This document shows positions 1 to 64,000 of a stretch of 64,000 nucleotides of DNA, piece by piece. The first letter of the stretch is position 1; the number at the start of each line of letters is the position of its first letter. Location: positions 434,001 to 498,000 of the forward strand of contig NZ_VHIN01000022.1 of NCBI RefSeq assembly GCF_009805585.1, read 5' to 3'. Source of the DNA: Glutamicibacter sp. JC586 (lineage in GTDB: Bacteria > Actinomycetota > Actinomycetes > Actinomycetales > Micrococcaceae). Under the pieces are notes generated by a model. It searched no databases and was not told the origin of the DNA. It saw only the letters and a list, made by a program, of their open reading frames with translations. The position numbers and the translations under genes are program-made.

Positions 1-287
1 CGCTTTGCCAGCAGGCCGATCAACGCGGAGAGGACCGTCGCGACGACGGCGATGGAAATGAACAGCGCCAGCTTGTCATTGGTGCCGAAGGTCGCGATGG
101 CGAAGTCCTTGAGCCACGGGGGAGTCAAATCGATGATGGCCGAGCCCAAGGCGAAAAACGGTGACGAGGCGCTATTAAAAAATGCCGAAGCGAACTGGGC
201 CACGGCGAACATGGCTGCTGCCGAACAGAATCCAGCCACCGCGTGGAATACGAGAACTCTGTCGTTGCGTTTCGTTGAAATGCCCAC
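1..287 (-). CDS. Membrane molybdopterin-dependent oxidoreductase (sulfite oxidase-like), 5' part only
   Basis: The gene runs off the left edge, so only about the first 95 residues are visible. Translation starts at GTG 285-287 behind the ribosome binding site GAGGTGAG. The visible part has a hydrophobic segment around residues 11-31, then the stretch IDLTPPWLKDFAI and a second hydrophobic segment. As I recall, this N-terminal membrane region precedes the sulfite-oxidase/YedY-like molybdopterin domain in actinobacterial proteins; the catalytic domain lies outside the window. It follows rskA on the same strand but has its own candidate SigK promoter at 357-384, so it is probably part of the SigK regulon. 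The family call rests on the N-terminus and the neighbourhood only. Confidence 0.65.
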   Translation of the reverse strand, partial: MGISTKRNDRVLVFHAVAGFCSAAAMFAVAQFASAFFNSASSPFFALGSAIIDLTPPWLKDFAIATFGTNDKLALFISIAVVATVLSALIGLLAK

Positions 288-316
288 TGCCACTCACCTC
301 ATGCGTTGCGATCCAT

Positions 317-341
317 GTTCCCCTGCCGATCGCAGGGGAAC
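317..341. repeat. 10-bp inverted repeat between rskA and the oxidoreductase gene
   Basis: Arms GTTCCCCTGC (317-326) and GCAGGGGAAC (332-341) are perfect complements around a 5-base loop. It lies downstream of rskA but also inside the predicted 5' leader of the oxidoreductase, between its candidate promoter and start codon. There is no T-run on the minus strand after it, so it is either a weak rskA terminator or a leader hairpin. Confidence 0.5.
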
Positions 342-356
342 AACCACTCACCATGT

Positions 357-384
357 ATTCGGAACATCCTTCGATGCGGATTGG
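357..384 (-). promoter_or_regulatory. Candidate SigK promoter of the oxidoreductase gene
   Basis: On the minus strand CCAATCC (384-378) and CCGAAT (362-357) are separated by 15 bases. The same two elements with the same spacing occur before the fasciclin gene (2724-2751). They resemble the CCATCC / CCGAAT elements I recall for mycobacterial SigK. The predicted transcript starts about 60 bases before the GTG at 287. Assignment to SigK is inferred from the shared motif and the adjoining sigK-rskA pair. Confidence 0.6.
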
Positions 385-410
385 AATCGGCTATGAGAGT
401 TTTTGCGGCT

Positions 411-1235
411 TCACAGCGACTGGACCATGATGGGATCTGTTGTCGGGGCAGGGGATCCAGCAGCTGGCTCCACAGTGATCCCGAAATGCGTGATGTCCTT
501 CATCGGATCTGAAACCATGATCATGCCATCGGCATCGGGGCCGGTGAGCATGCCCGCAGAAACTGCACCATCAGCCGAAATCAGCCATAGTTCATAGCCC
601 TTGTCGCTGGACAAAGCCGGCATGCCAGAGGTGGAAACAGCCATTAAGCCCTCATTGGCCGAATAGGAAAGAGTGATACGGGCTCCGTCCTCCAAGGTCT
701 GCGTTTTTGACTTCGCATCAGGGGCGCTCAGAATCCGCGTGAGCTCTTCTTCATGCGAGGCCATGGCGGCCATCTTGTTCTCCAACTCGCGCTGTTCGGA
801 AGTTTGGTTGATCGCCAATCCTCCCAAGGCGACTGCTGCCAGTAGCAGCACACCGGCGGCCAGGGCAAAGAAGCGCTGCGTACCGCGTCCTGTTCCTGTC
901 TGCTGGACCGGAGGTTCTGAAGCGGAACCAGGTTCCCGCGGGGCCTCGGTGGCTGGAGCGGCTGCGGGGGAGTTGTCCAGGGTGGGCGCCTGGTCCGCAA
1001 CGGGAGGCAGCTGCTCGGTGGTGCGGATGGCGGACATGATGTTGGCCTTCAACCGTGGCGGAGGCGCGACCGGTTGTGCCGCCAAGCCAAGCAGCCCGGC
1101 AGTTTCCTGAAGTGCGTCGAGTTCTTGGCGAGCCTGGGCGGAATTCGGAGACTGGTTGAGCAGCTGCTCGCGCTCTTTGTCTCCCAGGGCATCCGCGGCG
1201 AAACTGTCGGTTCGCTCGTTCTCATGCTTGTCCAT
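411..1235 (-). CDS. rskA: Anti-sigma-K factor RskA
   Basis: A 274-residue membrane anti-sigma factor. The cytoplasmic N-terminal part (about residues 1-80, including ANIMSAIR) should bind SigK. A Pro/Ala-rich linker follows, then one membrane helix at about residues 121-143, and an extracytoplasmic RskA C-terminal domain with the typical GYELWLI and HFGITVEPAGG-like stretches (here PAAGS). Family members hold the ECF sigma factor inactive until regulated proteolysis in the membrane releases it. The start overlaps the sigK stop as TAATG (1237-1233), so the two are translationally coupled and made in proportion. Length and domain order are normal for the family. Confidence 0.9.
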   Translation of the reverse strand: MDKHENERTDSFAADALGDKEREQLLNQSPNSAQARQELDALQETAGLLGLAAQPVAPPPRLKANIMSAIRTTEQLPPVADQAPTLDNSPAAAPATEAPREPGSASEPPVQQTGTGRGTQRFFALAAGVLLLAAVALGGLAINQTSEQRELENKMAAMASHEEELTRILSAPDAKSKTQTLEDGARITLSYSANEGLMAVSTSGMPALSSDKGYELWLISADGAVSAGMLTGPDADGMIMVSDPMKDITHFGITVEPAAGSPAPTTDPIMVQSL

Positions 1236-1816
1236 TACGCCACTCCCATCAGGTCTCGAAGTTTGCTCATTCCATCGCGTATTCGCGTTTTGGCGGTTCC
1301 CACCGGTATTTTCAGCATCTCGGCGACTTCCAGGTGGGTGTATCCGCCAAAGTAGGCCAGGTGTATGGCCTCTCGCTGTGGCGCGCTGAGCCGTTGCAGT
1401 GCCTGGGAGACGCGCACGGTTTCATCGTGCAAGATGGCGTTCTCTTCCACATCATCGTAGCTGTCTTGGAAGTCCTTGATTCCAACGCGCAAATCCCGTG
1501 CTTGGCTTGCTTGGCTCGAACGCACGCGGTCCACGGCCCGGCGGTGGGCAATGGTCAGCAGCCAGGAGGCTGCGGTGCCGCGGGCAGGATCAAAGCGCCG
1601 GGCCTGCTGCCACGCTTCAACGAAAACTTCTTGGGTAACTTCTTCACTCTGCCCCCTGTCGCGAAGCACCCGCAGCACGAGTCCGAAGACTCGGGAAGCC
1701 ATGGCATCGTAGAGCGATTCGAAGGCAGCTTCTTGTCCCAGCGCGACCTGTTGCATCAGGGCGTCCGGCGTTTGAACGGAATCGTCTTCCATGGAGTCGA
1801 GTCTATTTGAACTCAT
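1235..1816 (-). CDS. sigK: ECF RNA polymerase sigma factor SigK
   Basis: An extracytoplasmic-function sigma factor of 193 residues. Region 2 carries the DRGQSEEVTQEVFVEAW core-binding/-10 recognition motif and region 4 the HTH with YTHLEVAEMLKIPVGTAKTR. I place the start at ATG 1816 (MSSNRLDSMEDD) because homology should begin near there; the frame stays open upstream to 1945 and an in-frame ATG at 1837 is possible. No strong ribosome binding site decides between them. It is coupled to rskA through a TAATG overlap and lies downstream of the fasciclin lipoprotein gene. The arrangement fasciclin - sigK - rskA parallels the mycobacterial Mpt70/Mpt83-SigK system. Confidence 0.9.
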   Translation of the reverse strand: MSSNRLDSMEDDSVQTPDALMQQVALGQEAAFESLYDAMASRVFGLVLRVLRDRGQSEEVTQEVFVEAWQQARRFDPARGTAASWLLTIAHRRAVDRVRSSQASQARDLRVGIKDFQDSYDDVEENAILHDETVRVSQALQRLSAPQREAIHLAYFGGYTHLEVAEMLKIPVGTAKTRIRDGMSKLRDLMGVA

Positions 1817-1917
1817 GAATCCTAGAGTCTCACGCATCTGTGTCTGTTTCGCTGTCTGCTGTTCCGTGGCGCTTTGCGAAAGTTGCCGATGAGGGAGCAA
1901 CTGCCCGTTGCACCAGC

Positions 1918-1956
1918 GAAGGTGATGCCTGGATCTGGACTCCATGCATCACCTTC
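1918..1956. terminator. Hairpin after the fasciclin gene (possible terminator)
   Basis: Perfect 11-bp arms GAAGGTGATGC (1918-1928) and GCATCACCTTC (1946-1956) enclose a 17-base loop, about 30 bases beyond the fasciclin stop codon. There is no U-run on the minus strand, so termination would be imperfect; the element could equally be an operator or processing site before sigK. Confidence 0.45.
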
Positions 1957-1985
1957 AGGCCACCGGCCTTGCGATTGCGCCGTTG

Positions 1986-2648
1986 CTACTTTTTGGCTGG
2001 TGGCATCAGGACGGTGTCCACCAGGTACACGGTCGCGTTGGCCGTCTGCACGCCACCGCAGATGACCGAAGCGCCATTGACTTCGAGGTCGTCGCCGCTG
2101 CCGGTGACTTCCACATCCTCGCCCTGGACGGTTGCATGGGTTCCGGGCAGATCATCCGGCGCGATCTGGCCGGGGATCACATGGTAGGTCAGGACGCTGG
2201 TCAAGGTGTCCGCGTCCTTGGCCACGGCGGCCAGGTCATCCTTGGGGATGGCGGCGAACGCATCGTCGACTGGGGCGAAGACGGTGAACTCGCCGCCGTT
2301 GAGGGTGTCGACGAGGTCAACGTCTGCGTTCAGCTTTCCGGAAACTGCGGAAGTCAGCGTGGTCAACAGCGGATTGTTCGAAGCTGCGACGGCCACTGGA
2401 TCCTTGGCCATTCCGGCTACCGAACCGTCACCGGTTGGCACTGCTTCTGCATAGGCCGCGCAACCGCTACCCACCAGATTGCTTGCCGGATCCATTGCCG
2501 ATTCGCTGGCCATGGACGAGCTGCTCTCCGTGGCGGAGGCCGTGGGCGATTCCATGGTTTCCGAACCGGTCGAGCAGGCGCTCAGTCCCATGGCGGCGAC
2601 TGCGATGAGCCCGAATGCTCCAGCGACTTTGCTGTATGTGCGCTTCAT
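1986..2648 (-). CDS. Secreted fasciclin-domain lipoprotein (Mpt70/Mpt83-like)
   Basis: A 220-residue exported lipoprotein. The signal peptide ends in the lipobox LSAC with Cys25, followed by a Ser/Thr/Glu-rich linker (about 26-60) and one fasciclin (FAS1) domain with the characteristic FTVFAPVDDAFAAIP and LTYHVIPG motifs and a C-terminal VYLVDTVLMPP strand. FAS1 proteins are adhesion or matrix proteins; the mycobacterial relatives are SigK-dependent secreted antigens. The ribosome binding site GGAGAA lies directly before ATG 2648. A candidate SigK promoter lies about 75 bases upstream (2724-2751), identical in form to that of the oxidoreductase gene on the other side of sigK-rskA. Confidence 0.88.
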   Translation of the reverse strand: MKRTYSKVAGAFGLIAVAAMGLSACSTGSETMESPTASATESSSSMASESAMDPASNLVGSGCAAYAEAVPTGDGSVAGMAKDPVAVAASNNPLLTTLTSAVSGKLNADVDLVDTLNGGEFTVFAPVDDAFAAIPKDDLAAVAKDADTLTSVLTYHVIPGQIAPDDLPGTHATVQGEDVEVTGSGDDLEVNGASVICGGVQTANATVYLVDTVLMPPAKK

Positions 2649-2723
2649 GATTTTCTCCTTGCTTCGCCGCGACTGATGTCGTCGGTGTTTTTCCTGTCTG
2701 TGCGGACCAGGTTGTCAATGAGC

Positions 2724-2751
2724 ATTCGGGGCTGGAGGCTTTGCGGATTGG
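2724..2751 (-). promoter_or_regulatory. Candidate SigK promoter of the fasciclin lipoprotein gene
   Basis: Minus-strand elements CCAATCC (2751-2745) and CCGAAT (2729-2724) are separated by 15 bases, exactly as at 357-384. The -35 side is in both cases followed by GCA. Two such matches around one sigma/anti-sigma pair make a shared ECF promoter likely. Confidence 0.6.
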
Positions 2752-2926
2752 ATTCTTTTGAAACTTTTTTGCTTCCCGCGGGCAGGGAGTAGTCCGGCCA
2801 CATTCGCTGACTGACGGACCTGCTCCCGGAACGCAGCCGGATCATGGAAATGGGCAGCAAGTGGGATCGGCCACGCTGGGAACCATCGGCAGGCTAATTT
2901 TCTGCTCAACCCATATACTGGAAAGC

Positions 2927-3850
2927 GTGAGTAAAGCCGGGCAGAACACGCAAGAGCAGGCCTCGGGCCTGGTACTAGTCGACAAAAATCAGGGAATGAC
3001 TTCCCATGATGTGGTGGGTCGCATCCGACGACTCGCGGGCACCCGCAAGGTGGGCCATGCTGGCACCCTAGACCCAATGGCCACCGGAGTTCTGGTCGTC
3101 GGTGTTAATAAGGCAACCCGCTTGCTCACCTACATCGTTGGTCACGATAAGACTTACACCGCCACCATCCGTCTGGGACAGAACACCGTCACCGATGATG
3201 CCGAAGGCGAGATCATTTCTCAGCGCATCGCTGCTGCAGTTAGTGATGAAGACATCGAACGTGAAGTCGCCAAGCTGCGCGGAGACATTGAACAGGTGCC
3301 CAGTCAGGTTTCGGCTATCAAGGTTGATGGCAAGCGCTCCTACGCCCGCGTGCGGGCTGGTGAGCAAGTGGAACTCAAATCCCGTCCGGTCACCATTTCA
3401 CGCTTTGAGATTCACGAAATCCGACGCGAAAACGGCGGCAAGATTCTGGACGTAGACGTTACCGTTGCTTGTAGCTCCGGCACCTACATTCGCGCCCTGG
3501 CCCGCGATCTAGGCGAAGCGTTAGATGTTGGCGGACACCTGACCGCCTTGCGCCGCACCGAAGTCGGGCCGTACAAGATTGAGCTAACTCGCACCCTTGA
3601 GCAGCTGGCTCAACAGTTCGAGATGCTGCCTATCGAAAAGGCTGCTGCCGCATTGTTCCCTAACCGCACCGTCAGCGTTGATGAAGCCATTGAGCTTTCC
3701 TTCGGACGCACCATCCCCGCCTCGCACCTGAGCATGGATATTGAACAGGGGCAGACCGTCGCCGCATTTGCGCCGAATGGTGTGCTGGTGGCGTTGCTAG
3801 AAGACAAGGGCGATAAAGCTCGCACCGCACTAGTCTTCACTGCAAAGTAA
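2927..3850 (+). CDS. truB: tRNA pseudouridine(55) synthase TruB
   Basis: Isomerises U55 in the T-loop of tRNAs to pseudouridine. With the start at GTG 2927 (ribosome binding site GGAAAG) the protein has 307 residues. The catalytic motif GHAGTLDPMATGVL contains Asp49, and the N-terminal GLVLVDKNQGMTSHDVV and the CSSGTYIRALARDLG motif are typical. A C-terminal PUA-like domain covers about residues 240-305. The frame is open upstream to 2861, but homology starts near 2927. A TATACT box at 2914-2919 could serve as a -10 element, giving a very short leader. First gene of a run of housekeeping genes with ribF and rpsO. Confidence 0.95.
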   Translation: MSKAGQNTQEQASGLVLVDKNQGMTSHDVVGRIRRLAGTRKVGHAGTLDPMATGVLVVGVNKATRLLTYIVGHDKTYTATIRLGQNTVTDDAEGEIISQRIAAAVSDEDIEREVAKLRGDIEQVPSQVSAIKVDGKRSYARVRAGEQVELKSRPVTISRFEIHEIRRENGGKILDVDVTVACSSGTYIRALARDLGEALDVGGHLTALRRTEVGPYKIELTRTLEQLAQQFEMLPIEKAAAALFPNRTVSVDEAIELSFGRTIPASHLSMDIEQGQTVAAFAPNGVLVALLEDKGDKARTALVFTAK

Positions 3851-3869
3851 GCGGCGGAAGGAAGAACCG

Positions 3870-4232
3870 TTGTTTGCAATGAACGGATTTTTCATCGCCG
3901 GTGCAGTGATCTGCGCACTGGCATTGCTGGTGGCGGTCGTGGCAACGATCATTCGCAAGCACCCCGATGATTGGGCGCTGATTGGTGCCGCGGCCACCGA
4001 ATTATTTTTGATTGTTTATGGTGTGGGAGCTGGGATCAGGCAAGCTGCGGGAAATGCCGTGCAGGGTGACCCCTTGGAATTCTGGGGCTACCTGATTACC
4101 GCGCTAATCATGCCACCACTGGCATTCTTCTGGGCCGTCAGTGAGAAGAGCCGCTGGTCCAACGCAGTGCTGGCAGCCTCGGCAGCCGTAACCTTCATCA
4201 TGCTGTTCCGCATGGAACAAATCTGGCACTAG
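3870..4232 (+). CDS. Small membrane protein of unknown function between truB and ribF
   Basis: About 120 residues with four predicted membrane helices (roughly residues 5-28, 37-58, 68-90, 96-115) and short charged loops. I recognise no domain. The start is probably TTG 3870, 5 bases after AAGGAAG; ATG 3879 is the alternative. It lies 19 bases after truB and 11 bases before the next membrane protein, so all three are probably cotranscribed. Related small proteins sit between truB and ribF in other Micrococcaceae as far as I recall, but their function is unknown. Confidence 0.75.
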   Translation: MFAMNGFFIAGAVICALALLVAVVATIIRKHPDDWALIGAAATELFLIVYGVGAGIRQAAGNAVQGDPLEFWGYLITALIMPPLAFFWAVSEKSRWSNAVLAASAAVTFIMLFRMEQIWH

Positions 4233-4243
4233 GAATTGAGAAA

Positions 4244-4711
4244 ATGAGTCAGAAACCTCGCAACTCACGGATCATGCAGGCTGCGCAAGCCCGTAACGCT
4301 GATAAGGCTCCCAAGCCAAGTCGTTCCACCGGCTTGGGACGAGTCATTATTGCGGTGTACGGCATTCTAGCGTTGGCCGCGACCGTACGTGGCGCGTACC
4401 AAATTGTCAGCAAGTTTGATGAAGCGCCCGTGGCCTACACCCTGTCCTTGATCTCGGGGCTGATCTACATTGTGGCTACCTTCTCACTGTCTTCGTCGAA
4501 GTCACGAGCTTGGCTAGTGTCGTTGTGGGCGGTGAGCATCGAGCTTGTTGGTGTGATTGTTGTGGGTATTTTGTCCCTAACACACCCCGAAGATTTTGCC
4601 CACCCTTCGGTGTGGAGCGGATTTGGTGAAGGGTATGGGTACATTCCCTTGGTATTGCCTCTTGTTGGTTTGTGGTGGCTTTACCGTAACCGCAGTGAGC
4701 GTCACGCCTAG
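4244..4711 (+). CDS. Membrane protein of unknown function upstream of ribF
   Basis: 155 residues: a basic N-terminal tail (about 1-30, rich in Arg/Lys/Ala), then four hydrophobic segments (about 32-52, 62-82, 89-112, 130-148) and a short basic C-terminus. No catalytic motif is visible. GGAATTGAG precedes ATG 4244. It belongs to the truB transcription unit by spacing. A role with flavin or riboflavin handling is conceivable because ribF follows, but nothing in the sequence shows it. Confidence 0.75.
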   Translation: MSQKPRNSRIMQAAQARNADKAPKPSRSTGLGRVIIAVYGILALAATVRGAYQIVSKFDEAPVAYTLSLISGLIYIVATFSLSSSKSRAWLVSLWAVSIELVGVIVVGILSLTHPEDFAHPSVWSGFGEGYGYIPLVLPLVGLWWLYRNRSERHA

Positions 4712-4773
4712 AGACGTGTAAGAATTGCCTCGGTGGGATTTCTACTCACCGAAAGAATTTCTAAAGGAGCACA

Positions 4774-5727
4774 GTGCACTATTGGAAAGGCTTGGATGCC
4801 GTCCCCGCGGACATGGCTCCCACTGTCGTGACCATTGGCAACTTTGACGGTGTTCATTTGGGACACTGCGAAGTCCTTGACGCCGCTGTCACACAAGCAA
4901 AGGCGCGCTCTGCCCAATCGGTAGCCATTACCTTTGACCCGCACCCTGCCTTGGTGCACCGGCCCGATGCTGCTCCTGAGTTGATCATGGGAATAGCCGA
5001 CCGTATCGATACCTTGGCCAGCGTCGGATTGGATGCCACGCTGATGATCCACTACACGCTGGAATTTGCTGATCAAAGCGCTGAAGATTTCGTGCGTTCG
5101 CTGATCGTTGAAAAACTTCACGCGGTGGCTGTCGTGGTTGGCCATGATGTGCGCTTTGGTCGAAACAATTCAGGCGACTTCGGCTACATGCGAGAGCTTG
5201 GCGAAAAATACAACTTCGAGGTTATCGGCGTTGAAGATGTGGGGGACAAGCGACGTCTGTCCTCGACCTGGGTCCGTGAAGAGCTGGCCGCCGGCGACGT
5301 CGAGGAAGCCGCAAAGATTTTGGGACGTCCGCATCGTATGCGTGGCGAAGTAGTACACGGTCACGCCCGCGGACGTGAACTTGGATTCCCCACTGCCAAC
5401 TTGGACCCGGAAGCTACCGGCATCATTCCTGCCGATGGAGTTTATGCCGGGTGGGTGATCGACGAAGCTGAAGTCCGGTGGCCAGCTGCCATCTCTGTCG
5501 GGTCCAACCCAACCTTTGACGGAGTCTCCCGCGTGGTCGAAGCTCATGTGATCGACCGACCTGAAGAAGGCGTGGAAGACTTTGATCTTTATGGTCAGCA
5601 GATTGTTGTTGAGTTTATTTCGCGCTTGCGTCCGATGGTTGCCTACCGCGGAATTGAAGCCTTGATCGAACAGATGACCGAGGATGTAGACCAAGCACGC
5701 ACGGTCTTGGCCGTTGAATCGTGCTAA
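4774..5727 (+). CDS. ribF: Bifunctional riboflavin kinase / FAD synthetase RibF
   Basis: Converts riboflavin to FMN and FMN to FAD. The 317-residue protein shows the N-terminal FAD synthetase (nucleotidyltransferase) domain with GNFDGVHLGH near residue 25 and the HDVRFG and RLSSTWVREELAAGDV motifs, and the C-terminal riboflavin kinase domain with GHARGRELGFPTANL. The GTG start at 4774 follows AAAGGAG. The 62-base gap before it contains a small TCGGTG/CACCGA hairpin. Complete and of normal length. Confidence 0.95.
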   Translation: MHYWKGLDAVPADMAPTVVTIGNFDGVHLGHCEVLDAAVTQAKARSAQSVAITFDPHPALVHRPDAAPELIMGIADRIDTLASVGLDATLMIHYTLEFADQSAEDFVRSLIVEKLHAVAVVVGHDVRFGRNNSGDFGYMRELGEKYNFEVIGVEDVGDKRRLSSTWVREELAAGDVEEAAKILGRPHRMRGEVVHGHARGRELGFPTANLDPEATGIIPADGVYAGWVIDEAEVRWPAAISVGSNPTFDGVSRVVEAHVIDRPEEGVEDFDLYGQQIVVEFISRLRPMVAYRGIEALIEQMTEDVDQARTVLAVESC

Positions 5728-5732
5728 GCAAC

Positions 5733-6518
5733 ATGTCTGAGATCCCTTCCCTGCCACAGCGGGCCTTTGTGGTGAACGCCAAGCGTCGTGACGAACTAGC
5801 TTCGGCCTTCCAATCGGGGGCTGAGAGCTACGACAAGATCCGCCCTTCGTATCCTGAAGACGCACTGGATTTTGCGTTGCAGGATCAGCCAACAAATGCC
5901 GTTGATATCGGTTGTGGTTCAGGAATCTTTACCGAGCAATTGGTCGCGCGCGGACTGGACGTCAGCGCCGTTGACCCTTCTGCTGACATGCTGACTGTGT
6001 TGAACAAGCGGCTGCCAAATGTCCTGACCATGTGTGCTTCGGGCGAAGCTACCGGGCTGGGGGAGAATAGCGTTGACCTGGTGACCTATGCGCAAGCCTG
6101 GCACTGGGTAGACCATCCCAAAGCCAGCGCTGAAGCAGCCCGACTACTCCACGACCGCGGGTGGCTGACTTTGTTATGGAACCAATTGGATGTCTCCATT
6201 CCTTGGGTCCACCGGCTGGCACGAATCATGCATGCAGGAGATGTACACCGCCCGGAGCTCGAACCACCACTGGGACGTGAATTCGCAAAGCCTGAACACG
6301 GTATCTGGCACTGGTCGATGCCACTGGATTTTGACGAGATCATTGAACTGACCAAATCACGCAGTTATTACCGCAAATCTACGCCGACTATCCAAGCCAA
6401 GGTGGAAGCAAACCTCGCTTGGTATTGGGGTGAACATCTGGGCTACGACCTTCAGGAGAAGGTTCAGGTGCCCTATCTCACCCATGCCTGGAGGTCCCGC
6501 CGGCGTACCCGTCGGTGA
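5733..6518 (+). CDS. Class I SAM-dependent methyltransferase
   Basis: About 261 residues. The SAM-binding motif I is VDIGCGSGIFTEQL, followed by VDPSADML (motif II region), and the family-typical QAWHWVDHPKA, as in methyltransferase domain 11/25 proteins of the small-molecule type. Substrate cannot be told. ATG 5733 lies 5 bases after the ribF stop; GTG 5721, overlapping ribF, is an alternative, and neither has a clear ribosome binding site, so translation probably depends on coupling to ribF. The gene fills the space between ribF and rpsO. Confidence 0.85.
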   Translation: MSEIPSLPQRAFVVNAKRRDELASAFQSGAESYDKIRPSYPEDALDFALQDQPTNAVDIGCGSGIFTEQLVARGLDVSAVDPSADMLTVLNKRLPNVLTMCASGEATGLGENSVDLVTYAQAWHWVDHPKASAEAARLLHDRGWLTLLWNQLDVSIPWVHRLARIMHAGDVHRPELEPPLGREFAKPEHGIWHWSMPLDFDEIIELTKSRSYYRKSTPTIQAKVEANLAWYWGEHLGYDLQEKVQVPYLTHAWRSRRRTRR

Positions 6519-6625
6519 TATGATTGACGATGGTTCTCGCTGCAGTCCGCGGTTGCGGGATTCCATCGTGAACGCCTCGGCGTTTGCACTGACTTATGAA
6601 CGCGGTCCAACTCTAGGAGTTTGTT

Positions 6626-6895
6626 ATGGCATTGGATGCCACTATCAAGAACGAAATCATCAAGGCTTACGCTACCCACGAGGGTGACACCGGTTCGCCT
6701 GAGGTTCAGATTGCCGTCATGTCCCGCCGTATTTCGGACCTGACCGAGCACCTGAAGATGCACAAGCATGACCACCACACCCGCCGTGGCCTGATGGCTC
6801 TGGTTGGTCGTCGTCGTCGTATGCTCGGCTACCTGAAGAACACCGACATCGAGCGTTACCGTTCGCTGATCGAGCGCTTGGGCCTGCGTAAGTAG
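6626..6895 (+). CDS. rpsO: 30S ribosomal protein S15
   Basis: 89 residues, full length. Primary 16S rRNA-binding protein of the small subunit platform. Contains the S15 signature region with [35 protein letters not shown] and [11 protein letters not shown]. Ribosome binding site AGGAG at about 6615. A strong terminator follows directly, so rpsO is separated from what lies downstream. In most bacteria the next gene is pnp; here pnp is 35 kb away. Confidence 0.98.
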
Positions 6896-6915
6896 TCTCT
6901 CGCACTGGTGCGAAG

Positions 6916-6952
6916 ATCCCCGCTTTCCTTTTTGGACAGCGGGGATTTTTTT
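6916..6952 (+). terminator. Rho-independent terminator of rpsO
   Basis: Arms ATCCCCGCT (6916-6924) and AGCGGGGAT (6938-6946) followed by a run of T to 6952, 20 bases after the rpsO stop. Confidence 0.93.
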
Positions 6953-7266
6953 ATGCCCAAAACTAGTCTCGAACCTCGCCAGCTCTAACTCTGACGTCGC
7001 GCTGTCAGCCGCGTTCCTTGGCCAGTGCTACGAGTGATCACGACGTGTAAAGCCAAAATACCCAGATCCTGCGCAATGTGTGACGATGTATTGCCTCAGG
7101 CTACGTCCAGTGTAGTTTGCCGGGACTTTCTGTGACATGTCATATCGACTTTGACCTCGTGTTTCATCTAATTTCATCAGATTTCGGGCCTCTTCCATCC
7201 CTCTTTCCTCAGGTGCTTGTATGGCTAACAAGCAATCGCACCGTAGAGGAACAGGAAATACCCGAG
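6953..7266 (+). other. Intergenic region upstream of the organosulfur operon
   Basis: 314 bases without a gene. A possible promoter is TTGCCT (7091-7096), 16 bases, TAGTTT (7113-7118). A 10-bp perfect palindrome TGACATGTCA lies at 7133-7142, and a TTTCATC direct repeat at 7162-7168 and 7172-7178. The region lacks the SAM-riboswitch core seen at 13.2 kb. Confidence 0.35.
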
Positions 7267-8304
7267 ATGTTCAGTACCCCGCTTACCCGCAGAAAACGCA
7301 AGGCAGCTGCAACGCTCTTACTGGCACCGGCACTATTGTTGGCCTCCTGCACTGCATCGGCACATGGCACCGATCTGAAAAACTCGGATGGGACGGTCAA
7401 CGTTCGGTACGAGGGCGCAGCCAATACGGTAACGCTGATCGAGCTAGCTCAAGCGTTGGGATATCTTGAGGGCATCAAGCTGGAATGGGTTGGCAACAAC
7501 TCTAGCGGCCCCTTGTCGATCCAAAATACTGCTACCGGCGAGACCGATATCGGTGGAGCGTTCTCCGGTGCGGTGGTGAAACTACAAGAAGCAGGATCTC
7601 CGGTGACGGCGGTCGTCTCGTACTACGGGTCTAACGATGACTACTTTGTGGGCTTCTATTCGGCCAAAGATAGCGGTATCAAGAACGCACGAGACTTGAT
7701 TGGCAAAACTGTTGCCGTGAATACGCTGGGCGCCCATTCCGAGGCCGTAATTCACACCTATCTGCAAGCGCAGGGACTGAGTCAAGACGAAATCGACCAG
7801 GTGCAGCTGGTAGTTCTGCCACCTACCGAGACCGAACAGGCCGTTAGAACACATCAGGTTGATGTTGGAGCTCTTTCCGGGGCTTCGCAGGTTCACGCGG
7901 TGAAGCAAGGCGATCTGCAAGAAGTCTTCAGAGACACCGAAGTTTTCGACAACTTCAATGGCGGTGAATATGTGCTGCGTGATGACTTCATTAACGAATA
8001 TCCAGAAGCAGCGCATGCCTTGGCAACGGGCACAGCAAAAGCCGTGAACTGGGCAGCATCTCACTCACGCGAAGAAGTCATCAAAAAAATGACCAGCATT
8101 ATTGAATCCCGAAACCGTGGCGAAGACGTTGCAGCCCTGCAGTACTTCAATGGCTTTGGAGTAGGTAAAAATGCGCTAATTCGCGACGAGGACTTCAGTC
8201 GTTGGACCGGATGGCTGCAAGACACCGGAATTGTTGACGGCGAAATAACACCTAGCGAGTACTACACCAACCAGTTCAATGACCTAGCCAAAGAGGGGAA
8301 GTAG
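7267..8304 (+). CDS. Substrate-binding lipoprotein of a sulfonate/nitrate/taurine-type ABC importer
   Basis: 345 residues from ATG 7267, the first start after AGAGGAACAGGAAAT that gives a signal peptide with the lipobox LLASC. The body matches the SsuA/TauA/NMT1-like fold: an N-terminal lobe ending near SIQNTATGETDIGGAFSGA and a second lobe with DLIGKTVAVNTLGAHSE. The frame is open upstream to 7117 but would bury the signal peptide. Six bases before the ATPase gene; the importer genes end at a flavin monooxygenase, which points to an organosulfur compound rather than nitrate. Ligand unknown. Confidence 0.85.
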   Translation: MFSTPLTRRKRKAAATLLLAPALLLASCTASAHGTDLKNSDGTVNVRYEGAANTVTLIELAQALGYLEGIKLEWVGNNSSGPLSIQNTATGETDIGGAFSGAVVKLQEAGSPVTAVVSYYGSNDDYFVGFYSAKDSGIKNARDLIGKTVAVNTLGAHSEAVIHTYLQAQGLSQDEIDQVQLVVLPPTETEQAVRTHQVDVGALSGASQVHAVKQGDLQEVFRDTEVFDNFNGGEYVLRDDFINEYPEAAHALATGTAKAVNWAASHSREEVIKKMTSIIESRNRGEDVAALQYFNGFGVGKNALIRDEDFSRWTGWLQDTGIVDGEITPSEYYTNQFNDLAKEGK

Positions 8305-8310
8305 CCGATC

Positions 8311-9156
8311 ATGTCGACTATTGAGATCAAGAACCTGAGCAAGAAATTCCAGCGAACCGGCGCCAGCGACGAAACAGCGGTCACAGCCATTGAGTCTTTG
8401 GATCTGTGGATCGAAGACGGAGAGTTCTACACTCTGGTTGGTCCCAGCGGCTGCGGAAAATCGACGCTGTTGGATATTCTCGCGGGCCTGAGCACTCCAA
8501 GTCAGGGCGAAATGCTCGTTGACGGGCAACCCATTGCAGGACCGAGTCTAGAGCGCTCAGTGGTCTTTCAACAATATGCACTGTTTCCCTGGCTCACTGC
8601 GGCGGCAAATGTTCAGATCGGACTGGAAAGTCAGACTCGACACGGGAAGGGTTTGGGCAAAGTCGAACGTCGGGCGCGCGCCCATGAGTATCTGCGCTTG
8701 GTTGGTCTGGAAGGTGTAGAAGACAAATACCCGCATGAACTTTCTGGTGGCATGCGTCAGCGCGTAGCCATTGCGCGAGCGCTGGCCCATGAGCCAAAGG
8801 TGTTACTGATGGATGAGCCCTTCGCAGCTTTGGACGCGCAGACTCGTGAGCAGCTACAGGATCTGTTGTTGGATATTTGGAAACGTACCAAGACCACGAT
8901 CGTTTTCATCACCCACGGCATTGAAGAAGCCGTCTACTTAGGGCAGAAAGTTGCCGTGATGTCGGCTAAGCCCGGGAAGATCAAAGAGATCGTGAACATT
9001 GATCTGCAAGATCGCCAATCGGTGGACGACATACGTTCTACTCAACAGTTTGGGGAATACCGGCACCACATTTGGAATCTCCTACACAGCCGCGCTGCGC
9101 AGGAATCACCGGCACAGTTCGAGAAAACTTTGATCACTTCAGGAGCGCACGCATGA
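8311..9156 (+). CDS. ABC transporter ATPase, SsuB/TauB type
   Basis: 281 residues; energises the importer made with the genes on both sides. Walker A GPSGCGKST (about residues 47-55), Q-loop VVFQQYALFPW, signature LSGGMRQRVAIARAL, Walker B VLLMDEPFAALD and the switch His in FITHGIEE are all intact. It overlaps the permease gene by 4 bases (ATGA at 9153), indicating translational coupling. Confidence 0.92.
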   Translation: MSTIEIKNLSKKFQRTGASDETAVTAIESLDLWIEDGEFYTLVGPSGCGKSTLLDILAGLSTPSQGEMLVDGQPIAGPSLERSVVFQQYALFPWLTAAANVQIGLESQTRHGKGLGKVERRARAHEYLRLVGLEGVEDKYPHELSGGMRQRVAIARALAHEPKVLLMDEPFAALDAQTREQLQDLLLDIWKRTKTTIVFITHGIEEAVYLGQKVAVMSAKPGKIKEIVNIDLQDRQSVDDIRSTQQFGEYRHHIWNLLHSRAAQESPAQFEKTLITSGAHA

Positions 9157-9995
9157 GCACCCTAACCCTTGAAGAACAGCAGATCAGTCTTGAACGCTCG
9201 GTGGCGCCGGCTAAGTACTCAACTGGCCGACTCGGAAAAACTCTACGGAAAACTCTGTACAGTTCCGGGGCCATCATTGGATTTCTGCTCGTATGGGAAC
9301 TGGTCCCACAATTTGTCTTGGAACCAGCTTCCAAAGTCTTCTTGCCACCGCTACACGAAGTTCTCCAACAACTCTGGAAAATGATCATCAGCGGGGATCT
9401 GCTGACCCACGTCTCTGCGAGCTTGGGACGCTCAGCCATCGGATTTCTCTTGGCCGTGGTGATCGGCGTACCCGTTGGACTGGTGGTGGCCTGGTTTTCC
9501 AAAGTGGGAGATTTCCTGAACCCGCTCTTGGAGGTCTTCCGCAACACCGCAGCGTTGGCCCTGTTGCCTGTTTTCACCCTGCTACTGGGAATTGGCGAGC
9601 TGTCCAAGGTGAGCATTGTTCTATACGCCGCATTCTTCCCGGTACTGCTAAACACCATCCTCGGTGCTCGAAGCGTTGATCCGCTGTTGATTCGTGCAGG
9701 GCGAACGCTCGGACTGAACAACTTCGAGATCTTTTCGAAGGTAGTTCTTCCGGCCTCGGTGCCGATTATCTTTACCGGTATTCGCATGGCTGGAACATCC
9801 GCCGTGCTGGTACTGATTGCCGCCGAAATGATCGGGGCTAAAGCCGGTCTTGGTTACCTGATCACCAACTCCCAGGCCAGTTTCTTGATCCCCAAAATGT
9901 ATGCGGCCATTCTTACCGTTGCCGTTCTCGGGTTTGTCGTCAATGCAGCCCTTGTCGCACTGGAACGTCACTTCTCCCGCTGGGCGCGCGCCTAA
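9153..9995 (+). CDS. ABC transporter permease, SsuC/TauC type
   Basis: 280 residues with about six membrane helices. The cytoplasmic EAA loop lies at LGLNNFEIFSKVVLPASVPIIF, typical of permeases for sulfonates and related anions. ATG 9153 overlaps the stop of the ATPase and has AGGAG upstream; the frame is open further upstream only as read-through of the ATPase end. Third gene of the importer. Confidence 0.9.
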   Translation: MSTLTLEEQQISLERSVAPAKYSTGRLGKTLRKTLYSSGAIIGFLLVWELVPQFVLEPASKVFLPPLHEVLQQLWKMIISGDLLTHVSASLGRSAIGFLLAVVIGVPVGLVVAWFSKVGDFLNPLLEVFRNTAALALLPVFTLLLGIGELSKVSIVLYAAFFPVLLNTILGARSVDPLLIRAGRTLGLNNFEIFSKVVLPASVPIIFTGIRMAGTSAVLVLIAAEMIGAKAGLGYLITNSQASFLIPKMYAAILTVAVLGFVVNAALVALERHFSRWARA

Positions 9996-10024
9996 CCACG
10001 CACTATCCTCAAAGGAATTGAACC

Positions 10025-11353
10025 ATGACCCGCAAGCTAACCCTCAACGCTTTTCTGCTCACCACCGGCCATCATGAGTCCTCGTGGCGTCGCCCCGAAA
10101 GTGATCCGCATGCAGGAACGGACATCGGGCACTACATTCACCTGGCTCAATTGGCTGAGAAAGCGAAGTTCGATGCCATTTTCTTCGCTGACGGCCCACT
10201 TCTACAAGGCTCGGTGGCTCAACGACCGGCATCGATCCTGGACCCTTTGACCATCTTGTCGGCCATCGCGCCACTGACCACGAACATTGGTCTGATCGCT
10301 ACCGCTTCAACCAGCTACAACGATCCGTACAATTTGGCACGGCGTTTTGCATCTTTGGACATCATCAGCAACGGCCGAGCGGGATGGAACGTGGTGACGA
10401 CCGCGGGGGATGCGGCAGCGCAGAACTTCTCTCAACCAAAACAGCACGATAGTTCTGCACGTTATGCCCGCGCAGATGAATTTCTGACGGTGGCCAAGAA
10501 GCTATGGAACTCGTGGGAACCGGACGCGGTCATTGCAGATAAGAACAGTGGGAAGTGGGCCGATCCGGCTAAGGTACATGCTGCCGAACATGTGGGGGAG
10601 CATTTCCAAGTGGCCGGTGCACTCAACGTTCATCGTTCGGCCCAAGGACATCCGGTGCTTATACAGGCTGGAGCATCTGAAGCAGGAAAGGATTTCGCTG
10701 CCCGTTGGGCAGAGGCGATCTTCACAGCTCACCAGTCGTTTGAATCGGCCCGTGACTTCTATCAGGACCTCAAGGTTCGTGCGGGGACCTATGGGCGTTC
10801 GGCAGATTCGGTGAAAGTTCTGCCGGGCATTGTTCCTATTCTTGGTTCCACCGAAGCTGAAGCCCTTGAACTAGCTGATTCCTTGGATGAGCTGATCTTG
10901 CCGGAGTACGCCAAGAAGACTTTGGCACAGCAGTTGCACGTCGACCCAGAAACTTTGAAACTCGATAGGGTGCTTCCCGACGGTCTTGAAAAAGTGGTTT
11001 CGAAGGAGCAGTCCACTTCACGTCGTGACCTGATTTTGGATCTGGGCTACGGCAAGAACCTCACGGTACGCCAGATCATTAGAGAGCTGGGACCAGGTCG
11101 AGGCCATCTGACGTTCACCGGGACACCCGAACAACTGGCCGATCGAATCGAATACTGGTTTAAGGCCGGTGCCGCGGATGGGTTCAATATTATGGCGCCG
11201 GTGCTTCCCTCAGGACTTGAGGCTTTCACCGAACAGGTAGTTCCTTTGTTGCAGGACCGCGGATTGTTCCGCACCGATTATGAGCACAGCACATTGCGTG
11301 GCCACTATGGTTTGCCAATACCTGCAGTAGAGCATGGGGAACTGATCCGTTAG
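10025..11353 (+). CDS. FMN-dependent LLM-class monooxygenase, NtaA/SnaA/DszA family
   Basis: 442 residues, full length for the NtaA/SnaA/DszA/ScmK branch of bacterial luciferase-like proteins. These use reduced FMN from a partner reductase to cleave C-S or C-N bonds (nitrilotriacetate, dibenzothiophene sulfone, succinocysteine). Typical stretches are AEKAKFDAIFFADG, SNGRAGWNVVTT near residue 120 and the C-terminal TPEQLADRIEYWF...DGFNI. AAAGGAATTG lies before ATG 10025, 29 bases after the permease, so it is in the importer operon. The encoded step is probably release of sulfur from the imported compound. No flavin reductase is visible nearby. Confidence 0.88.
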   Translation: MTRKLTLNAFLLTTGHHESSWRRPESDPHAGTDIGHYIHLAQLAEKAKFDAIFFADGPLLQGSVAQRPASILDPLTILSAIAPLTTNIGLIATASTSYNDPYNLARRFASLDIISNGRAGWNVVTTAGDAAAQNFSQPKQHDSSARYARADEFLTVAKKLWNSWEPDAVIADKNSGKWADPAKVHAAEHVGEHFQVAGALNVHRSAQGHPVLIQAGASEAGKDFAARWAEAIFTAHQSFESARDFYQDLKVRAGTYGRSADSVKVLPGIVPILGSTEAEALELADSLDELILPEYAKKTLAQQLHVDPETLKLDRVLPDGLEKVVSKEQSTSRRDLILDLGYGKNLTVRQIIRELGPGRGHLTFTGTPEQLADRIEYWFKAGAADGFNIMAPVLPSGLEAFTEQVVPLLQDRGLFRTDYEHSTLRGHYGLPIPAVEHGELIR

Positions 11354-11387
11354 CCATCCTGTCCCAGGCCTTACTTATGCTGTGTTC

Positions 11388-11882
11388 ATGATTAATACGA
11401 TTGAAGTCTCTGGCAGCCTAGAGCTCGATAACCTGCGCGACTGGTACAGCGCGGAGGAACTCAACCTCCTATTGATTGATCCTGAGCTTGAAGAGCAGAT
11501 GTATTGGAAAGTGACCGGCAATTATGGTTGGGAGGAACTCGAATCAACGGGACAGATCCCCGAAATCCTGCGTATGGTCACCGGTTATGGAGATACTTTT
11601 GGATTCGAAGGTGAGGAACCAGCGAGTCGATACGCACAAGGTGCGCGGTTGGATGACGGGAATTTCATGCTGGAATTAGCGGTGGTGGACGGTAGCGCTT
11701 ATAACATGCGAATCGCCTACGGCCCGGACGCTGAAAATACTTCTAGCGCTCCGGATGACGACGTTGCACGTTTCGGCCCGCAGTCTCTATCGCTGGCACA
11801 GGTTCATGAAGTGCTCACCAGCTGGGTGCTCGGTCGAGGACTTCCCGATGGCTACGGCGGCAGCATTCATATCTACGGCTAG
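11388..11882 (+). CDS. Hypothetical acidic protein
   Basis: About 164 residues, acidic, no signal peptide or membrane segment, no domain I recognise. It reads like a soluble protein, with repeated Trp/Tyr and ending in GYGGSIHIYG. ATG 11388 lies 6 bases after a TATGCT box (11376-11381), suggesting a leaderless transcript; GTG 11382 is an in-frame alternative. It lies 34 bases downstream of the monooxygenase gene but probably has its own promoter. Ends at the bidirectional terminator it shares with the methionine-synthase-like gene. Confidence 0.7.
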   Translation: MINTIEVSGSLELDNLRDWYSAEELNLLLIDPELEEQMYWKVTGNYGWEELESTGQIPEILRMVTGYGDTFGFEGEEPASRYAQGARLDDGNFMLELAVVDGSAYNMRIAYGPDAENTSSAPDDDVARFGPQSLSLAQVHEVLTSWVLGRGLPDGYGGSIHIYG

Positions 11883-11907
11883 TTTCAACTTGCTGGAAAA
11901 CAAAAGT

Positions 11908-11941
11908 GGTGGGCACCTCGCAAAAATGCGAAGTGCCCACC
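11908..11941. terminator. Bidirectional terminator between convergent genes
   Basis: Arms GGTGGGCACctCGC (11908-11921) and GCGaaGTGCCCACC (11928-11941) around AAAAAT. On the minus strand the hairpin is followed by ACTTTTGTTTTCC, a good U-rich tail for the methionine-synthase-like gene; on the plus strand the tail is weaker. Confidence 0.8.
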
Positions 11942-11967
11942 ATGGGTTTGATTACAGGCAAGAAAAG

Positions 11968-13203
11968 CTAGATCACCGTTGAAGATTTCGCGTAGAGACG
12001 GTTGGTAGCGATACGTGCGCCCTCACCTAGCGCTTCTAATTTTGCTGTAGCGATTTGTGGGTGGACACGTCCTCCAAGACCACAGTCAGTGGACGCAATG
12101 ACGTTTTCTCGACCCACGAGGTTGGCGAAGCGTTCGATGCGATCCGCGACCAATTCGGGGTGCTCAACCACGTTGGTTGCATGGGATACGACCCCAGGGA
12201 TCAGGATCTTGCCTTCTGGCAGGGATCGGTTTTCCCAGATGCGCCATTCGTGCTCGTGGCGGACGTTGCCCGCTTCGAAGGAAATCATGCCCGCATTGAT
12301 TTGTAGGACCGAATCCAGAATGTCGGCGAAGGCAATATCAGTGGTATGCGGACCATGCCACGAACCCCAGCACACGTGCAGTCGGATCTTCTCTGCAGGC
12401 AGGTCACGCAGTGCGTAGTTGGTTGCTTCTACACGTAGCTGAATGAACTTCAGATAGTCCTCTAGGCTGGGCTCAGGATTGATCTGGTCCCATGATTCGG
12501 CCAATGAAGGGTCATCAATCTGCAATGTCAGTCCGGCGTCAAGAATCGCCTTGTATTCCTCACGCATTGCGTCTGCTGCAGCGTAGAGGTACTCCTCATC
12601 ATTGGTATAAAAATCATTGGCCAGACGCGCACAAGAGGCAGGAGACAAAGCCGCAAGGAACCCTTGTTCGGTTTCGGTGGCTTCAAGGGCGGCTTTCAAG
12701 TTATTGATATCCGAGGCCACTAGATCGTGCCCGGTGTAGGTCAACGGCGCGACAACCTTGGGCTGGGTCGTGGATTTGCGGTTGGTGAGGATACCTGAGG
12801 AAGGATCCGAGTATGCCTCATTAAAACGCTGGCGGTCACGCCGGTCCGGGAATGAGGTGAGCACGAGATTACCGGGGGAAGAACGACGTACTTCGGCTTC
12901 AGCCCAGCGGTCAACATTCGTGGCTTCCAACCCACCCAAACGCGCAAAGGAGTAGTTCCACCACGCTCCGTAGTCCACTGAGGAAGACATGGTATGCCCG
13001 TACTCGCCGTCGTTGGGGACATCGATTCCAGCCTCACGCTGTCGCTGGACTACGTCCACTACTGCGCTTGAGAGTAACTCGGTGAAGTGTGCAACGTCCT
13101 GCGGGTTGTTCTCCTTGGCTGCATTAGCCGCCAGGAGTTCAGTAGTGCGTGGCAGTGACCCCGCATGTGTAGTGAGAATGTGATCTGGGGTCTGCGAAGA
13201 CAT
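11968..13203 (-). CDS. Cobalamin-independent methionine synthase-like protein (MetE C-terminal family)
   Basis: 411 residues, the size of stand-alone catalytic-domain MetE proteins (YxjG/YxjH type) rather than the 750-residue two-domain MetE. It should transfer a methyl group to a thiol such as homocysteine. The zinc-site pattern is visible: HVCWGSWHG (His276, Cys278), an acidic residue in SFEAGN and STDCGLGG (Cys374). The N-terminal TTHAGSLPR is typical. The gene is preceded by a SAM riboswitch (13211-13323) whose 3' strand contains the ribosome binding site, so high SAM should stop translation. That regulation strongly supports a role in methionine or sulfur metabolism. Methyl donor not known. 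Confidence 0.88.
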   Translation of the reverse strand: MSSQTPDHILTTHAGSLPRTTELLAANAAKENNPQDVAHFTELLSSAVVDVVQRQREAGIDVPNDGEYGHTMSSSVDYGAWWNYSFARLGGLEATNVDRWAEAEVRRSSPGNLVLTSFPDRRDRQRFNEAYSDPSSGILTNRKSTTQPKVVAPLTYTGHDLVASDINNLKAALEATETEQGFLAALSPASCARLANDFYTNDEEYLYAAADAMREEYKAILDAGLTLQIDDPSLAESWDQINPEPSLEDYLKFIQLRVEATNYALRDLPAEKIRLHVCWGSWHGPHTTDIAFADILDSVLQINAGMISFEAGNVRHEHEWRIWENRSLPEGKILIPGVVSHATNVVEHPELVADRIERFANLVGRENVIASTDCGLGGRVHPQIATAKLEALGEGARIATNRLYAKSSTVI

Positions 13204-13210
13204 GGCAAAG

Positions 13211-13323
13211 CCACCTTTCCATCGGTCCTGGCGTTAGCACCGTATCTTCATGAGCGAATGCTTCATCGGTAAGATCGGTTGCTGCGGCGTCAAAGAGCCA
13301 GGTCTCTCGGCCACTCGGGATGG
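13211..13323 (-). promoter_or_regulatory. SAM riboswitch (S-box/SAM-I type) controlling translation
   Basis: On the minus strand the leader contains the S-box core: GAGTGGCCGAGAGACCTGGC, then TGACGCCGCAGCAACC, and on the 3' side ACGGTGCTAACGCCAGGACC and GATGGAAAGGTGG. The closing helix P1 forms between CCATC (13323-13319) and GGTGG (13215-13211). GGTGG is part of the Shine-Dalgarno AAAGGTGG, 7 bases before the ATG at 13203. There is no terminator between aptamer and start, so SAM binding should hide the ribosome binding site. The class call comes from matching the remembered consensus by eye. Confidence 0.85.
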
Positions 13324-13426
13324 TTACACATCAAGGACTATCAGGTTTGAGGCACGGGTAGCCACTACCAGTGATTGTGTTGCGTCGAGAAACATCTTGA
13401 ACGCTTCATATTGTCACTGCAGAACG

Positions 13427-13470
13427 TAAAAAACGCTTGGACTCGTGTGCGAACACGAGTCCAAGCGTTT
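13427..13470 (-). terminator. Rho-independent terminator of the DJ-1/PfpI gene
   Basis: Perfect 18-bp arms (13431-13448 and 13453-13470) close a GCGA loop. On the minus strand the stem is followed by a run of six T. About 50 bases after the stop codon. Confidence 0.95.
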
Positions 13471-13519
13471 CTATTACGTCACGTCGTTACATAACGACAG
13501 ACCTTATTCGCTGTTCGGA

Positions 13520-14245
13520 CTACTCTGCTTCAGCTTCGGCGGCTTCTTCCTCAGCTGCTTTTTCTTGATGGATGACTTCCGCGAGAAGCTTTTCCATTTC
13601 CTTAGCGACACCTGCGGCCGAGGCCGGGTTCTGACCTGTCACCAAGAGTTCAGAGACCTGAACATTTTCTTCGAAATTATCGGCGGCAATATGGTTGGCG
13701 CCTTGCTCGGTGAGTTTGTCAGCCAGGAAGAACGGGATGACCTTGTCCTTGCCGACGGCAACTTCTTCATCGTTGGTAAAGGCTGCGACATCCTTACCAC
13801 TGAGCAGTTTTAATCCGTGGTGTAGTTCGACATCGAGCAGTCCGGCCGGGCCGTGACAAACTGCGCCGACAACGCCACCCTTGTTGTAGATCGCGCCAAC
13901 TAGTTTCTGCAGGCCTTCATTATTAGGGAAGTCCCACATGGTGCCGTGGCCACCAACGAGATAGACACCGTCGTACTGTTCTGGATCAACGACTTCTACC
14001 CTCGCGGTGTTGTACAGGCCGGCACGAGTAGTTTCGTCTTCGGTGAATTGCACCTGAATCGGGTCGTCGGTATCGACGGTGTCCCGTGGCGGTTGTCCGC
14101 CCTTGATGGAAGCAAAGTCTACAAAGTGCCCTGAATCTCGGAAGACCTTCCAAGGGTGGGCAGCCTCTGCGACGTTATAACCGGTGGGTTCTCCTGATGC
14201 ACCGAGTTCGGAAACGCTGGTCAGGACCATGAGGATTTTCTTCAC
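13520..14245 (-). CDS. DJ-1/PfpI-family protein (Hsp31/glyoxalase III-like)
   Basis: 241 residues from GTG 14245, placed 5 bases after AAAGGAG; the ATG at 14263 lies upstream of that site and would include it. The nucleophile elbow is GAVCHGPAGLL with Cys130 and His131, and Glu in ELGASGEPTG may complete the site. Relatives act as glyoxalase III, deglycase-like or chaperone proteins under carbonyl or oxidative stress. The C-terminus is a charged tail of Glu/Ala repeats (about 225-241), unusual but not disruptive. It lies 83 bases after the MFS transporter gene on the same strand and ends at a strong terminator. Confidence 0.88.
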   Translation of the reverse strand: MKKILMVLTSVSELGASGEPTGYNVAEAAHPWKVFRDSGHFVDFASIKGGQPPRDTVDTDDPIQVQFTEDETTRAGLYNTARVEVVDPEQYDGVYLVGGHGTMWDFPNNEGLQKLVGAIYNKGGVVGAVCHGPAGLLDVELHHGLKLLSGKDVAAFTNDEEVAVGKDKVIPFFLADKLTEQGANHIAADNFEENVQVSELLVTGQNPASAAGVAKEMEKLLAEVIHQEKAAEEEAAEAEAE

Positions 14246-14328
14246 GGAGTACTCCTTTCGCATTCGTCCTTTCAGACTTATACAAATGGTGCGAACCTTT
14301 CAACCGCAGTGATGTTGTTTTCAGGTTT

Positions 14329-15519
14329 CTATGCGGTAGTTCCATGATTGACTGAGGGCTTAGTTGAGCGAAGCATCAGAAAACCGACGATGTTAATAAC
14401 AATGATGACTACTGCCAGCACACCCAGTCCAACGCTCAGGGTGGCTACTGCGGCGAACGTTCCCACGAGAATTGGCCCACCAGCGTCTCCGGCTTCTCGG
14501 CCAAGTTCTGCTGAACCCATGGTGCGTCCCATACGTTCTTCTGGAGTTGTTGATGCCAGATGAGCGAAACCCAGTGGTGTCGTAATTCCGATGCCAATTC
14601 CCAAGAGAACTGCCCCTAACAGGAGGCTGATAAAGGCAGGTAACAGAGCTACGATCAGCAGTCCTGCAACAATCAATGACAATCCGAGCATCACGCCGAG
14701 GCGGAAAGAAACTCTGGCGCTGTCAGCCAAACGGCCAATCCATGGTTGGACAGCTGCCGAACACACTGCAAGAAGTGAAACGACACCCATGCTTTCGACG
14801 CTCGTCAGACCTATTTCCGAGCCAATGTTTGGAAAGAATCCTACGGCGGTACCTAAAGCACCAGTAGCGGCGGCCAACACCATCGTTGGCACGATGAAGC
14901 CTGGCTCTACAACTTGACCGGCTAAGTCTTTAAGGGTGTAGCGCTTTTTGGGGAGAATGGGCAGATTTGGCATGGTGCGCCATACCCACAGCGCTGCAAC
15001 AAGGGAGATTAGTGACATGAAGAGGAATAAGGCAGGGAAGCCTGCCCACAGAATTAGACCTGCTCCCACCAGTGGTCCAGAAACATATCCGAGTGTCTTC
15101 CACGCGCCGTATCGGCCAAAATAACGTCCGGTGTTTTTACCAGACAGTCTGGCCACGGCCGCTGAGGCGGCGGGGGAAAAAGCTGAAGCTGCCGCGCCCT
15201 GGCCCAACCGGACTAGCCCCAGGGTCAAGGCTGAATTGGCGAAGATTCCTAAGAGAGACATGATGGTGAATACCACCAAGCCGCCAAGTATGACCGGTTT
15301 GGCACCGATTCGGTCGCTCAAAGTTCCGAATACTGGCTTAAGAATGACCTCAGCAACATCGTAAACAGCTAGCAGTAGGCCCAAGGTCAGCAGGCTTGAC
15401 CCCAATGAATCAAACTCTGCGCCGAGTCCGGCGGCTATGCTGTGGGCGCCAAACGCAGTGGTGAAGCCTGCTGCAAATAATGGTGCAACCTGTCGGCTGG
15501 TGGTGGTTTCAGTCTTCAC
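14329..15519 (-). CDS. MFS transporter (drug/metabolite efflux type)
   Basis: 396 residues with twelve predicted membrane helices. The loop 2-3 motif A is present as GTLSDRIGAKPVI, and the second-half version as GRLADSARVSFRLG. TTPEERMGRTMGSAELGREAGDAGGP is typical of DHA1-like exporters. Substrate unknown. The start ATG 15519 has no strong ribosome binding site in view. It lies upstream of the DJ-1/PfpI gene on the same strand. Confidence 0.85.
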   Translation of the reverse strand: MKTETTTSRQVAPLFAAGFTTAFGAHSIAAGLGAEFDSLGSSLLTLGLLLAVYDVAEVILKPVFGTLSDRIGAKPVILGGLVVFTIMSLLGIFANSALTLGLVRLGQGAAASAFSPAASAAVARLSGKNTGRYFGRYGAWKTLGYVSGPLVGAGLILWAGFPALFLFMSLISLVAALWVWRTMPNLPILPKKRYTLKDLAGQVVEPGFIVPTMVLAAATGALGTAVGFFPNIGSEIGLTSVESMGVVSLLAVCSAAVQPWIGRLADSARVSFRLGVMLGLSLIVAGLLIVALLPAFISLLLGAVLLGIGIGITTPLGFAHLASTTPEERMGRTMGSAELGREAGDAGGPILVGTFAAVATLSVGLGVLAVVIIVINIVGFLMLRSTKPSVNHGTTA

Positions 15520-15735
15520 GGCAACCCTTCACTGATTGTCTACGGCTTAACATTCTTATGCAGAATCAGCAAGGTCAGATTGCCGAGTACGAGTCCTTCA
15601 AAGTTTACGTGAGAGGGGAACTGCACAAGACAAAAGAACTAATTCTACGATGCGGAAGTAACCTTTCGTTACGCCTTGTCGAGGGGATACGCTGAGTCTG
15701 AGTTGGAAAAAACAGCAACATGAAAGTGAGCAGTC

Positions 15736-16833
15736 ATGAGCGAGAGCGTTCTTCAACGTCACCTATTCGGTCCAGGCCCATGCAATCCGTATCCAGAAGC
15801 AACAGCGGCCTTAGGGCTTCCGCTACTCGGACACCTAGACCCGGCTTTTATAGCCAGAATGGATCATGTGGCTGATGGTCTGCGAACCCTCTGGGGTACA
15901 GAAAATCTGCGTACTTTGCCATTGAGCGCCACCGGTTCAGCAGGTATGGAAGCTGCCTTCGTTAATACGATCAACCCTGGCGATGTGGCCGTAATCGCTA
16001 TCAACGGATTGTTCGGCGAGCGCATGTGTGAAGTTGCGTCGCGGGTGGGGGCAGAAGTGGTTCGCGTTGATCATGAGTATGGAACGCCAATTGATGCTCA
16101 GCGTGTGGCTGAAGCGCATCCAAATCCATCGGTGATTGCCGGTGTTCATGCCGAAACCAGCACGGGAGTTCTCTCGGATATTGCTGCGCTGGGTGCCATT
16201 AAGGGTGATGCCTTGCTGATTACTGACGCAGTGACGTCCATCGGTGGTATGCCGGTGCTTGCCGATGAGTGGGGCATTGATGTTGGTTACGCAGGTACCC
16301 AAAAGTGCATCGGTGTCGCTCCGGGGCTGGCACCATTCACTATTTCTGACCGTGCCTTTGAGCGTCGTGTCCAAAAGCCACAGTCGTGGTACTTGGATCT
16401 CGGTCTGCTCGGTGGTTATGCCACGGGGTCGGCTGGCGGAGGTCGAACCTACCACCACACTGCACCGGTTGCGATGGTTGCTTCGTTGGAAGCGGGAATC
16501 GACAGAATTCTTACTGAGGGCCTGGACGCAGTGACTGCCCGTCATCAACAGGCGGGAACCGAGTTGCAGGTGGGCCTGCAGGAAATGGGCTTGACCTTAT
16601 TTGCGCAGGAAGGACATCGGCTGCCCCAGCTGACCACCGTGAATGTTCCAGAAGGAGTCGATTCTGCCAGGGTGCGTGATTACTTGTTGGATCGATTCAA
16701 TATTGAAATTGGCGGGGGAGTTGGCCAATACGCCAGCACCGTGTGGCGCATCGGACTGATGGGACCGAACGCTAACCCAAGTTCGGTAGCTCTCTTATTG
16801 GCAGCTCTTAAAGAAGCGATTTCTAAGGCCTAG
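15736..16833 (+). CDS. Class V aminotransferase, alanine-glyoxylate/serine-pyruvate type
   Basis: 365 residues. A PLP enzyme of fold type I. The N-terminal GPGP motif, LPLSATGSAGMEAAF, the DAVTSIGG stretch and the Schiff-base Lys190 in GTQKCIG identify the alanine-glyoxylate aminotransferase branch. Family members convert glyoxylate to glycine or serine to hydroxypyruvate; which applies here cannot be read from the sequence. Single gene with a 216-base upstream gap and no clear terminator after it. Confidence 0.88.
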   Translation: MSESVLQRHLFGPGPCNPYPEATAALGLPLLGHLDPAFIARMDHVADGLRTLWGTENLRTLPLSATGSAGMEAAFVNTINPGDVAVIAINGLFGERMCEVASRVGAEVVRVDHEYGTPIDAQRVAEAHPNPSVIAGVHAETSTGVLSDIAALGAIKGDALLITDAVTSIGGMPVLADEWGIDVGYAGTQKCIGVAPGLAPFTISDRAFERRVQKPQSWYLDLGLLGGYATGSAGGGRTYHHTAPVAMVASLEAGIDRILTEGLDAVTARHQQAGTELQVGLQEMGLTLFAQEGHRLPQLTTVNVPEGVDSARVRDYLLDRFNIEIGGGVGQYASTVWRIGLMGPNANPSSVALLLAALKEAISKA

Positions 16834-16961
16834 AAGTTGTGATGAGAAGTTGGCAATCATTACGTCGGTCTGTACTTATTTTCTAGATTCGCTTTCGCCC
16901 TGTCGTAGAGTTCGATACGCTCGGCTATATCATTCGTTTCGACATGAGAGAAGGCAGAAGG

Positions 16962-17408
16962 ATGAAAGCACTATTTGATTTCAACTTCAGAAAGTTCATC
17001 ACTCCCTCAATTATCAAGATCATCTACATCTTGGTCATGATCATGTTGGCTGTTGCTTACCTGGGAATGGTAATCAGCGCCTTCGTGGAAGACACGCTTC
17101 TTGGATTCTTGGTATTGATCATCCTCGGGCCACTGTTCGTCTTGGTTTACCTGTGCTTGATCCGTGCCGGCCTTGAATCGCTGATTGCGTCGATTCGCAC
17201 GGCTGAGAATACCGCTGAGCTTGTTCGCCTAGCTGGGGGAACCCCACCTTCTGACACGGGTCATGGTCCATTGCCAGGTAACCCACCAGCACCGCAGGGT
17301 TACACGAGCCCAGCAACCCAGTATCCTTCGCAGGGCAACCCACAGGTTCGTCCCGCTGATCCGAACAACGGTGGAACCACTCCACCGACAAATCCTTACC
17401 AGAAGTAA
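16962..17408 (+). CDS. DUF4282 membrane protein with proline-rich tail
   Basis: 148 residues from ATG 16962, chosen because AGAAGG lies 7 bases upstream; the earlier ATG at 16944 would include that site. FDFNFRKFITPSIIKIIY is the typical DUF4282 start, followed by two membrane helices (about 15-40 and 46-70) and RAGLESLIASIRTAENTA. Residues from about 90 are low-complexity Pro/Gly/Gln/Thr ending in NPYQK, probably cytoplasmic and disordered. Function of the family is unknown. Confidence 0.82.
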   Translation: MKALFDFNFRKFITPSIIKIIYILVMIMLAVAYLGMVISAFVEDTLLGFLVLIILGPLFVLVYLCLIRAGLESLIASIRTAENTAELVRLAGGTPPSDTGHGPLPGNPPAPQGYTSPATQYPSQGNPQVRPADPNNGGTTPPTNPYQK

Positions 17409-17414
17409 AGCAAG

Positions 17415-17452
17415 GAGCGATGGCCCGCACCAATTGGTGCGGGCCATCGCTC
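17415..17452. terminator. Bidirectional terminator, perfect 38-bp palindrome
   Basis: GAGCGATGGCCCGCACCAA (17415-17433) is exactly complementary to 17434-17452. It lies 7 bases after the DUF4282 gene and 25 bases after the universal stress protein gene on the other strand. U-tails are weak in both directions, but position and stability support termination. Confidence 0.8.
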
Positions 17453-17476
17453 TGTCCAAGGTTATTGACAGTACGT

Positions 17477-17878
17477 TTACCAGTCGTTTTTTGCCTTCAA
17501 CGAAAGCACTGGACAGCCTGCCTGGAGCAATACCCGCTGTGCGACACTGCCCATAATGAACTTACCCATGGCAGTTCGTTTACGAAGTCCAATAACAATC
17601 AGTTCTGCCCTTTGTGCTTCGGCTACTTGCAGAATCTGATCTGCAGCGTCAATTCCCTGACTTTGACGTTGAATCCAAAAGTCGAGACCAGTTTGAGTTA
17701 GTCGTGCTTCGAGTTCATGATGCTGTTTGGCATCGATGAGTCGGTCATCGACCAATTGGTCTCCCTTCGAAGAATTGACCACGATCAATCGGGAATTCTT
17801 CTGCTTGGCTTCTTCGATGGCTCGGGACAACGCAACTTCGCCTTCTTCGGAAGGAATGTATCCAACAACGATGGTCAT
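17477..17878 (-). CDS. Universal stress protein (UspA family)
   Basis: 133 residues, single Usp domain. The N-terminal [16 protein letters not shown] strand and the ATP-binding loop G-x2-K...[14 protein letters not shown] (G-2x-G-9x-G[ST]-like) are visible near residues 98-118. The start overlaps the stop of tctA by 4 bases (ATGA), so it is translated as the last gene of the tctCBA operon. In the operon it may sense nucleotide or energy state for citrate uptake, but that is inference. Confidence 0.9.
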
Positions 17879-19470
17879 GAATCGTTCCTTTCTTCATCTG
17901 AGCGACCTTCGTAGGCCACGCCGGCCTTGTGCTTTGGCTGTTCTGGTGCTTCGCCAAGGACTTGGTCAGCAACGGTGGTATTCACACCGCGTGAGCGCCT
18001 GATGAAGCGGATCAGTACCGGTAATAACAACAGCACGGCAATCAGAACGTAGATTCCAACAGCCAGAGGCTCGCTCCAGATTCCTGATGCGCTACCCGAG
18101 GAAAGCTGGAATGTCTTACGTAGTTGTTCTTCGGCCATCGGACCGATGATGACACCAAGGATCAACGGTAATACCGGCAAACCGAAGCGACGCAGTGCAA
18201 AGCCCAGCAAGCCGATGAGCAGCAAGATCCAGAGATCAGCAACCTGCATGTTCACGGAGAAGGCGCCGAGGGTCGCGAAGAACAAGATTCCCGCGTACAG
18301 GTAGGGGCGTGGAATCTTCAGCAACTTGGCCCACAGTGGCGCCAATGGCAGGTTGATCAACAGCAACAACGTATTGCCAATAAACAGGCTGGCAATCAGT
18401 GCCCAGACCAAATCCGGTTCATTCTCGAAGAGGAACGGGCCAGGCTGGATGCCCTTCATGGTCAAGAACGCCAACATCACTGCAGCGGTGGCGTTGGTAG
18501 GAAGGCCCAACGCAAGCATCGGAGTCAGGGTTCCGGCCGCCGAGGCGTTGTTGGCAGCTTCAGGACCGGCGACACCTTCGATGGCACCGTGACCGAATTC
18601 TTCAGGGTGTTTGGAGAGCTTCTTCTCGGTCACATAGGACAAGAAAGTTGGGACTTCTGCACCGCCGGCAGGCAAAGCACCAAAGGGGAAGCCGAAGGCT
18701 GTACCGCGAAGCCAGGGCTTCCAGGATCGTTTCCAGTCTTCTTTGCCCATCCAAGGTGTGCCCACGGGGATGGTGTGTGCTGGTGTCCTGCGAAGGTGGG
18801 CAGCAATCCACAGGGCCTCGCCGATCGCGAAAATAGCTACGGCAACAACAACGATGTCGATGCCGTCAATCAGCGGGGCAAAACCGAAGGTTAGTCGTTT
18901 TTGCCCCGACACTGGATCCATACCGATCAGTCCGATCGCCAATCCTAAACCGAGGGCGGCAAATCCACGGATCTTGGAGGAGCCCAATACGGCAGTGACC
19001 GTAACTAGCGAAAGGACCATGATGGCAAAGTAGCTTGGTGCACCCAAACTGACGGCGAACTTCACCACAATCGGGGTGACAGTCACCAGCAGTGCCGTAC
19101 CGATGGTACCGGCGACAAAAGAGCCGATAGCTGCGGTGGCCAGAGCCTGCGAGGCGCGACCAGCCTTAGCCATCTTGTGGCCTTCAATGGCGGTGATCAC
19201 GGTTGCTGATTCACCAGGTGTGTTCAACAGGATGGAGGTTGTGGAACCGCCATACATGCCGCCGTAGTAGATGCCGGCAAACATGATCAACGCACTGGAA
19301 GTTTCCATGCCGAAGGTCAGCGGCAAAAGAAGTGCCACTGCCATGGCTGGCCCAATGCCGGGAAGAACACCAACAGCGGTGCCCAGAACAACGCCCGCGA
19401 AGGCGAATAACAGGTTGACTGGGGTGAGAGCGGACTCGAAGCCACCCATCAACAGATTAAGAGTATCCAC
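17875..19470 (-). CDS. tctA: Tripartite tricarboxylate transporter, large membrane subunit TctA
   Basis: 531 residues with about twelve membrane helices. Contains the conserved TctA stretches [41 protein letters not shown] and [11 protein letters not shown]. Forms the channel part of a secondary, binding-protein-dependent transporter for citrate or related tricarboxylates. GTG 19470 starts directly after the tctB stop; the end overlaps the usp gene. The C-terminal 30 residues are charged and probably cytoplasmic. Confidence 0.95.
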
Positions 19471-19974
19471 CTACAGCACCCCCGAAAGAATTCCGGCTGG
19501 CAGCTTGATGCCCAGCCCTAGATAGAAGCCGTAAAAAGATCCCAACGCCAGAACCAATGAAATGATCAGCGTCAAGACCCACCGGCGAGCGCCCAAGCTG
19601 GTCGCCACGCCAAAGAATAGGATTGTTCCGGAAATGACCCAACCGGCCCAGTTGATCAGCAGCAGGTTTAGTACGAAGAATCCCAGCAGGGGGATGAGAA
19701 CTTTCCAGTCTGAAGGTTGGCTCAGGTCAACGTCTTCGCCGTCATCGCCTTCAGCTAGATTGCCACGGGCCACACTGATACTCAGGGCGATAGCCGAGAG
19801 GATGAGGATTCCCGACACGATATAGGGAACTGCCCTAGGCCCAATGGCATCGGCCTGGGAGTACGTCGCGTGTAGCTGCGACGCGTCAACAAACACAATG
19901 ATTCCGACGAGAAGAAGAAACGCGGCGAACAGAAGTTCGACGCGTTTCTTCTTTGCGGTGCTTACTGAGCTCAC
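19471..19974 (-). CDS. tctB: Tripartite tricarboxylate transporter, small membrane subunit TctB
   Basis: 167 residues with four membrane helices; a family of low sequence conservation recognised here by size, topology, IGPRAVPYIVSGILI and position between tctC and tctA. GTG 19974 overlaps the tctC stop (GTGA). An acidic loop EGDDGEDVDL separates helices 2 and 3. Confidence 0.9.
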   Translation of the reverse strand: MSSVSTAKKKRVELLFAAFLLLVGIIVFVDASQLHATYSQADAIGPRAVPYIVSGILILSAIALSISVARGNLAEGDDGEDVDLSQPSDWKVLIPLLGFFVLNLLLINWAGWVISGTILFFGVATSLGARRWVLTLIISLVLALGSFYGFYLGLGIKLPAGILSGVL

Positions 19975-20984
19975 GCCAGACCCAGGGTCTTCAGTACGCT
20001 AGCTACGCGCTCATCCTGCTCGGTGAGGAACTTGGAGAAGTCATCACCGGTCATGAAGGCGTCAGTCCAGCCATTGGTCTTCAGCGCAGTCTTCCACTCT
20101 TCGGATTCGTGCATCTTGGTCATGAGTTCTACCCACTTGGTCTTGTCTTCGTCAGAGATACCTGGAGGGGCTACAAGACCGCGCCAGTTCGAGAAGACCA
20201 GGTCGATGTCGGAGTCTTTCAGGGTTGGAGCATCCACGCCTTCCAGTGGCTTCTCGCCACTGGTGGCTAGTACGCGTACCGAGCCCTTTTCGATCTGCTG
20301 CATGTACTCACCAGCACCCGAAGCGGCGACGTCTACCTTGTCACCCAAGATGGCCGGGAGTAGGTCGCCACCACCATCGAAGGAAACGAAGTTCACGTCC
20401 TTTGGGTCGATGCCGACTGCTTCTGCAAGTTGCATTGGAAGCAAGTGGTCAGGGCCGCCAGGGGAGGAACCACCGCCGACGGAGATGTTCTTGGGATCCT
20501 TCTTCCATGCTGCGACCAAATCATCAATGGTTTTGTACGGAGAGTCCTTGGAAACCATAATGGCTCCTGGCTCCTCGATCAGCTTGGCGATAGGGGTAGT
20601 GTCGGTCAGCTTGCCGTCGGTGTCATTGGTGTAACTAGCACCAACCACGCCTAGACCCATGAGCATGGCAAGATCGCCGTTGCCCTTTTCATTGATCAAA
20701 CGGGCCAGACCCACCGTGCCACCAGCACCCGCGAGGTTGAAGACTTCTGGGTTGGTGGCTAGCTTGGCGTCATCCATGACCTTGGCGCCCACACGTGCGG
20801 TGGTGTCATAGCCACCACCTGGAGTGTTTGGCACCATGATGCGAAGATTTGCGATCGGCCCGTCTGAGCTGCCTGCATCGGAGCTCGACTTTTCGGAGGT
20901 GACGCCACAGCTCGTGGCCCCCAGAGCCAGTGCAGCGGTGGCGGCGATTGCCGTCAGTGCCCGGAAGGTCTTGAAAGTTTTCAT
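19971..20984 (-). CDS. tctC: Tricarboxylate-binding lipoprotein TctC
   Basis: 337 residues from ATG 20984, with GAGG about 10 bases upstream; in-frame starts further up (21008, 21086) are less likely because the signal peptide begins at MKTFKTFRALTAI. Lipobox GATSC. The mature protein shows the TctC/Bug features: VPNTPGGGYDTTARV, NLAGAGGTVGL, and SVGGGSSPGGPDHLL. It delivers substrate to TctAB. Divergent from a CitA/CitB-type two-component system that probably controls it. Confidence 0.93.
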   Translation of the reverse strand: MKTFKTFRALTAIAATAALALGATSCGVTSEKSSSDAGSSDGPIANLRIMVPNTPGGGYDTTARVGAKVMDDAKLATNPEVFNLAGAGGTVGLARLINEKGNGDLAMLMGLGVVGASYTNDTDGKLTDTTPIAKLIEEPGAIMVSKDSPYKTIDDLVAAWKKDPKNISVGGGSSPGGPDHLLPMQLAEAVGIDPKDVNFVSFDGGGDLLPAILGDKVDVAASGAGEYMQQIEKGSVRVLATSGEKPLEGVDAPTLKDSDIDLVFSNWRGLVAPPGISDEDKTKWVELMTKMHESEEWKTALKTNGWTDAFMTGDDFSKFLTEQDERVASVLKTLGLA

Positions 20985-21183
20985 TGATTTCAGCCTCGTT
21001 GCTTTCATCGTAGTTGCGAGTAATGCAACCGTACGTCGCATTGTGAACTGGGTCACTCTTGCGTACTCAAAGAAAATACTGTTCATTGTGTAACCAAAAA
21101 ATGTGATTTAAGTCATTTGAACTTCGGTAACATTTCCTAAGGGCCACTGGCCAAGAATTATGGGATCTCGGGAAGGTGAATGC
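20985..21183. promoter_or_regulatory. Divergent promoter region between tctC and the sensor kinase gene
   Basis: 199 AT-rich bases. An imperfectly characterised inverted repeat AAATG (21099-21103) - 10 bases - CATTT (21114-21118) lies near the middle and GGGCCACTGGCC at 21140-21151. Either could bind the CitB-type regulator; I see no decisive promoter elements. Confidence 0.4.
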
Positions 21184-22791
21184 GTGAGCTTCAAGGCATC
21201 ACACTTCGGCAATTACTTTGCTCGGAAGATCTCGCTCGCAGGTCAGTACCTCATTTTGCAGTTACTGATCATCGCGGTTGTTCTGATCGGTGTGGTCACA
21301 GTTTCGCTGATTCAGTCCACCAACAACTTTGAAACGGTAGAAGGTCGGCGCAGTTTGTCCGCAGCCGAATCCTTGGCGGCTAATCCGCTCATGCGCGAGC
21401 TAATGCCACAAGCCGCGCCAGAAATGGGTTCTGCTCTGCCTGCCATGGCTGAGACTACCCGAAGCATTTCAGGTCTACAGTTCGTGACGCTGGCCGATGA
21501 ACAGGGCATGATCGTCACCTCCACATTCCCCGATGAAGTGGGAACTTCAATCCTCCATCCGCAATCGCTGGTGGAACGTGGCAGGGGTTGGACCGGTGAG
21601 GTGCATCGCAACGGGGATCACCTGCTCATCGCTCAAGTTCCAGTGCTTGCCGACGACGGGCAAATGGTGGGCATTGTCAGCGCCGGACAGGCTTACCCAA
21701 GCACACAGGAACTTGTCCAAGAAATTGCTCCCAGCGCACTAATTACCTTGGTTATCGCGGTAGTCCTTGGTGCCACCGGATCGGTGTTGCTCTCGCGCAG
21801 GGTCAAACACCAAACTCGTGGCATGGAGCCTCAGGAAATTGCAGAGCTTTTTGAACACCGTGAAGCACTGTTGCATGGCGTCAAAGAAGGCATCATCTCC
21901 GTATCACCGGACAGTCGAATCATGTTGGCCAACGATATAGCCATTGAGCTACTGCAACTGCCCTCAAATTGTGTAGGGAGAACGTTGGCAGAGCTACAAG
22001 TCGCTCCGCAGGTGAGCCACGCATTAACCACAAACCAACAGCAGCCGGATAGGCAATTCCTCATTGGTGAGCGAGTCGTCGTGTTCAACCGCATGCCGGT
22101 GAAAACCGCGCGCAAAGACTTGGGTTCGGTCACTACGTTTAGAGACAGGACGGAACTGACGTTACTGGAGCAAGAGCTCGGAGACAGTAAGGCCACTGCA
22201 GATATGCTGCGAGCCCAGACCCACGAGTTCGCCAATCACCTTCACGCGATCTCTGGGCTGATCCAGTTAGAGGAATATCACGAGGTGGTTCGCTTTATTG
22301 ACGGAGTGAGTTTCAGCCGTAGTAAGGTCTTGGAAAATGTTCTCGCGCAAATTGCTGAACCAACAATTTCTGCCTTGCTCATTGCCAAATCTAGCGTGTG
22401 TGCGGAACGAGGAATCCACTTCGAAGTTTCCGAACATACAAAACTGGACCGCGGAGATGAACAAACCGCTCGTGACCTGACCACCGTGATCGGCAACCTC
22501 ATCGATAACGCCATGGATGCCGTTGCACAAAGCGCAGCGCCAAGGATTAGTCTGTCGATAGCCGATGATCATGGTTGGGTTACCGTGGTGGTCAGCGACA
22601 ATGGAATAGGGATTGCTGATGAAGCAATGAGTGAAATTTTCACTCAAGGATTCTCCACCAAGGACACCAGCGTTTCCGGAGGCAGGGGCTTTGGGCTAGC
22701 GCTCAGCCGACTAGTCTGTCGGCGCCGTGAAGGAGACATTGAAGCCGTCAACGACGATGGTGCAAGATTTACCGCAACACTGAGGAAGTAG
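21184..22791 (+). CDS. Sensor histidine kinase, CitA/DcuS type
   Basis: 535 residues from GTG 21184, 7 bases after GGAAGGTG; ATG 21160 has no such site. Membrane helix at about 20-43, a periplasmic PAS/Cache-like sensor with NPLMRELMP and FVTLADEQGMIVTSTFPDEVGTSI (the CitA/DcuS pattern), second helix about 180-205, a cytoplasmic PAS, then the dimerisation helix with His in QTHEFANHLHAISGLI and an ATPase domain with NLIDNAMDA, DNGIGI and GGRGFGLAL. Probably senses external citrate or another di/tricarboxylate and signals to the next gene. Confidence 0.93.
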   Translation: MSFKASHFGNYFARKISLAGQYLILQLLIIAVVLIGVVTVSLIQSTNNFETVEGRRSLSAAESLAANPLMRELMPQAAPEMGSALPAMAETTRSISGLQFVTLADEQGMIVTSTFPDEVGTSILHPQSLVERGRGWTGEVHRNGDHLLIAQVPVLADDGQMVGIVSAGQAYPSTQELVQEIAPSALITLVIAVVLGATGSVLLSRRVKHQTRGMEPQEIAELFEHREALLHGVKEGIISVSPDSRIMLANDIAIELLQLPSNCVGRTLAELQVAPQVSHALTTNQQQPDRQFLIGERVVVFNRMPVKTARKDLGSVTTFRDRTELTLLEQELGDSKATADMLRAQTHEFANHLHAISGLIQLEEYHEVVRFIDGVSFSRSKVLENVLAQIAEPTISALLIAKSSVCAERGIHFEVSEHTKLDRGDEQTARDLTTVIGNLIDNAMDAVAQSAAPRISLSIADDHGWVTVVVSDNGIGIADEAMSEIFTQGFSTKDTSVSGGRGFGLALSRLVCRRREGDIEAVNDDGARFTATLRK

Positions 22792-22801
22792 GACCGATCT
22801 A

Positions 22802-23476
22802 GTGATCAAAGTTCTGGTGATCGACGATGATTTTATGGTGGCAAAGGTGCACGCCGGATTCGTCAACAAGGAACCAGGGTTCGGTGTCGCGGCGGTTGCC
22901 CACACCGCTAAGGATGCCATCAAAGCGGCCGCGGAACTGACCCCGGATTTGGCGTTGCTGGATATCCATCTGCCAGATATGAGCGGACTAGATCTCCTAC
23001 AACGATTACGCGAAGTTCAACCCGAACTTGACGTGATTGTCATCAGCGCTGCCCGGGAAATGGAGACGGTTCGCCGTGCACTGCGTGGCGGAATTGTTCA
23101 CTACCTGATGAAGCCGTTCTCCTGGGATGACCTAAGCGAGCGGCTCCAACACTATGCCAAGACCTATCAACCGCTTCAGGCATCAGCTGATCACGAACTG
23201 AAGCAGGCAGACGTCAATCGACTCTTTGGGCTTGGGGGCCAGGACCGTCGTCCGCTACCCAAAGGATGTAGTGCCGAAACCATGGCCCTAGTTGAGAACA
23301 TCGTCAAGGAATCGGTGGACCCAATTTCTGCCACCGAAACGGCCGAAAAGCTCGGCACTTCGCGAGTGAGCGCTCGCCGGTACCTGGAGTACCTAGCGGA
23401 AGAGAATTTGGCTCGGGTAAATCTTCGATATGGGGGAGTGGGGCGTCCAGAGCGCCGGTATTCTTGGAGCGCCTAA
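22802..23476 (+). CDS. Response regulator, CitB/DcuR type
   Basis: 224 residues. Receiver domain with Asp54 in LALLDIHLPDMSG, conserved Asp8-10 and Lys in LMKPFSW; C-terminal HTH with TAEKLGTSRVSARRYLEYL. GTG 22802 lies 10 bases after the kinase. Divergent from tctCBA-usp, which is the likely target. Full length. Confidence 0.93.
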   Translation: MIKVLVIDDDFMVAKVHAGFVNKEPGFGVAAVAHTAKDAIKAAAELTPDLALLDIHLPDMSGLDLLQRLREVQPELDVIVISAAREMETVRRALRGGIVHYLMKPFSWDDLSERLQHYAKTYQPLQASADHELKQADVNRLFGLGGQDRRPLPKGCSAETMALVENIVKESVDPISATETAEKLGTSRVSARRYLEYLAEENLARVNLRYGGVGRPERRYSWSA

Positions 23477-23580
23477 TGAGTCGGTAACGATTGTGGATCG
23501 AGCGGGTGAACATCCGTGAACGAAGTGTAATTTTTTCAGTACCCTCTTGAATAAGGTGAGCGGCTTGATAATCTGCACCT

Positions 23581-24078
23581 ATGAGTGGCGACGGACTTTA
23601 CATATTTTCAGAAACGATTCCCAACTGGATCATGGCTCTGAGCGCAATGGCCGCCGTTGTAGTCTTCTGGTGGCGCAAACAGGATAAACGTGAGCTAGCT
23701 GCTCAAAAAGAAGAAGACATCCTCAGCGGCGTGAACGCGGTTTGGGTCAAAGCTGAAGTCAGCAACTCCGAGCAACCCAAATGGGGGGTTGTTGTCACCA
23801 ACGAACATCGAATTCCGGTGACCAACGTTCGCATCGAATGCAGTGGCAACCGTCATTCCAGTGAGCTGATCCATCCCAACGTGCAGAAAGGGCAGCACTT
23901 TTTTGAGTCGTTGCCTCAAATTGATCGTGGCCGTTCATGGGCGTTGCCCACCACGAATTTCACTAGCCGTGAGTTCATAACGGGCAGCCAAAAATACGAG
24001 ACGAAAACACTGAGTTTCTCATACCTCGGCAAACCGTATCAGAAGCAGATCGTCGAAGAACAGAAGTTCACAGACTGA
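23581..24078 (+). CDS. Hypothetical membrane-anchored protein
   Basis: 165 residues: one N-terminal membrane helix (about 12-31, ending in WWRKQDKRE), then a soluble beta-rich part with WVKAEVSNSEQPKWGVVVTNEHRIPVTNVRIE, resembling an immunoglobulin-like or CARDB-like fold, without a recognised family. ATG 23581 follows a GATAAT box (23567-23572) by 8 bases, so the mRNA may be leaderless. Ends 12 bases from the convergent pheA stop. Confidence 0.7.
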   Translation: MSGDGLYIFSETIPNWIMALSAMAAVVVFWWRKQDKRELAAQKEEDILSGVNAVWVKAEVSNSEQPKWGVVVTNEHRIPVTNVRIECSGNRHSSELIHPNVQKGQHFFESLPQIDRGRSWALPTTNFTSREFITGSQKYETKTLSFSYLGKPYQKQIVEEQKFTD

Positions 24079-24090
24079 TCTCGGTGCTAG

Positions 24091-24951
24091 CTAAACAAAT
24101 GCTGCGGCAGTGCTCTTGCGGTGTTCACTGGCTGCGTAGGTTCCCAGAATCTTGATTTCCCAGGTGAAGAACTCAAGTTCCTCCAGGGCCAGACGCACCG
24201 CTAAATCTTCAGGGTGTCCCTCAACATCGATCATAAACGTGGTGGCAGCGAAGGTTGAGCCGACCATGTAGCTTTCCAAGCGAGTGATGTTCACGCCGTT
24301 GGTGGCGAACCCACCCAGCGCTTTGTACAGTGCACTGGGCACGTTACGTACCTTAAAGACCAGCGTGGTCACGGCTGCTTCGGGTAGCTGGGTACGAATG
24401 GGTAGTTCTTGCTTTCGTGCCAATACGACAAAGCGTGTGGTGTTGGTGGGGTCATCTTCAACGCCCGAGGCGAGGACCTCTAGTCCGTAGAGGTCAGCAG
24501 CCAGCGGGGGAGCGAGGGACAACTTTGTGGGGTCGTTCCAGTCCCTGACCTCACGCGCGGAGCCAGCTGTGTCGCCGGCAATGACCGGGGTTAACTGGTT
24601 TTCGCGGATGACCTTACGGCATTGCCCCAAGGCATGAATGTGACTGTGCACCTCTGTAGCTTGCTCGACACTGCTACCTGGCAGTCCCAGCAAGTCGAAT
24701 CGGATGCGCAGGTAGTGTTCGCCAACGATCTGCAGATTAGATTCTGGGAGTAGAACGTGGATATCGGCAACACGGCCAGCCAAAGAATTTTCGATGGGAA
24801 TCATCGCCAAATCCGCTTCGCCCGATTCGACCATGGCAAAGGCATCCTCAAAGCTGGCGCACGGAACTGCCTGCATTTCAGGGAATTGTTCTGTGCAGGC
24901 CATATTAGAATTGGAGCCGGCTTCACCTTGGTACGAAATCTTGTTGCCCAT
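24091..24951 (-). CDS. pheA: Prephenate dehydratase
   Basis: 286 residues from ATG 24951; ATG 24954 and TTG 24966 are in-frame alternatives and no ribosome binding site decides. Converts prephenate to phenylpyruvate in phenylalanine synthesis. ISYQGEAGSNSNMA, the MIPIENSLAGRV motif and TTRFVVLARK mark the catalytic domain; an ACT regulatory domain with GVNITRLES (the Phe-binding ESRP-like motif, here ESY) follows from about residue 195. The gene lies about 75 bases downstream of oleD on the same strand with no clear terminator between. Confidence 0.93.
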   Translation of the reverse strand: MGNKISYQGEAGSNSNMACTEQFPEMQAVPCASFEDAFAMVESGEADLAMIPIENSLAGRVADIHVLLPESNLQIVGEHYLRIRFDLLGLPGSSVEQATEVHSHIHALGQCRKVIRENQLTPVIAGDTAGSAREVRDWNDPTKLSLAPPLAADLYGLEVLASGVEDDPTNTTRFVVLARKQELPIRTQLPEAAVTTLVFKVRNVPSALYKALGGFATNGVNITRLESYMVGSTFAATTFMIDVEGHPEDLAVRLALEELEFFTWEIKILGTYAASEHRKSTAAAFV

Positions 24952-25027
24952 CATTTCAAGGTACAACGCTTTGCTCGCTATAGCTCAGTCCGCGCCAATT
25001 CATGACGTTCGCTGAATGCTGCCAGAT

Positions 25028-26038
25028 CTAAGACTGCTGGTAATGGGCTCTGAGAGCGGCTAAACCCTCATCGATGCTCACTGCTGGCTTCCAGTCGAGT
25101 GCCTCTTGGGTTTCACGCTGGTCAAACCAGTGGGCGGTGGACAACTGTTCGGCCAGGAACCTAGTCATCGGTGGTTCATCGTGGACAAGATTGCGTGAAC
25201 CAGCGGCCAACCATACCTTCTCGATGATCGAACCAGCACCGCGGGCCAACCAACCCGGGACGTTGAGCTTGGGCGCTGGAGCGCCGCCAGCCTCACAGAT
25301 TCCAGCCATCAGTTCACCCACGGCGCGCGGTTCACCGTTGGTGACAACCAAGGCACGACCATGGGCATGGTCCATACGTTCTAAGCCACGAACAATTGCC
25401 GAAGCGGCATTGTCGATGTAAATGGTATCAATCAGTGCGGCACCCTGATCGAGCAATGGTAAACGCCCACCCCTGGCACGATCGATGACTCGTTCTACCA
25501 GTTGGGTATCACCCGGACCCCACACCACATGTGGACGGATCGAGGTGACACGGAAGTCTGTCGAGTCCGCAGCCAGCGCAACCAGTTCGGCTGCCGCCTT
25601 GGAGCGAGCGTAATAACCACGGGCCAGGTCAGGGTTAGCGGTACCGGCACTTGCGCCAGCCAGCGAATCACCAAAGTGCGCCACCGAAGGCGAAGAGACA
25701 AAGACAAAGTCCCTGATTCCTTCGGTTTGAGCAGCTTGGAGCAGGTTCTCGGTGCCGGTGATGTTGGTATCCACAAATTCCTGCCAGTGTCCGGTAAAGG
25801 AGACCTTGGCAGCCAAGTGGATAACCGCGTCAATGGATTCAACAGCACGAGCCAGCGCGGCCGGATCGGTCAGTGAACCTTGAACCTCGTCGGTGGCAGC
25901 TTGTGAGGCACGGCGTTGGAAGGTCCGTACATGGTGACCTTTCTCGCGCAGTAGCTGCGCCACCGCGCCGCCGAGCATTCCGCTGGCTCCGGTCACTAAG
26001 ACCCTGCGGGGTGCTAACTGGTTCTCAGGTTCGCTCAT
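25028..26038 (-). CDS. oleD: NAD(P)-dependent 2-alkyl-3-oxoalkanoate reductase OleD
   Basis: 336 residues, extended short-chain dehydrogenase. Reduces the beta-ketoacid made by OleA in long-chain olefin synthesis. Nucleotide-binding motif VTGASGMLGGAV at the N-terminus, SSPSVAHFG and catalytic YxxxK as YYARSK. ATG 26038 overlaps the oleBC stop (ATGA), so it is translationally coupled. An open frame upstream to 26080 is ignored for that reason. Last gene of oleA-oleBC-oleD. Confidence 0.93.
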   Translation of the reverse strand: MSEPENQLAPRRVLVTGASGMLGGAVAQLLREKGHHVRTFQRRASQAATDEVQGSLTDPAALARAVESIDAVIHLAAKVSFTGHWQEFVDTNITGTENLLQAAQTEGIRDFVFVSSPSVAHFGDSLAGASAGTANPDLARGYYARSKAAAELVALAADSTDFRVTSIRPHVVWGPGDTQLVERVIDRARGGRLPLLDQGAALIDTIYIDNAASAIVRGLERMDHAHGRALVVTNGEPRAVGELMAGICEAGGAPAPKLNVPGWLARGAGSIIEKVWLAAGSRNLVHDEPPMTRFLAEQLSTAHWFDQRETQEALDWKPAVSIDEGLAALRAHYQQS

Positions 26039-28626
26039 GGTTTGCGGATCCTTCCGCCGGCAAGGCTCGTGCTGGCCCATTGCGCCAGCGCGGCACGATC
26101 AATCTTCGAATTATGACGAATATCCGTCGGCAGGGTCGGTACCACCAGCACGGCGGCAACCTCGGTGCCGGTGGCCGCCACGGCTTCCCGGATCTTGGCA
26201 GTCAAAACCGTACTCGCCGGGCCTGCCTTTCGGGCTGGCGGGATGGTCTCCATAACCACGACTGCGGCCTGGGTTCCTGCCGGTCCAACGCCTACCAACG
26301 CGGCACGACCGGCCCCAGCTACCGACTGCACTGCATTCTCGGCAGCTACCGGGGTAATGGCCCCGGTGGCGGTGCTCAAGACATGGATCAGACGGCCCTC
26401 AACCCAGAGCCGAGAGTTCTCATCGAGGTGTCCAACATCGCCGGTGCGGTGCCAGCCAGCAATCGAGCTGCTAGCACTTTCGGTGATCCACAAACGGTCG
26501 TAGCGATCCTTGACATGCGGTGCGCGGACCAAGATTTCACCGGTGACTCCAGGGGTGTACTGCGGTCGATCGCCGGCAACGCCCAAGGCGTCAATCGGTG
26601 CGATTGCGACCGTAGCACCGGCGACCGCTGTACCTACACAAACACCGTTACCGTTGCCGGCCTCTCGGATCCCGGCTAGATCAATATCCGTAACCGGAAG
26701 CGCCTCGGTCATCCCATAAGGGGTGTGTACCTGGGCATTGGGCACCAGATCTTGAACCTTTGCAAGCAGTGGCTCGGGAATTGGTGCCCCGGCGGAAAGC
26801 AACAGGGAAACCGCGGCCAACTTCTTACGTTGCGCGGTGTTCAGCTCCGAGGCGGTTTCCAGCACGTTGGCCAGGGCTGCAGGGGAGGCAAAAACGGCGG
26901 TGGCGTTGATCGCCGTAGCCGCTTCGGCTAAGGCTGAGGCCGTGAGCGTTCGTGGAGCTGTCACATCCATGTCTGGAGTGACTGAGGTGGCACCCAAGGC
27001 CGGACCTAGCAGAGCGAAGGGAGCGAATCCGGCAACTAGCCCGGAACCCGCTTTCAGATCGTAGGTCTCGCGCAGGGTATCGCGCATTGCAGCGAGCTGA
27101 CGGTGCGTGTAGACAGCACCCTTGGCTGGACCGGTGGAGCCGGATGTGAAAAGAATGGCTGCATCGGCATCCGGATCAGCAGCCACGAAGTTCGGGGCCG
27201 CGCCAGATTGTTGTTCGCCAATTTCCAGCAATTCTTCGAGGGTATGCGAGACACCGAGTAGCTTGCGCTTGGTGCTCGACAGGTTGCTGACCGCGATCTT
27301 GATACCTGGCCAGTTCAGCAAGCGCGCACCGCTCAGTGCACGATCGATGCCGATCAGGAAGCTAGGTCCAGCACCCTTGATGGCGCGACCCAGACCCTTG
27401 GTGCCCAAACCCGCATCGGCCACAACAATCACCGCACCCAAACGTAGGCACGCATAGATCAGCGAGGTCAGCTCGATACCCGGCGGAACCAGCAGGTTGA
27501 CCCGGTCCCCAGGCTTGACCCCGATGTGCTGTAGGCCGGCGGCGAGGAAGTTCACCCGTTGGCCTAACTGAGACCAGGAAAGGGTGCGCGGCGGATGGAT
27601 GTCGACGACCGCTGGGCTGTGATCGCTCACGCGCGAATCAAGTTCGGCGAGCATCGGCTGATAGTCGTTGGCGGACTGCGCACGCTCAGCTCCCGCGGCG
27701 TCGTCGCGATTAGCTAGCCACCGGAAGATCGGGGAAGCGATATCGCGGTCTTCGCCCACCAGGTGGCTGGCACCTTCAAAGCGGTGCACCTGAGCTTGGG
27801 GCAAACGCCAAATCAAATCGCGCAGGTAGCGATCTGAGAAGACCGGATCCTTAGGACCCCACAACATGAGTACCGGCACGCGCAGTGTACGAACGGCTTC
27901 CGAAATATCATTCAGTGCACCGCGGCTTGGGTGTGAATCATCAAAGGGGATATCGGCAACAAAGTTGGCCACACCATCGCGTGCTTCGGCGTTGGTATAA
28001 GGGGCCATGAACGCGTTGCGGATCTCGGGTGCCAATGCTGGTTGCGCCAGCGAGTGGGTGACCTTCAGGAAAGCTGGGGTTGTCTTAGTTCCCCAGCCAT
28101 GTACGGCTGGGTGGGAGGCAAGCTTGAGGGCGGAAGGCAGTTCAAAACCTGCCGGGTGGATCGCGGTGTTGGTCAATACGACGTTGGCCAATCGATCCTG
28201 GTGGGACACTGCCCAACCCAAGGAGATGATTCCGCCCCAGTCGTGACCAACGGTGGTGACGTTATCGCCAATTTCTAGAGCCTCGGCGAGATCCTCAAGG
28301 TCATTAACGCGGTCTGCTAAGCGACGGAACTTACCGGTGCGCTCGGAGAAACCCATATCTAACTGGTCTACCGCGACAATGCGCCACGCCAGGTTGTTTT
28401 CTGAAACGTGGTTGAGCAGGCTACGCCAGAGGTAGGACCAGGTGGGATTGCCATGAACGCATAGCAGCGTACCCACCGGAGTGATGCCACGTTCTGCCAG
28501 CTCGGCTGCGTTATCTAGTACGTGCCAGCGATAGGTGGCACCCTTGGAGCCGTCCACCTCAGATGTGGATGGAACATCGAGATACTTTGAGTAGATTTCC
28601 TTGACGCCGGGGAAAATCTCGGTCAC
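26035..28626 (-). CDS. oleBC: OleBC fusion: beta-lactone decarboxylase and beta-lactone synthetase
   Basis: 863 residues joining two enzymes that are separate in proteobacteria. Residues 1-305 are an alpha/beta hydrolase of the haloalkane dehalogenase type (OleB) with nucleophile Asp129 in VGHDWGG and the HGNPTWS oxyanion loop; OleB removes CO2 from the beta-lactone to give the cis-olefin. From about 320 on is an AMP-ligase-like OleC with P-loop LFTSGSTGPAKG (493-503), THPYGMTE-like VHTPYGMTEALP and the WHRTGDVG hinge; OleC closes the beta-hydroxyacid to a beta-lactone. The GTG start overlaps the oleA stop. The fusion is known from Micrococcus luteus and relatives. Confidence 0.93.
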   Translation of the reverse strand: MTEIFPGVKEIYSKYLDVPSTSEVDGSKGATYRWHVLDNAAELAERGITPVGTLLCVHGNPTWSYLWRSLLNHVSENNLAWRIVAVDQLDMGFSERTGKFRRLADRVNDLEDLAEALEIGDNVTTVGHDWGGIISLGWAVSHQDRLANVVLTNTAIHPAGFELPSALKLASHPAVHGWGTKTTPAFLKVTHSLAQPALAPEIRNAFMAPYTNAEARDGVANFVADIPFDDSHPSRGALNDISEAVRTLRVPVLMLWGPKDPVFSDRYLRDLIWRLPQAQVHRFEGASHLVGEDRDIASPIFRWLANRDDAAGAERAQSANDYQPMLAELDSRVSDHSPAVVDIHPPRTLSWSQLGQRVNFLAAGLQHIGVKPGDRVNLLVPPGIELTSLIYACLRLGAVIVVADAGLGTKGLGRAIKGAGPSFLIGIDRALSGARLLNWPGIKIAVSNLSSTKRKLLGVSHTLEELLEIGEQQSGAAPNFVAADPDADAAILFTSGSTGPAKGAVYTHRQLAAMRDTLRETYDLKAGSGLVAGFAPFALLGPALGATSVTPDMDVTAPRTLTASALAEAATAINATAVFASPAALANVLETASELNTAQRKKLAAVSLLLSAGAPIPEPLLAKVQDLVPNAQVHTPYGMTEALPVTDIDLAGIREAGNGNGVCVGTAVAGATVAIAPIDALGVAGDRPQYTPGVTGEILVRAPHVKDRYDRLWITESASSSIAGWHRTGDVGHLDENSRLWVEGRLIHVLSTATGAITPVAAENAVQSVAGAGRAALVGVGPAGTQAAVVVMETIPPARKAGPASTVLTAKIREAVAATGTEVAAVLVVPTLPTDIRHNSKIDRAALAQWASTSLAGGRIRKP

Positions 28627-29648
28627 CAGACAATCTCCATCATCGCGGTATTAAGTCCCGAGCCTACGCCCATGCACAACACACGGTCGCCGGACTTCAG
28701 CGTTTCAGCTTCTTGCGACAAAGTCATTGGTAGGGAGGCAGGACCCACGTTGCCCCACTTGGAGAAGGTGATGGGCACACGGTCTTTGACCAGCCCGACA
28801 GCCTTGATAATTGCGCTGGTGTAGGACTTGGAGACCTGGTGGGTGACGTAACGGTCCATTGACTTCCATTCCCAGCCGGTGCGGTGGGCTTCGTCCCAGG
28901 CATCCACAACCAGGTCCAGGCCGTTATCCAGTAGGCCCTTGGTGTCGGTGAACATGCCATCGGGTCCGCCCACACACAGTTCGTGGTGTTCGGTGCCGGC
29001 ACGCGAGACTCCGCCAACAATGCGGTGCGCATCTGGGTGTGCGTCCGCTGGGCCGATTACGGCCGCTGCTGCGCCTGAGCCCAAGGTCAAGGTAGCAAAT
29101 TCTCGCATGTAGTCTTCGCGGGTGGAGCCTTCAGCGTTCAATCGCTCGAAGGTGGTCTCCTGTGTGGCCTTGGCATCTTCGCCGGCGACAATCAGGGCGT
29201 ACTTGATCTGACCGGAATCGATCATATTTGCGGCTAGGCTCATGCCGTTAACAAAACCGAGGCAGGCGTTGGCCACGTCGAAGTTCATTGCCGAAGACGG
29301 CAGTCCGAGGCCGTTGTGAACCTTGGAGGCAACCGATGGCTCAAGGTTGCGGCGAGTCACCGACGTATTAATAAGCAGACCGATTTCGCTGGCATCAACG
29401 CCAGCTTCTTTTAATGCCTTTTTACCGGCAACGATAGCGGCATCGTCAAATTCCATGCCTTTAGACCACCAGCGTCGTTCTTTGACGCCGGACACTCGTT
29501 CGAGCAGTTTCTTGGACAACCGCAAACGTTTCAAACTTGGAGCCAGCCGCTCATCAAATTCGGATGAGGTCACCACCTCGGGCGCGAGAACACTGTTCAC
29601 TGATAAGAGCGCAACGTTGTGGTGTTTAAAGGTGGCATTGCCGTTCAA
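28623..29648 (-). CDS. oleA: Acyl-CoA condensing enzyme OleA (KAS III-like thiolase)
   Basis: 341 residues. Head-to-head Claisen condensation of two fatty acyl-CoAs to a beta-ketoacid, the first step of long-chain olefin synthesis. The nucleophile Cys129 is in FDVANACLGF; KWGNVGPASLP carries the active-site Asn and VTHQVSKSY the His. Start is TTG 29648 (Met-Asn-Gly-Asn-Ala-Thr-Phe), 8 bases after GAAGG. First gene of a tightly overlapping operon (4-base overlaps to oleBC and on to oleD). Confidence 0.93.
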   Translation of the reverse strand: MNGNATFKHHNVALLSVNSVLAPEVVTSSEFDERLAPSLKRLRLSKKLLERVSGVKERRWWSKGMEFDDAAIVAGKKALKEAGVDASEIGLLINTSVTRRNLEPSVASKVHNGLGLPSSAMNFDVANACLGFVNGMSLAANMIDSGQIKYALIVAGEDAKATQETTFERLNAEGSTREDYMREFATLTLGSGAAAAVIGPADAHPDAHRIVGGVSRAGTEHHELCVGGPDGMFTDTKGLLDNGLDLVVDAWDEAHRTGWEWKSMDRYVTHQVSKSYTSAIIKAVGLVKDRVPITFSKWGNVGPASLPMTLSQEAETLKSGDRVLCMGVGSGLNTAMMEIVW

Positions 29649-30161
29649 AGTGTTGCCTTCGTTTCTGCTGGACTATCTGTGTGGTGCGTGCTGCGATGAA
29701 ACGCATTTACCAACGGGCAGGTTCTGCCGAAGATAAGTTTGTACTCCTAGATTATTCCCTGCCCAGCCATTCGATGAACTTGGCAGGCCAATTTCAGCCG
29801 AGGGCTGGAAATGGGAATAACGCAGACACCCTTGATCCTACAGAGTTGACCTTTGAGATTCATGGAAAGATCTTCATCTCACACTTTTGTTTTGAGCAAA
29901 TCGTGGCATTTGAGAATTGACCGGAACAGCATTCGTGTTGAGCCAACTGTCAATCTCTTAGTTCAGAACTAAGGATCGACAACTACTTTGGTGATGTGTG
30001 GCTGTTGGGTGGCCGACCGCGCGTTATGCCAAAGCTGGCACCGCGAGAATCTCGAAGACCTGTTTCTGTGCTGGCTCAATCACGGTAAATTGGCTCTTTG
30101 GTTTTCAATGGCTGCACTCTTTGGTTAGTTAGATAAGCAAAGAATGTGAAAAAGTATTGTT
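29649..30161. other. Intergenic region between oleA and the LacI regulator gene
   Basis: 513 bases with divergent genes on both sides. Open frames here (for example plus-strand 29681-29920) show no signal, domain or ribosome binding site and are probably chance. The only ordered element I see is the palindrome at 29957-29973. The region must hold the promoters of oleA and the LacI gene, but I cannot place them with confidence. Confidence 0.4.
29957..29973. promoter_or_regulatory. 17-bp palindrome, possible operator
   Basis: CTTAGTTC - A - GAACTAAG is a perfect 8-bp inverted repeat with one central base, about 310 bases upstream of oleA and 190 bases upstream of the LacI-family gene. The odd centre and lack of CG in the middle are unlike the CAAAACGTTTTG operators further right, so a different regulator would be expected. 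Confidence 0.35.
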
Positions 30162-31196
30162 ATGAATAAGAAGGTTCGGGCCTCTGCCCGAGTGGGGATC
30201 CGCGATGTCGCTGCGGCCGCGGGCGTATCACCAACAACGGTCTCGCACGCCTTGAGCGGAGCTCGTGCGATCAACCCAGAAACACGTACTCGTGTATTGG
30301 CGACGGCCGAAAAATTGGGTTACTCACCGGACCTTCGCGCGCGTGGAATGCGTAGTTCGAGAACGTTCACGGTCGGATTGCTCAGCGATACTATCGCCGT
30401 CACACCGTATGCAGGGCAACTCATTAGCGGTGCGCAAGACGCTGCAGCCTTACACCAAAGCGTGGTTCTTGCTTTGGATTCTACCGGTGATAAACAGCGA
30501 GAATTATTGGGGATCCGAACCCTCATGGATCACCGTGTTGATGGTCTGATTTATGCTCGGATGTGGCACCAAGAAGTGCAGATTCCTCCAGAGCTCACGA
30601 GCGTACCTGTTGTGGTGGCTAATGCTTCCAGTACAAATACGGGTCATTCTTCGGTGGTTCCGGATGAGCATCGGATCGGTGTGGATGCGACGAATCACTT
30701 GATCAGCTTTGGCCATAAAAAGATCGGATTTGCCACGGTAGCAACCCGAGTTCCTGCAGCGCTGGGCCGTGAGCGTGGCTTTCGGCAAGCGTTGGCTGAC
30801 GCTAGCATCGATGTGAACGAATCCTGGATTGCCGCGAAGTCTACCGGCGCCAAGGGAGGACGCGAAGCAGGGAGAGCCTTGCTAGAGCGTGAAGACCGTC
30901 CCACCGCAATCTTCTGCTTCAATGATGAAATGGCCATGGGTGTTTATCAGGTAGCGGCAGATCTGGGACTGAGCATTCCTGATGACCTATCTGTCATTGG
31001 AGTCGATGATCTCCAACTCATCACCCAAGCCCTGCTACCCACTCTCAGTACTGTAGCCTTGCCCCACTATGAGATGGGGCATTGGGCGGTATCCCAACTT
31101 TTCGCTGAAATCTCCGGTGATCGAACGGCCAATGACTCGGAGCTGTTGCGTTGCCAGTTGGTGCAACGTGACTCCGTTGCAGTGCCCAAGGAATAA
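30162..31196 (+). CDS. LacI-family transcriptional regulator of the fructan genes
   Basis: 344 residues. N-terminal HTH IRDVAAAAGVSPTTVSHALSG with hinge helix LGYSPDLRARGMR, then a periplasmic-binding-protein-like sugar-sensing domain ending FNDEMAMGVYQVAADLGL and DDLSVIGVDDLQL. LacI proteins bind palindromes with a central CG; two identical CAAAACGTTTTG sites lie 1.8 kb away between the fructanase and levansucrase genes, with the fructanase gene in between, and are the obvious targets. Effector is probably sucrose, fructose or a fructo-oligosaccharide. Confidence 0.9.
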   Translation: MNKKVRASARVGIRDVAAAAGVSPTTVSHALSGARAINPETRTRVLATAEKLGYSPDLRARGMRSSRTFTVGLLSDTIAVTPYAGQLISGAQDAAALHQSVVLALDSTGDKQRELLGIRTLMDHRVDGLIYARMWHQEVQIPPELTSVPVVVANASSTNTGHSSVVPDEHRIGVDATNHLISFGHKKIGFATVATRVPAALGRERGFRQALADASIDVNESWIAAKSTGAKGGREAGRALLEREDRPTAIFCFNDEMAMGVYQVAADLGLSIPDDLSVIGVDDLQLITQALLPTLSTVALPHYEMGHWAVSQLFAEISGDRTANDSELLRCQLVQRDSVAVPKE

Positions 31197-31221
31197 TGTC
31201 TAACGCGGTCTGTACCGGGAA

Positions 31222-32853
31222 CTATTTCTCAATAGTCTCTGCCACTGCCATAGGGGCCACACTGGAACTGCGCAGATCAGTAGTCCCGCCCAAGGACTTT
31301 AGGTTTAACTCATGCTTGCCCGGCGATAGGAAAGTTACTGAACTCAATGTAGTTCGGCCATCCTGAGCGAAAACTTCCACTGAGGTGGTATCAACCACGA
31401 TATCCAAGCTCACAGATCCATTTTCGCTGGGCAGGTGCTCGGTGCGAATTTGGCGGTAGGCCTCGGGCATGGTTGAGGCGACCTTGTCATTGTCCCGGTT
31501 GAGGAACAGAGTTTGGTCTTTGAAGCTATAGCCGACGGTCACCGATGATCCATCGGTGTCTTTGATCTGAAGTTGAGACTCATCGGTAGGGGAGTCTTCG
31601 TCTTGAGCGAGGTCAATCTGGACTCGGTACGAATCCGTTGTAGTTTGACCCAGCGAAGCGCTCTGGTCCTTGGAAACATTTTGCGCTTCGCCCTGGACTG
31701 GGTCTCCAGAAAGCTCGTTTACAGCGTCGATTGGTTCGGAAAATAGGGTTGGCTTTCCCGAAACATCACGCAAGGACAGCTGACGGACAGTGGACATGGA
31801 TCCACCCGACCAATCGCTGAGTGGGAGGTCGCCAGCATAGGCCCAGTTGTTCATCCAACCCAGAGCGTAGCGATGCGCCAGAGGAGTTTCCGCGTTCGGG
31901 TCATCCCAGGTCACTGCACCGTAGAAGTCAGACCCGGCATCGAGCCATTGTGGCTCTGCCTCGGTAGGGAAGAAAGTCTTGCCGTCAAAATCGCCGGTCC
32001 AATAGGTGTATCCGGTGGTGCGACCTGAGCTTTCGCCATTGGCACTAATGCCAAGGACCCAAGTGGTACGTTCTGGGTCTCCGTCTACTGACATTTGGAA
32101 GAAGTCGGGACATTCGACAGTGCCTAGGTTCGGAGCGTCAAAACCGGATTGGTAACTCCAAGACTTCAGATCCTTAGAAGTGTAGAAACCTATCTTGTTG
32201 CCTTCGGCCAACAGCATGAGCCAGTGCTTGCGTTCTTTGTCCCAGACAACCTTTGGATCTCGCCAAGCCTCGACGCCGGGGTTATCCATGACTGGGTTGC
32301 CTTCGTAAGAAGTGAAGGAATAGCCGCCGTCGGTTGAGTAGAACAACGATTGACGCTGTACACCGTCAACTTGCTGAGTGACTAATGAGACGACGGCATT
32401 CTTACCGAATCCCGCAGTGTTCTCGGTGTCGACTACCGCGCTGCCTGTCCAGATGTCGCCCAAGCCGTTTTTGTATTTTTCGATGGCAACACCTTCGTCT
32501 TTCCAATGAACTAGGTCAGTGGAGGTGACGTGGTACCACTCAGTACCGTTGCCGTCCGGGTAATCAGCGTTGTAGAGGTAATAGAAGTGCCACACGCCAT
32601 CAAGGAAGAACGGGCGTTGCGGATCGTTCATCCAGTTCTGATCGGGGGTGAGGTGATTAGCTGGTCGGTATTCTGACCAGTTCTCAGGGCGCTGGAATTG
32701 CTCGGCAACCTGGCCGTCTTGTGGGCTGTCGGTAGCGGTAGCCTGAGGTTCTGGGCGCAAGGAGTTCCATGAGATTAGGCCGAATATGACTAGGACGCAG
32801 ACGACGGCCGTAGTAACTATAACTTTGGCCTTTGTGGTCTTTGGTTGTGTCAT
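31222..32853 (-). CDS. Extracellular GH32 fructan hydrolase (levanase/fructosidase)
   Basis: 543 residues from ATG 32853, the Met that follows AAGGAAAG; open frame upstream to 32961 lacks a start signal. One N-terminal membrane helix (about 9-30) acts as signal anchor. The catalytic five-bladed propeller has nucleophile Asp77 in WMNDPQ, Asp199 in WRDP and acid/base Glu247 in ECPD, followed by a C-terminal beta-sandwich with LDIVVDTTSVEVFAQDG. Cleaves fructose from levan or inulin. Divergent from the GH68 gene; the operator at 32979-32990 sits inside its promoter. No domain tells levan from inulin preference. Confidence 0.92.
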   Translation of the reverse strand: MTQPKTTKAKVIVTTAVVCVLVIFGLISWNSLRPEPQATATDSPQDGQVAEQFQRPENWSEYRPANHLTPDQNWMNDPQRPFFLDGVWHFYYLYNADYPDGNGTEWYHVTSTDLVHWKDEGVAIEKYKNGLGDIWTGSAVVDTENTAGFGKNAVVSLVTQQVDGVQRQSLFYSTDGGYSFTSYEGNPVMDNPGVEAWRDPKVVWDKERKHWLMLLAEGNKIGFYTSKDLKSWSYQSGFDAPNLGTVECPDFFQMSVDGDPERTTWVLGISANGESSGRTTGYTYWTGDFDGKTFFPTEAEPQWLDAGSDFYGAVTWDDPNAETPLAHRYALGWMNNWAYAGDLPLSDWSGGSMSTVRQLSLRDVSGKPTLFSEPIDAVNELSGDPVQGEAQNVSKDQSASLGQTTTDSYRVQIDLAQDEDSPTDESQLQIKDTDGSSVTVGYSFKDQTLFLNRDNDKVASTMPEAYRQIRTEHLPSENGSVSLDIVVDTTSVEVFAQDGRTTLSSVTFLSPGKHELNLKSLGGTTDLRSSSVAPMAVAETIEK

Positions 32854-32963
32854 CGGTCTTTCCTTCATGTCGTTGCAAACGCCAGAGAAAAGCGACGGCG
32901 CGAGTACGTCGTCGCAAAAAATTTGGGGGAGAGATCGTGAGTCACTACGAGTGACAGTCAACT

Positions 32964-32993
32964 ACGCTAGCGAACAACCAAAACGTTTTGCAA
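32964..32993 (-). promoter_or_regulatory. Promoter of the GH32 gene
   Basis: On the minus strand TTGCAA (32993-32988), 18 bases, TAGCGT (32969-32964). The palindromic operator 32979-32990 lies in the spacer and touches the -35 box, so a bound repressor would block RNA polymerase. Confidence 0.55.
32979..32990. promoter_or_regulatory. LacI-type operator O1
   Basis: Perfect 12-bp palindrome CAAAACGTTTTG with a central CG, the hallmark of LacI-family operators. Identical to O2, 66 bases away centre to centre. Confidence 0.82.
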
Positions 32994-33044
32994 ACAATGT
33001 GACGAGGCTTTCATAAAGACTCCTAAATAATGTGATCCTGCTTC

Positions 33045-33056
33045 CAAAACGTTTTG
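33045..33056. promoter_or_regulatory. LacI-type operator O2
   Basis: Second perfect copy of CAAAACGTTTTG, ending 6 bases upstream of the -35 box of the GH68 promoter. Spacing from O1 is close to six helical turns, which would allow one repressor tetramer to bridge both sites. Confidence 0.82.
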
Positions 33057-33062
33057 AACTGA

Positions 33063-33091
33063 TTGACTTCAGCTATGTGATTCCTTAGATT
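33063..33091 (+). promoter_or_regulatory. Promoter of the GH68 levansucrase gene
   Basis: TTGACT (33063-33068), 17 bases, TAGATT (33086-33091): a near-consensus housekeeping promoter about 70 bases before GTG 33163, directly next to operator O2. Confidence 0.65.
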
Positions 33092-33162
33092 CGTCTGTGG
33101 AGAGAGCGTGTGTCGCAGCCCGAGCGATTGTCCGATTCCATATCGAACGAAGGCAAACAATC

Positions 33163-34734
33163 GTGAACAAGCAACGCACCAAACGCGGCATTCTTGTCGC
33201 TGCGCTGAGCATTTCAGCGCTGGGAGCATCCTTGGTTTCAACGCCAGCAATGGCAGCAACCGAGCCAGTGCCAGGGTTCCCTGCACCAACTGAGCACACT
33301 CAAAAGGCCTACAGCCCAACCGAGAATTTCACTTCTCGTTGGACCCGTGCCGATGCTAAGCAGATCAAGGCCATGTCCGATCCAGATGCTGGATCTCGTG
33401 AGAACTCCCTTCCTTCGGAGTACACCATGCCAACGGTTCCTCAGGACTTCCCTGACATGAGCAACGAAAAGGTTTGGGTCTGGGACACTTGGCCACTGAC
33501 CGACGAGAATGCCAATCAGTACAGCGTTAACGGGCAAGAGATTATCTTCTCGCTGGTTGCCGACCGCAAGCTCGGTTTTGATGAGCGCCACCAGTACGCT
33601 CGCATCGGTTACTTCTACCGCCCGGCCGGCATCCCAGCTGACGAGCGTCCAAAGGACGGTGGCTGGACCTACGGTGGACAGGTCTTCGATGAAGGCGTTA
33701 CCGGCAAGATCTTTGAAGATCAGTCCTACAGCCACCAGACCCAGTGGTCTGGCTCGGCACGTGTAACCAAGAATGGCGAAATCAAGCTGTTCTTCACCGA
33801 TGTTGCCTTCTACCGCGACAAGGACGGTAAGGACATCAAGCCTTACGACCCACGTATCGCCTTGAGCGTTGGTCACGTTCACTCCAACAAGAAGGGAGTG
33901 AAACTCACCGGCTTCAAGAAGGTCAAGCAGCTACTCAAAGCAGACGGTAAGTACTACCAGACTGCTGAGCAGAACCAGTACTTCAACTTCCGTGACCCGT
34001 TCACTTTTGAAGACCCTGCACACCCGGGTGAGACCTACATGGTCTTCGAAGGCAACACCGCACAGAACCGTGATTCGGCAAAGTGCGACGCTGACGACCT
34101 TGGCTACAACAAGGGCGAGACCAATGGTGAAACCGTTGACGAAGTGAACAAGTCCGGTGCAACCTACCAGATTGGTAACGTTGGCTTGGCCCGTGCCAAG
34201 AACAAGGATCTGACAAAGTGGGAGTTCTTGCCACCAATCCTGTCCGCTAACTGCGTCACCGACCAGACCGAGCGCCCACAGATCTACATGCAGGATGGCA
34301 AGTACTACCTGTTCACCATTAGCCACCGCTCCACCTTTGCCGCTGGCATCGACGGACCAGAAGGCGTTTACGGCTTCGTTGGTAACGGCATCCGCAGTGA
34401 CTACCAGCCACTGAACCGTGGCTCGGGTCTTGCGCTGGGTAGCCCATCGAACCTGAACTTTGCAGCAGGTAGCCCATTCGCTCCTGACTACAACCAGCAC
34501 CCAGGTCAGTTCCAGGCATACTCGCACTACGTCATGCCTGGCGGTCTGGTGCAGTCCTTCATCGATACCATCGGAACCAAGGACAACTTCGTTCGTGGTG
34601 GTACTTTGGGCCCAACCGTGAAGTTGAACATTAAGGGTGATTCCGCCACCGTTGACTACAACTACGGCGACAATGGCCTTGGCGGCTGGGCAGATATTCC
34701 TGCCAACCGCGAGCTGAAGAACAAAAAGAAGTAG
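33163..34734 (+). CDS. Secreted GH68 levansucrase/fructosyltransferase
   Basis: 523 residues from GTG 33163 (GAAGG upstream), which starts a classic signal peptide cleaved after about AMA at residue 31. Makes fructan from sucrose outside the cell. GH68 triad: nucleophile Asp108 in WVWDTWPL, transition-state stabiliser Asp278 in NFRDPF and acid/base Glu370 in TERPQIY. The open frame upstream to 33097 lacks a start signal. Codons are strongly biased towards C-ending forms, suggesting high expression. Product (levan or inulin) cannot be decided. With GH32 it allows both building and breaking down of a fructan store or matrix. Confidence 0.93.
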   Translation: MNKQRTKRGILVAALSISALGASLVSTPAMAATEPVPGFPAPTEHTQKAYSPTENFTSRWTRADAKQIKAMSDPDAGSRENSLPSEYTMPTVPQDFPDMSNEKVWVWDTWPLTDENANQYSVNGQEIIFSLVADRKLGFDERHQYARIGYFYRPAGIPADERPKDGGWTYGGQVFDEGVTGKIFEDQSYSHQTQWSGSARVTKNGEIKLFFTDVAFYRDKDGKDIKPYDPRIALSVGHVHSNKKGVKLTGFKKVKQLLKADGKYYQTAEQNQYFNFRDPFTFEDPAHPGETYMVFEGNTAQNRDSAKCDADDLGYNKGETNGETVDEVNKSGATYQIGNVGLARAKNKDLTKWEFLPPILSANCVTDQTERPQIYMQDGKYYLFTISHRSTFAAGIDGPEGVYGFVGNGIRSDYQPLNRGSGLALGSPSNLNFAAGSPFAPDYNQHPGQFQAYSHYVMPGGLVQSFIDTIGTKDNFVRGGTLGPTVKLNIKGDSATVDYNYGDNGLGGWADIPANRELKNKKK

Positions 34735-34803
34735 TTCCATAGCGTGAGCTATGGACGGTGCGTCGTTTCTTATTTGTAGATAGACACGCACGAGTCAAAA
34801 TAT

Positions 34804-34846
34804 CAACAATCGCTGCGTCAACCATCGGTTGACGCAGCGATTGTTG
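34804..34846 (+). terminator. Terminator of the levansucrase gene
   Basis: 19-bp perfect arms (34804-34822 and 34828-34846) around CATCG, followed by GTTTAT. About 70 bases after the stop codon. Confidence 0.8.
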
Positions 34847-34861
34847 GTTTATGGAAAATCT

Positions 34862-34887
34862 AACGTTCGGTCTATGGCCCGAACGTT
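34862..34887. repeat. Inverted repeat between two terminators
   Basis: AACGTTCGG (34862-34870) and CCGAACGTT (34879-34887) with an 8-base spacer; each arm contains the palindrome AACGTT. It lies between the two convergent terminators. Function unknown. Confidence 0.5.
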
Positions 34888-34905
34888 CGTTGAAATTAAA
34901 CACCT

Positions 34906-34943
34906 GTGGGGTGGCATCAATCTTAGTATTGATGCCACCCCAC
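34906..34943 (-). terminator. Terminator of the surface protein gene
   Basis: 16-bp perfect arms GTGGGGTGGCATCAAT (34906-34921) and its complement (34928-34943). On the minus strand it is followed by CAGGTGTTTAATTTC. 27 bases beyond the stop codon. Confidence 0.8.
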
Positions 34944-34970
34944 GTTTAGTGCTTTCTATTCCTTTGGGCG

Positions 34971-37091
34971 TTAGCCGTGACGACCCCGGCGACGCATTGC
35001 TATGGCAATGGCGCCCACGACGATCAATCCCAGCGCTATGCCGCCTGAAAGAAGCAGGCCTGTGCTGACACCGGTATCCGCGAGACGATCATCCTTAGGA
35101 TTCTCCTCGTCAGATGAATCTCGTTCCTGATCTGGGGCGGAAGGCGAAGCAGTAGCTGTTGATGTTGGGCTGCTCTCGTTTGTCGGTTCTACGGTTGGAT
35201 CATCAGATGGATCCGTGGTGGAATCGTCCGAGGGATCGGTAGTTGGTTCTTCCGAAGGTTCGGCAGTTGGCTCCTGCGGAGGCTCTGCGGTTGGCTCCTG
35301 ACCTGGTGTGAACAAACCGAACCATGTCGATACGGTCGCTGCTTCTTGATCGGCGGCCGCTGCGAAGGCGCTAGTATCCGCAATGGATGACGACTCTTCC
35401 GTGCCCTTTAGGTAGTACGTTCCGGCAGAAAGTTTAGCCACCCGCGGATCATTGATCACCAGTAGCTGGCCATCAACCGTAAATTCTACGGATTCAAGAG
35501 TGACAGGCTTGCCATTCGCAGCGACGTATTGAAGATCAAAGTCGTAGCCGTCCGCGATTTCAGGGAAATCTGCAGGAATCTTGAAGCGAAGTTCCTTCTG
35601 GCCAGCTTCGCTAAGGCGTACGCCCAACCGACCATCCACGACGTTGGAGTCGAGGGCCAACACATTTGCTCCGGAAAGCAATGCTGATACTACGTGTCCA
35701 CTCGAATCTTTGACTGAAATGAGCAACTGATTATTGTCGCTCACGCTACTCGCGAAGGTGTCGTCAGCGTTGATGGTCAGTTTGCCATTTTTGACAGAAC
35801 CGGTAATGACTTGTGCCTTAGCATTAGGCGAAGTGCGGTAAGTGACAGCTACTTCACCGTCTGTGACATCAGTGTTCGTGTTGTAGACGTACTTACCTTC
35901 GGCAACAGACGATGACTCACTGTCGTATGACAGCTGTTCTTCCCCCGGAGCGACTTGGTCGCCTGACTCAGGATCTTCTGCTTTTGGAACATCCGTCGCG
36001 GTTGGCTCGGTGGTTGGCTCGTCCGTCGGGGTAGGGGTTGGCTTGTCCGTTGGAGTTGGCTCGGTGGTTGGCTCGTCCGTTGGAGTTGGGGTTGGCTTGT
36101 CCGTTGGAGTTGGCTCGGTGGTTGGCTCGTCCGTCGGGGTTGGGGTTGGCTTGTCCGTTGGTGTTGGCTCGGTGGTTGGCTCGTCCGTCGGGGTTGGCTC
36201 GGTGGTTGGCTCGTCCGTTGGAGTAGGAGTTGGGTCTGTGGCCTTGTCGTACAGACCGACGTAGCTGGTTGCGTTGTCACCCTTGTTCGAGCCTCCAACG
36301 GAAACGAAGTAGTCCGTTCCCTCAGTGAGATTCTGGAGACGATCGTCTCGTAACACTACCTGGCCATTGGACAGGCTGACATCGTCGACCATTATGGTTA
36401 CGAAGCCGCCCGTCGCTTCAGCTGAGGGATCATCCGTGTAGTAGAAAACTGAAGTTTGGTCTCCGGCTACAGGGAAGAAATCTGAAGGCACATCGAATTT
36501 CCAAGTTGTCGACCCAGTAGGTAACAACGGTGTTCCTGACAGCTTATCGGTGGTGCCTGTCGAAAGACGTAGTCCCTCAACTGGTGCGTTAATTGCACCA
36601 CCGAGATACGTTGAGTCTGCATTATCTAAGCTGAAGCCGTAACTTACCTGCTGAACGACATAATTTTCGTCGTCGCCTGTGACGGGTCTTGAGTCCGTAG
36701 TGATGATAACTTGGTCATTTTTCACTGCTACGTTTTCGAAGGATTCGCCGGTATTTGGGTAAACGCTAGCGCTGCCCGAGATTGGTGTCCCATCCTTGAG
36801 CATTCCCGGAAGGGTGTCAAAGACAATCTTTCCGGCCTCAAAATCGGTTGCAGAAGCGTTGTACTTCAAGTTCTCCTTACCCTTGGCCACCGCAGTCACC
36901 GGGTAACGATTATAGATCGGAGGTACATCGGCGGCTGGTTTGCCGACTTCGGTGGCCACACTCGAGGCAGCTTCTGCTGGCGCAACGGTCGCGATCCCAA
37001 CAGCGACACCACTTATAGCCAACGATCCAGCAGTAATGACAGCTAATGGGAGACGCGCAGATCGCGCGTGTTTGCGAGTGGTTTGGTTCAT
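34971..37091 (-). CDS. Cell-wall-anchored surface protein with two related modules and Pro/Thr repeat
   Basis: 706 residues. Signal peptide to about residue 41 (APAEA). Module 1 (about 58-280) and module 2 (about 378-595) look homologous: both have a FDVPSDF/FKIPADF stretch, a (V)DG/SNGQ(L)VV strand, a DDRLQNL/DPRVAKL turn, a Y(F/Y)(V/L)(S/K)G strand and end in YVGLYDKA/WFGLFTPG. They are joined by a repeat of PTPTDEPTTE/PTPTDKP units (about 286-364). An acidic Pro/Thr/Glu stalk (about 600-660) leads to LADTG (670-674), a hydrophobic helix and a basic tail: a sortase signal of the LAxTG type used by class E sortases. I recognise no family. Its place next to the levan genes suggests a matrix or carbohydrate role, but it has its own region and terminator. 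Confidence 0.85.
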   Translation of the reverse strand: MNQTTRKHARSARLPLAVITAGSLAISGVAVGIATVAPAEAASSVATEVGKPAADVPPIYNRYPVTAVAKGKENLKYNASATDFEAGKIVFDTLPGMLKDGTPISGSASVYPNTGESFENVAVKNDQVIITTDSRPVTGDDENYVVQQVSYGFSLDNADSTYLGGAINAPVEGLRLSTGTTDKLSGTPLLPTGSTTWKFDVPSDFFPVAGDQTSVFYYTDDPSAEATGGFVTIMVDDVSLSNGQVVLRDDRLQNLTEGTDYFVSVGGSNKGDNATSYVGLYDKATDPTPTPTDEPTTEPTPTDEPTTEPTPTDKPTPTPTDEPTTEPTPTDKPTPTPTDEPTTEPTPTDKPTPTPTDEPTTEPTATDVPKAEDPESGDQVAPGEEQLSYDSESSSVAEGKYVYNTNTDVTDGEVAVTYRTSPNAKAQVITGSVKNGKLTINADDTFASSVSDNNQLLISVKDSSGHVVSALLSGANVLALDSNVVDGRLGVRLSEAGQKELRFKIPADFPEIADGYDFDLQYVAANGKPVTLESVEFTVDGQLLVINDPRVAKLSAGTYYLKGTEESSSIADTSAFAAAADQEAATVSTWFGLFTPGQEPTAEPPQEPTAEPSEEPTTDPSDDSTTDPSDDPTVEPTNESSPTSTATASPSAPDQERDSSDEENPKDDRLADTGVSTGLLLSGGIALGLIVVGAIAIAMRRRGRHG
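36001..36240 (-). repeat. Tandem repeat coding the Pro/Thr/Asp/Glu linker
   Basis: Roughly 80 codons built from 54-base units (18 residues, PTPTDKPTPTPTDEPTTE) repeated about three times, flanked by shorter partial units. Copies differ by only a few bases (gtcggggttgg versus gttggagttgg), pointing to recent expansion. Linker length is probably variable between strains. Confidence 0.9.
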
Positions 37092-37896
37092 CAGATATGA
37101 CCTTCAACTTCGATGCGAGATGGGCAAGACTCGTCCCACCAGACGATCATCGGCGAAACTGCGACTAGTAGATCACATTTTGGTAACGGGTTCAACAACC
37201 GATTTGATATGAAGATCTCAATCTTAGGAATCGTCACACGTCAGCCCAGAGTTTACGACTTGATTGTCGATCAGTAGTTCGAGCGTAGTGTTGGCGGGGA
37301 ATCTCCGGGTCCCAGATTTACGTTTCGATCGACCTATTTCTCAGGCATGATCATCTCGAATAATTCGTCAATTTAGGCTTACAAGTTGGTGGAGAATACT
37401 GAATCCGACATGTTCAGTCGACTTGGTCTAGTCGACTCTTGATGAATCGTGGAGGACGATAGCAGGGCCAATCACAGGGCAAAACAGGTGGCTTGTCTAG
37501 GGTGTTGTCGGATGAGGAAAAACGGTGCAACGTGGGCATGTCATTTCACGCCGTGCAATCGAATAGCATTCTGCGTGTTCGTGAAAGGTTGGGTTTCGAG
37601 TTATCAAAACGAACGTGGAATTCGGCTAGGACAATTCGCGATGATTGCCGGCGGACTCGTGAACTGTTACCCCCGCTCTTTGGGCAGCCAAACAAATTCA
37701 AACTGCTCCACAGAGCGACGGGCTTGTTGCCCTTTCCTAGAAGTACTCGGGTGCAACGAACTCCTAGCAGGCGCATCTGTAGGACTGCGTGCCCCCAGGG
37801 TTTCCACGTTTAGCAAGTCACGGATATGTCTCGTCCAGTCGTGGAATGAGCTATCGGTGAGGCCGAAGTTGAGTGTAAATTGCAACGAATAAGTTC
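37092..37896. other. 805-base region without a convincing gene
   Basis: The left part (37092-37440) is the upstream region of the surface protein gene. From 37449 to 37892 both strands have open frames (plus 37449-37892, plus 37493-37813, minus 37667-37987) but none has a ribosome binding site, domain, or coding-like composition; they are rich in Cys, Arg and Ser from chance reading. It could be a decayed gene or a non-coding RNA locus. Two AGTCGACT palindromes lie at 37416-37437. Confidence 0.45.
37416..37437. repeat. Paired AGTCGACT palindromes
   Basis: AGTCGACT occurs at 37416-37423 and 37430-37437, separated by TGGTCT. Each copy is self-complementary and together they form an 8-bp hairpin or a double operator. 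Confidence 0.5.
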
Positions 37897-38190
37897 TTAA
37901 CCATCTGCTCGTTGCGGATGCTGAATGCTTACCTCGTGCCGAACGCCGTGCCTGTTCAGACCATCGAAATCGATGGCTAGGTACCATGGGCCAGAGTGTG
38001 GAACCTTAATCCGATAGGGAGCCTTTCGGGCCAGTCCGCCATGGAACACATATTTTTCGCCATCTTGATAAGCCGCGAAGTTTTCGGGATCCATGAGCCT
38101 GAGATTTGCGGGGCCGCTGAGAGTCACTACCAGAACGCTGCCGCGCTCAAGGTAGTCCCAGGAGTGTTCAGCAAAATTTTTCTCGGTCAC
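37897..38190 (-). CDS. DUF1883 domain protein
   Basis: 97 residues, a single DUF1883 domain: the pattern L-x-RGSVLVVTLSGPANLRLMD, NFAAYQDGEKYVFHGG, and the PVRIPVPHSGxW-like PYRIKVPHSGPWYLAIDFDG are typical as I recall them. Function of the family is unknown; some members carry a TIR domain, this one does not. AAAGGTAACTAG lies before ATG 38190. Stands alone between the empty region and the alcohol dehydrogenase terminator. Confidence 0.85.
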   Translation of the reverse strand: MTEKNFAEHSWDYLERGSVLVVTLSGPANLRLMDPENFAAYQDGEKYVFHGGLARKAPYRIKVPHSGPWYLAIDFDGLNRHGVRHEVSIQHPQRADG

Positions 38191-38231
38191 TAGTTACCTT
38201 TCGGGACTCGGAGAATCTACGGTAAAGACAA

Positions 38232-38279
38232 AATGGCGTCCGATTGACCAACCTATCAGGTGGTGAATCGGACGCCATT
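38232..38279 (-). terminator. Terminator of the alcohol dehydrogenase gene
   Basis: 14-bp arms AATGGCGTCCGATT (38232-38245) and AATCGGACGCCATT (38266-38279) with a further paired inner part ACC/GGT. On the minus strand it is followed by TTGTCTTTACC. 13 bases after the stop. Confidence 0.88.
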
Positions 38280-38292
38280 GGAGCCTAGAAAT

Positions 38293-39339
38293 TTAGGCCA
38301 TGGTCGCCGTATCAATGACGAAACGGTAACGAACATCCGACTTGAGGACTCGTTCGTAAGCTTCGTTGATCTGATCTGCCGAGATCACTTCAATCTCCGC
38401 ACCAATGCCGTGCTCGCCACAGAAGTCGAGCATTTCCTGGGTCTCCTTGATGCCACCAATGCTGGAACCTGCGAAGGAGCGACGACCACCAATCAGCGCA
38501 AAAGCGTTCACCGGAAGTGGCTCAGCTGGTGCACCAACGTTGACCAAAGTGCCATCTACGCGCAACAACTGAAGGTAGGCACTGATGTTGATCGACGCGC
38601 TAACGGTATTGATGATCAGGTCGAAGGTCTTATGCAAATCCTTGAAAGTGTTCTCGTCATTGGTTGCGCGGTAATCGCTTGCACCCAATTTCAGCCCATC
38701 TTCCTGCTTCTTCAGCGACTGGGATAGTACGGTCACTTCGGCGCCCATAGCGCTGGCGATCTTCACGGCCATATGGCCCAAGCCGCCCAGACCAACCACT
38801 GCAACCTTCTTACCTGGGCCTGCGCCCCAGTGGTGAAGCGGGGAGAAGGTGGTGATACCTGCGCAGAGCAGGGGAGCAGCAACGTCGAGCTCGATGCTAT
38901 CCGGAATGCTGACAACGAAGTTTTCGGTCACGACAACGTTGGTGGTGTAACCGCCCTGGGTGATGGTGCCATCGCGGTCCACTGCACCGTAGGTGCCGAC
39001 CATGCCCTGGACGCAGAACTGCTCTTCGCCAGCGACGCAGTATTCACACTCGCCACAAGAGTTGACCATGCAGCCAACGCCGACGCGGTCGCCGACCTTG
39101 TGCTTGGTGACCTCGGATCCGACCTCTGCAACGATGCCAGCAATTTCGTGGCCCGGAGCCAGTGGGTAGGACTGTGGTCCCCAGTCACCGCGAACGGTGT
39201 GAATATCTGAGTGGCAGATGCCCGCAAACTTGATGTCGATCAAAACATCCTTTGGTCCAACTGCGCGACGCTGAATCTGGGTTGGAATCAGAGCCTCGGT
39301 AGCCGAAGGCGCAGCGTATGCGTTTGCCATAGTAGTCAT
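38293..39339 (-). CDS. Zinc-dependent NAD(P) alcohol dehydrogenase (cinnamyl-alcohol/AdhC type)
   Basis: 348 residues, medium-chain dehydrogenase. Catalytic zinc ligands Cys42 in GICHSDIH, His64/Glu65 in APGHEIAG and a later Cys in APLLCAG; the structural zinc site is [15 protein letters not shown]. Nucleotide-binding [13 protein letters not shown]. The pattern [15 protein letters not shown] matches the YahK/AdhC subgroup that reduces a wide range of aldehydes, usually with NADPH. GGAAAAAT precedes ATG 39339. Single gene with its own terminator. Confidence 0.92.
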
Positions 39340-39564
39340 AGGAGATTTTTCCTTTGCTTATCTGTTTACTTGTCTTCGCATGCCGGATGTGCACGCGTAG
39401 GTATTCAGTTTCTGGCGGGTTTAGATTTGTCCGCATTGCCGCGAGTGGATTCCTGTTGGAATCAACTTCCTGCTGTGAAAAACGAAATGTTCCCCATACA
39501 ACAACAGTGCCGGTTAGCTAAATAATCCCATCTCGCCGAAATTTCTGTTCGTTTTTTGGACAAC

Positions 39565-39590
39565 TCACAGCTAAGAGGATCTAGCTGTGA
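39565..39590 (-). terminator. Hairpin at the end of the MFS gene
   Basis: Arms TCACAGCTA (39565-39573) and TAGCTGTGA (39582-39590). The stop codon of the MFS gene lies in the hairpin. No U-run follows, so it may be a stability element rather than a true terminator. Confidence 0.45.
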
Positions 39591-40837
39591 ATTAACCCTG
39601 CCGCTGACGCAGTTCTTGCGCTATTCGCCATGATTGCCAAGATGATCACCGGAATCAACGTGAGCACGGCAATACTTGCTCCAACGACCACCGGGCCGGT
39701 CGTACCCAACGACGATTCCAGTGACTTGCTGCCCAACCAAGACGCCACTGTGGTGCCCAGATTAAAGCCAGCAACGGTCAGTGACGAAGCCAAAGTTGGC
39801 GACTTGTCACCGTATTTGATAGCCAAGGAAGCCAGGATTGGATTGGCTCCCAAACCGAAGAAGCCCAGCAGCGTGATCAGGATGATCATTGGAAGTTGGA
39901 GGTTTGCCAGAAGGCCGATCAGTACGAGAACCACTGTCGAGGTGGCTGGGGCGATGAACGTGAGCAGGTGCGGATGAGCATCACCCAGACGCCCTCCAAT
40001 CAACGATCCAACCAGGGATCCAACGCCAAAACCGATGAGCACCAGAGGAATGGCAGCTTCACTGAAACCAGTGCCATCAATGAGAAGCGGGGATATGTAG
40101 GAATAGGCAGAGAGCACGCCTCCGGTGGTCGTGGCGCAGGCAGCCAAGGTCAGCCACAACCGCAAAGAACGAAGTCCCGCGATTTCACCGACAACGGATA
40201 CTTGAGAATGCTTGGAGGTGTTATGCGGAACGTACCGCGCAATGAGCAGGGCTGAAATGGCCGCCAATACCGCCAAGCCCCAGAACGAACCACGCCACCC
40301 GAAGTACTGGGAGGCGAAAGCGCCCAGCGGAACCCCGAGCACGGTAGCTAGCATGCCACCGGCATTAATAATCCCCAGTGCCCGCGAGGCCATGCCTGGC
40401 CCAGCGCTCTTGGCGGCTACAACTCCTGCGATCGCCCAGAACGCGCCCGTAGCCAAGGCAGTGACAAAACGAGCCACCATCAGCAAGGTGAAGTTGGATC
40501 CCAGTGCGACCACTACGTGACCAGCCGCAAAGACAGTTAAGGCTAAGATCAGTGTTATTTTTTGTGGAAGGCGCAACGTCAATAGGGCCATCAACGGGGC
40601 GCCGATGACCATGCCCGCGGCGAAAACAGTGATCAACAAGCCGGCACGTGCCACGCTGATTTCTAGCTCGGCGGCCAACTGGGTCAATATGCCCGCCACA
40701 ATGAACTCAGTCGTGAGCATGGTGAACGTACCCACAGCAAGTATGTAGACAACCAAAGGAATTGGCCGGTTGGCCTTGGATTTAGTTGGCGCACTAGATC
40801 GTACCGTTACACGGCGATCGTCAACTTTCATCAACAT
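39581..40837 (-). CDS. MFS transporter (AraJ/sugar-efflux type)
   Basis: 418 residues with twelve membrane helices. TTEFIVAGILTQLAAELEISVARAG at helix 1 and GGRLGDAHPHLL are typical of the AraJ/YdhP/Cml DHA1 subfamily that exports arabinose polymers, sugars or chloramphenicol-like drugs. Substrate unknown. ATG 40837 is preceded by AGGATG; a later ATG (40831) is possible. Alone between the alcohol dehydrogenase and the secreted-protein gene. Confidence 0.85.
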   Translation of the reverse strand: MLMKVDDRRVTVRSSAPTKSKANRPIPLVVYILAVGTFTMLTTEFIVAGILTQLAAELEISVARAGLLITVFAAGMVIGAPLMALLTLRLPQKITLILALTVFAAGHVVVALGSNFTLLMVARFVTALATGAFWAIAGVVAAKSAGPGMASRALGIINAGGMLATVLGVPLGAFASQYFGWRGSFWGLAVLAAISALLIARYVPHNTSKHSQVSVVGEIAGLRSLRLWLTLAACATTTGGVLSAYSYISPLLIDGTGFSEAAIPLVLIGFGVGSLVGSLIGGRLGDAHPHLLTFIAPATSTVVLVLIGLLANLQLPMIILITLLGFFGLGANPILASLAIKYGDKSPTLASSLTVAGFNLGTTVASWLGSKSLESSLGTTGPVVVGASIAVLTLIPVIILAIMANSARTASAAGLIHS

Positions 40838-41193
40838 CCTGTTCTATAAGTAGGATTCCTTCCTTATCTATTAGACCCGGACGTTCAAGCCGGAGGAAGT
40901 GCTCGCTTATACAGGTATTGGCAGTATCCCTTTCAAGGTTCATTGTAGGATTCCATCTCGACCTTGAATCGGACTGGCGGGCAGCAGATGTTTCGTGGGG
41001 AAGATGCCGTTTTTCAAAAAACTTCGCGCAATATCGACACCCCGCGTAGCGGATGTTCAGGGGCAGGGGCAGCGCTTTCGCGATAGTTCCCGACGTAATT
41101 TGAAGAGGTAAATCTTGAATGACGGACCAAAGGCCTGAAAGGATTGTTAGAGCCCTTGGGGTAAAGGTATCGCACTCATCAACGGAGGTTCAG
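40838..41193. other. Intergenic region before the small secreted protein gene
   Basis: 356 bases, upstream of two divergent genes. Weak candidate promoter for the secreted protein: TTGTTA (41144-41149), 18 bases, TATCGC (41168-41173). The plus-strand frame is open from 41119 but the ribosome binding site GGAGG before 41194 marks the real start. Nothing else recognised. Confidence 0.4.
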
Positions 41194-41589
41194 TTGAACA
41201 TCAAGAGAAAACTAGCTAGCACACTGATGGCAATGGCGCTTATTGCTGGCGGCACAGTCATCGCCCCAGCCGCACAGGCCGGAGAACACATCAGCTCGAC
41301 CCGCAATGGCGCAACCGGAGTCACCTACAAGTTTAATCACTGGACCAATAAGTTCTGTATCAAGCAGAACATCGGCAAAAAGTATCAGGGGATTGCTACT
41401 TTCTACGGCTCCCACGACACCTCTAGTCTACAAACAAATGGCTACCGTAAATGGAGCTGCCTGAACCTCGTCAAGGGCACAAGCTCTGGTATTTGGAACG
41501 GGGACACCATTCGTTTCTGCCTGAAGAGTCGAATTGTGGGCGGTTTGAATACACATCCTCCTGTCTCCTGCGGATACGTCAAGATCTAA
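41194..41589 (+). CDS. Small secreted protein with four cysteines, unknown family
   Basis: 131 residues from TTG 41194, 6 bases after GGAGG. A signal peptide with a positively charged start and cleavage near PAAQAG leaves about 98 residues. The mature part has four Cys (FCIKQN, WSCLNL, RFCLKS, VSCGYV), suggesting two disulfides, and is basic and rich in Gly, Asn, Trp and aromatic residues. No membrane anchor. Size and features recall secreted antimicrobial or inhibitor proteins, but I cannot match it to lactococcin 972 or another known family. Followed by a branched terminator. The next gene is pnp. Confidence 0.8.
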   Translation: MNIKRKLASTLMAMALIAGGTVIAPAAQAGEHISSTRNGATGVTYKFNHWTNKFCIKQNIGKKYQGIATFYGSHDTSSLQTNGYRKWSCLNLVKGTSSGIWNGDTIRFCLKSRIVGGLNTHPPVSCGYVKI

Positions 41590-41617
41590 CGGCCTGTAGG
41601 AAGACGTGGCCCGTGCG

Positions 41618-41669
41618 TGGTGCAGATCCCGGGAATTCACCTAAAGGTGGCAGGTCGGGATCTGCACCA
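41618..41669 (+). terminator. Branched terminator after the small secreted protein
   Basis: Outer arms TGGTGCAGATCCCG (41618-41631) and CGGGATCTGCACCA (41656-41669) enclose a second hairpin CACCT/AGGTG (41638-41642 and 41645-41649). 28 bases after the stop. Confidence 0.75.
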
Positions 41670-41911
41670 TTGGGCAATTCCCGGTAGGCTAGTTACTGGG
41701 TCTGCATGTTCTGTGCCGTCCCCGTAAGAAAATAACTCTCAGGGCTGACTGACCGTTGGTCCCGACCGCCAGTTTCGCGGTCCTCGGTAGTGACTTTCGC
41801 TAGGACTATTAAAGGTCTCAGCGCGGGTCTCGATCGAAGACCAGATCTGGGTAGGGCCAAGCGGTTCGCTCATCCACCGAGCTGGGAGCGATCGAAAGGA
41901 GCACCCCCTTA
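41670..41911 (+). promoter_or_regulatory. pnp: pnp 5' region with small hairpins
   Basis: 242 bases. Hairpins GACCGC/GCGGTC (41764-41782) and GGTCT/AGACC around TCGATCGA (41826-41842) lie in the probable leader. In Escherichia coli and Streptomyces pnp mRNA is autoregulated through a leader hairpin cut by RNase III; a similar role here is inference. No certain promoter seen. Confidence 0.35.
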
Positions 41912-44140
41912 ATGGAGGGTCCAGAAATCCAATTCGCCGAAGCACAGATCGACAACGGTCGCTACGGCACCCGTACCATCCGCTTCGAAACCGGCCGCCT
42001 TGCCAAGCAGGCTGCTGGCTCGGCAATGGTTTACATCGATGATGAAACCGCACTGCTCTCGGCAACCACCGCAGGCAAGCACCCACGCGAAGGCTTCGAC
42101 TTCTTCCCACTGACCGTGGATGTTGAAGAACGCATGTACGCTGCCGGCCGCATCCCAGGTAGCTTCTTCCGCCGCGAAGGCCGCCCATCAACCGAAGCCA
42201 TCCTGGCTTGCCGTCTGATGGACCGCCCATTGCGCCCAGCCTTCGTCAAGGGCCTGCGCAACGAGGTTCAGGTTGTTGTTACCGTTCTGTCCATCGAGCC
42301 AGATGAACTGTACGACGTCGTAGCAATCAACGCTTCCTCGATGTCCACTCAGCTTTCCGGTCTGCCATTCTCCGGCCCAATCGGTGGCGTTCGCGTTGCA
42401 CTGGTTGACGATGGAAACGGTGCACAGTGGGTTGCTTTCCCTAAGCACTCCGAGCTGAAGAACGCTGTGTTCAACATGGTTGTTGCCGGCCGCGTTGCTG
42501 GCGACGACGTTGCCATCATGATGGTTGAAGCTGAAGCTACCGACAATGCTTGGGAACTGATCAAGGACCGCGGCGCTGTAGCTCCAACCGAAGAGGTTGT
42601 TGCAGAAGGTCTTGAGGCTGCAAAGCCATTCATCAAGGTTCTGTGCGACGCTCAGGCTGACCTAGCTGCTCGTGCTGCCAAGGAAACCGTTGAGTTCCCA
42701 GTCTTCCGCGATTACGAAGAAGATGCCTTCACCGCTGTTGAAGCTGCTGCTTCGACTCGCTTGGCTGAAATCTACACCATCGCTGACAAGCAGGAACGCG
42801 ACAACGCTGCCGGCGCTTACAAGGACGAAATCCTTGCTTCGTTGACCGGTGAAGGCAACGCCTTCGCTGGCCGTGAAGGCGAAATCTCCAAGGCCTTCGG
42901 TGCTGTGACCAAGCATATCGTTCGCCAGCGCATCCTGACCGACCAGGTCCGTATCGACGGCCGCGGTCTGGCTGACATCCGTCAGCTCTCGGCCGAGGTT
43001 GAGGTTCTTCCTCGCGTTCACGGTTCGGCAATCTTCGAGCGTGGCGAAACCCAGATCATGGGCGTGACCACCTTGAACATGCTGAAGATGGAGCAGCAGA
43101 TTGACTCGCTGTCCCCAGTGAAGTCCAAGCGCTACATGCACAACTACAACTTCCCTCCATACTCGACCGGTGAAACCGGCCGTGTTGGTTCGCCAAAGCG
43201 CCGCGAAATCGGCCACGGCGCACTGGCAGAGCGTGCACTGGTTCCAGTGCTGCCAAGCCGCGAGGAATTCCCATACGCCATTCGTCAGGTCTCCGAGGCA
43301 CTGGGCTCCAACGGCTCGACCTCGATGGGCTCGGTCTGCGCTTCCACCCTGTCGCTGCTGAACGCAGGTGTGCCACTGCGCGCACCAGTCGCCGGTATCG
43401 CCATGGGTCTGGTTTCGGACACCGTCGACGGCGAAACCCGTTACGCTGCGCTGACCGATATCCTCGGTGCCGAAGATGCCATGGGTGACATGGACTTCAA
43501 GGTTGCCGGTACTTCCGAGTTCGTTACCGCTATCCAGCTGGACACCAAGCTGGACGGTATTCCTGCTTCGGTTCTGGCCGCTGCGCTGACCCAGGCTCGT
43601 GAAGCTCGCCTGCACATCCTGAACGTTCTGAACCAGGCCATCGACACCCCAGATGAGCTGAACGTCAATGCTCCACGAATCATCTCCGTGAAGATTCCAG
43701 TGGATAAGATCGGTGAAGTCATCGGCCCTAAGGGCAAGATGATCAACCAGATCCAGGAAGACACCGGCGCTGACATCTCGATCGAAGATGACGGAACCGT
43801 GCTGATCGGTGCTACCGGTGGCGAAGCTGCTGAAGCTGCTCGTTCGGCTATCAACGCTATTGCTAACCCTCAGGTTCCTGAGGTTGGCGAGCGTTACCTG
43901 GGTACCGTCGTGAAGCTAACCACCTTCGGTGCGTTCGTTTCTCTGACCCCGGGCAAGGACGGTCTGCTGCACATCTCCGAGTTGCGCAAGATCAACGACG
44001 GCAAGCGTGTTGAAGACGTTGAAGACGTCGTCGGCGTTGGCCAGAAGCTCCAGGTTGAGATCACCAAGATCGATGACCGTGGAAAGCTGTCGCTGGCACC
44101 AGTGATCGAAGAAGCTGAAGAAGAAGCTGCTGCAGAGTAG
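41912..44140 (+). CDS. pnp: Polyribonucleotide nucleotidyltransferase (PNPase)
   Basis: 742 residues, complete. Phosphorolytic 3'-5' exoribonuclease and RNA-tailing enzyme. Two RNase PH domains, the second with [19 protein letters not shown] and the catalytic DAMGDMDFK, are followed by a KH domain ([18 protein letters not shown]) and an S1 domain ([28 protein letters not shown]), ending in an acidic tail. AAAGGAG lies 11 bases before ATG 41912. Codon use is that of a highly expressed gene. Usually it follows rpsO; here a 35-kb accessory block lies between. Confidence 0.98.
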
Positions 44141-44160
44141 ATATTAGTCTCCTGCTAAGG

Positions 44161-44198
44161 CCCCGGTTCTCCACCTGTTGGTGTGGGACCGGGGTTTC
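44161..44198 (+). terminator. Rho-independent terminator of pnp
   Basis: Arms CCCCGGT (44161-44167) and ACCGGGG (44188-44194), extended by inner pairs CCACC/GGTG, followed by TTTCTTT. Confidence 0.88.
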
Positions 44199-44253
44199 TT
44201 TGTGCCCGAGAAGACAGGGCGTCTTGGGCGAAGCATGGAGTGATCAGATGGTA

Positions 44254-44298
44254 CAAAAACGCACCGGTACCCCGAGCATGGCTCGGAGTGCCGGTGCG
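44254..44298 (-). terminator. Rho-independent terminator of the nucleosidase gene
   Basis: 18-bp stem (44260-44277 with 44281-44298, two wobble pairs) closed by a 3-base loop. On the minus strand it is followed by a run of five T (complement of 44255-44259). Confidence 0.9.
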
Positions 44299-44315
44299 TC
44301 GATTGAAGCTATTCG

Positions 44316-44876
44316 CTAGGCGAGGTTCTTGTCATAGAACGCGCGCAGTGCAATGCTCTTCTGCTTGGCGATCTCGTCCCACTCATCGATGGAGGCCGAA
44401 TCATCAGCGTAGTCAGAGGGAATCTTGAAAATCTGTAGCGGAACATCGAAGCGCTGGCAGATACTCGCGTAGGCATAGCCTTCCATATCTACCAAGGATG
44501 CGCCGAGTTCCTTAATATGTACTCGCTGTTCGTCATTGGAGACAAAGACGTCACCGGTAGCCATCACGGCTTGGAAATCCGGTAGCAGGACTTCTCCAGT
44601 GGGATCAACATCAGCAGAGGGCAGAGGGAAATCGTGCTGGATGAGCTTGGTGACCTGGTAGATGGTCTCCAGACTTGGGCGGTCTTCACCAGCATGCCCA
44701 ACAACACCAGCGGTACCTAAGACGATGACGTTCTTGATATCGCCTTGTGCAAGGGCGCCAGCCAAAACTACTGAGGCATTAATCTTGCCCACCCCTGAAA
44801 TCAGGTGCTCAACATCTGTAAAGGCAACTGCTTCGTCCTGGTGCGCAAAGACGAGCAAAGACTTCTGGTCCGACAT
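44316..44876 (-). CDS. mtnN: 5'-methylthioadenosine/S-adenosylhomocysteine nucleosidase-like protein
   Basis: 186 residues, shorter than the roughly 230 of Escherichia coli MTAN. Belongs to the nucleoside phosphorylase superfamily: GVGKINASVVLA, VIVLGTAGVVG, the VDMEGYAYASIC motif (Met/Glu that bind ribose) and the catalytic Asp in PSDYADD are present. It should split adenine from S-adenosylhomocysteine or MTA. The divergent neighbour is luxS, which uses the product S-ribosylhomocysteine, so SAH is the likely substrate. The exact substrate is inference; annotation as generic nucleosidase is the cautious alternative. Confidence 0.8.
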   Translation of the reverse strand: MSDQKSLLVFAHQDEAVAFTDVEHLISGVGKINASVVLAGALAQGDIKNVIVLGTAGVVGHAGEDRPSLETIYQVTKLIQHDFPLPSADVDPTGEVLLPDFQAVMATGDVFVSNDEQRVHIKELGASLVDMEGYAYASICQRFDVPLQIFKIPSDYADDSASIDEWDEIAKQKSIALRAFYDKNLA

Positions 44877-44941
44877 GAATTTCCCCTCTAAATGAAGTCA
44901 GCTCGGGTAGTGTACTGAGCCCGAACGTCCTAAGAAGTCTA

Positions 44942-44963
44942 CCGGTTACGACTCATGAACCGG
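44942..44963. promoter_or_regulatory. Inverted repeat between mtnN and luxS
   Basis: CCGGTT (44942-44947) and AACCGG (44958-44963) with a 10-base spacer, in the middle of the 125-base divergent promoter region. Half-site spacing of 16 bases centre to centre would suit a dimeric repressor that controls both genes. Confidence 0.4.
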
Positions 44964-45001
44964 CATCGATTCTCCAAGGGGTCAACCGATACACTTTATT
45001 C

Positions 45002-45493
45002 ATGAGTGATATTGAACTTGCTGAAGTTGAAAGCTTTGCCTTGGACCACACGAAGGTCAAGGCTCCGTACGTGAGAAAAATTGGTGTGGAGCGCGGGCCA
45101 AAGGGCGATGCCATCACCAACTACGACATCCGATTTGTACAGCCTAACCACGGTGAAATCCCAACCGCGGGGTTGCATACCATTGAACACACAATGGCTG
45201 GTCTGTTGCGCACCCGCATTGACGGACTGATTGATTTTTCGCCGTTCGGCTGCCGAACCGGCTTCCACATGATTCTCTGGGGCGAGCCAGAACCAGCTGA
45301 GGTTGCTGCTGCAGTCAAGAGCTCGCTGGAAGATATTGCGGAAAGAATTACCTGGGAGGACGTGCCAGGTACCGAGGCAAAGAGCTGCGGTAATTACCGC
45401 GACCACTCACTTCACTCGGCACGTGAGTGGGCCAAGGTCATTCTCGAACAGGGAATCAGTTTGGACGCTTTTAAGCGTTCCAAGCTTGCCTAA
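45002..45493 (+). CDS. luxS: S-ribosylhomocysteine lyase LuxS
   Basis: 163 residues, complete. Splits S-ribosylhomocysteine to homocysteine and DPD, the precursor of autoinducer-2. Metal ligands His59 and His63 in HTIEH with base Glu62, catalytic Cys84 in PFGCRTGF and the third metal ligand Cys129 in KSCGNY are all present. ATG 45002 lies 6 bases after a TACACT box (44990-44995) and lacks a ribosome binding site, so the mRNA is probably leaderless. Divergent from the nucleosidase that makes its substrate; strong terminator downstream. Confidence 0.97.
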
Positions 45494-45512
45494 CTGGCTT
45501 AGCAATTTTCTG

Positions 45513-45552
45513 GCAGATCCCGTGCTTCTTTGAAAAGAAGCACGGGATCTGC
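45513..45552 (+). terminator. Rho-independent terminator of luxS
   Basis: 18-bp arms GCAGATCCCGTGCTTCTT (45513-45530) and AAGAAGCACGGGATCTGC (45535-45552) with a TGAA loop, followed by GTGTTTC. Confidence 0.9.
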
Positions 45553-45622
45553 GTGTTTCATGGGCAGGGAATAAATCGATGAAGCGCAGCGTCTCAGCGA
45601 AAGCGTAGCTGAATTCGGTAGC

Positions 45623-46015
45623 ATGGTTGATATGCGCAAAGTTCTTTCCTCAGCCGCCGTAGTTGCCTTCATTCTTTGTTCCACGAGCGGATGCGCGGAT
45701 CTCGATGCGGCCAGAACAGCCACCATCTCTCAGGGATGCCAAGATGCCATCTCGGATCAAAATAAGACTTGGTCGGATAACGATGCTTCCGAGGAAAAGA
45801 TCAAGGAGTCCGAGTCCAAGGGCCTGGACGCATGCAAAGACCTGGACGAATGGAGCACCGCGGTTTCATATAACCCGGGATCCGTTGGGTATGAGGAACT
45901 AAGCGTCGAGGAAGCGGCCAACTCGGTGTATCTCGCGTGCTCTTCCATTGATCCCGAGCACAAGACGCCGGTGTGCGCAGACGCAGCGAAGCGCGGCTAC
46001 CTCGACGAGTCCTAA
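45623..46015 (+). CDS. Small lipoprotein of unknown function
   Basis: About 130 residues. The signal peptide ends in the lipobox STSGC, followed by a short mature protein with three further Cys (SQGCQDA, LDACKDL, YLACSSI) plus PVCADA near the end, so two disulfides are possible. Highly acidic. Start ATG 45623 or ATG 45632; the latter lies about 7 bases after TAGCAT and may be leaderless. No family recognised. Repeated cysteine-helix pattern suggests a compact helical domain. Confidence 0.75.
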   Translation: MVDMRKVLSSAAVVAFILCSTSGCADLDAARTATISQGCQDAISDQNKTWSDNDASEEKIKESESKGLDACKDLDEWSTAVSYNPGSVGYEELSVEEAANSVYLACSSIDPEHKTPVCADAAKRGYLDES

Positions 46016-46424
46016 AATCGCTACTCCGCTACGCGGCGGATCTTGGTTGCGCCATTCGGGTGAAAAGTCGGTTTCTTGGCCCCACCCCAAAAGATTAGTG
46101 TGAAGCGCAACACTAAATATCTTGGTTTACTCATCCTCATGCAAAGTTACGCATGCCCCAAAAAACTCCTATATTCCGGCACTCGTCCAAGTGTTTGTGA
46201 TGCACCTCTTGTTGCATCGGATAGTTAATGCCCAGCGATTTGTTGATCAGTATGAGGGTTGGAGCACCTTCAAGGCTCTAGAGTGAGTCGGGTAACAAAT
46301 GAGCTTTGAGAAATACCGATAGTGGCATTGTCGCGTTCGTACAGCCATGCGCTGTCGCGAGCTATTCGCGGTGCCTATGGGCCAAGGCTGATCTTCACAT
46401 TTTGGAAAGCGGAGACCGACCACC
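46016..46424. other. Intergenic region before the POT transporter gene
   Basis: 409 bases without a supported gene. Contains only short inverted repeats (CCGC/GCGG at about 46027-46037). No tRNA-like or riboswitch-like core recognised. Long for this window, so an unannotated small RNA or long leader is possible. Confidence 0.35.
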
Positions 46425-47933
46425 ATGCCAAACATTGAACTTGATGAGCAAGATCTGCGCGTCGAACAAGCCACGCAGAGCGCGGCGACGGTAGAGAAGG
46501 GCGACAAGCCACGTGTCCCGCGCGGTGTAGGTACGCTAGCCTTTACTGAATTCTGGGAACGTTTTTCGTTCTATGGCCTCAACGGCATCCTGACCTTCTA
46601 CTTGCTGTACACGGCTGCCGACGGCGGCCTAGGAATCGACGCGGCATCTGCCTCCGGTATCGTGGGTGCCTACGGTGGTTCGGTCTACCTGGCACAGCTT
46701 CTCGGATCCTGGCTGGGCGAAAGAGTTATCAGCCCAAAGTGGATGGTATTTATCGGCGGCATCATTATTGCCGCAGGACACGTAGCACTGGCTTTTGTTC
46801 CAGGTATGGCTGGTTTGGCCTTCGGTCTTGGCCTGATCATTTTGGGCACTGGCGCACTGAAAACCAACATCACCAACATCGTTGGCCTAGCGGTTGAAGG
46901 GCAAGACGAAGGCCGACGCGATGTCGGCTTCGCTTACTTTTACCTTGCCATCAACTTGGGTGCTGTCACCGGTCCGTTGGCTTCGGGCTTCGCACAAAAC
47001 GAATGGGGCTTCCACGTTGGCTTCGGACTAGCCGCCATCGGTATGCTTCTCTCGCTGGGTATCTATATGGCCTCTATGGCGAAGTTGCCAGTGAGGGCCG
47101 CGATTGTTGAACGTCCCATCGAAAAATCCAAGTTGGTACAGCTGAGCGTTATTGCTCTAGTTGTTCTGCTGGCTATTATCGTCATTTTGTCTTCGGGCGT
47201 GCTGCCCGCATCGTCGCTCTCGGCAATAACTACGGTGCTGATTCTGGCCAGTGCCGCTTGGTACTTCATCATGATGCTAGGAAACAAGGAAGTAACCCAC
47301 GACGAGAAGCGCAGAGTAGGTGCGTACCTGCCGCTGTTCCTTGCAGGTGGCCTGTTCTTTGGCCTGCTCTTTCAACAGTCCACGACCATTGCCATCCTGA
47401 TCTCAGAACGTGTTGACCTTGTCATTGCGGGCTGGAGCGTTCCGGTCGCTTGGATCACTATGCTTGCGCAGTTCGCTGCGGTGTTGATTACCCCATTTGT
47501 CACCTATTTTTGGGGTAAGTCCGGTAACAACGGTCCAGGTGCACCATCCAAATTTGCCGTTGGTATGTTCCATATGGGCTGTGCCTACATCATCATGCTG
47601 GTCATCCTCAAAGCCTACGAAGGCGCACTGATCCCGCTGTTGCTCATCGTGCTGGTCATGATGGCTGCTGGTGCTTCGGAAGTCTTTGTCGGTCCGGTGA
47701 GCCTTTCGCTGGCTACGCGCATCGGCCCAGAACGTTTCCGTTCACAGATGGTGGGTCTGAACTTCTTAACTTTGTCCTTGGGCTCGGCTTTCTCCGGACT
47801 TTTCGGTCAGCTGTATACGGTCATGACCGACTACTCGTACTTCATCTGCATCATTGCCGCCGGCGTGATCGTCGGTATCGTCTTGTGGATCTTCCGTAAG
47901 AAGCTGCAGGAAAACCTGTACGCAGGTTTGTAG
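46425..47933 (+). CDS. Proton-dependent oligopeptide transporter (POT/PTR2 family)
   Basis: 502 residues with 14 predicted helices as in bacterial DtpT-type POT proteins. The proton-coupling ExxER motif is EFWERFSFYG near residue 42, and the FYLAINLGAVTGP motif of helix 5 (PTR2 signature) is present. Takes up di- and tripeptides with protons. N-terminal 32 residues are charged and cytoplasmic. GGAG lies 11 bases before ATG 46425. Terminator follows. Confidence 0.93.
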   Translation: MPNIELDEQDLRVEQATQSAATVEKGDKPRVPRGVGTLAFTEFWERFSFYGLNGILTFYLLYTAADGGLGIDAASASGIVGAYGGSVYLAQLLGSWLGERVISPKWMVFIGGIIIAAGHVALAFVPGMAGLAFGLGLIILGTGALKTNITNIVGLAVEGQDEGRRDVGFAYFYLAINLGAVTGPLASGFAQNEWGFHVGFGLAAIGMLLSLGIYMASMAKLPVRAAIVERPIEKSKLVQLSVIALVVLLAIIVILSSGVLPASSLSAITTVLILASAAWYFIMMLGNKEVTHDEKRRVGAYLPLFLAGGLFFGLLFQQSTTIAILISERVDLVIAGWSVPVAWITMLAQFAAVLITPFVTYFWGKSGNNGPGAPSKFAVGMFHMGCAYIIMLVILKAYEGALIPLLLIVLVMMAAGASEVFVGPVSLSLATRIGPERFRSQMVGLNFLTLSLGSAFSGLFGQLYTVMTDYSYFICIIAAGVIVGIVLWIFRKKLQENLYAGL

Positions 47934-47959
47934 ACAGTGCCATCACCAAATATAGCGAG

Positions 47960-47988
47960 CCCGCTGGATCGAGGATCCAGCGGGTTTT
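47960..47988 (+). terminator. Rho-independent terminator of the POT transporter gene
   Basis: Arms CCCGCTGGATC (47960-47970) and GATCCAGCGGG (47974-47984), loop GAG, then TTTT. Confidence 0.92.
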
Positions 47989-48131
47989 GCTGTTCCAGCA
48001 GGGTGTCAGGTGAAGAACTACACAGGAATTTTCGCCCTTTTTCACACTTCACAAAGGTACGGTTGAATGCATGGTTCCAGTAGAAACGAAGGCGCAGCTG
48101 CGCGCACCAGCACCCACAGGAGGGCGCTGAG

Positions 48132-49592
48132 ATGATCATTTCTGACCTGCTGGATATCGAAGCTTCCGGATGCCGACTTGTCGCCGGGGCTATGGGCGTC
48201 CATCGAGATTTGCTCTGGGCGCATAGTTGCGAATTACCAGATCCTTATCGATGGTTGGGCCATAACGAACTGTTGATGACCATTGGTCATTGTGTCCCCG
48301 GCGAAGCACCCGAACAGGTGGATTTCATCCGCCACTTGGAACGAGCCGGATTGTGTGGCCTGGTGGTCGAGGACAACGATCAAGCGCCGCAGCTACACCC
48401 AGAAGCATTGGAAGTTGCTAACCTGCTGGGCTTTCCGGTGATGCTGATGAAGCCTCAGGTCCCCTTTGCGAGCATCGCACGGATGGTCGCCGCAGCTAAT
48501 AACAGTAATCAGGCCCAGCAGCTGATGACCTTGAACCAGCTCTATCGTGCAGCTTTGGGCGAATATGAGCATCCGTCGGGTTTCGCGCAGCAACTTGAAG
48601 ACGTTTTTAGAGTCGCTATGAGTGCGGTGGATATCTCTACCGGTGTTAGTGTTCTTCCCGGATCACTGACCGTGCACAGCTCGGAGATTAAGAAGTTGTC
48701 ATCCGAGGTTCTCCCTTACGGGCAGGGAATGATCAATCGTATGAGCTCGTTACGGGACGGAGAGCTCTCGGTGTGGAGTCTGCCAACGCAACGTCCTACC
48801 GTGTTGTTGGTGGAAGAAAGCGCCGGCTCGATGCTGGATTCTTTCACGATGACCCATTTGAGTCAGGTGATCGCCGGTGAAGTTAATCGCCGTACGCATA
48901 CTGCCCTAGGTCTGGCACATCAGCGCAGCCACCTATTCGCCGATTCTTTGGAGAACAGCACGTCCCAAGACCGATTGGTACGCGACGCCACGCAGCTAGG
49001 ACAGCCAGTACAAGATCTTTTGATTGCCATCACCGCAATAGATAACGAAGAACTCGTCTTTTCCTCGTTGAGCTTGGCGGGCATCGCCCATGCGAGCCAA
49101 ATCCAAAATGGTTATTACGCCTCGATAGTGCGGTCCACCGACTTGCCAGTCTTGGCAAGCATCAGTGAATTTCACGGCATAGGAATTGGTATTTCGCCCG
49201 CAGTCGCCGACCTCAGCGAAGTGAAAGATGGGCTGCTTCGAGCACAAGTGGCCTATGAATCCGGTGATGGCGTGGAGAGCGGAATACTGCCCTATGACGA
49301 AGTGAATTTCTCCCTAGCGCCTAAGTCTGCGAGTCAGGCAAAAGAAATCGTGGATCGAGTCTTGGGGCCGCTAAGCCAAGCCGGTACCTCCGAGCAGGCC
49401 CTGATCGATACGCTGTGCGCTTACCTCGATGCAAACCGGAACTGGAACGAAGCCTCGGCGAAGCTGGGTATACACCGGCAAACGTTGAGCTATCGTATTG
49501 GCCGAATCGAACAGCTGACCGGCAGAAACTTAAAATCAAGCAAGGATCTAGCCGAGCTTTGGATCGCGAGAATCGCATTAAAACGAAGCTGA
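48132..49592 (+). CDS. PucR-family transcriptional regulator
   Basis: 486 residues. N-terminal purine-catabolism (PucR-1) domain with GVHRDLLWAHSCELPDPYRWLGHNELLMT, a middle GGDEF-like CdaR region and a C-terminal PucR HTH_30 with DTLCAYLDANRNWNEASAKLGIHRQTLSYRI. Such proteins switch on purine, amine or amino-acid use genes in response to a nitrogen source. AGGAGG precedes ATG 48132. Its target is unknown; the POT transporter upstream is a candidate as both relate to nitrogen supply. Confidence 0.9.
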   Translation: MIISDLLDIEASGCRLVAGAMGVHRDLLWAHSCELPDPYRWLGHNELLMTIGHCVPGEAPEQVDFIRHLERAGLCGLVVEDNDQAPQLHPEALEVANLLGFPVMLMKPQVPFASIARMVAAANNSNQAQQLMTLNQLYRAALGEYEHPSGFAQQLEDVFRVAMSAVDISTGVSVLPGSLTVHSSEIKKLSSEVLPYGQGMINRMSSLRDGELSVWSLPTQRPTVLLVEESAGSMLDSFTMTHLSQVIAGEVNRRTHTALGLAHQRSHLFADSLENSTSQDRLVRDATQLGQPVQDLLIAITAIDNEELVFSSLSLAGIAHASQIQNGYYASIVRSTDLPVLASISEFHGIGIGISPAVADLSEVKDGLLRAQVAYESGDGVESGILPYDEVNFSLAPKSASQAKEIVDRVLGPLSQAGTSEQALIDTLCAYLDANRNWNEASAKLGIHRQTLSYRIGRIEQLTGRNLKSSKDLAELWIARIALKRS

Positions 49593-49731
49593 CGTTTGTT
49601 TCTTGAACGGGAGTTTTTCAGGCAGCCAGCGCGTTTGACAGTTGCTTGTGATCATCCGTTCTGTGGGAGAATAAGTGCAAAGTTCCAAGCCCTGAACGGG
49701 TGTAATTCCGAAGATCAAAGGACGTATCTAC

Positions 49732-51102
49732 GTGGCCATGATTCCATTGCCGTTGCATTCGGTGGAGACCAACCAGTTTTCTCCGACAGACCCGGCGGAC
49801 CCTACTTTGGTCCACCGCGGAGATGGCGGCTCTGAAGTCCGGCGCAGTATCTTGCCTGGAGGTGTTCGCGTCCTCACCGAGGCGATGCCAGGGCAGCGCT
49901 CCACCACAGTAGGTTTTTGGGTGCCGGTCGGCTCGCGCGATGAGGAAGCTGGCCATTACGGGTCAACTCATTTCCTAGAGCATCTCCTGTTCAAAGGAAC
50001 CAAAAAGCGCTCAGCCTTGGAAATAGCGCAGTCTTTTGATGCAGTGGGTGGGGAGTCCAACGCGGCCACCGCCAAGGAATCAACCTGCTACTACGCTCGC
50101 GTGCTGGATACTGACCTGCCAATGGCGCTAGAAGTCATCGCTGACATGGTTACCTCTGCGGTCATTGACCCCCAGGAACTGGAACAAGAACGCGGTGTGA
50201 TCATCGAAGAACTTGCGATGGACGCTGATGATGCTACCGATGTCGCCCACGAAAGATTCGTCGCCCGCGTTCTGGGGGAGCACCCGTTGGGACGTCCCAT
50301 TGGTGGAACCCCCGAAGAAATTAACAACATCAGCCGTGAAGCGGTGATGGAGCACTACCGTGCTCATTACCGTCCGAGCGAGCTGATCATTACCGCTGCT
50401 GGCTCGTTGGAGCACGACAAGCTGTGCACCATGGTTCTTGAAGCGCTCGGCGAGGCTGGCTGGGACCTAGATCCACTGGCAGTACCTGAACCGCGTCGTG
50501 AAGCTCAGCCTGCACAAATTAGCTCTGTGGCAGGTATTGAAGTTGTCAACCGTCCGGTAGAACAAGCCAACATCATCATGGGCTGCGCCGGAATCACCGG
50601 GCATGATGAGCGCCGTCAGGTGCTTGCAGTACTCAACGCCGTCCTCGGTGGAGGAATGAGTTCGCGCTTGTTCCAAGAGATTCGTGAAAAGCGTGGCTTG
50701 GTGTACTCAACGTATTCCTTCTCTGCTGCCTACACAGACGCTGGCTATTTCGGTATGTACGCCGGTTGCGCACCGGCAAAGGCTGGGGAAGTCATCAACT
50801 TGCTTGGCGCTGAACTTGACCGGTTGGCAAGTGATGGAATTACCGAAGCGGAGCTCATCCAGGCTAAGGGACAGCTTGCCGGCGGGACCGTTCTTGCCTT
50901 GGAAGATCCAGGAAGCCGTATGTCGCGTCTGGCGCGTGCAGAGATGGTCACTGGCGAATTCCAAGACATTGACGAGGCACTAGATAGGGTCAATGCGGTT
51001 TCCACAACGCAGGTTCAGGAACTTGCTCAGGAGCTGGCTGCCAAGGATCGAGTAATTACGGTGGTAGGCCCGTTCCAGGACAAAGCAGACCTGGGGCTAT
51101 AG
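49732..51102 (+). CDS. M16-family zinc metallopeptidase (pitrilysin/processing-peptidase-like)
   Basis: 456 residues, the usual one-chain length for the actinobacterial member found next to pnp and dapB. Inverted zinc motif HFLEH (His80, Glu83, His84), with the distal Glu in IIEELAMDADD. The C-terminal half is the inactive M16 domain with GLVYSTYSF and an R/Y pair. GTG 49732 follows AAAGGA; ATG 49738 is the alternative. Its last 6 bases overlap the end of the convergent hydrolase gene. Substrate unknown. Confidence 0.92.
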   Translation: MAMIPLPLHSVETNQFSPTDPADPTLVHRGDGGSEVRRSILPGGVRVLTEAMPGQRSTTVGFWVPVGSRDEEAGHYGSTHFLEHLLFKGTKKRSALEIAQSFDAVGGESNAATAKESTCYYARVLDTDLPMALEVIADMVTSAVIDPQELEQERGVIIEELAMDADDATDVAHERFVARVLGEHPLGRPIGGTPEEINNISREAVMEHYRAHYRPSELIITAAGSLEHDKLCTMVLEALGEAGWDLDPLAVPEPRREAQPAQISSVAGIEVVNRPVEQANIIMGCAGITGHDERRQVLAVLNAVLGGGMSSRLFQEIREKRGLVYSTYSFSAAYTDAGYFGMYAGCAPAKAGEVINLLGAELDRLASDGITEAELIQAKGQLAGGTVLALEDPGSRMSRLARAEMVTGEFQDIDEALDRVNAVSTTQVQELAQELAAKDRVITVVGPFQDKADLGL

Positions 51103-51924
51103 GGCTGACGGATACCGCGGTGGCTCAGTGACGTACTGGGCTATCGCGGTATTACTGTCTTTTGTCCTGTTTGATGGCTCGTTTGCAGCATCGATGAGTT
51201 CGGCCAGTTCCGGTGCATGAGAAAAATTGAATCCATGCGCACCTTGATTCATGATGCTTAGCTTGGCGTGCTTGATCCCGGAGATCAGACGCAAGCCAAA
51301 TTCCGGAGGTGATAACGGATCTCGGGTGCCACAGACAACGTCGATTGGACAGGTAACGGTCTTGAGTAAGTCGATGGTCGAATAACCCAACATCCGCTCA
51401 CAGCTCTTGGCCCACCAAGGAATGCCACAACGAAGATAGTCAACAAGCAGGATCGCTTTGACAGAATTGATTTCATTGGGGAAATCTTGAATCAAACGAC
51501 GAGCTTGGCGGAACAGCGTAGCTTCCCGATCATTGACTGCCGGGGCAGCAATGAGCAGGTGTTTAACCAACGTCGGCCAGGTTCGAGCCAGTTCAATCGA
51601 AACTTGCGCGCCCATGGAATGTCCAAGCACGATGGCGTTGTCTACTTTGAGTTCGCGCAGGGCTAGGGCGACTTCATGGGCAAACCGAGCCACGGTGACT
51701 GGGCGCCCATCACCGAGATTCTTGCCATGTCCTGGAAGCTCAGGAACGATCACCCGGTACTTTTTCGCCAAGATGTTGGCTAGAGGTGTGAAATATCTGC
51801 TGGAAGCACCTAGGCCGTGAATGAGTACTACATCTGGCCCTTGCCCGGCAATCCGAACAGACAATCGAGTCTTGAGGGTTTCGGGCAACTGCCCAAAATA
51901 TTCGTGACGCACAGGGCCTTTCAT
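51097..51924 (-). CDS. Alpha/beta hydrolase
   Basis: About 275 residues. Alpha/beta hydrolase fold with HGLGASSRYF oxyanion loop, nucleophile Ser in LGHSMGAQ (near residue 100), acid in CGTRDPLSPP and His in NQGAHGFNF. Substrate unknown. I use ATG 51924; GTG 51942 in frame is possible and neither has a clear ribosome binding site. Same strand as the lipoprotein gene upstream (66-84 bases). Convergent overlap of 6 bases with the M16 peptidase gene. Confidence 0.88.
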   Translation of the reverse strand: MKGPVRHEYFGQLPETLKTRLSVRIAGQGPDVVLIHGLGASSRYFTPLANILAKKYRVIVPELPGHGKNLGDGRPVTVARFAHEVALALRELKVDNAIVLGHSMGAQVSIELARTWPTLVKHLLIAAPAVNDREATLFRQARRLIQDFPNEINSVKAILLVDYLRCGIPWWAKSCERMLGYSTIDLLKTVTCPIDVVCGTRDPLSPPEFGLRLISGIKHAKLSIMNQGAHGFNFSHAPELAELIDAANEPSNRTKDSNTAIAQYVTEPPRYPSAL

Positions 51925-52008
51925 GGCGCGAGAAATGCGCACGCAAACTTTGAATCAATAGTGAAAGACTCAGTCTATCGTTTTTGTCGAGTATCGCCGT
52001 GGAAAAGC

Positions 52009-52419
52009 CTATCCGGCCGCGCCAGTCGCATGCTGTTTGATGGCAGAGCGCAAGTCTTCAGGGAAGAGTTTGTCGACATCCTTTTGATAGTTAGCTCCTT
52101 CATCCGGCCGACTGAGTTTGTTCTCTTCAATCCGGAACGGGAAGGAATCTGCTTGAGCGCCGGCTTGTGGATCGGCCTCGTCACTCGGGGCACAAGTAGC
52201 CCAGCCGTAGGTGGTGGATCCCTGGATACGGAAGATCTCAACCTGGCACGAAGCACCATCAATGACAGTGCCTTGGTCCTGAACAACGCTAGAGACTTTT
52301 GCTAATTCTTGGTCGGATAGCGCATTAGGTTCCGTCTCTGATCCGCAAGAAGCCAAGGTAAAAGTAGCAACTAGCAAGACACTGACGCCTAGACCTACAC
52401 GTCCCAATTTCTGAATCAT
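52009..52419 (-). CDS. Lipoprotein of unknown function
   Basis: About 136 residues. Signal peptide with lipobox TLASC, then an acidic mature domain with two Cys (ASCQVEIF, WATCAPSD) that could form a disulfide. No family recognised. Start ATG 52419 or GTG 52431. Possibly cotranscribed with the alpha/beta hydrolase downstream. Confidence 0.72.
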   Translation of the reverse strand: MIQKLGRVGLGVSVLLVATFTLASCGSETEPNALSDQELAKVSSVVQDQGTVIDGASCQVEIFRIQGSTTYGWATCAPSDEADPQAGAQADSFPFRIEENKLSRPDEGANYQKDVDKLFPEDLRSAIKQHATGAAG

Positions 52420-52614
52420 ATTCCTGCCCACTCTTAGGAGATTCCTGAAACTTATTTTTCACCGTCTCGCGAGGCAAAACAAGCCGGACTGGCCGTAGTG
52501 CAGCCACCGATTCAAATTATTTCGATGTTCTATGATCCTCGACGTTACGGGACGACTATGGGCAAGCGTCGTCATGGTAATGCGCAACCCATCGAAAACG
52601 ATAGGCTTAAGCTC

Positions 52615-53373
52615 ATGAGTGCACAGATCAAGGTGGCCGTGCTCGGCGCGGCCGGACGAATGGGAGCTGAAGCGGTCAAGGCCGTCAGTGAGGCACCCGA
52701 CATGGAATTAGTGGCTAGCTTGGGCCGCGGTGATGAGCTTACTCAGATCCTTGAAGCGGGGGCGACCCACGTGGTTGATCTCTCGGTACCTGATGCTACC
52801 GAAGCCAACGTTCACTTCGCCGTAGAAAATCACCTGCACGCCGTCGTTGGCACCACCGGTTGGGATGATGATCGTCGCGCTGAGCTTGAAACACTGCTGC
52901 AGAAGAACCCCGAGACAGGCGTGTTGATCGCACCGAATTTCGCTTTGGGATCGGTACTGGCCAGCGCCTTTGCCGCCACCGCTGCGAAATACTTTGAATC
53001 AGTCGAAATTATCGAGTTGCATCATCCAAATAAGGTCGATGCTCCTAGCGGTACCGCGGTGCGAACCGCAGAACTTGTTGCTAAGTCGCGCGAAGCCGCT
53101 GGCGTACCAACTAGCCCGGACGCAACTGAGACTCAAATTGATGGTGCTCGCGGAGCTGTGGTGGATGGGATCAACGTTCACTCTGTTCGTTTGCGCGGGC
53201 TCGTGGCACACCAAGAAGTACTGCTGGGTGGGCCCGGGGAACAGCTGACCTTGCGTCATGATTCCTTTGACCGAGCCTCCTTCATGCCGGGGGTGCTACT
53301 GGGTCTGCGAACCGTAGGATCGCGTCCAGGTCTGACTTATGGGTTGGATGGATACTTGGAGCTCGGCCAGTGA
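52615..53373 (+). CDS. dapB: 4-hydroxy-tetrahydrodipicolinate reductase DapB
   Basis: 252 residues from ATG 52615. Lysine/diaminopimelate pathway, NAD(P)H-dependent. N-terminal Rossmann motif VLGAAGRMGAEAV and substrate site ELHHPNKVDAPSGTA. The open frame upstream to 52498 lacks homology; ATG 52615 lies 7 bases after a TAGGCT box (52602-52607), so the mRNA is probably leaderless. Followed by dapA two genes on, with which it shares the pathway. Confidence 0.95.
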   Translation: MSAQIKVAVLGAAGRMGAEAVKAVSEAPDMELVASLGRGDELTQILEAGATHVVDLSVPDATEANVHFAVENHLHAVVGTTGWDDDRRAELETLLQKNPETGVLIAPNFALGSVLASAFAATAAKYFESVEIIELHHPNKVDAPSGTAVRTAELVAKSREAAGVPTSPDATETQIDGARGAVVDGINVHSVRLRGLVAHQEVLLGGPGEQLTLRHDSFDRASFMPGVLLGLRTVGSRPGLTYGLDGYLELGQ

Positions 53374-53831
53374 AAACCAAACTTTGGGTCGGCGGGATAC
53401 TGCTGCTTTTTGCCTTGTACATAGGCATGACCTTCACTCAAGCGTTCCGCCTCATCGGCTCAGATGTGCTCATTGCCCAAATTATGGGTGTAGCGATCCT
53501 GGTTATTCCGGCACTATGCGTTTGGATCTTGATTCGTGAAGTACTCTTCGGACTGCGCACCGAGAAAATGGGCAAGTCTCTAGCTTCGACCAGTGAACTG
53601 CCTAAGGACCTACCCCGAAAACCTTCGGGACGAATTATTCGGGCTGCTGCAGACGAAGATTTCCCCAACCATCAGCGTGATGTTGAAGAGAATCCAGAAT
53701 CTTGGAAGTCTTGGTACCGTCTGGCGTTGGCCTATGAAGCTTGCGGAGATAAGGGCCGGGCACGCAGCTCGATGCGAACCGCTATTGGGTTTTGGCGCCA
53801 AGCTGAAAAGTCGGCATCTAACGCTAGATGA
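53370..53831 (+). CDS. Membrane protein with C-terminal TPR-like helix pair
   Basis: 153 residues. Two membrane helices (about 5-24 and 34-60), a basic linker, and a soluble end (WKSWYRLALAYEACGDKGRARSSMRTAIGFWR) that fits one tetratricopeptide repeat. GTG 53370 overlaps the dapB stop (GTGA), indicating translational coupling. Common downstream of dapB in Micrococcaceae as I recall; function unknown. Confidence 0.8.
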   Translation: MKTKLWVGGILLLFALYIGMTFTQAFRLIGSDVLIAQIMGVAILVIPALCVWILIREVLFGLRTEKMGKSLASTSELPKDLPRKPSGRIIRAAADEDFPNHQRDVEENPESWKSWYRLALAYEACGDKGRARSSMRTAIGFWRQAEKSASNAR

Positions 53832-53975
53832 ATGCTGAGCTTCGACAAGTCTAGATAGTCTGCTGGATCTTGGCATGAATGGCTACGGCCGTCGATCTAC
53901 CTGAATTTTCGGGCCGATCGGCGGCCGATCCTCGTTAAGGGAATTGCGACAATCGCAGAATAACAGTGTTGCTAG

Positions 53976-55160
53976 TCATTGGGTCTTTGCGCTGGACTGC
54001 TTCGGTCCACTGACGGAATCGGCGCCGCTTAGTACCCGGACACAATATTCCAAAGGACCAGAGGCTTTGGTGAAACCTAGCCAGAGTCCGAAGCTCGCGG
54101 TGAAGGAACACAGAATCCACCAAATCACCATCGGGGTCAGGAAATGCTGCAGTACGGGCAGAAGCACGAGGTGGCCCACATACAAAGTCAACGGTGCCCG
54201 TCCGGCTCCTGCAAGGATCCTTCCGAACCCGCCAAGCCGAGGGATAACAAGTACGAGCACGCCGATTACCGCCACAGCGCATCCTGCCGCATGCAGCGTG
54301 GCCAACAGTGAGTTGCTGTGGCCTGTAGGCAACCAAAGGTAGTGAACATCTGCCAGATACGGGTCCAAATTGATCCCGGCTAAACGACCGGTAATGATCA
54401 GCGTGGAAACCAAAGAAGTCGGCGAGCCCACGGCCGCGGAAATTTGATCCGCAGCTCCAAGGGCGAGGGTGCGTCCAAGCCCGTAGGTAACGATTGCTAC
54501 GGTGGTGCCCGCAGCAATGAGCCAGAGCACCACTGCTCGGTCTCGCAAATTACATCGGGCCAGGGCGATTCCCAAAAGTCCGTAACCGAACCAGACCATC
54601 AATGGATAGTAGCCGGTCACTATTAGATCTTGGCCAAGAAGCAACGGTGTTTTTAGGTCAGAAAACGTTGGATTATGCTCCAACGTCTGACCCAGCCAGA
54701 TGGCCGCGAGTGGACGCCACAGTATTGGCATCAGGAGCAACCATGAGGCCGAGACCACACAAATGATTGTTCTCGGAAGCCTTAGAGCCAGTGGAAGCAA
54801 CAGAAATAGTAGCCCATAGTGGACAAGAATGACTGCGATGCGTTCATTTATCGTCCCAATTAGCATTCCGAGACCGGCAATTATTAACGCTCTCCGGGCA
54901 AGGACTGAGTAAATCTTAGGGTGAGAAAGGCCCTTTTTCGACAATGAATCGCTGAGTAAAGCCAAGGACAAACCAGCGAGCACCATGAACAATACAGAGG
55001 CCCGTCCTGAGGCCAAAGCCCCAGTAAATGTAGGGGAAAACTCGCCCCCAGCATCAGTTGTGTAGAGACTAAAAACGTGGGCCGCGAACATCCCTAGAAT
55101 GGCAACCAGACGAGCTGCATCCACACCCAGCAACCGTTGAGACGTGCCCAAATTTTCCAT
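53976..55160 (-). CDS. Polytopic membrane protein, DUF418/HGSNAT-like acyltransferase family
   Basis: 394 residues with ten or more membrane helices. The start RLLGVDAARLVAILGMFAAHV and end GRAPLTLYVGHLVLLPVL resemble the DUF1624/DUF418 superfamily of membrane acyltransferase-like proteins (heparan-alpha-glucosaminide N-acetyltransferase fold). Substrate and reaction unknown. The gene is on the minus strand between dapB and dapA, head to head with dapA (67 bases). Confidence 0.75.
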   Translation of the reverse strand: MENLGTSQRLLGVDAARLVAILGMFAAHVFSLYTTDAGGEFSPTFTGALASGRASVLFMVLAGLSLALLSDSLSKKGLSHPKIYSVLARRALIIAGLGMLIGTINERIAVILVHYGLLFLLLPLALRLPRTIICVVSASWLLLMPILWRPLAAIWLGQTLEHNPTFSDLKTPLLLGQDLIVTGYYPLMVWFGYGLLGIALARCNLRDRAVVLWLIAAGTTVAIVTYGLGRTLALGAADQISAAVGSPTSLVSTLIITGRLAGINLDPYLADVHYLWLPTGHSNSLLATLHAAGCAVAVIGVLVLVIPRLGGFGRILAGAGRAPLTLYVGHLVLLPVLQHFLTPMVIWWILCSFTASFGLWLGFTKASGPLEYCVRVLSGADSVSGPKQSSAKTQ

Positions 55161-55227
55161 GAAATCATCGCATCACGGATTTGGCGTCGGATGCCATCGC
55201 AACATGCGCGCGTGTAGATTTATAGTC

Positions 55228-56139
55228 ATGGCTACAAGTGCAATTGATAATCAGGCATTCCCCTTCGGTACCGTACTTACCGCTATGGTCACTCCCTTTA
55301 ACGATGAAGGAGAAGTTGACTATGAGTTGGCAGCAAAGTTGGCCATCAAGCTGGTTGATGATGGCTGCGATGGACTGGTAGTCACCGGTACCACCGGCGA
55401 AACTTCGACCCTCAGCGATGAAGAGAACATTGAAATGTTCCGCACCGTGGTCAAAGCTGTGGGAGACCGTGCCGCAGTACTGGCAGGTTCAACCACGAAC
55501 GACACCCGCCACTCCATCAAGTTGTCCCTCGCTGCTAAGGAAGCTGGCGTAGACGGTGTGCTGTTGACCACCCCGTACTACAACAAGCCAAGCCAGGCAG
55601 GCGTCATTGCGCACGTAAAGACCATCGCAGAAGCCGTAGAGCTTCCGATCATGCTTTACGACATCCCAGGACGAACCGGCATCGCGCTGGCCCCAGAAAC
55701 CATTATTGAGCTAGCAAAGATTCCTCAGGTCATTGCGCTGAAGGACGCCAAGGCCGATTACCAGTCCACCACCACCGTGCTGGCTAATACCAACCTACAT
55801 GTCTATTCCGGCGATGATGGGCTCACCTTGCCACTCATGGCAGCAGGTGCCGTCGGCGTGGTTTCGGTAACGGCTCACGTTGCAGCTGCCAAGTACCGTA
55901 CGCTTGTTAATGCAATGCATGCGGGGGATTTGGCTACTGCACGCACCACACACTTTGAGCTGGACGCGATCCAGCGCGGCATCATGGGCCACATTCAGGG
56001 CGCCGTGGCCGCAAAATATGGACTTCACTGGCAGGGTGTCCTGCCGAACACCGTCGTCCGACTGCCGCTTGTGGCACCGTCGGACGCAGAGCTTGATGCT
56101 ATCCGCGCGGACCTACGTGAAGGCGGATGGGATCTGTAA
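55228..56139 (+). CDS. dapA: 4-hydroxy-tetrahydrodipicolinate synthase DapA
   Basis: 303 residues. Condenses pyruvate with aspartate semialdehyde. Schiff-base Lys172 in VIALKDAK, TGTTGETSTLSDEE and catalytic Tyr144 in LYDIPGRT present. ATG 55228 (MATSAIDNQAF) is chosen because homology starts there; upstream open frame to 55144 is ignored. A TAGATT box (55215-55220) ends 7 bases before the ATG, suggesting a leaderless transcript. Followed by RNase J after 19 bases, a conserved actinobacterial order. Confidence 0.96.
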   Translation: MATSAIDNQAFPFGTVLTAMVTPFNDEGEVDYELAAKLAIKLVDDGCDGLVVTGTTGETSTLSDEENIEMFRTVVKAVGDRAAVLAGSTTNDTRHSIKLSLAAKEAGVDGVLLTTPYYNKPSQAGVIAHVKTIAEAVELPIMLYDIPGRTGIALAPETIIELAKIPQVIALKDAKADYQSTTTVLANTNLHVYSGDDGLTLPLMAAGAVGVVSVTAHVAAAKYRTLVNAMHAGDLATARTTHFELDAIQRGIMGHIQGAVAAKYGLHWQGVLPNTVVRLPLVAPSDAELDAIRADLREGGWDL

Positions 56140-56158
56140 AGAAAGGGACTAACTACAT

Positions 56159-57865
56159 ATGACTGAGACTTCAGTAGGAAAGGCCGACTCTGCACGTTTG
56201 CAGACCCCGGCCAAGCTGAAGAAGGGAACAATGCGCATTGTTCCACTCGGCGGTTTGGGCGAAGTCGGACGAAATATGACCGTCTTCGAGCTCAACGGGA
56301 AACTGTTGATCGTCGACTGCGGTGTGCTCTTCCCGGAAGAGCACCAGCCTGGCGTGGATTTGATCCTGCCGGACTTCTCCTACATCAAGAACCGGTTGGA
56401 CGATGTGGTGGGCGTTGTGCTCACCCACGGCCACGAGGATCATATTGGTGCAGTACCCTACCTGTTGCGTCTACGCGAAGACATCCCACTATATGGGTCG
56501 AAGCTGACTCTGGCCTTCGTCGAAGCAAAACTGGCTGAACACCGCATTAAGGCCAACACCAACATTGTGGTGGAAGGCGAGATCGCACAGATCGGCAGTT
56601 TCGAATGTGAATTCGTCGCTGTGAACCACTCGATCCCGGACGCACTGGCTGTGTTCCTCCGTACCGAAGCCGGTACCGTGCTGCACACCGGTGACTTCAA
56701 AATGGACCAGTTGCCGCTGGATGGTCGCATTACCGACCTACGCCATTTCGCCCGCCTTGGTGAAGAAGGCGTGGACCTGTTCCTGCCTGACTCCACCAAC
56801 GCTGAAGTTCCTGGCTTTACCGTGGCAGAGCGCGAAATCGGTCCAGTGCTTGAAGCGAAGTTCGCTCGTGCTCGCCGCCGCATCATTGTTGCCTCCTTCT
56901 CTTCCCACGTGCACCGTGTACAGCAGGTCTTGGATGCTGCTGCCATGCACGGTCGAAAGGTCGCCTTCATCGGCCGCTCCATGGTCCGCAACATGGGCAT
57001 CGCGGAGCGCTTGGGCTATTTGGATGTTCCGCAGGGCGTACTTGTTGATTTGAAGCAGATCGACTCGTTGCCGGATCACAAGGTAGTGCTGATGTCCACC
57101 GGTTCGCAGGGCGAACCAATGGCTGCGCTTTCCCGGATGGCCAATGGCGAGCACAAGGTTCAGATCAACCCGGGTGATACCGTGATCCTGGCTTCGAGCT
57201 TGATCCCAGGTAACGAGAACTCGGTCTTCCGTGTGATCAATGGTCTGATGCGTCTTGGCGCTGAAGTCATCCACAAGGGCATGGCCAAGGTTCACGTCTC
57301 CGGTCACGCTTCGGCTGGCGAATTGCTGTACTGCTACAACATCTTGCGTCCAAAGAATGTGCTTCCGGTGCACGGCGAGACCCGTCACCTCATCGCTAAC
57401 GGCCGTTTGGCCGCGCAGTCCGGCGTACCAGAAGAGAACGTACTTCTGGCAGAAGATGGCTCGGTCATCGATATGCGTGACGGTGTTGCCCAGCTGGTTG
57501 GACAGGTCGAGTGCGGTTACGTCTATGTTGATGGTTCCAAGGTTGGCACCATCACCGATGATGACCTGAAGGACCGTGTCACTCTGGGTGAAGAAGGTTT
57601 CATCTCGGTCATCACCGTGATCAACCGTCAGAACGGTACCATCATCTCCGGACCGGACATTCACGCCCGCGGTGTGGCTGAAGAAGACTCAGTCTTCAAC
57701 GAAATTAAGCCAAAGATTGCAGCAGCAATTGTGGAAGCGGTATCGAATAACCCGAACCACTCCACCCACCAGCTGCAGCAGATCACCCGTCGCGTGATCG
57801 GCTCATGGGTTTCGCGCAAGCTGCGCCGCCGCCCAATGATCGTTCCAGTAGTTCTCGAAGCCTAA
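56159..57865 (+). CDS. rnj: Ribonuclease J
   Basis: 568 residues. Metallo-beta-lactamase/beta-CASP ribonuclease with 5'-3' exo- and endonuclease action. Metal motif HGHEDH (His90, His92, Asp94, His95), a further HTGDFK metal site, the beta-CASP signature IVASFSSHVHRVQQ and C-terminal VHVSGHASAGEL, plus the RNase J C-terminal domain. AAAGGGA lies upstream of ATG 56159. Transcribed with dapA. Pairs functionally with PNPase encoded 12 kb away. Confidence 0.95.
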   Translation: MTETSVGKADSARLQTPAKLKKGTMRIVPLGGLGEVGRNMTVFELNGKLLIVDCGVLFPEEHQPGVDLILPDFSYIKNRLDDVVGVVLTHGHEDHIGAVPYLLRLREDIPLYGSKLTLAFVEAKLAEHRIKANTNIVVEGEIAQIGSFECEFVAVNHSIPDALAVFLRTEAGTVLHTGDFKMDQLPLDGRITDLRHFARLGEEGVDLFLPDSTNAEVPGFTVAEREIGPVLEAKFARARRRIIVASFSSHVHRVQQVLDAAAMHGRKVAFIGRSMVRNMGIAERLGYLDVPQGVLVDLKQIDSLPDHKVVLMSTGSQGEPMAALSRMANGEHKVQINPGDTVILASSLIPGNENSVFRVINGLMRLGAEVIHKGMAKVHVSGHASAGELLYCYNILRPKNVLPVHGETRHLIANGRLAAQSGVPEENVLLAEDGSVIDMRDGVAQLVGQVECGYVYVDGSKVGTITDDDLKDRVTLGEEGFISVITVINRQNGTIISGPDIHARGVAEEDSVFNEIKPKIAAAIVEAVSNNPNHSTHQLQQITRRVIGSWVSRKLRRRPMIVPVVLEA

Positions 57866-57874
57866 ACGTCACAG

Positions 57875-57915
57875 AATAATGCCCCAAACCAATAACTTGG
57901 TTTGGGGCATTATTT
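57875..57915. terminator. Bidirectional terminator after rnj
   Basis: 18-bp arms AATAATGCCCCAAACCAA (57875-57892) and the complement (57897-57914) with TAAC loop; T-rich on both sides. Serves rnj and the convergent secreted-protein gene. Confidence 0.9.
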
Positions 57916-57951
57916 GATTCTGGAGAAGATCAGCTCACGATAGGTTGCAAC

Positions 57952-58290
57952 TTAGACTAAACCCAAGAACCCTGCCAAATTTGCTGGCAAAAGCGGGACG
58001 GCACCCGTGACCGTGCCAACACAGGCATCGGGAGTCTTGGTATCTTGCCATTCGTTGCACTTGGTGACTTGTTGGATGCGCCCCGTGCGGACATCCATTT
58101 CAACCACTGTATTCCACTGGGATGGGACAAAATGTCCCAAGATCTTACCCGTACCTACTTCCATGAGAACCATGGATTCTGCCGGGTCCGTTGGCTCTGG
58201 CAAAACAACATCCGCCGAGGCTGGCGAAGCCAAAGTTAGCATCGCTGCCAGTAGTGCAGGCGTGGTCAAGGCTAGAGTGCGAGGCTTCAT
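57952..58290 (-). CDS. Small secreted protein, unknown
   Basis: 112 residues. Signal peptide cleaved after about ASADA (residue 27). Mature part of about 85 residues with two Cys (VTKCNEWQ, DACVGT) and a hydrophobic C-terminus (AVPLLPANLAGFLGLV). AAGGAACAG lies before ATG 58290. No family recognised. An AT-rich inverted repeat AATATT-6-AATATT (58305-58322) lies just upstream and may be an operator. Confidence 0.72.
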   Translation of the reverse strand: MKPRTLALTTPALLAAMLTLASPASADVVLPEPTDPAESMVLMEVGTGKILGHFVPSQWNTVVEMDVRTGRIQQVTKCNEWQDTKTPDACVGTVTGAVPLLPANLAGFLGLV

Positions 58291-58304
58291 TCTGTTCCTT
58301 CAAG

Positions 58305-58322
58305 AATATTAATGACAATATT
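58305..58322. promoter_or_regulatory. AT-rich inverted repeat, possible operator
   Basis: AATATT (58305-58310), 6 bases, AATATT (58317-58322), located 15-32 bases before the start of the small secreted protein gene, in the divergent region with the osmoprotectant operon. Confidence 0.3.
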
Positions 58323-58457
58323 TTTATCCTACTGTTGACCAGTGATTTATTCTTCAGAGGTTCGGTCAACCAGTGAGCGTGTTTATCTTGTACGTTGTAT
58401 CGAGAAGCAACTTAATGGTGCAGAATTATCATCAACGCCCTCATTAGGAGTCGACAC

Positions 58458-59285
58458 GTGATCGAATTCGAAAATATTTCAAAGCACTATCCTGATGGCA
58501 CCGTTGCGGTCAGCAACTTCAATTTGCAGATCCCTGCGCATAGTTCCACGGTGTTTGTTGGATCCTCAGGGTGTGGCAAGACCACCTTGCTACGGATGAT
58601 TAACCGGATGGTGGACCCCAGCGCGGGTTCGGTGCGCATCGACGGTGAAGATATTTCCGGTAAGAACGCTGTGCAGTTGCGTCGAAGCATCGGCTACGTC
58701 ATGCAAAATTCGGGTCTGCTCCCGCACTTCACGGTGGCAGAGAACATTGCAACAGTCCCGCGCCTGATGGGGGAGTCGAGGAAATCTTCTCGCCGCCGAG
58801 CTCTGGAATTGATGGAGACCGTTGGACTGAACAGCTCGATGGCAGACAGGTATCCGCACCAACTTTCTGGTGGCCAGCAACAACGCGTCGGCGTCGCCCG
58901 AGGCTTGGCATCGGACCCCAACATTTTGCTGATGGATGAGCCTTTCGGCGCCGTGGATCCGATTGTTCGAGCGGAACTGCAAACCGAATTGCTGAGATTG
59001 CAAAAAGAACTCGACAAGACCATCGTTTTTGTCACTCACGATATCGATGAAGCGTTTTTGCTCGGAGACCAGGTGGTTATCCTTGCCGCAGGCGCACAGA
59101 AACTACAGGTGGGCAGCCCGAGCGACATCATTGAGAATCCTGCCAACGACTTTGTCGCGTCCTTCATCGGCGCACAACGCGGTTCCAGGTCGTTGAGCGT
59201 CAAGCAGACGGCTCAAGGACCCGTATTGGTTGATGCTCAAGGCCGAACCCAGGGACGACTGGTCGAGGGCGGGACACACCTATGA
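58458..59285 (+). CDS. Osmoprotectant (glycine betaine/choline) ABC transporter ATPase, OpuCA-like
   Basis: 275 residues. Walker A GSSGCGKTT, signature LSGGQQQRVGVARGL, Walker B ILLMDEPFGAVDP and IVFVTHDIDEAF are intact; the GAVDP form and ENIATVP are typical of the ProV/OpuCA group. It lacks the tandem CBS domains of OpuA/OpuCA (ends about 40 residues after the ATPase core), so osmosensing must come from elsewhere. GTG 58458 follows AGGAG. First of four overlapping genes. Confidence 0.9.
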   Translation: MIEFENISKHYPDGTVAVSNFNLQIPAHSSTVFVGSSGCGKTTLLRMINRMVDPSAGSVRIDGEDISGKNAVQLRRSIGYVMQNSGLLPHFTVAENIATVPRLMGESRKSSRRRALELMETVGLNSSMADRYPHQLSGGQQQRVGVARGLASDPNILLMDEPFGAVDPIVRAELQTELLRLQKELDKTIVFVTHDIDEAFLLGDQVVILAAGAQKLQVGSPSDIIENPANDFVASFIGAQRGSRSLSVKQTAQGPVLVDAQGRTQGRLVEGGTHL

Positions 59286-59968
59286 CCTGGATTTCCGAAA
59301 ACCTAGCACTGATTGCTTCTTTATCCCTTGAGCACCTGCGCCAGTCATTGATCGCAATCTTGATCGGGTTTGTGCTTTCAGTACCCTTGGGCTGGATTGC
59401 CTGGCGCTACAAGCTGGTGGGTGGACCCTTAGTCACCTTAACTGGATTGCTCTACACAATTCCCTCGCTTGCGTTGTTGATGATTCTTCCGGTGATCACC
59501 GGAATGAGTGCCATCAGCGAAGCCAATCTGATCGTGGCCTTGAGCATTTATGCAGTCGCCATTATGGTTCGGGGCGTGGTGGACGGATTGAACTCGGTAG
59601 ATTCTGCAACGCGATCTGCCGCCACCGCCATGGGCTACTCCAGTGCTCGTCGATTTATTGCAGTGGATCTGCCCTTGGCCGGACCTGTCATTTTGGCGGG
59701 GCTTCGGGTGACTGCCGTGAGCACCATTTCGCTGGCCACCGTGGGCATCCTAGTGGGCGTCACTAACTTGGGTTACCTGTTTACCAACGGTCTGCAAAGG
59801 CGCATCATCGTTGAGGTCTTTTCGGGGTTGGTGGCGGTGGTGCTCATCGCGTTGCTCGTTGACCTCTTGCTGGTTTTGCTGGGCCGATGGCTTATGCCAT
59901 GGAGCAGGAAGAGTCACAAACGCAAGGCCATTAGTACCAATGACGGTTCACAGGCGGTGACCGCATGA
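59282..59968 (+). CDS. Osmoprotectant ABC transporter permease 1
   Basis: 228 residues with five to six membrane helices and the EAA loop AATAMGYSSARRFIAVDLPLAGPVI. Starts in the stop of the ATPase gene (ATGA). The domain TVGILVGVTNLGYLFTNG is typical of OpuCB/OpuCD. Forms a heterodimer with the next permease. Confidence 0.9.
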   Translation: MTWISENLALIASLSLEHLRQSLIAILIGFVLSVPLGWIAWRYKLVGGPLVTLTGLLYTIPSLALLMILPVITGMSAISEANLIVALSIYAVAIMVRGVVDGLNSVDSATRSAATAMGYSSARRFIAVDLPLAGPVILAGLRVTAVSTISLATVGILVGVTNLGYLFTNGLQRRIIVEVFSGLVAVVLIALLVDLLLVLLGRWLMPWSRKSHKRKAISTNDGSQAVTA

Positions 59969-60696
59969 ACTTACTCGCTGGAGCAATCAGGTGGCTTTTT
60001 GCCCCCGAACAGTGGGAGGGCAAAGACGGGTTGCTTGCGCTGCTAGGACAGCACTTGCTCTTCACCTTGCTCTCTGTGATTATCGCCGGAATCATTGCCA
60101 TTCCCGCCGGTTGGGCCATCGGCCACACAGGTAAGGGACGCGAAATTGCGGTGGCAGCTGCCGGAATTGCCCGTGCTGTGCCTTCCTTTGGCCTGCTGAT
60201 CTTGCTGGTGCTGCTGTTCGGAGTCACGCATAAGCCGGCAGCCGCCTTGGTGGCGTTCGTGGTGCTTGCTATTCCTTCGCTACTGGCCGGTGCGTATACA
60301 GGATTTGAAGCTATTGATCGCAAAACCGTTGATGCGGCCCGATCTATGGGAATGACTGAATGGCAAATCTTATTGAAGGTTGAGATCCCTTTGGGTCTTT
60401 CGCTGTTGGTCGGAGGAATTCGGGCGGCAACCTTGCAAGTGGTAGCGACCGTAACGATTGCAGCCTATGTGAACCTCGGGGGACTGGGGCTTCCGATCAT
60501 TACCGGGCTGAACCTGCGCAGATTCGACATGGTGCTTGGCGGCGCCTTGATGGTGGCGGTGCTGGCGCTGCTGCTTGATTTGCTGCTTGCACTGGCCCAG
60601 AAGGCCTCGGTCCCTCGTGGGCTAGGCTACTCGAAGACGACATATAAAAAGCACGAAGCGGATCACGCACAAGCACAAGATAAGGAACTGACATGA
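59965..60696 (+). CDS. Osmoprotectant ABC transporter permease 2
   Basis: 243 residues, same family as permease 1, with EAA loop AARSMGMTEWQILLKVEIPLG and AAYVNLGGLGLPIITGL. Overlaps both neighbours by 4 bases. A charged C-terminal tail (KKHEADHAQAQ) is unusual. Confidence 0.9.
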   Translation: MNLLAGAIRWLFAPEQWEGKDGLLALLGQHLLFTLLSVIIAGIIAIPAGWAIGHTGKGREIAVAAAGIARAVPSFGLLILLVLLFGVTHKPAAALVAFVVLAIPSLLAGAYTGFEAIDRKTVDAARSMGMTEWQILLKVEIPLGLSLLVGGIRAATLQVVATVTIAAYVNLGGLGLPIITGLNLRRFDMVLGGALMVAVLALLLDLLLALAQKASVPRGLGYSKTTYKKHEADHAQAQDKELT

Positions 60697-61595
60697 AAAA
60701 CAAACAGGTGGCGCGCGTGGCAGCAGTGGTGGCGGCGGGGTCTTTGGCCCTGGCCGGATGCTCCAGCTCTGATCCGCTGGCGACGCAAAGCAGTTCCGAG
60801 AAATCAGGGTCGGAGAAAGTCGTGGTGGGTTCGCAGGCCTACTATTCCAATGAGATCGTCGCTGAAATCTACGCGCAGGCGCTGGAGAACTCCGGCTTGG
60901 AAGTAGAACGGCAGTTCAACATCGGACAGCGCGATGCCTACATGCCTCAGCTGGAAAATGGCAGCATCAATGTCTTCCCCGAGTACACCGGCAACTTGCT
61001 CCAGTTCTTCAAGGAAGATACCAAAGCGCGCTCATCCGAAGATGTCTACAAGGAGCTGGAGAAGGAGCTTCCTGATTCGCTGGCAGTCCTTGACGAGGCC
61101 CAGGCCTCCGATCAGGACTCCTACACCGTGACCAGCAAATTTGCGCAGGAGAACAACCTGGAGAGCATCGAGGATCTGGCGAATGTCAAAGACCAGCTGA
61201 CCCTTGGCGGCCCACCTGAACTAGCAGAGCGCCCTTACGGTCCGAAGGGTCTGGAAAGCACCTACGGCGTGAAGACCGAGTTCTCGGCAACCGGCGACAC
61301 CACGGTGGAAGACCTTGTTGCGGGAACGGTGAATGTGGCCAACGTGTTCACTGCGGATCCACGCATCAAGACCGAAGACCTCGTGGTGCTTGAAGATCCT
61401 AAGTCGCTTTTCCTAGCATCCAATGTGGTACCGGTAGTGACGGCAGACCAGTCCTCGAAGCTGGGAGAAGTCTTGAATCCCGTGAGTGAAAAGCTGACAG
61501 CGCAGGACCTGATTGACCTGAACGTCCAGAGCACCGTCGATAAGAAGTCGGCTGCCGACATCGCCAAATCGTGGCTCTCGGAGCAAGGCCTGTAG
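60693..61595 (+). CDS. Osmoprotectant-binding lipoprotein (OpuCC/ProX-like)
   Basis: 300 residues. Lipobox LAGC. QAYYSNEIVAEIYAQALE and the YMPQLENGSINVFPEYTGN stretch are typical of the OpuAC/QAT family that binds betaine, carnitine or choline. Starts in the stop of permease 2 (ATGA), which gives the order ATPase-permease-permease-binding protein. Ligand not certain. Confidence 0.9.
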   Translation: MKNKQVARVAAVVAAGSLALAGCSSSDPLATQSSSEKSGSEKVVVGSQAYYSNEIVAEIYAQALENSGLEVERQFNIGQRDAYMPQLENGSINVFPEYTGNLLQFFKEDTKARSSEDVYKELEKELPDSLAVLDEAQASDQDSYTVTSKFAQENNLESIEDLANVKDQLTLGGPPELAERPYGPKGLESTYGVKTEFSATGDTTVEDLVAGTVNVANVFTADPRIKTEDLVVLEDPKSLFLASNVVPVVTADQSSKLGEVLNPVSEKLTAQDLIDLNVQSTVDKKSAADIAKSWLSEQGL

Positions 61596-61760
61596 GCCCA
61601 GCACCGTTGCGAGGGGCGATATTACCCAGCGGCCAGCCAAAGGAGCAGAGACCTGTGGCTTGCCGCTGGATCGCTTTAACACGATCTCAAACCAAAGTAA
61701 TCTTCCAGGGTGATACCCTCCGGAAAGAGCATTCCGCCACCGTGAAAGGGACTTAACAAG

Positions 61761-63161
61761 ATGGCTTCCACTGCTGTTTCGGTAGACAAGCACTACGATT
61801 TGATCATTCTCGGCACAGGATCGGGGAATTCGATTCCCGGCCCCGAATTCGATGACAAATCTATTGCCATCATTGAGAAGGGAACCTTCGGAGGCACCTG
61901 CCTCAACGTGGGCTGCATCCCGACCAAGATGTACGTCTATGCCGCCGATACCGCCTTGGAAACCCGCGAGTCCTCGCGCTTGGGAATTAATGCCCAGGTG
62001 AACTCGGTGGATTGGCCAGGCATCGTCAATCGGGTTTTTGACCAGCGGATCGACCTCATCGCCAAGGGCGGAGAAGAATATCGCCGAGGGGATAAGACCC
62101 CTAACATCGAGGTTTATGACCAGTTTGCCCGATTCGTTGCCGAAAGAACGCTCAAGACTGGGCAGGGATCGAAGGAAATGACGATCAGCGCGGATCAGAT
62201 CGTGCTGGCCGCTGGCTCTCGTCCTTTCATCCCTGAGGTGATTGCCGAGAGTGGTGTCCATTTCCATACCAATGAAGACATCATGCGCCTGGCCCGGCAG
62301 CCGGAATCGATAGTGATCGTCGGTGGCGGATATATCGCCATGGAGTTCGCCCATGTTTTTGAAGCCCTGGGCACCAAGGTGAGCATCATTGCCCGCTCGG
62401 AACTGCTGCGCCATCTGGATACGGATTTGCGTGAACCCTTTAATGAGCTCTCGGCGCAACGCTATGACGTGCACTGTGGCAAGAACATCACGCAGGTCAG
62501 TCAGGATAGCCACGGAATTACCGTGACATTGGATGATGAATCAGCCGTGAATGCCGAGGTGCTGTTGGTGGCCACAGGCCGCGTTCCCAACGGTGACGAA
62601 CTCGACGTGGAACGCGCTGGCATTGAAGCTGAGGACGGGCGCATCAAAGTGGACGAGTTTGGTCGCTCAACTTCCGCCGAGGGCATCTGGGCGTTAGGCG
62701 ACATTTCTTCTCCATACATGCTCAAGCACGTTGCCAACGCTGAAATGCGCGCGGTGCGCCACAACCTGCTGAACCCTCAGAACATGAAGAAAATGCCTCA
62801 TGAGCACGTACCCGCGGCAGTGTTTACCCATCCGCAGATCGCCTATGTGGGACTGACCGAGGAACAAGCCCGCGAAGCTGGGCATGGCATCGCGGTCAAA
62901 GTGCAGAAATATGCTGACGTGGCCTACGGGTGGGCCATGGAAGATAAAACGGGGATTGCCAAGCTGATCGCGGACAAGAAAACTGGCAAGCTGCTCGGGG
63001 CACACTACATGGGCCCGCAGGCCTCGACCTTGATTCAGCAAATGATCACGGTCATGGCGTTCGATCTAGATGTGCGCGAGGTCGCCACGAAGCAGTACTG
63101 GATCCACCCGGCGCTGCCAGAAGTGACCGAGAACGCATTGCTCGGCCTGGACTTCTCCTGA
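61761..63161 (+). CDS. mtr: Mycothione reductase
   Basis: 466 residues, pyridine nucleotide-disulfide oxidoreductase that keeps mycothiol reduced with NADPH. FAD-binding LGTGSGNSIPG, redox pair Cys47/Cys52 in GGTCLNVGCIPTK, NAD(P) motif VGGGYIAMEFAH and the catalytic His-Glu pair in YWIHPALPEVTEN. The N-terminal GTGSGNSIPGPEF distinguishes it from glutathione reductase and lipoamide dehydrogenase. Mycothiol is restricted to Actinobacteria, which supports the assignment of the organism. AAAGGGA lies 10 bases before ATG 61761. Confidence 0.95.
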   Translation: MASTAVSVDKHYDLIILGTGSGNSIPGPEFDDKSIAIIEKGTFGGTCLNVGCIPTKMYVYAADTALETRESSRLGINAQVNSVDWPGIVNRVFDQRIDLIAKGGEEYRRGDKTPNIEVYDQFARFVAERTLKTGQGSKEMTISADQIVLAAGSRPFIPEVIAESGVHFHTNEDIMRLARQPESIVIVGGGYIAMEFAHVFEALGTKVSIIARSELLRHLDTDLREPFNELSAQRYDVHCGKNITQVSQDSHGITVTLDDESAVNAEVLLVATGRVPNGDELDVERAGIEAEDGRIKVDEFGRSTSAEGIWALGDISSPYMLKHVANAEMRAVRHNLLNPQNMKKMPHEHVPAAVFTHPQIAYVGLTEEQAREAGHGIAVKVQKYADVAYGWAMEDKTGIAKLIADKKTGKLLGAHYMGPQASTLIQQMITVMAFDLDVREVATKQYWIHPALPEVTENALLGLDFS

Positions 63162-63181
63162 GCGCGAAGGGTTATGGACTG

Positions 63182-63210
63182 TTGTAAATAGTACCTAGTC
63201 GTCTTACGCT
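63182..63210 (+). promoter_or_regulatory. Promoter of a leaderless transcript
   Basis: TTGTAA (63182-63187), 17 bases, TACGCT (63205-63210), then ATG at 63217, 6 bases after the -10 box. A ribosome binding site is absent, so transcription probably begins at the A of the start codon. Confidence 0.6.
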
Positions 63211-63216
63211 TGAGCC

Positions 63217-63678
63217 ATGAATAGGAATGTACCAAAGAGTGTTGCTTCGATGGCCGGAAGGCTGTTCTTGAGCTCGGCGGTTTTGGGGATGGTGCTAGGA
63301 ATTCTGGCTGTGCTCCTGATGTTCTGGCCGATCCGGGATAGCGGGTACGGCGGAAGCCTGGATTATCTGGGTATCCCGTTGGCCATCGGAGCCATTACAG
63401 GATTGCTGGTAGGGCTGATCTGCGGTGGCGGCGCGTACGTGGCCGTTGAAATCCAGAATATGAAGGACTGGAGTCCCACCGGTGCCAGCCAAGCGGTTGC
63501 TGCAGGCACCGGAGCGGCGGTGGCGGGATTGCTTCCAGCTATGGCGTTGGTCGCCGTCGCTTTGAACGAAGCTGATCCGGCTGGGTTGATGGCCCTAGCC
63601 CTTGGGGTGCTCGCGGTATGCTTTGCCTCGGGATTCTCTATCGTGACGGGCCTGAACCGCTGCCAAGCGCGCGGCTAA
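63217..63678 (+). CDS. Membrane protein of unknown function, four helices
   Basis: 153 residues with four predicted helices (about 12-38, 50-74, 88-112, 120-142), Gly/Ala-rich, one Cys-containing loop. No family recognised. Start ATG 63217 follows a good promoter without a ribosome binding site. Confidence 0.78.
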   Translation: MNRNVPKSVASMAGRLFLSSAVLGMVLGILAVLLMFWPIRDSGYGGSLDYLGIPLAIGAITGLLVGLICGGGAYVAVEIQNMKDWSPTGASQAVAAGTGAAVAGLLPAMALVAVALNEADPAGLMALALGVLAVCFASGFSIVTGLNRCQARG

Positions 63679-63801
63679 ATCACCACGGATCGGCAAGCCA
63701 GGGCCGGATCAAAGCTGGTACCTGTTGATTCTCCGCCATAGCGACAGGCAAAAGTGGCATCGGGTTATAAACTTGAGCCCGTAAAATCTTCAGGAGGAAT
63801 A

Positions 63802-64000
63802 GTGAAGTTGAAGAACAGTATTACCGTGGGCGCCGCAACTGGTTTCTTGGCCGTCGCGATGGGGCTGGGGGCCATCCCCGCAGCACATGCTAGCGGCAAG
63901 ACCTACACGCAAACGGTGGCCAGTGCCGGTACGTGCACCACAATGGAAACCGCAACAGTCAAAGCTTTCAAGGCTTCGGGCTACAAAGTCAGAGCTCATT
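63802..64000 (+). CDS. Secreted protein, 5' part only
   Basis: About 66 residues visible to the window edge. GTG 63802 follows AGGAGG. Signal peptide with cleavage near AAHA (about residue 29), then SGKTYTQTVASAGTCTTMETATVKAF. Only one Cys so far. Family not recognisable. Confidence 0.7.
   Translation, partial: MKLKNSITVGAATGFLAVAMGLGAIPAAHASGKTYTQTVASAGTCTTMETATVKAFKASGYKVRAH

Follow-up and report, generated by a model that had tools for sequence, protein, structure and literature searches.

The two CCAATCC-N15-CCGAAT elements that flank sigK-rskA in the window (the whole 64,000-nucleotide stretch of Glutamicibacter sp. JC586 DNA analysed here) are, judged from sequence, very likely SigK-type promoters, one for a fas1-sigK-rskA operon and one for a separate gene encoding a molybdopterin oxidoreductase (OXR). 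A regulon in which SigK drives a fasciclin (FAS1) surface protein together with a membrane molybdo-oxidoreductase had been proposed in an earlier note; conservation of the motif at these genes across many genomes supports it, and it is extended here by a probable FAS1-sigK operon, by a second cassette whose sigK is broken, and by a third locus that pairs FAS1 with sigK. The features concerned are as follows.

1 to 293, minus strand: 5' part of the OXR gene, for a membrane molybdopterin oxidoreductase of 521 aa, continuing outside the window (open reading frame, Pfam and fold matches)
316 to 342, minus strand: stable hairpin in the OXR 5' leader, between promoter and start codon (z -3.75)
357 to 384, minus strand: putative SigK-type promoter of the OXR gene, CCAATCC-N15-CCGAAT (pattern match, 10-genome footprint)
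411 to 1235, minus strand: rskA, membrane anti-sigma factor of 274 aa, overlapping the sigK stop (Pfam PF10099, RskA_C)
1235 to 1816, minus strand: sigK, ECF sigma factor of 193 aa with no cysteine (NCBIfam PRK09646, SigK)
1986 to 2648, minus strand: gene for a 220-aa FAS1 lipoprotein of MPT70/MPT83 type whose tether contains methionine (Pfam PF02469)
2724 to 2751, minus strand: putative SigK-type promoter of FAS1 and, presumably, of the fas1-sigK-rskA operon (pattern match, 10-genome footprint)

A pattern search recovered the motif twice in the window, at 357-384 and 2724-2751 on the minus strand, and bore out the exact spacing of 15 bases reported earlier. The two promoters had been described as near-identical, which holds for the boxes and not for the 15-base spacers. 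A GCA following the first box turned out to be unconserved, with GTG, GTT, GTC, GCC, GCT or GCG found before FAS1 in the nine other genus members. When 13-17 bases were allowed between the boxes, the chance expectation in the window was a mean of 0.02 (two matches in 0 of 100 shuffles), and the whole 3.5 Mb genome held four matches, all with 15 bases, compared with 0 for a reversed-pattern control; as this control includes TAA and CTA words, it probably understates the background. All four exact copies precede FAS1 or OXR genes, two of them belonging to the second cassette. A relaxed pattern gave seven matches in the genome, these four sites and three (one of them C19:448735) inside open frames of at least 150 codons, sense or antisense. 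The same is true of four more one-mismatch sites that were inspected (L036, L037, L038 and L041), and the remaining one-mismatch site is the FAS1 promoter of the third locus. A wider regulon in this genome was therefore rejected, the other relaxed-pattern and inspected one-mismatch sites all falling inside long open frames.

The search of related genomes that the earlier note had called for yielded 63 exact copies in 147 genomes, 42 of them directly upstream of FAS1 (29) or OXR (13). These 42 copies lie 64-178 bases before the gene match and are spread over 24 genomes, each of which has a sigK match; two genomes (G052 and G140) have the motif and no sigK match. The other 21 copies are away from FAS1 and OXR, and none of the 63 precedes sigK. 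About 15 exact copies would be expected in total across the 147 genomes under equal base use, so that part of the 63 is background. With up to two mismatches, the motif was present upstream of 65 of 89 FAS1, 36 of 66 OXR, 4 of 56 sigK and 0 of 51 rskA genes, compared with 15/1780, 10/1320, 6/1120 and 4/1020, respectively, when the same upstream regions were shuffled in two-base blocks. The OXR figure covers 66 of the 70 genes found, those with fewer than 150 bases upstream having been dropped, and the FAS1 figure 89 of 93, with four single-FAS1 stretches left out and six motif-only places added. The 80 named SigK loci hold 58 motif copies, of which 51 stand before FAS1 (31), sigK (14) or OXR (6). 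The shuffles, the gene-linked copies in related genomes and the invariance of the boxes together led us to reject a chance origin of the motif pair.

Base by base, the two promoters differ in how strictly they are kept. Before FAS1, all 13 box bases are invariant in 10 genus members, compared with majority fractions of 0.72 in the spacer and 0.75 in other columns. Before OXR, where the -10 box ends about 64 bases from the GTG start, the corresponding fractions are 0.96 for the -35 box, 0.95 for the -10 box, 0.69 for the spacer and 0.88 for other columns; the last base of the -10 box is A in 7 of 10 genus members and the -35 box carries one change in three. Box changes in part of the genus thus mark the OXR promoter as the predicted weaker one.

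The window's SigK falls within the SigK subfamily model PRK09646 (257.6 bits, cut-off 226) and aligns with M. tuberculosis SigK (4nqw) at E 8.7e-49, with the two cysteines of the C-terminal domain replaced by A and L. The adjacent anti-sigma factor carries RskA_C (PF10099, 90 bits, cut-off 29.4), and the FAS1 lipoprotein is of MPT83 type, its closest solved relative being MPT70 (1nyo, E 3.8e-57, both cysteines aligned). The site upstream of FAS1 resembles the published mycobacterial SigK element and is a putative instance of it. The 350 bases that precede the window's sigK hold no match within two mismatches, in agreement with the earlier reading, which rules out a separate promoter of this motif there. 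The motif was likewise found at none of 50 sigK genes directly behind FAS1, nor at any of 17 in the named loci. This suggests that fas1-sigK-rskA is probably one autoregulated operon with OXR as a second target, and the position of FAS1 ahead of sigK in the same operon would explain the likely lack of a separate sigK promoter. Where sigK is not behind FAS1, its own motif was present in 4 of 6 cases; with the strict pattern in the named loci, none of 24 sigK genes had it where FAS1 lay elsewhere in the stretch, and 13 of 39 did where FAS1 was lacking. A rule by which every sigK without FAS1 ahead of it carries a motif of its own is therefore only partly true and, since the motif is absent in many such loci, autoregulation is supported at part of the loci.

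Under this arrangement, the promoter before FAS1 would drive fas1-sigK-rskA, so that SigK would raise its own level and that of its anti-sigma factor, and the promoter before OXR would drive the separate OXR gene. Membrane-bound RskA would hold SigK until an envelope signal frees it, whereupon the cell would make the FAS1 surface lipoprotein together with a molybdenum enzyme of sulfite-oxidase fold that is exported and anchored in the membrane. What the sequences show is a conserved motif, its linkage to two gene families, the gene order and a sister cassette that keeps its promoters and targets without sigK; recognition by SigK, transcription as an operon, the signal and a joint action of FAS1 and OXR in envelope redox defence are inferred.

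That sister cassette lies on contig C4, where sigK is a pseudogene and both promoters, FAS1 and OXR are conserved; its targets are probably driven in trans. A third FAS1-sigK locus on contig C18 has a fas1 motif with one change (TCGAAT).

The FAS1-sigK-rskA arrangement is already known. PMC7509140, PMC9861118 and PMC3078919 describe mpt83-sigK-rskA and the SigK regulon in M. tuberculosis and Yersinia. In common with these, the window has a FAS1 lipoprotein gene grouped with sigK and rskA, a SigK-type site ahead of FAS1 and a membrane RskA. Unlike the M. tuberculosis regulon, that of the window would take in OXR as an additional target under a separate promoter; the M. tuberculosis target dipZ does not form part of the window's cassette, and the two cysteines are missing from the window's SigK even though its RskA is full length. 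According to PMC7509140, cysteines 133 and 183, those missing here, occur in 94% of ECF18 and 56% of ECF19 proteins and are thus usual, not defining. The same paper gives the signal that activates SigK as unknown. For mycobacteria, the earlier note knew of no such oxidoreductase in the regulon next to sigK. OXR was named as a SigK target or partner in none of the titles and abstracts among the literature matches listed, a search that did not reach the 2008 SigK regulon paper or the 2021 ECF re-classification. The function of MPT70 and MPT83 is, to our knowledge, not settled. One DNA signal shared by a surface protein and a molybdenum enzyme would hint at the purpose of a switch known from tuberculosis bacteria, and a natural cassette without sigK that retains promoters and targets offers a handle on the SigK signal and on MPT70/MPT83 function. 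OXR accompanies FAS1 across the sampled Actinomycetota, and the window's soil genus is suited to testing. OXR is present in 78 of 80 related genomes with FAS1 vs 19 of 67 without, and in 57 of 62 vs 91 of 284 in a phylum sample, whose adjacency count uses part of the rows; the genomes in both sets are not independent of one another, so that p-values for the co-occurrence are inflated.

The OXR gene starts at 293 and runs beyond the window (G000:C19:432731-434293). Its product has four TM-like segments, a twin-arginine pair, a fifth TM-like segment and a sulfite-oxidase-fold domain with the invariant cysteine. A piece of OXR searched by itself gave no match to solved structures. For the G. nicotianae homologue, the predicted fold matches sulfite oxidases and 1xdq/1xdy (E. 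coli YedY/MsrP); this model is of moderate confidence (mean pLDDT 71, 17 sequences) and the fold search barely covered its membrane part. SorA structures were the best OXR matches both by sequence and by Foldseek. OXR shares fold and invariant cysteine with the sulfite dehydrogenases SorA, SorT and SoxC and differs from them in its N-terminal TM-like segments and in scoring far below the three NCBIfam equivalog cut-offs (109.4 of 600, 73.7 of 570 and 84.2 of 420 bits, respectively). In sulfite oxidases an arginine follows the cysteine; in the CVSNPVGG of OXR it does not. Compared with MsrPQ, OXR has TM-like segments of its own and is nearer SorA than MsrP by profile score.

One proposal for what the two targets do together, compatible with the SigK promoters described above, is a methionine-oxidation defence in which the FAS1 tether would be sacrificially oxidised and then reduced by OXR, by analogy with proteobacterial MrpX-MsrP. 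A set of ECF sigma factor, methionine-rich peptide and MsrP-type enzyme is documented in PMC8315932 for bcrXQP (Brucella) and yedYZ-mrpX (Azospira), where an ECF sigma factor controls the peptide with MsrPQ. Those systems share with the window's cassette an ECF sigma and anti-sigma factor, an exported many-methionine protein (here in same-order relatives) and an enzyme of the Oxidored_molyb superfamily, and differ in ECF group, in anti-sigma family and in the FAS1 domain present here. Over the first 35 residues that follow the lipobox cysteine, the methionine content is 8.4% in 48 FAS1-like proteins vs 0.9% in 49 other lipoprotein candidates, which include two FAS1 proteins missed by the filter. 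OXR matches the MsrP profile weakly, at 63.3 bits, far below the cut-off of 207. The tether is methionine-rich in same-order relatives (88 of 89 FAS1 proteins parsed), yet it contains no methionine at 7 of 8 Nocardioidaceae loci where FAS1 lies beside OXR. Conversely, G096 and G130 have methionine-rich tethers and no Oxidored_molyb match, and methionine content is alike with or without OXR nearby (0.092 and 0.105). A link between OXR presence and tether methionine was thus not found in the linker comparison (129 proteins found, 92 parsed and 87 distinct linkers used, once duplicates and linkers lacking an identifiable core or lipobox had been dropped) and is contradicted by the Nocardioidaceae. 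On balance the proposal is unlikely. So is its narrower form, in which the SigK regulon of the window's order would be a surface shield: oxidants would damage the methionine-rich tether of the MPT83-type lipoprotein, and a membrane-tethered OXR, belonging to none of the named subfamilies, would reduce it with membrane electrons; if true, the SigK signal would be envelope oxidation, and MPT70 and MPT83 would descend from such shields.

Turning to the sites themselves, they could be real promoters whose main reader is the second SigK, encoded on contig C18, or some other ECF sigma factor, with the window's SigK as one reader among several. The genome does hold two intact sigK genes (56% identical), and the C18 fas1 carries the motif with its single change. 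This is clearly unlikely, as 9 of 10 genus members list only the window-type sigK (E up to 1e-30), yet have the same motif. It is quite improbable that OXR is a mere neighbour of the cassette with a fortuitous motif, outside SigK control. Such a reading is consistent with the altered -10 box in part of the genus and with the absence of the motif, within two mismatches, from 11 of the 39 OXR genes that follow sigK/rskA. Against it, the other 28 of the 39 have the motif, compared with 4 of 40 OXR genes away from any cassette (the first 40 of 64 were examined), shuffles giving 10/1320 for cassette and 0/800 for lone OXR upstream regions; moreover, the C4 cassette, without a functional sigK, has kept its OXR promoter, which is identical to that of G004. 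That the motif serves as the operator of some DNA-binding regulator, as a conserved bipartite motif upstream of genes can be, is very improbable given its two unlike half-sites in fixed orientation exactly 15 bases apart, its distance from the genes and the sigK match in 24 of 24 genomes with the motif at FAS1 or OXR.

In the OXR leader, a known RNA element was rejected, since an Rfam search of 250-2900 (E up to 1) gave no match and the hairpin showed no compensatory pair changes and no covariation among ten genus members; no intrinsic terminators were found on the minus strand of 1-3000. The hairpin is largely conserved in the ten genus members.

The cassette genes and the two SigK-type promoter sites of the window, all on the minus strand, are as follows.

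2724-2751, minus strand: SigK-type motif CCAATCC-N15-CCGAAT, before the FAS1 gene and on its strand
2648-1986, minus strand: gene of a fasciclin (FAS1) lipoprotein, first in order; closest solved structure MPT70 (1nyo), E 3.8e-57
1816-1235, minus strand: sigK; 257.6 bits with the curated SigK model (cut-off 226)
1235-411, minus strand: rskA, encoding the anti-sigma factor; RskA_C domain
357-384, minus strand: SigK-type motif CCAATCC-N15-CCGAAT, before the OXR gene and on its strand
From 293 outwards, leaving the window, minus strand: gene of a membrane molybdopterin oxidoreductase (OXR), start only; Oxidored_molyb domain

The earlier note had placed this motif before both the oxidoreductase and the fasciclin genes, and two matches were found at exactly these sites, against a mean of 0.02 in shuffled sequence. 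The wider search that it had proposed returned four exact copies in the genome (none of the reversed pattern) and 63 across 147 related genomes, where about 15 were expected at equal base use; 39 of the 147 carried the exact motif and none the reversed pattern. Among these 63 copies, 29 lay 74-90 bases upstream of a FAS1 match, 13 lay 64-178 bases upstream of an OXR match, 21 were at other places and none stood in front of sigK. With up to two mismatches allowed, the motif occurred upstream of FAS1 in 65/89 cases (two-base-block shuffles 15/1780), of OXR in 36/66 (10/1320), of sigK in 4/56 (6/1120) and of rskA in 0/51 (4/1020). None of the 13 box bases of the FAS1 promoter varied among the ten members of the genus that were compared (spacer 0.72, rest 0.75). 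The OXR promoter gave 0.96 and 0.95 for its boxes versus 0.69 for the spacer and 0.88 for the rest, and its -10 box ended in A in seven of the ten. A separate set of 80 named SigK loci, including Micrococcaceae, Microbacteriaceae, Nocardioides, Amycolatopsis and Streptosporangium, yielded 58 copies of CC[AC]ATCC-N15-CCGAA and none reversed; 51 of the 58 preceded FAS1 (31), sigK (14) or OXR (6).

The mpt83-sigK-rskA cassette and its binding site are already published, as the accessible portion of PMC7509140 records, citing a 2008 paper. No molybdopterin oxidoreductase named as a SigK target was found in the literature searched, a scope outside which lay the 2008 regulon paper and the 2021 ECF re-classification. 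The motif preceded OXR in 28 of 39 cases downstream of sigK/rskA, in six of nine cassettes of other order, in two of 18 stretches with FAS1 and without a sigK or rskA match, and, away from any cassette, in four of the 40 examined out of 64 (shuffles of the latter 0/800). In counts that ignore relatedness, OXR was present in 78 of 80 genomes with FAS1 and 19 of 67 without and, in a phylum sample, in 57 of 62 FAS1 genomes versus 91 of 284 others; FAS1 and OXR lay within 3.5 kb of each other in at least 22 genomes of that sample.

The 5' leader of OXR contains a stable hairpin (window 316-342, minus strand, z -3.75), matched in a paralogous cassette on contig C4 (L005:5566-5612, z -3.28) and largely kept across the genus, with no compensatory changes.

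Other genes were also found behind the motif in relatives. It precedes genes of DUF4383-type membrane proteins at five loci (L130, L131, L132, L143 and L149), all in or beside FAS1-sigK cassettes, and a Pfam scan of two of them gave DUF4383 for both. In G098 (L188) the gene behind it encodes a secreted CHRD protein with an HIH motif (Pfam 30.2 bits). Two genomes of another genus (L186, L187) have it ahead of genes for secreted proteins with a similar HIH motif. The first 150 residues of the L186 protein gave no Pfam match, and in a third genome from this genus the motif is followed by no clear gene.

The absence of the motif before sigK itself, as stated in the earlier note, held wherever FAS1 lies upstream: none of 50 loci with FAS1 at most 1.5 kb away on that strand had it, nor, by the strict pattern, did any of 17 named loci with FAS1 upstream. 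It was present before sigK in four of six loci where FAS1 is placed otherwise and, by the strict pattern, in 13 of 39 named loci without FAS1 in the stretch (14 under a slightly wider limit) and in none of 24 whose stretch carries FAS1 at another place (e.g. Microbacterium). Some, not all, sigK genes that are not behind FAS1 have a site of their own; in the 24 loci just mentioned sigK lacks both a preceding FAS1 and the strict motif. Since sigK behind FAS1 never carried its own motif, it appears to depend on the promoter of FAS1. No intrinsic terminators were found between the cassette genes on the minus strand, and in the simplest reading fas1-sigK-rskA of the window would form one operon driven by SigK itself.

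The SigK of the window has no cysteines although its RskA is full length; of 19 sigK products counted in the genus, 12 share this lack of cysteine, itself included. PMC7509140 gives the frequency of the two SigK cysteines as 94% for ECF18 and 56% for ECF19, and reports RskA to be abnormal in 23% of the cases lacking them; with its normal RskA, the window's SigK falls in the larger group of SigK proteins without cysteine. In three genus mates (L101, L102 and L104) the same FAS1-OXR setting holds a far more divergent sigK, with 34-37% identity and three cysteines, together with rskA.

In the OXR protein, four TM-like segments are followed by a twin-arginine pair, then by a fifth TM-like segment and a domain of the sulfite-oxidase fold, which, judging by the twin-arginine motif, probably faces outward. 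That pair and a cysteine in the domain were invariant in 55/55 homologues, and OXR scored below the cut-offs of all four models tried (MsrP, SorA, SorT and SoxC). The FAS1 tether is rich in methionine (8.4% versus 0.9% in other lipoprotein candidates) and, according to the part of PMC8315932 available, some proteobacterial ECF systems couple an exported peptide rich in methionine to an enzyme of the MsrP type; together these suggest a methionine-oxidation shield, in which the tether would be oxidised at its methionines and OXR would reduce them. We consider this role unlikely, since tether methionines are missing from seven of the eight FAS1 proteins that neighbour OXR in Nocardioidaceae, methionine content does not track OXR nearby, and two genomes have a methionine-rich FAS1 tether with no Oxidored_molyb match. 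All 88 parsed FAS1 linkers of same-order relatives contained at least one methionine, and as many as nine were seen over about 50 residues; a Mycetocola linker from the named loci (L273) had none. The methionine-rich segment that joins the lipid anchor to the FAS1 domain lies at 2481-2573 of the window (minus strand) and recurs in homologues.

Sister cassettes occur as well. Contig C4 of the same genome carries a second FAS1-RskA-OXR cassette with both promoters intact, in which the sigK between FAS1 and rskA is a pseudogene (L005:6493-7221). Its 243-codon remnant has 9, 10 and 11 stops in the three forward frames and aligns to the intact sigK of a full cassette in the related genome G003; the copy in another relative, G004, is likewise broken. 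Between C4 and G004, 41 of 53 differences in OXR and 48 of 60 in FAS1 fall at third codon positions, whereas those in rskA, still an open frame in C4, are far more even (14, 14, 20), a pattern that points to constraint on the two targets and drift of the anti-sigma gene. The OXR promoter of C4 is that of G004, letter for letter. With both promoters and targets kept beside a broken sigK, the promoters appear to have persisted beyond the loss of the local sigma gene, which is what a SigK acting in trans would lead one to expect.

A third locus, on contig C18, holds fas1 and an intact second sigK (L092:7259-8810), the contig stopping just after sigK; its fas1 promoter reads TCGAAT in place of CCGAAT. 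An RskA_C search of the assembly found no rskA matching this sigK, returning only the genes on C19 (the window's contig) and C4 plus a low-scoring match of 31 bits on contig C11. G004 has a lone extra FAS1 gene with an intact SigK-type promoter (L095), about 23 kb from the second cassette.
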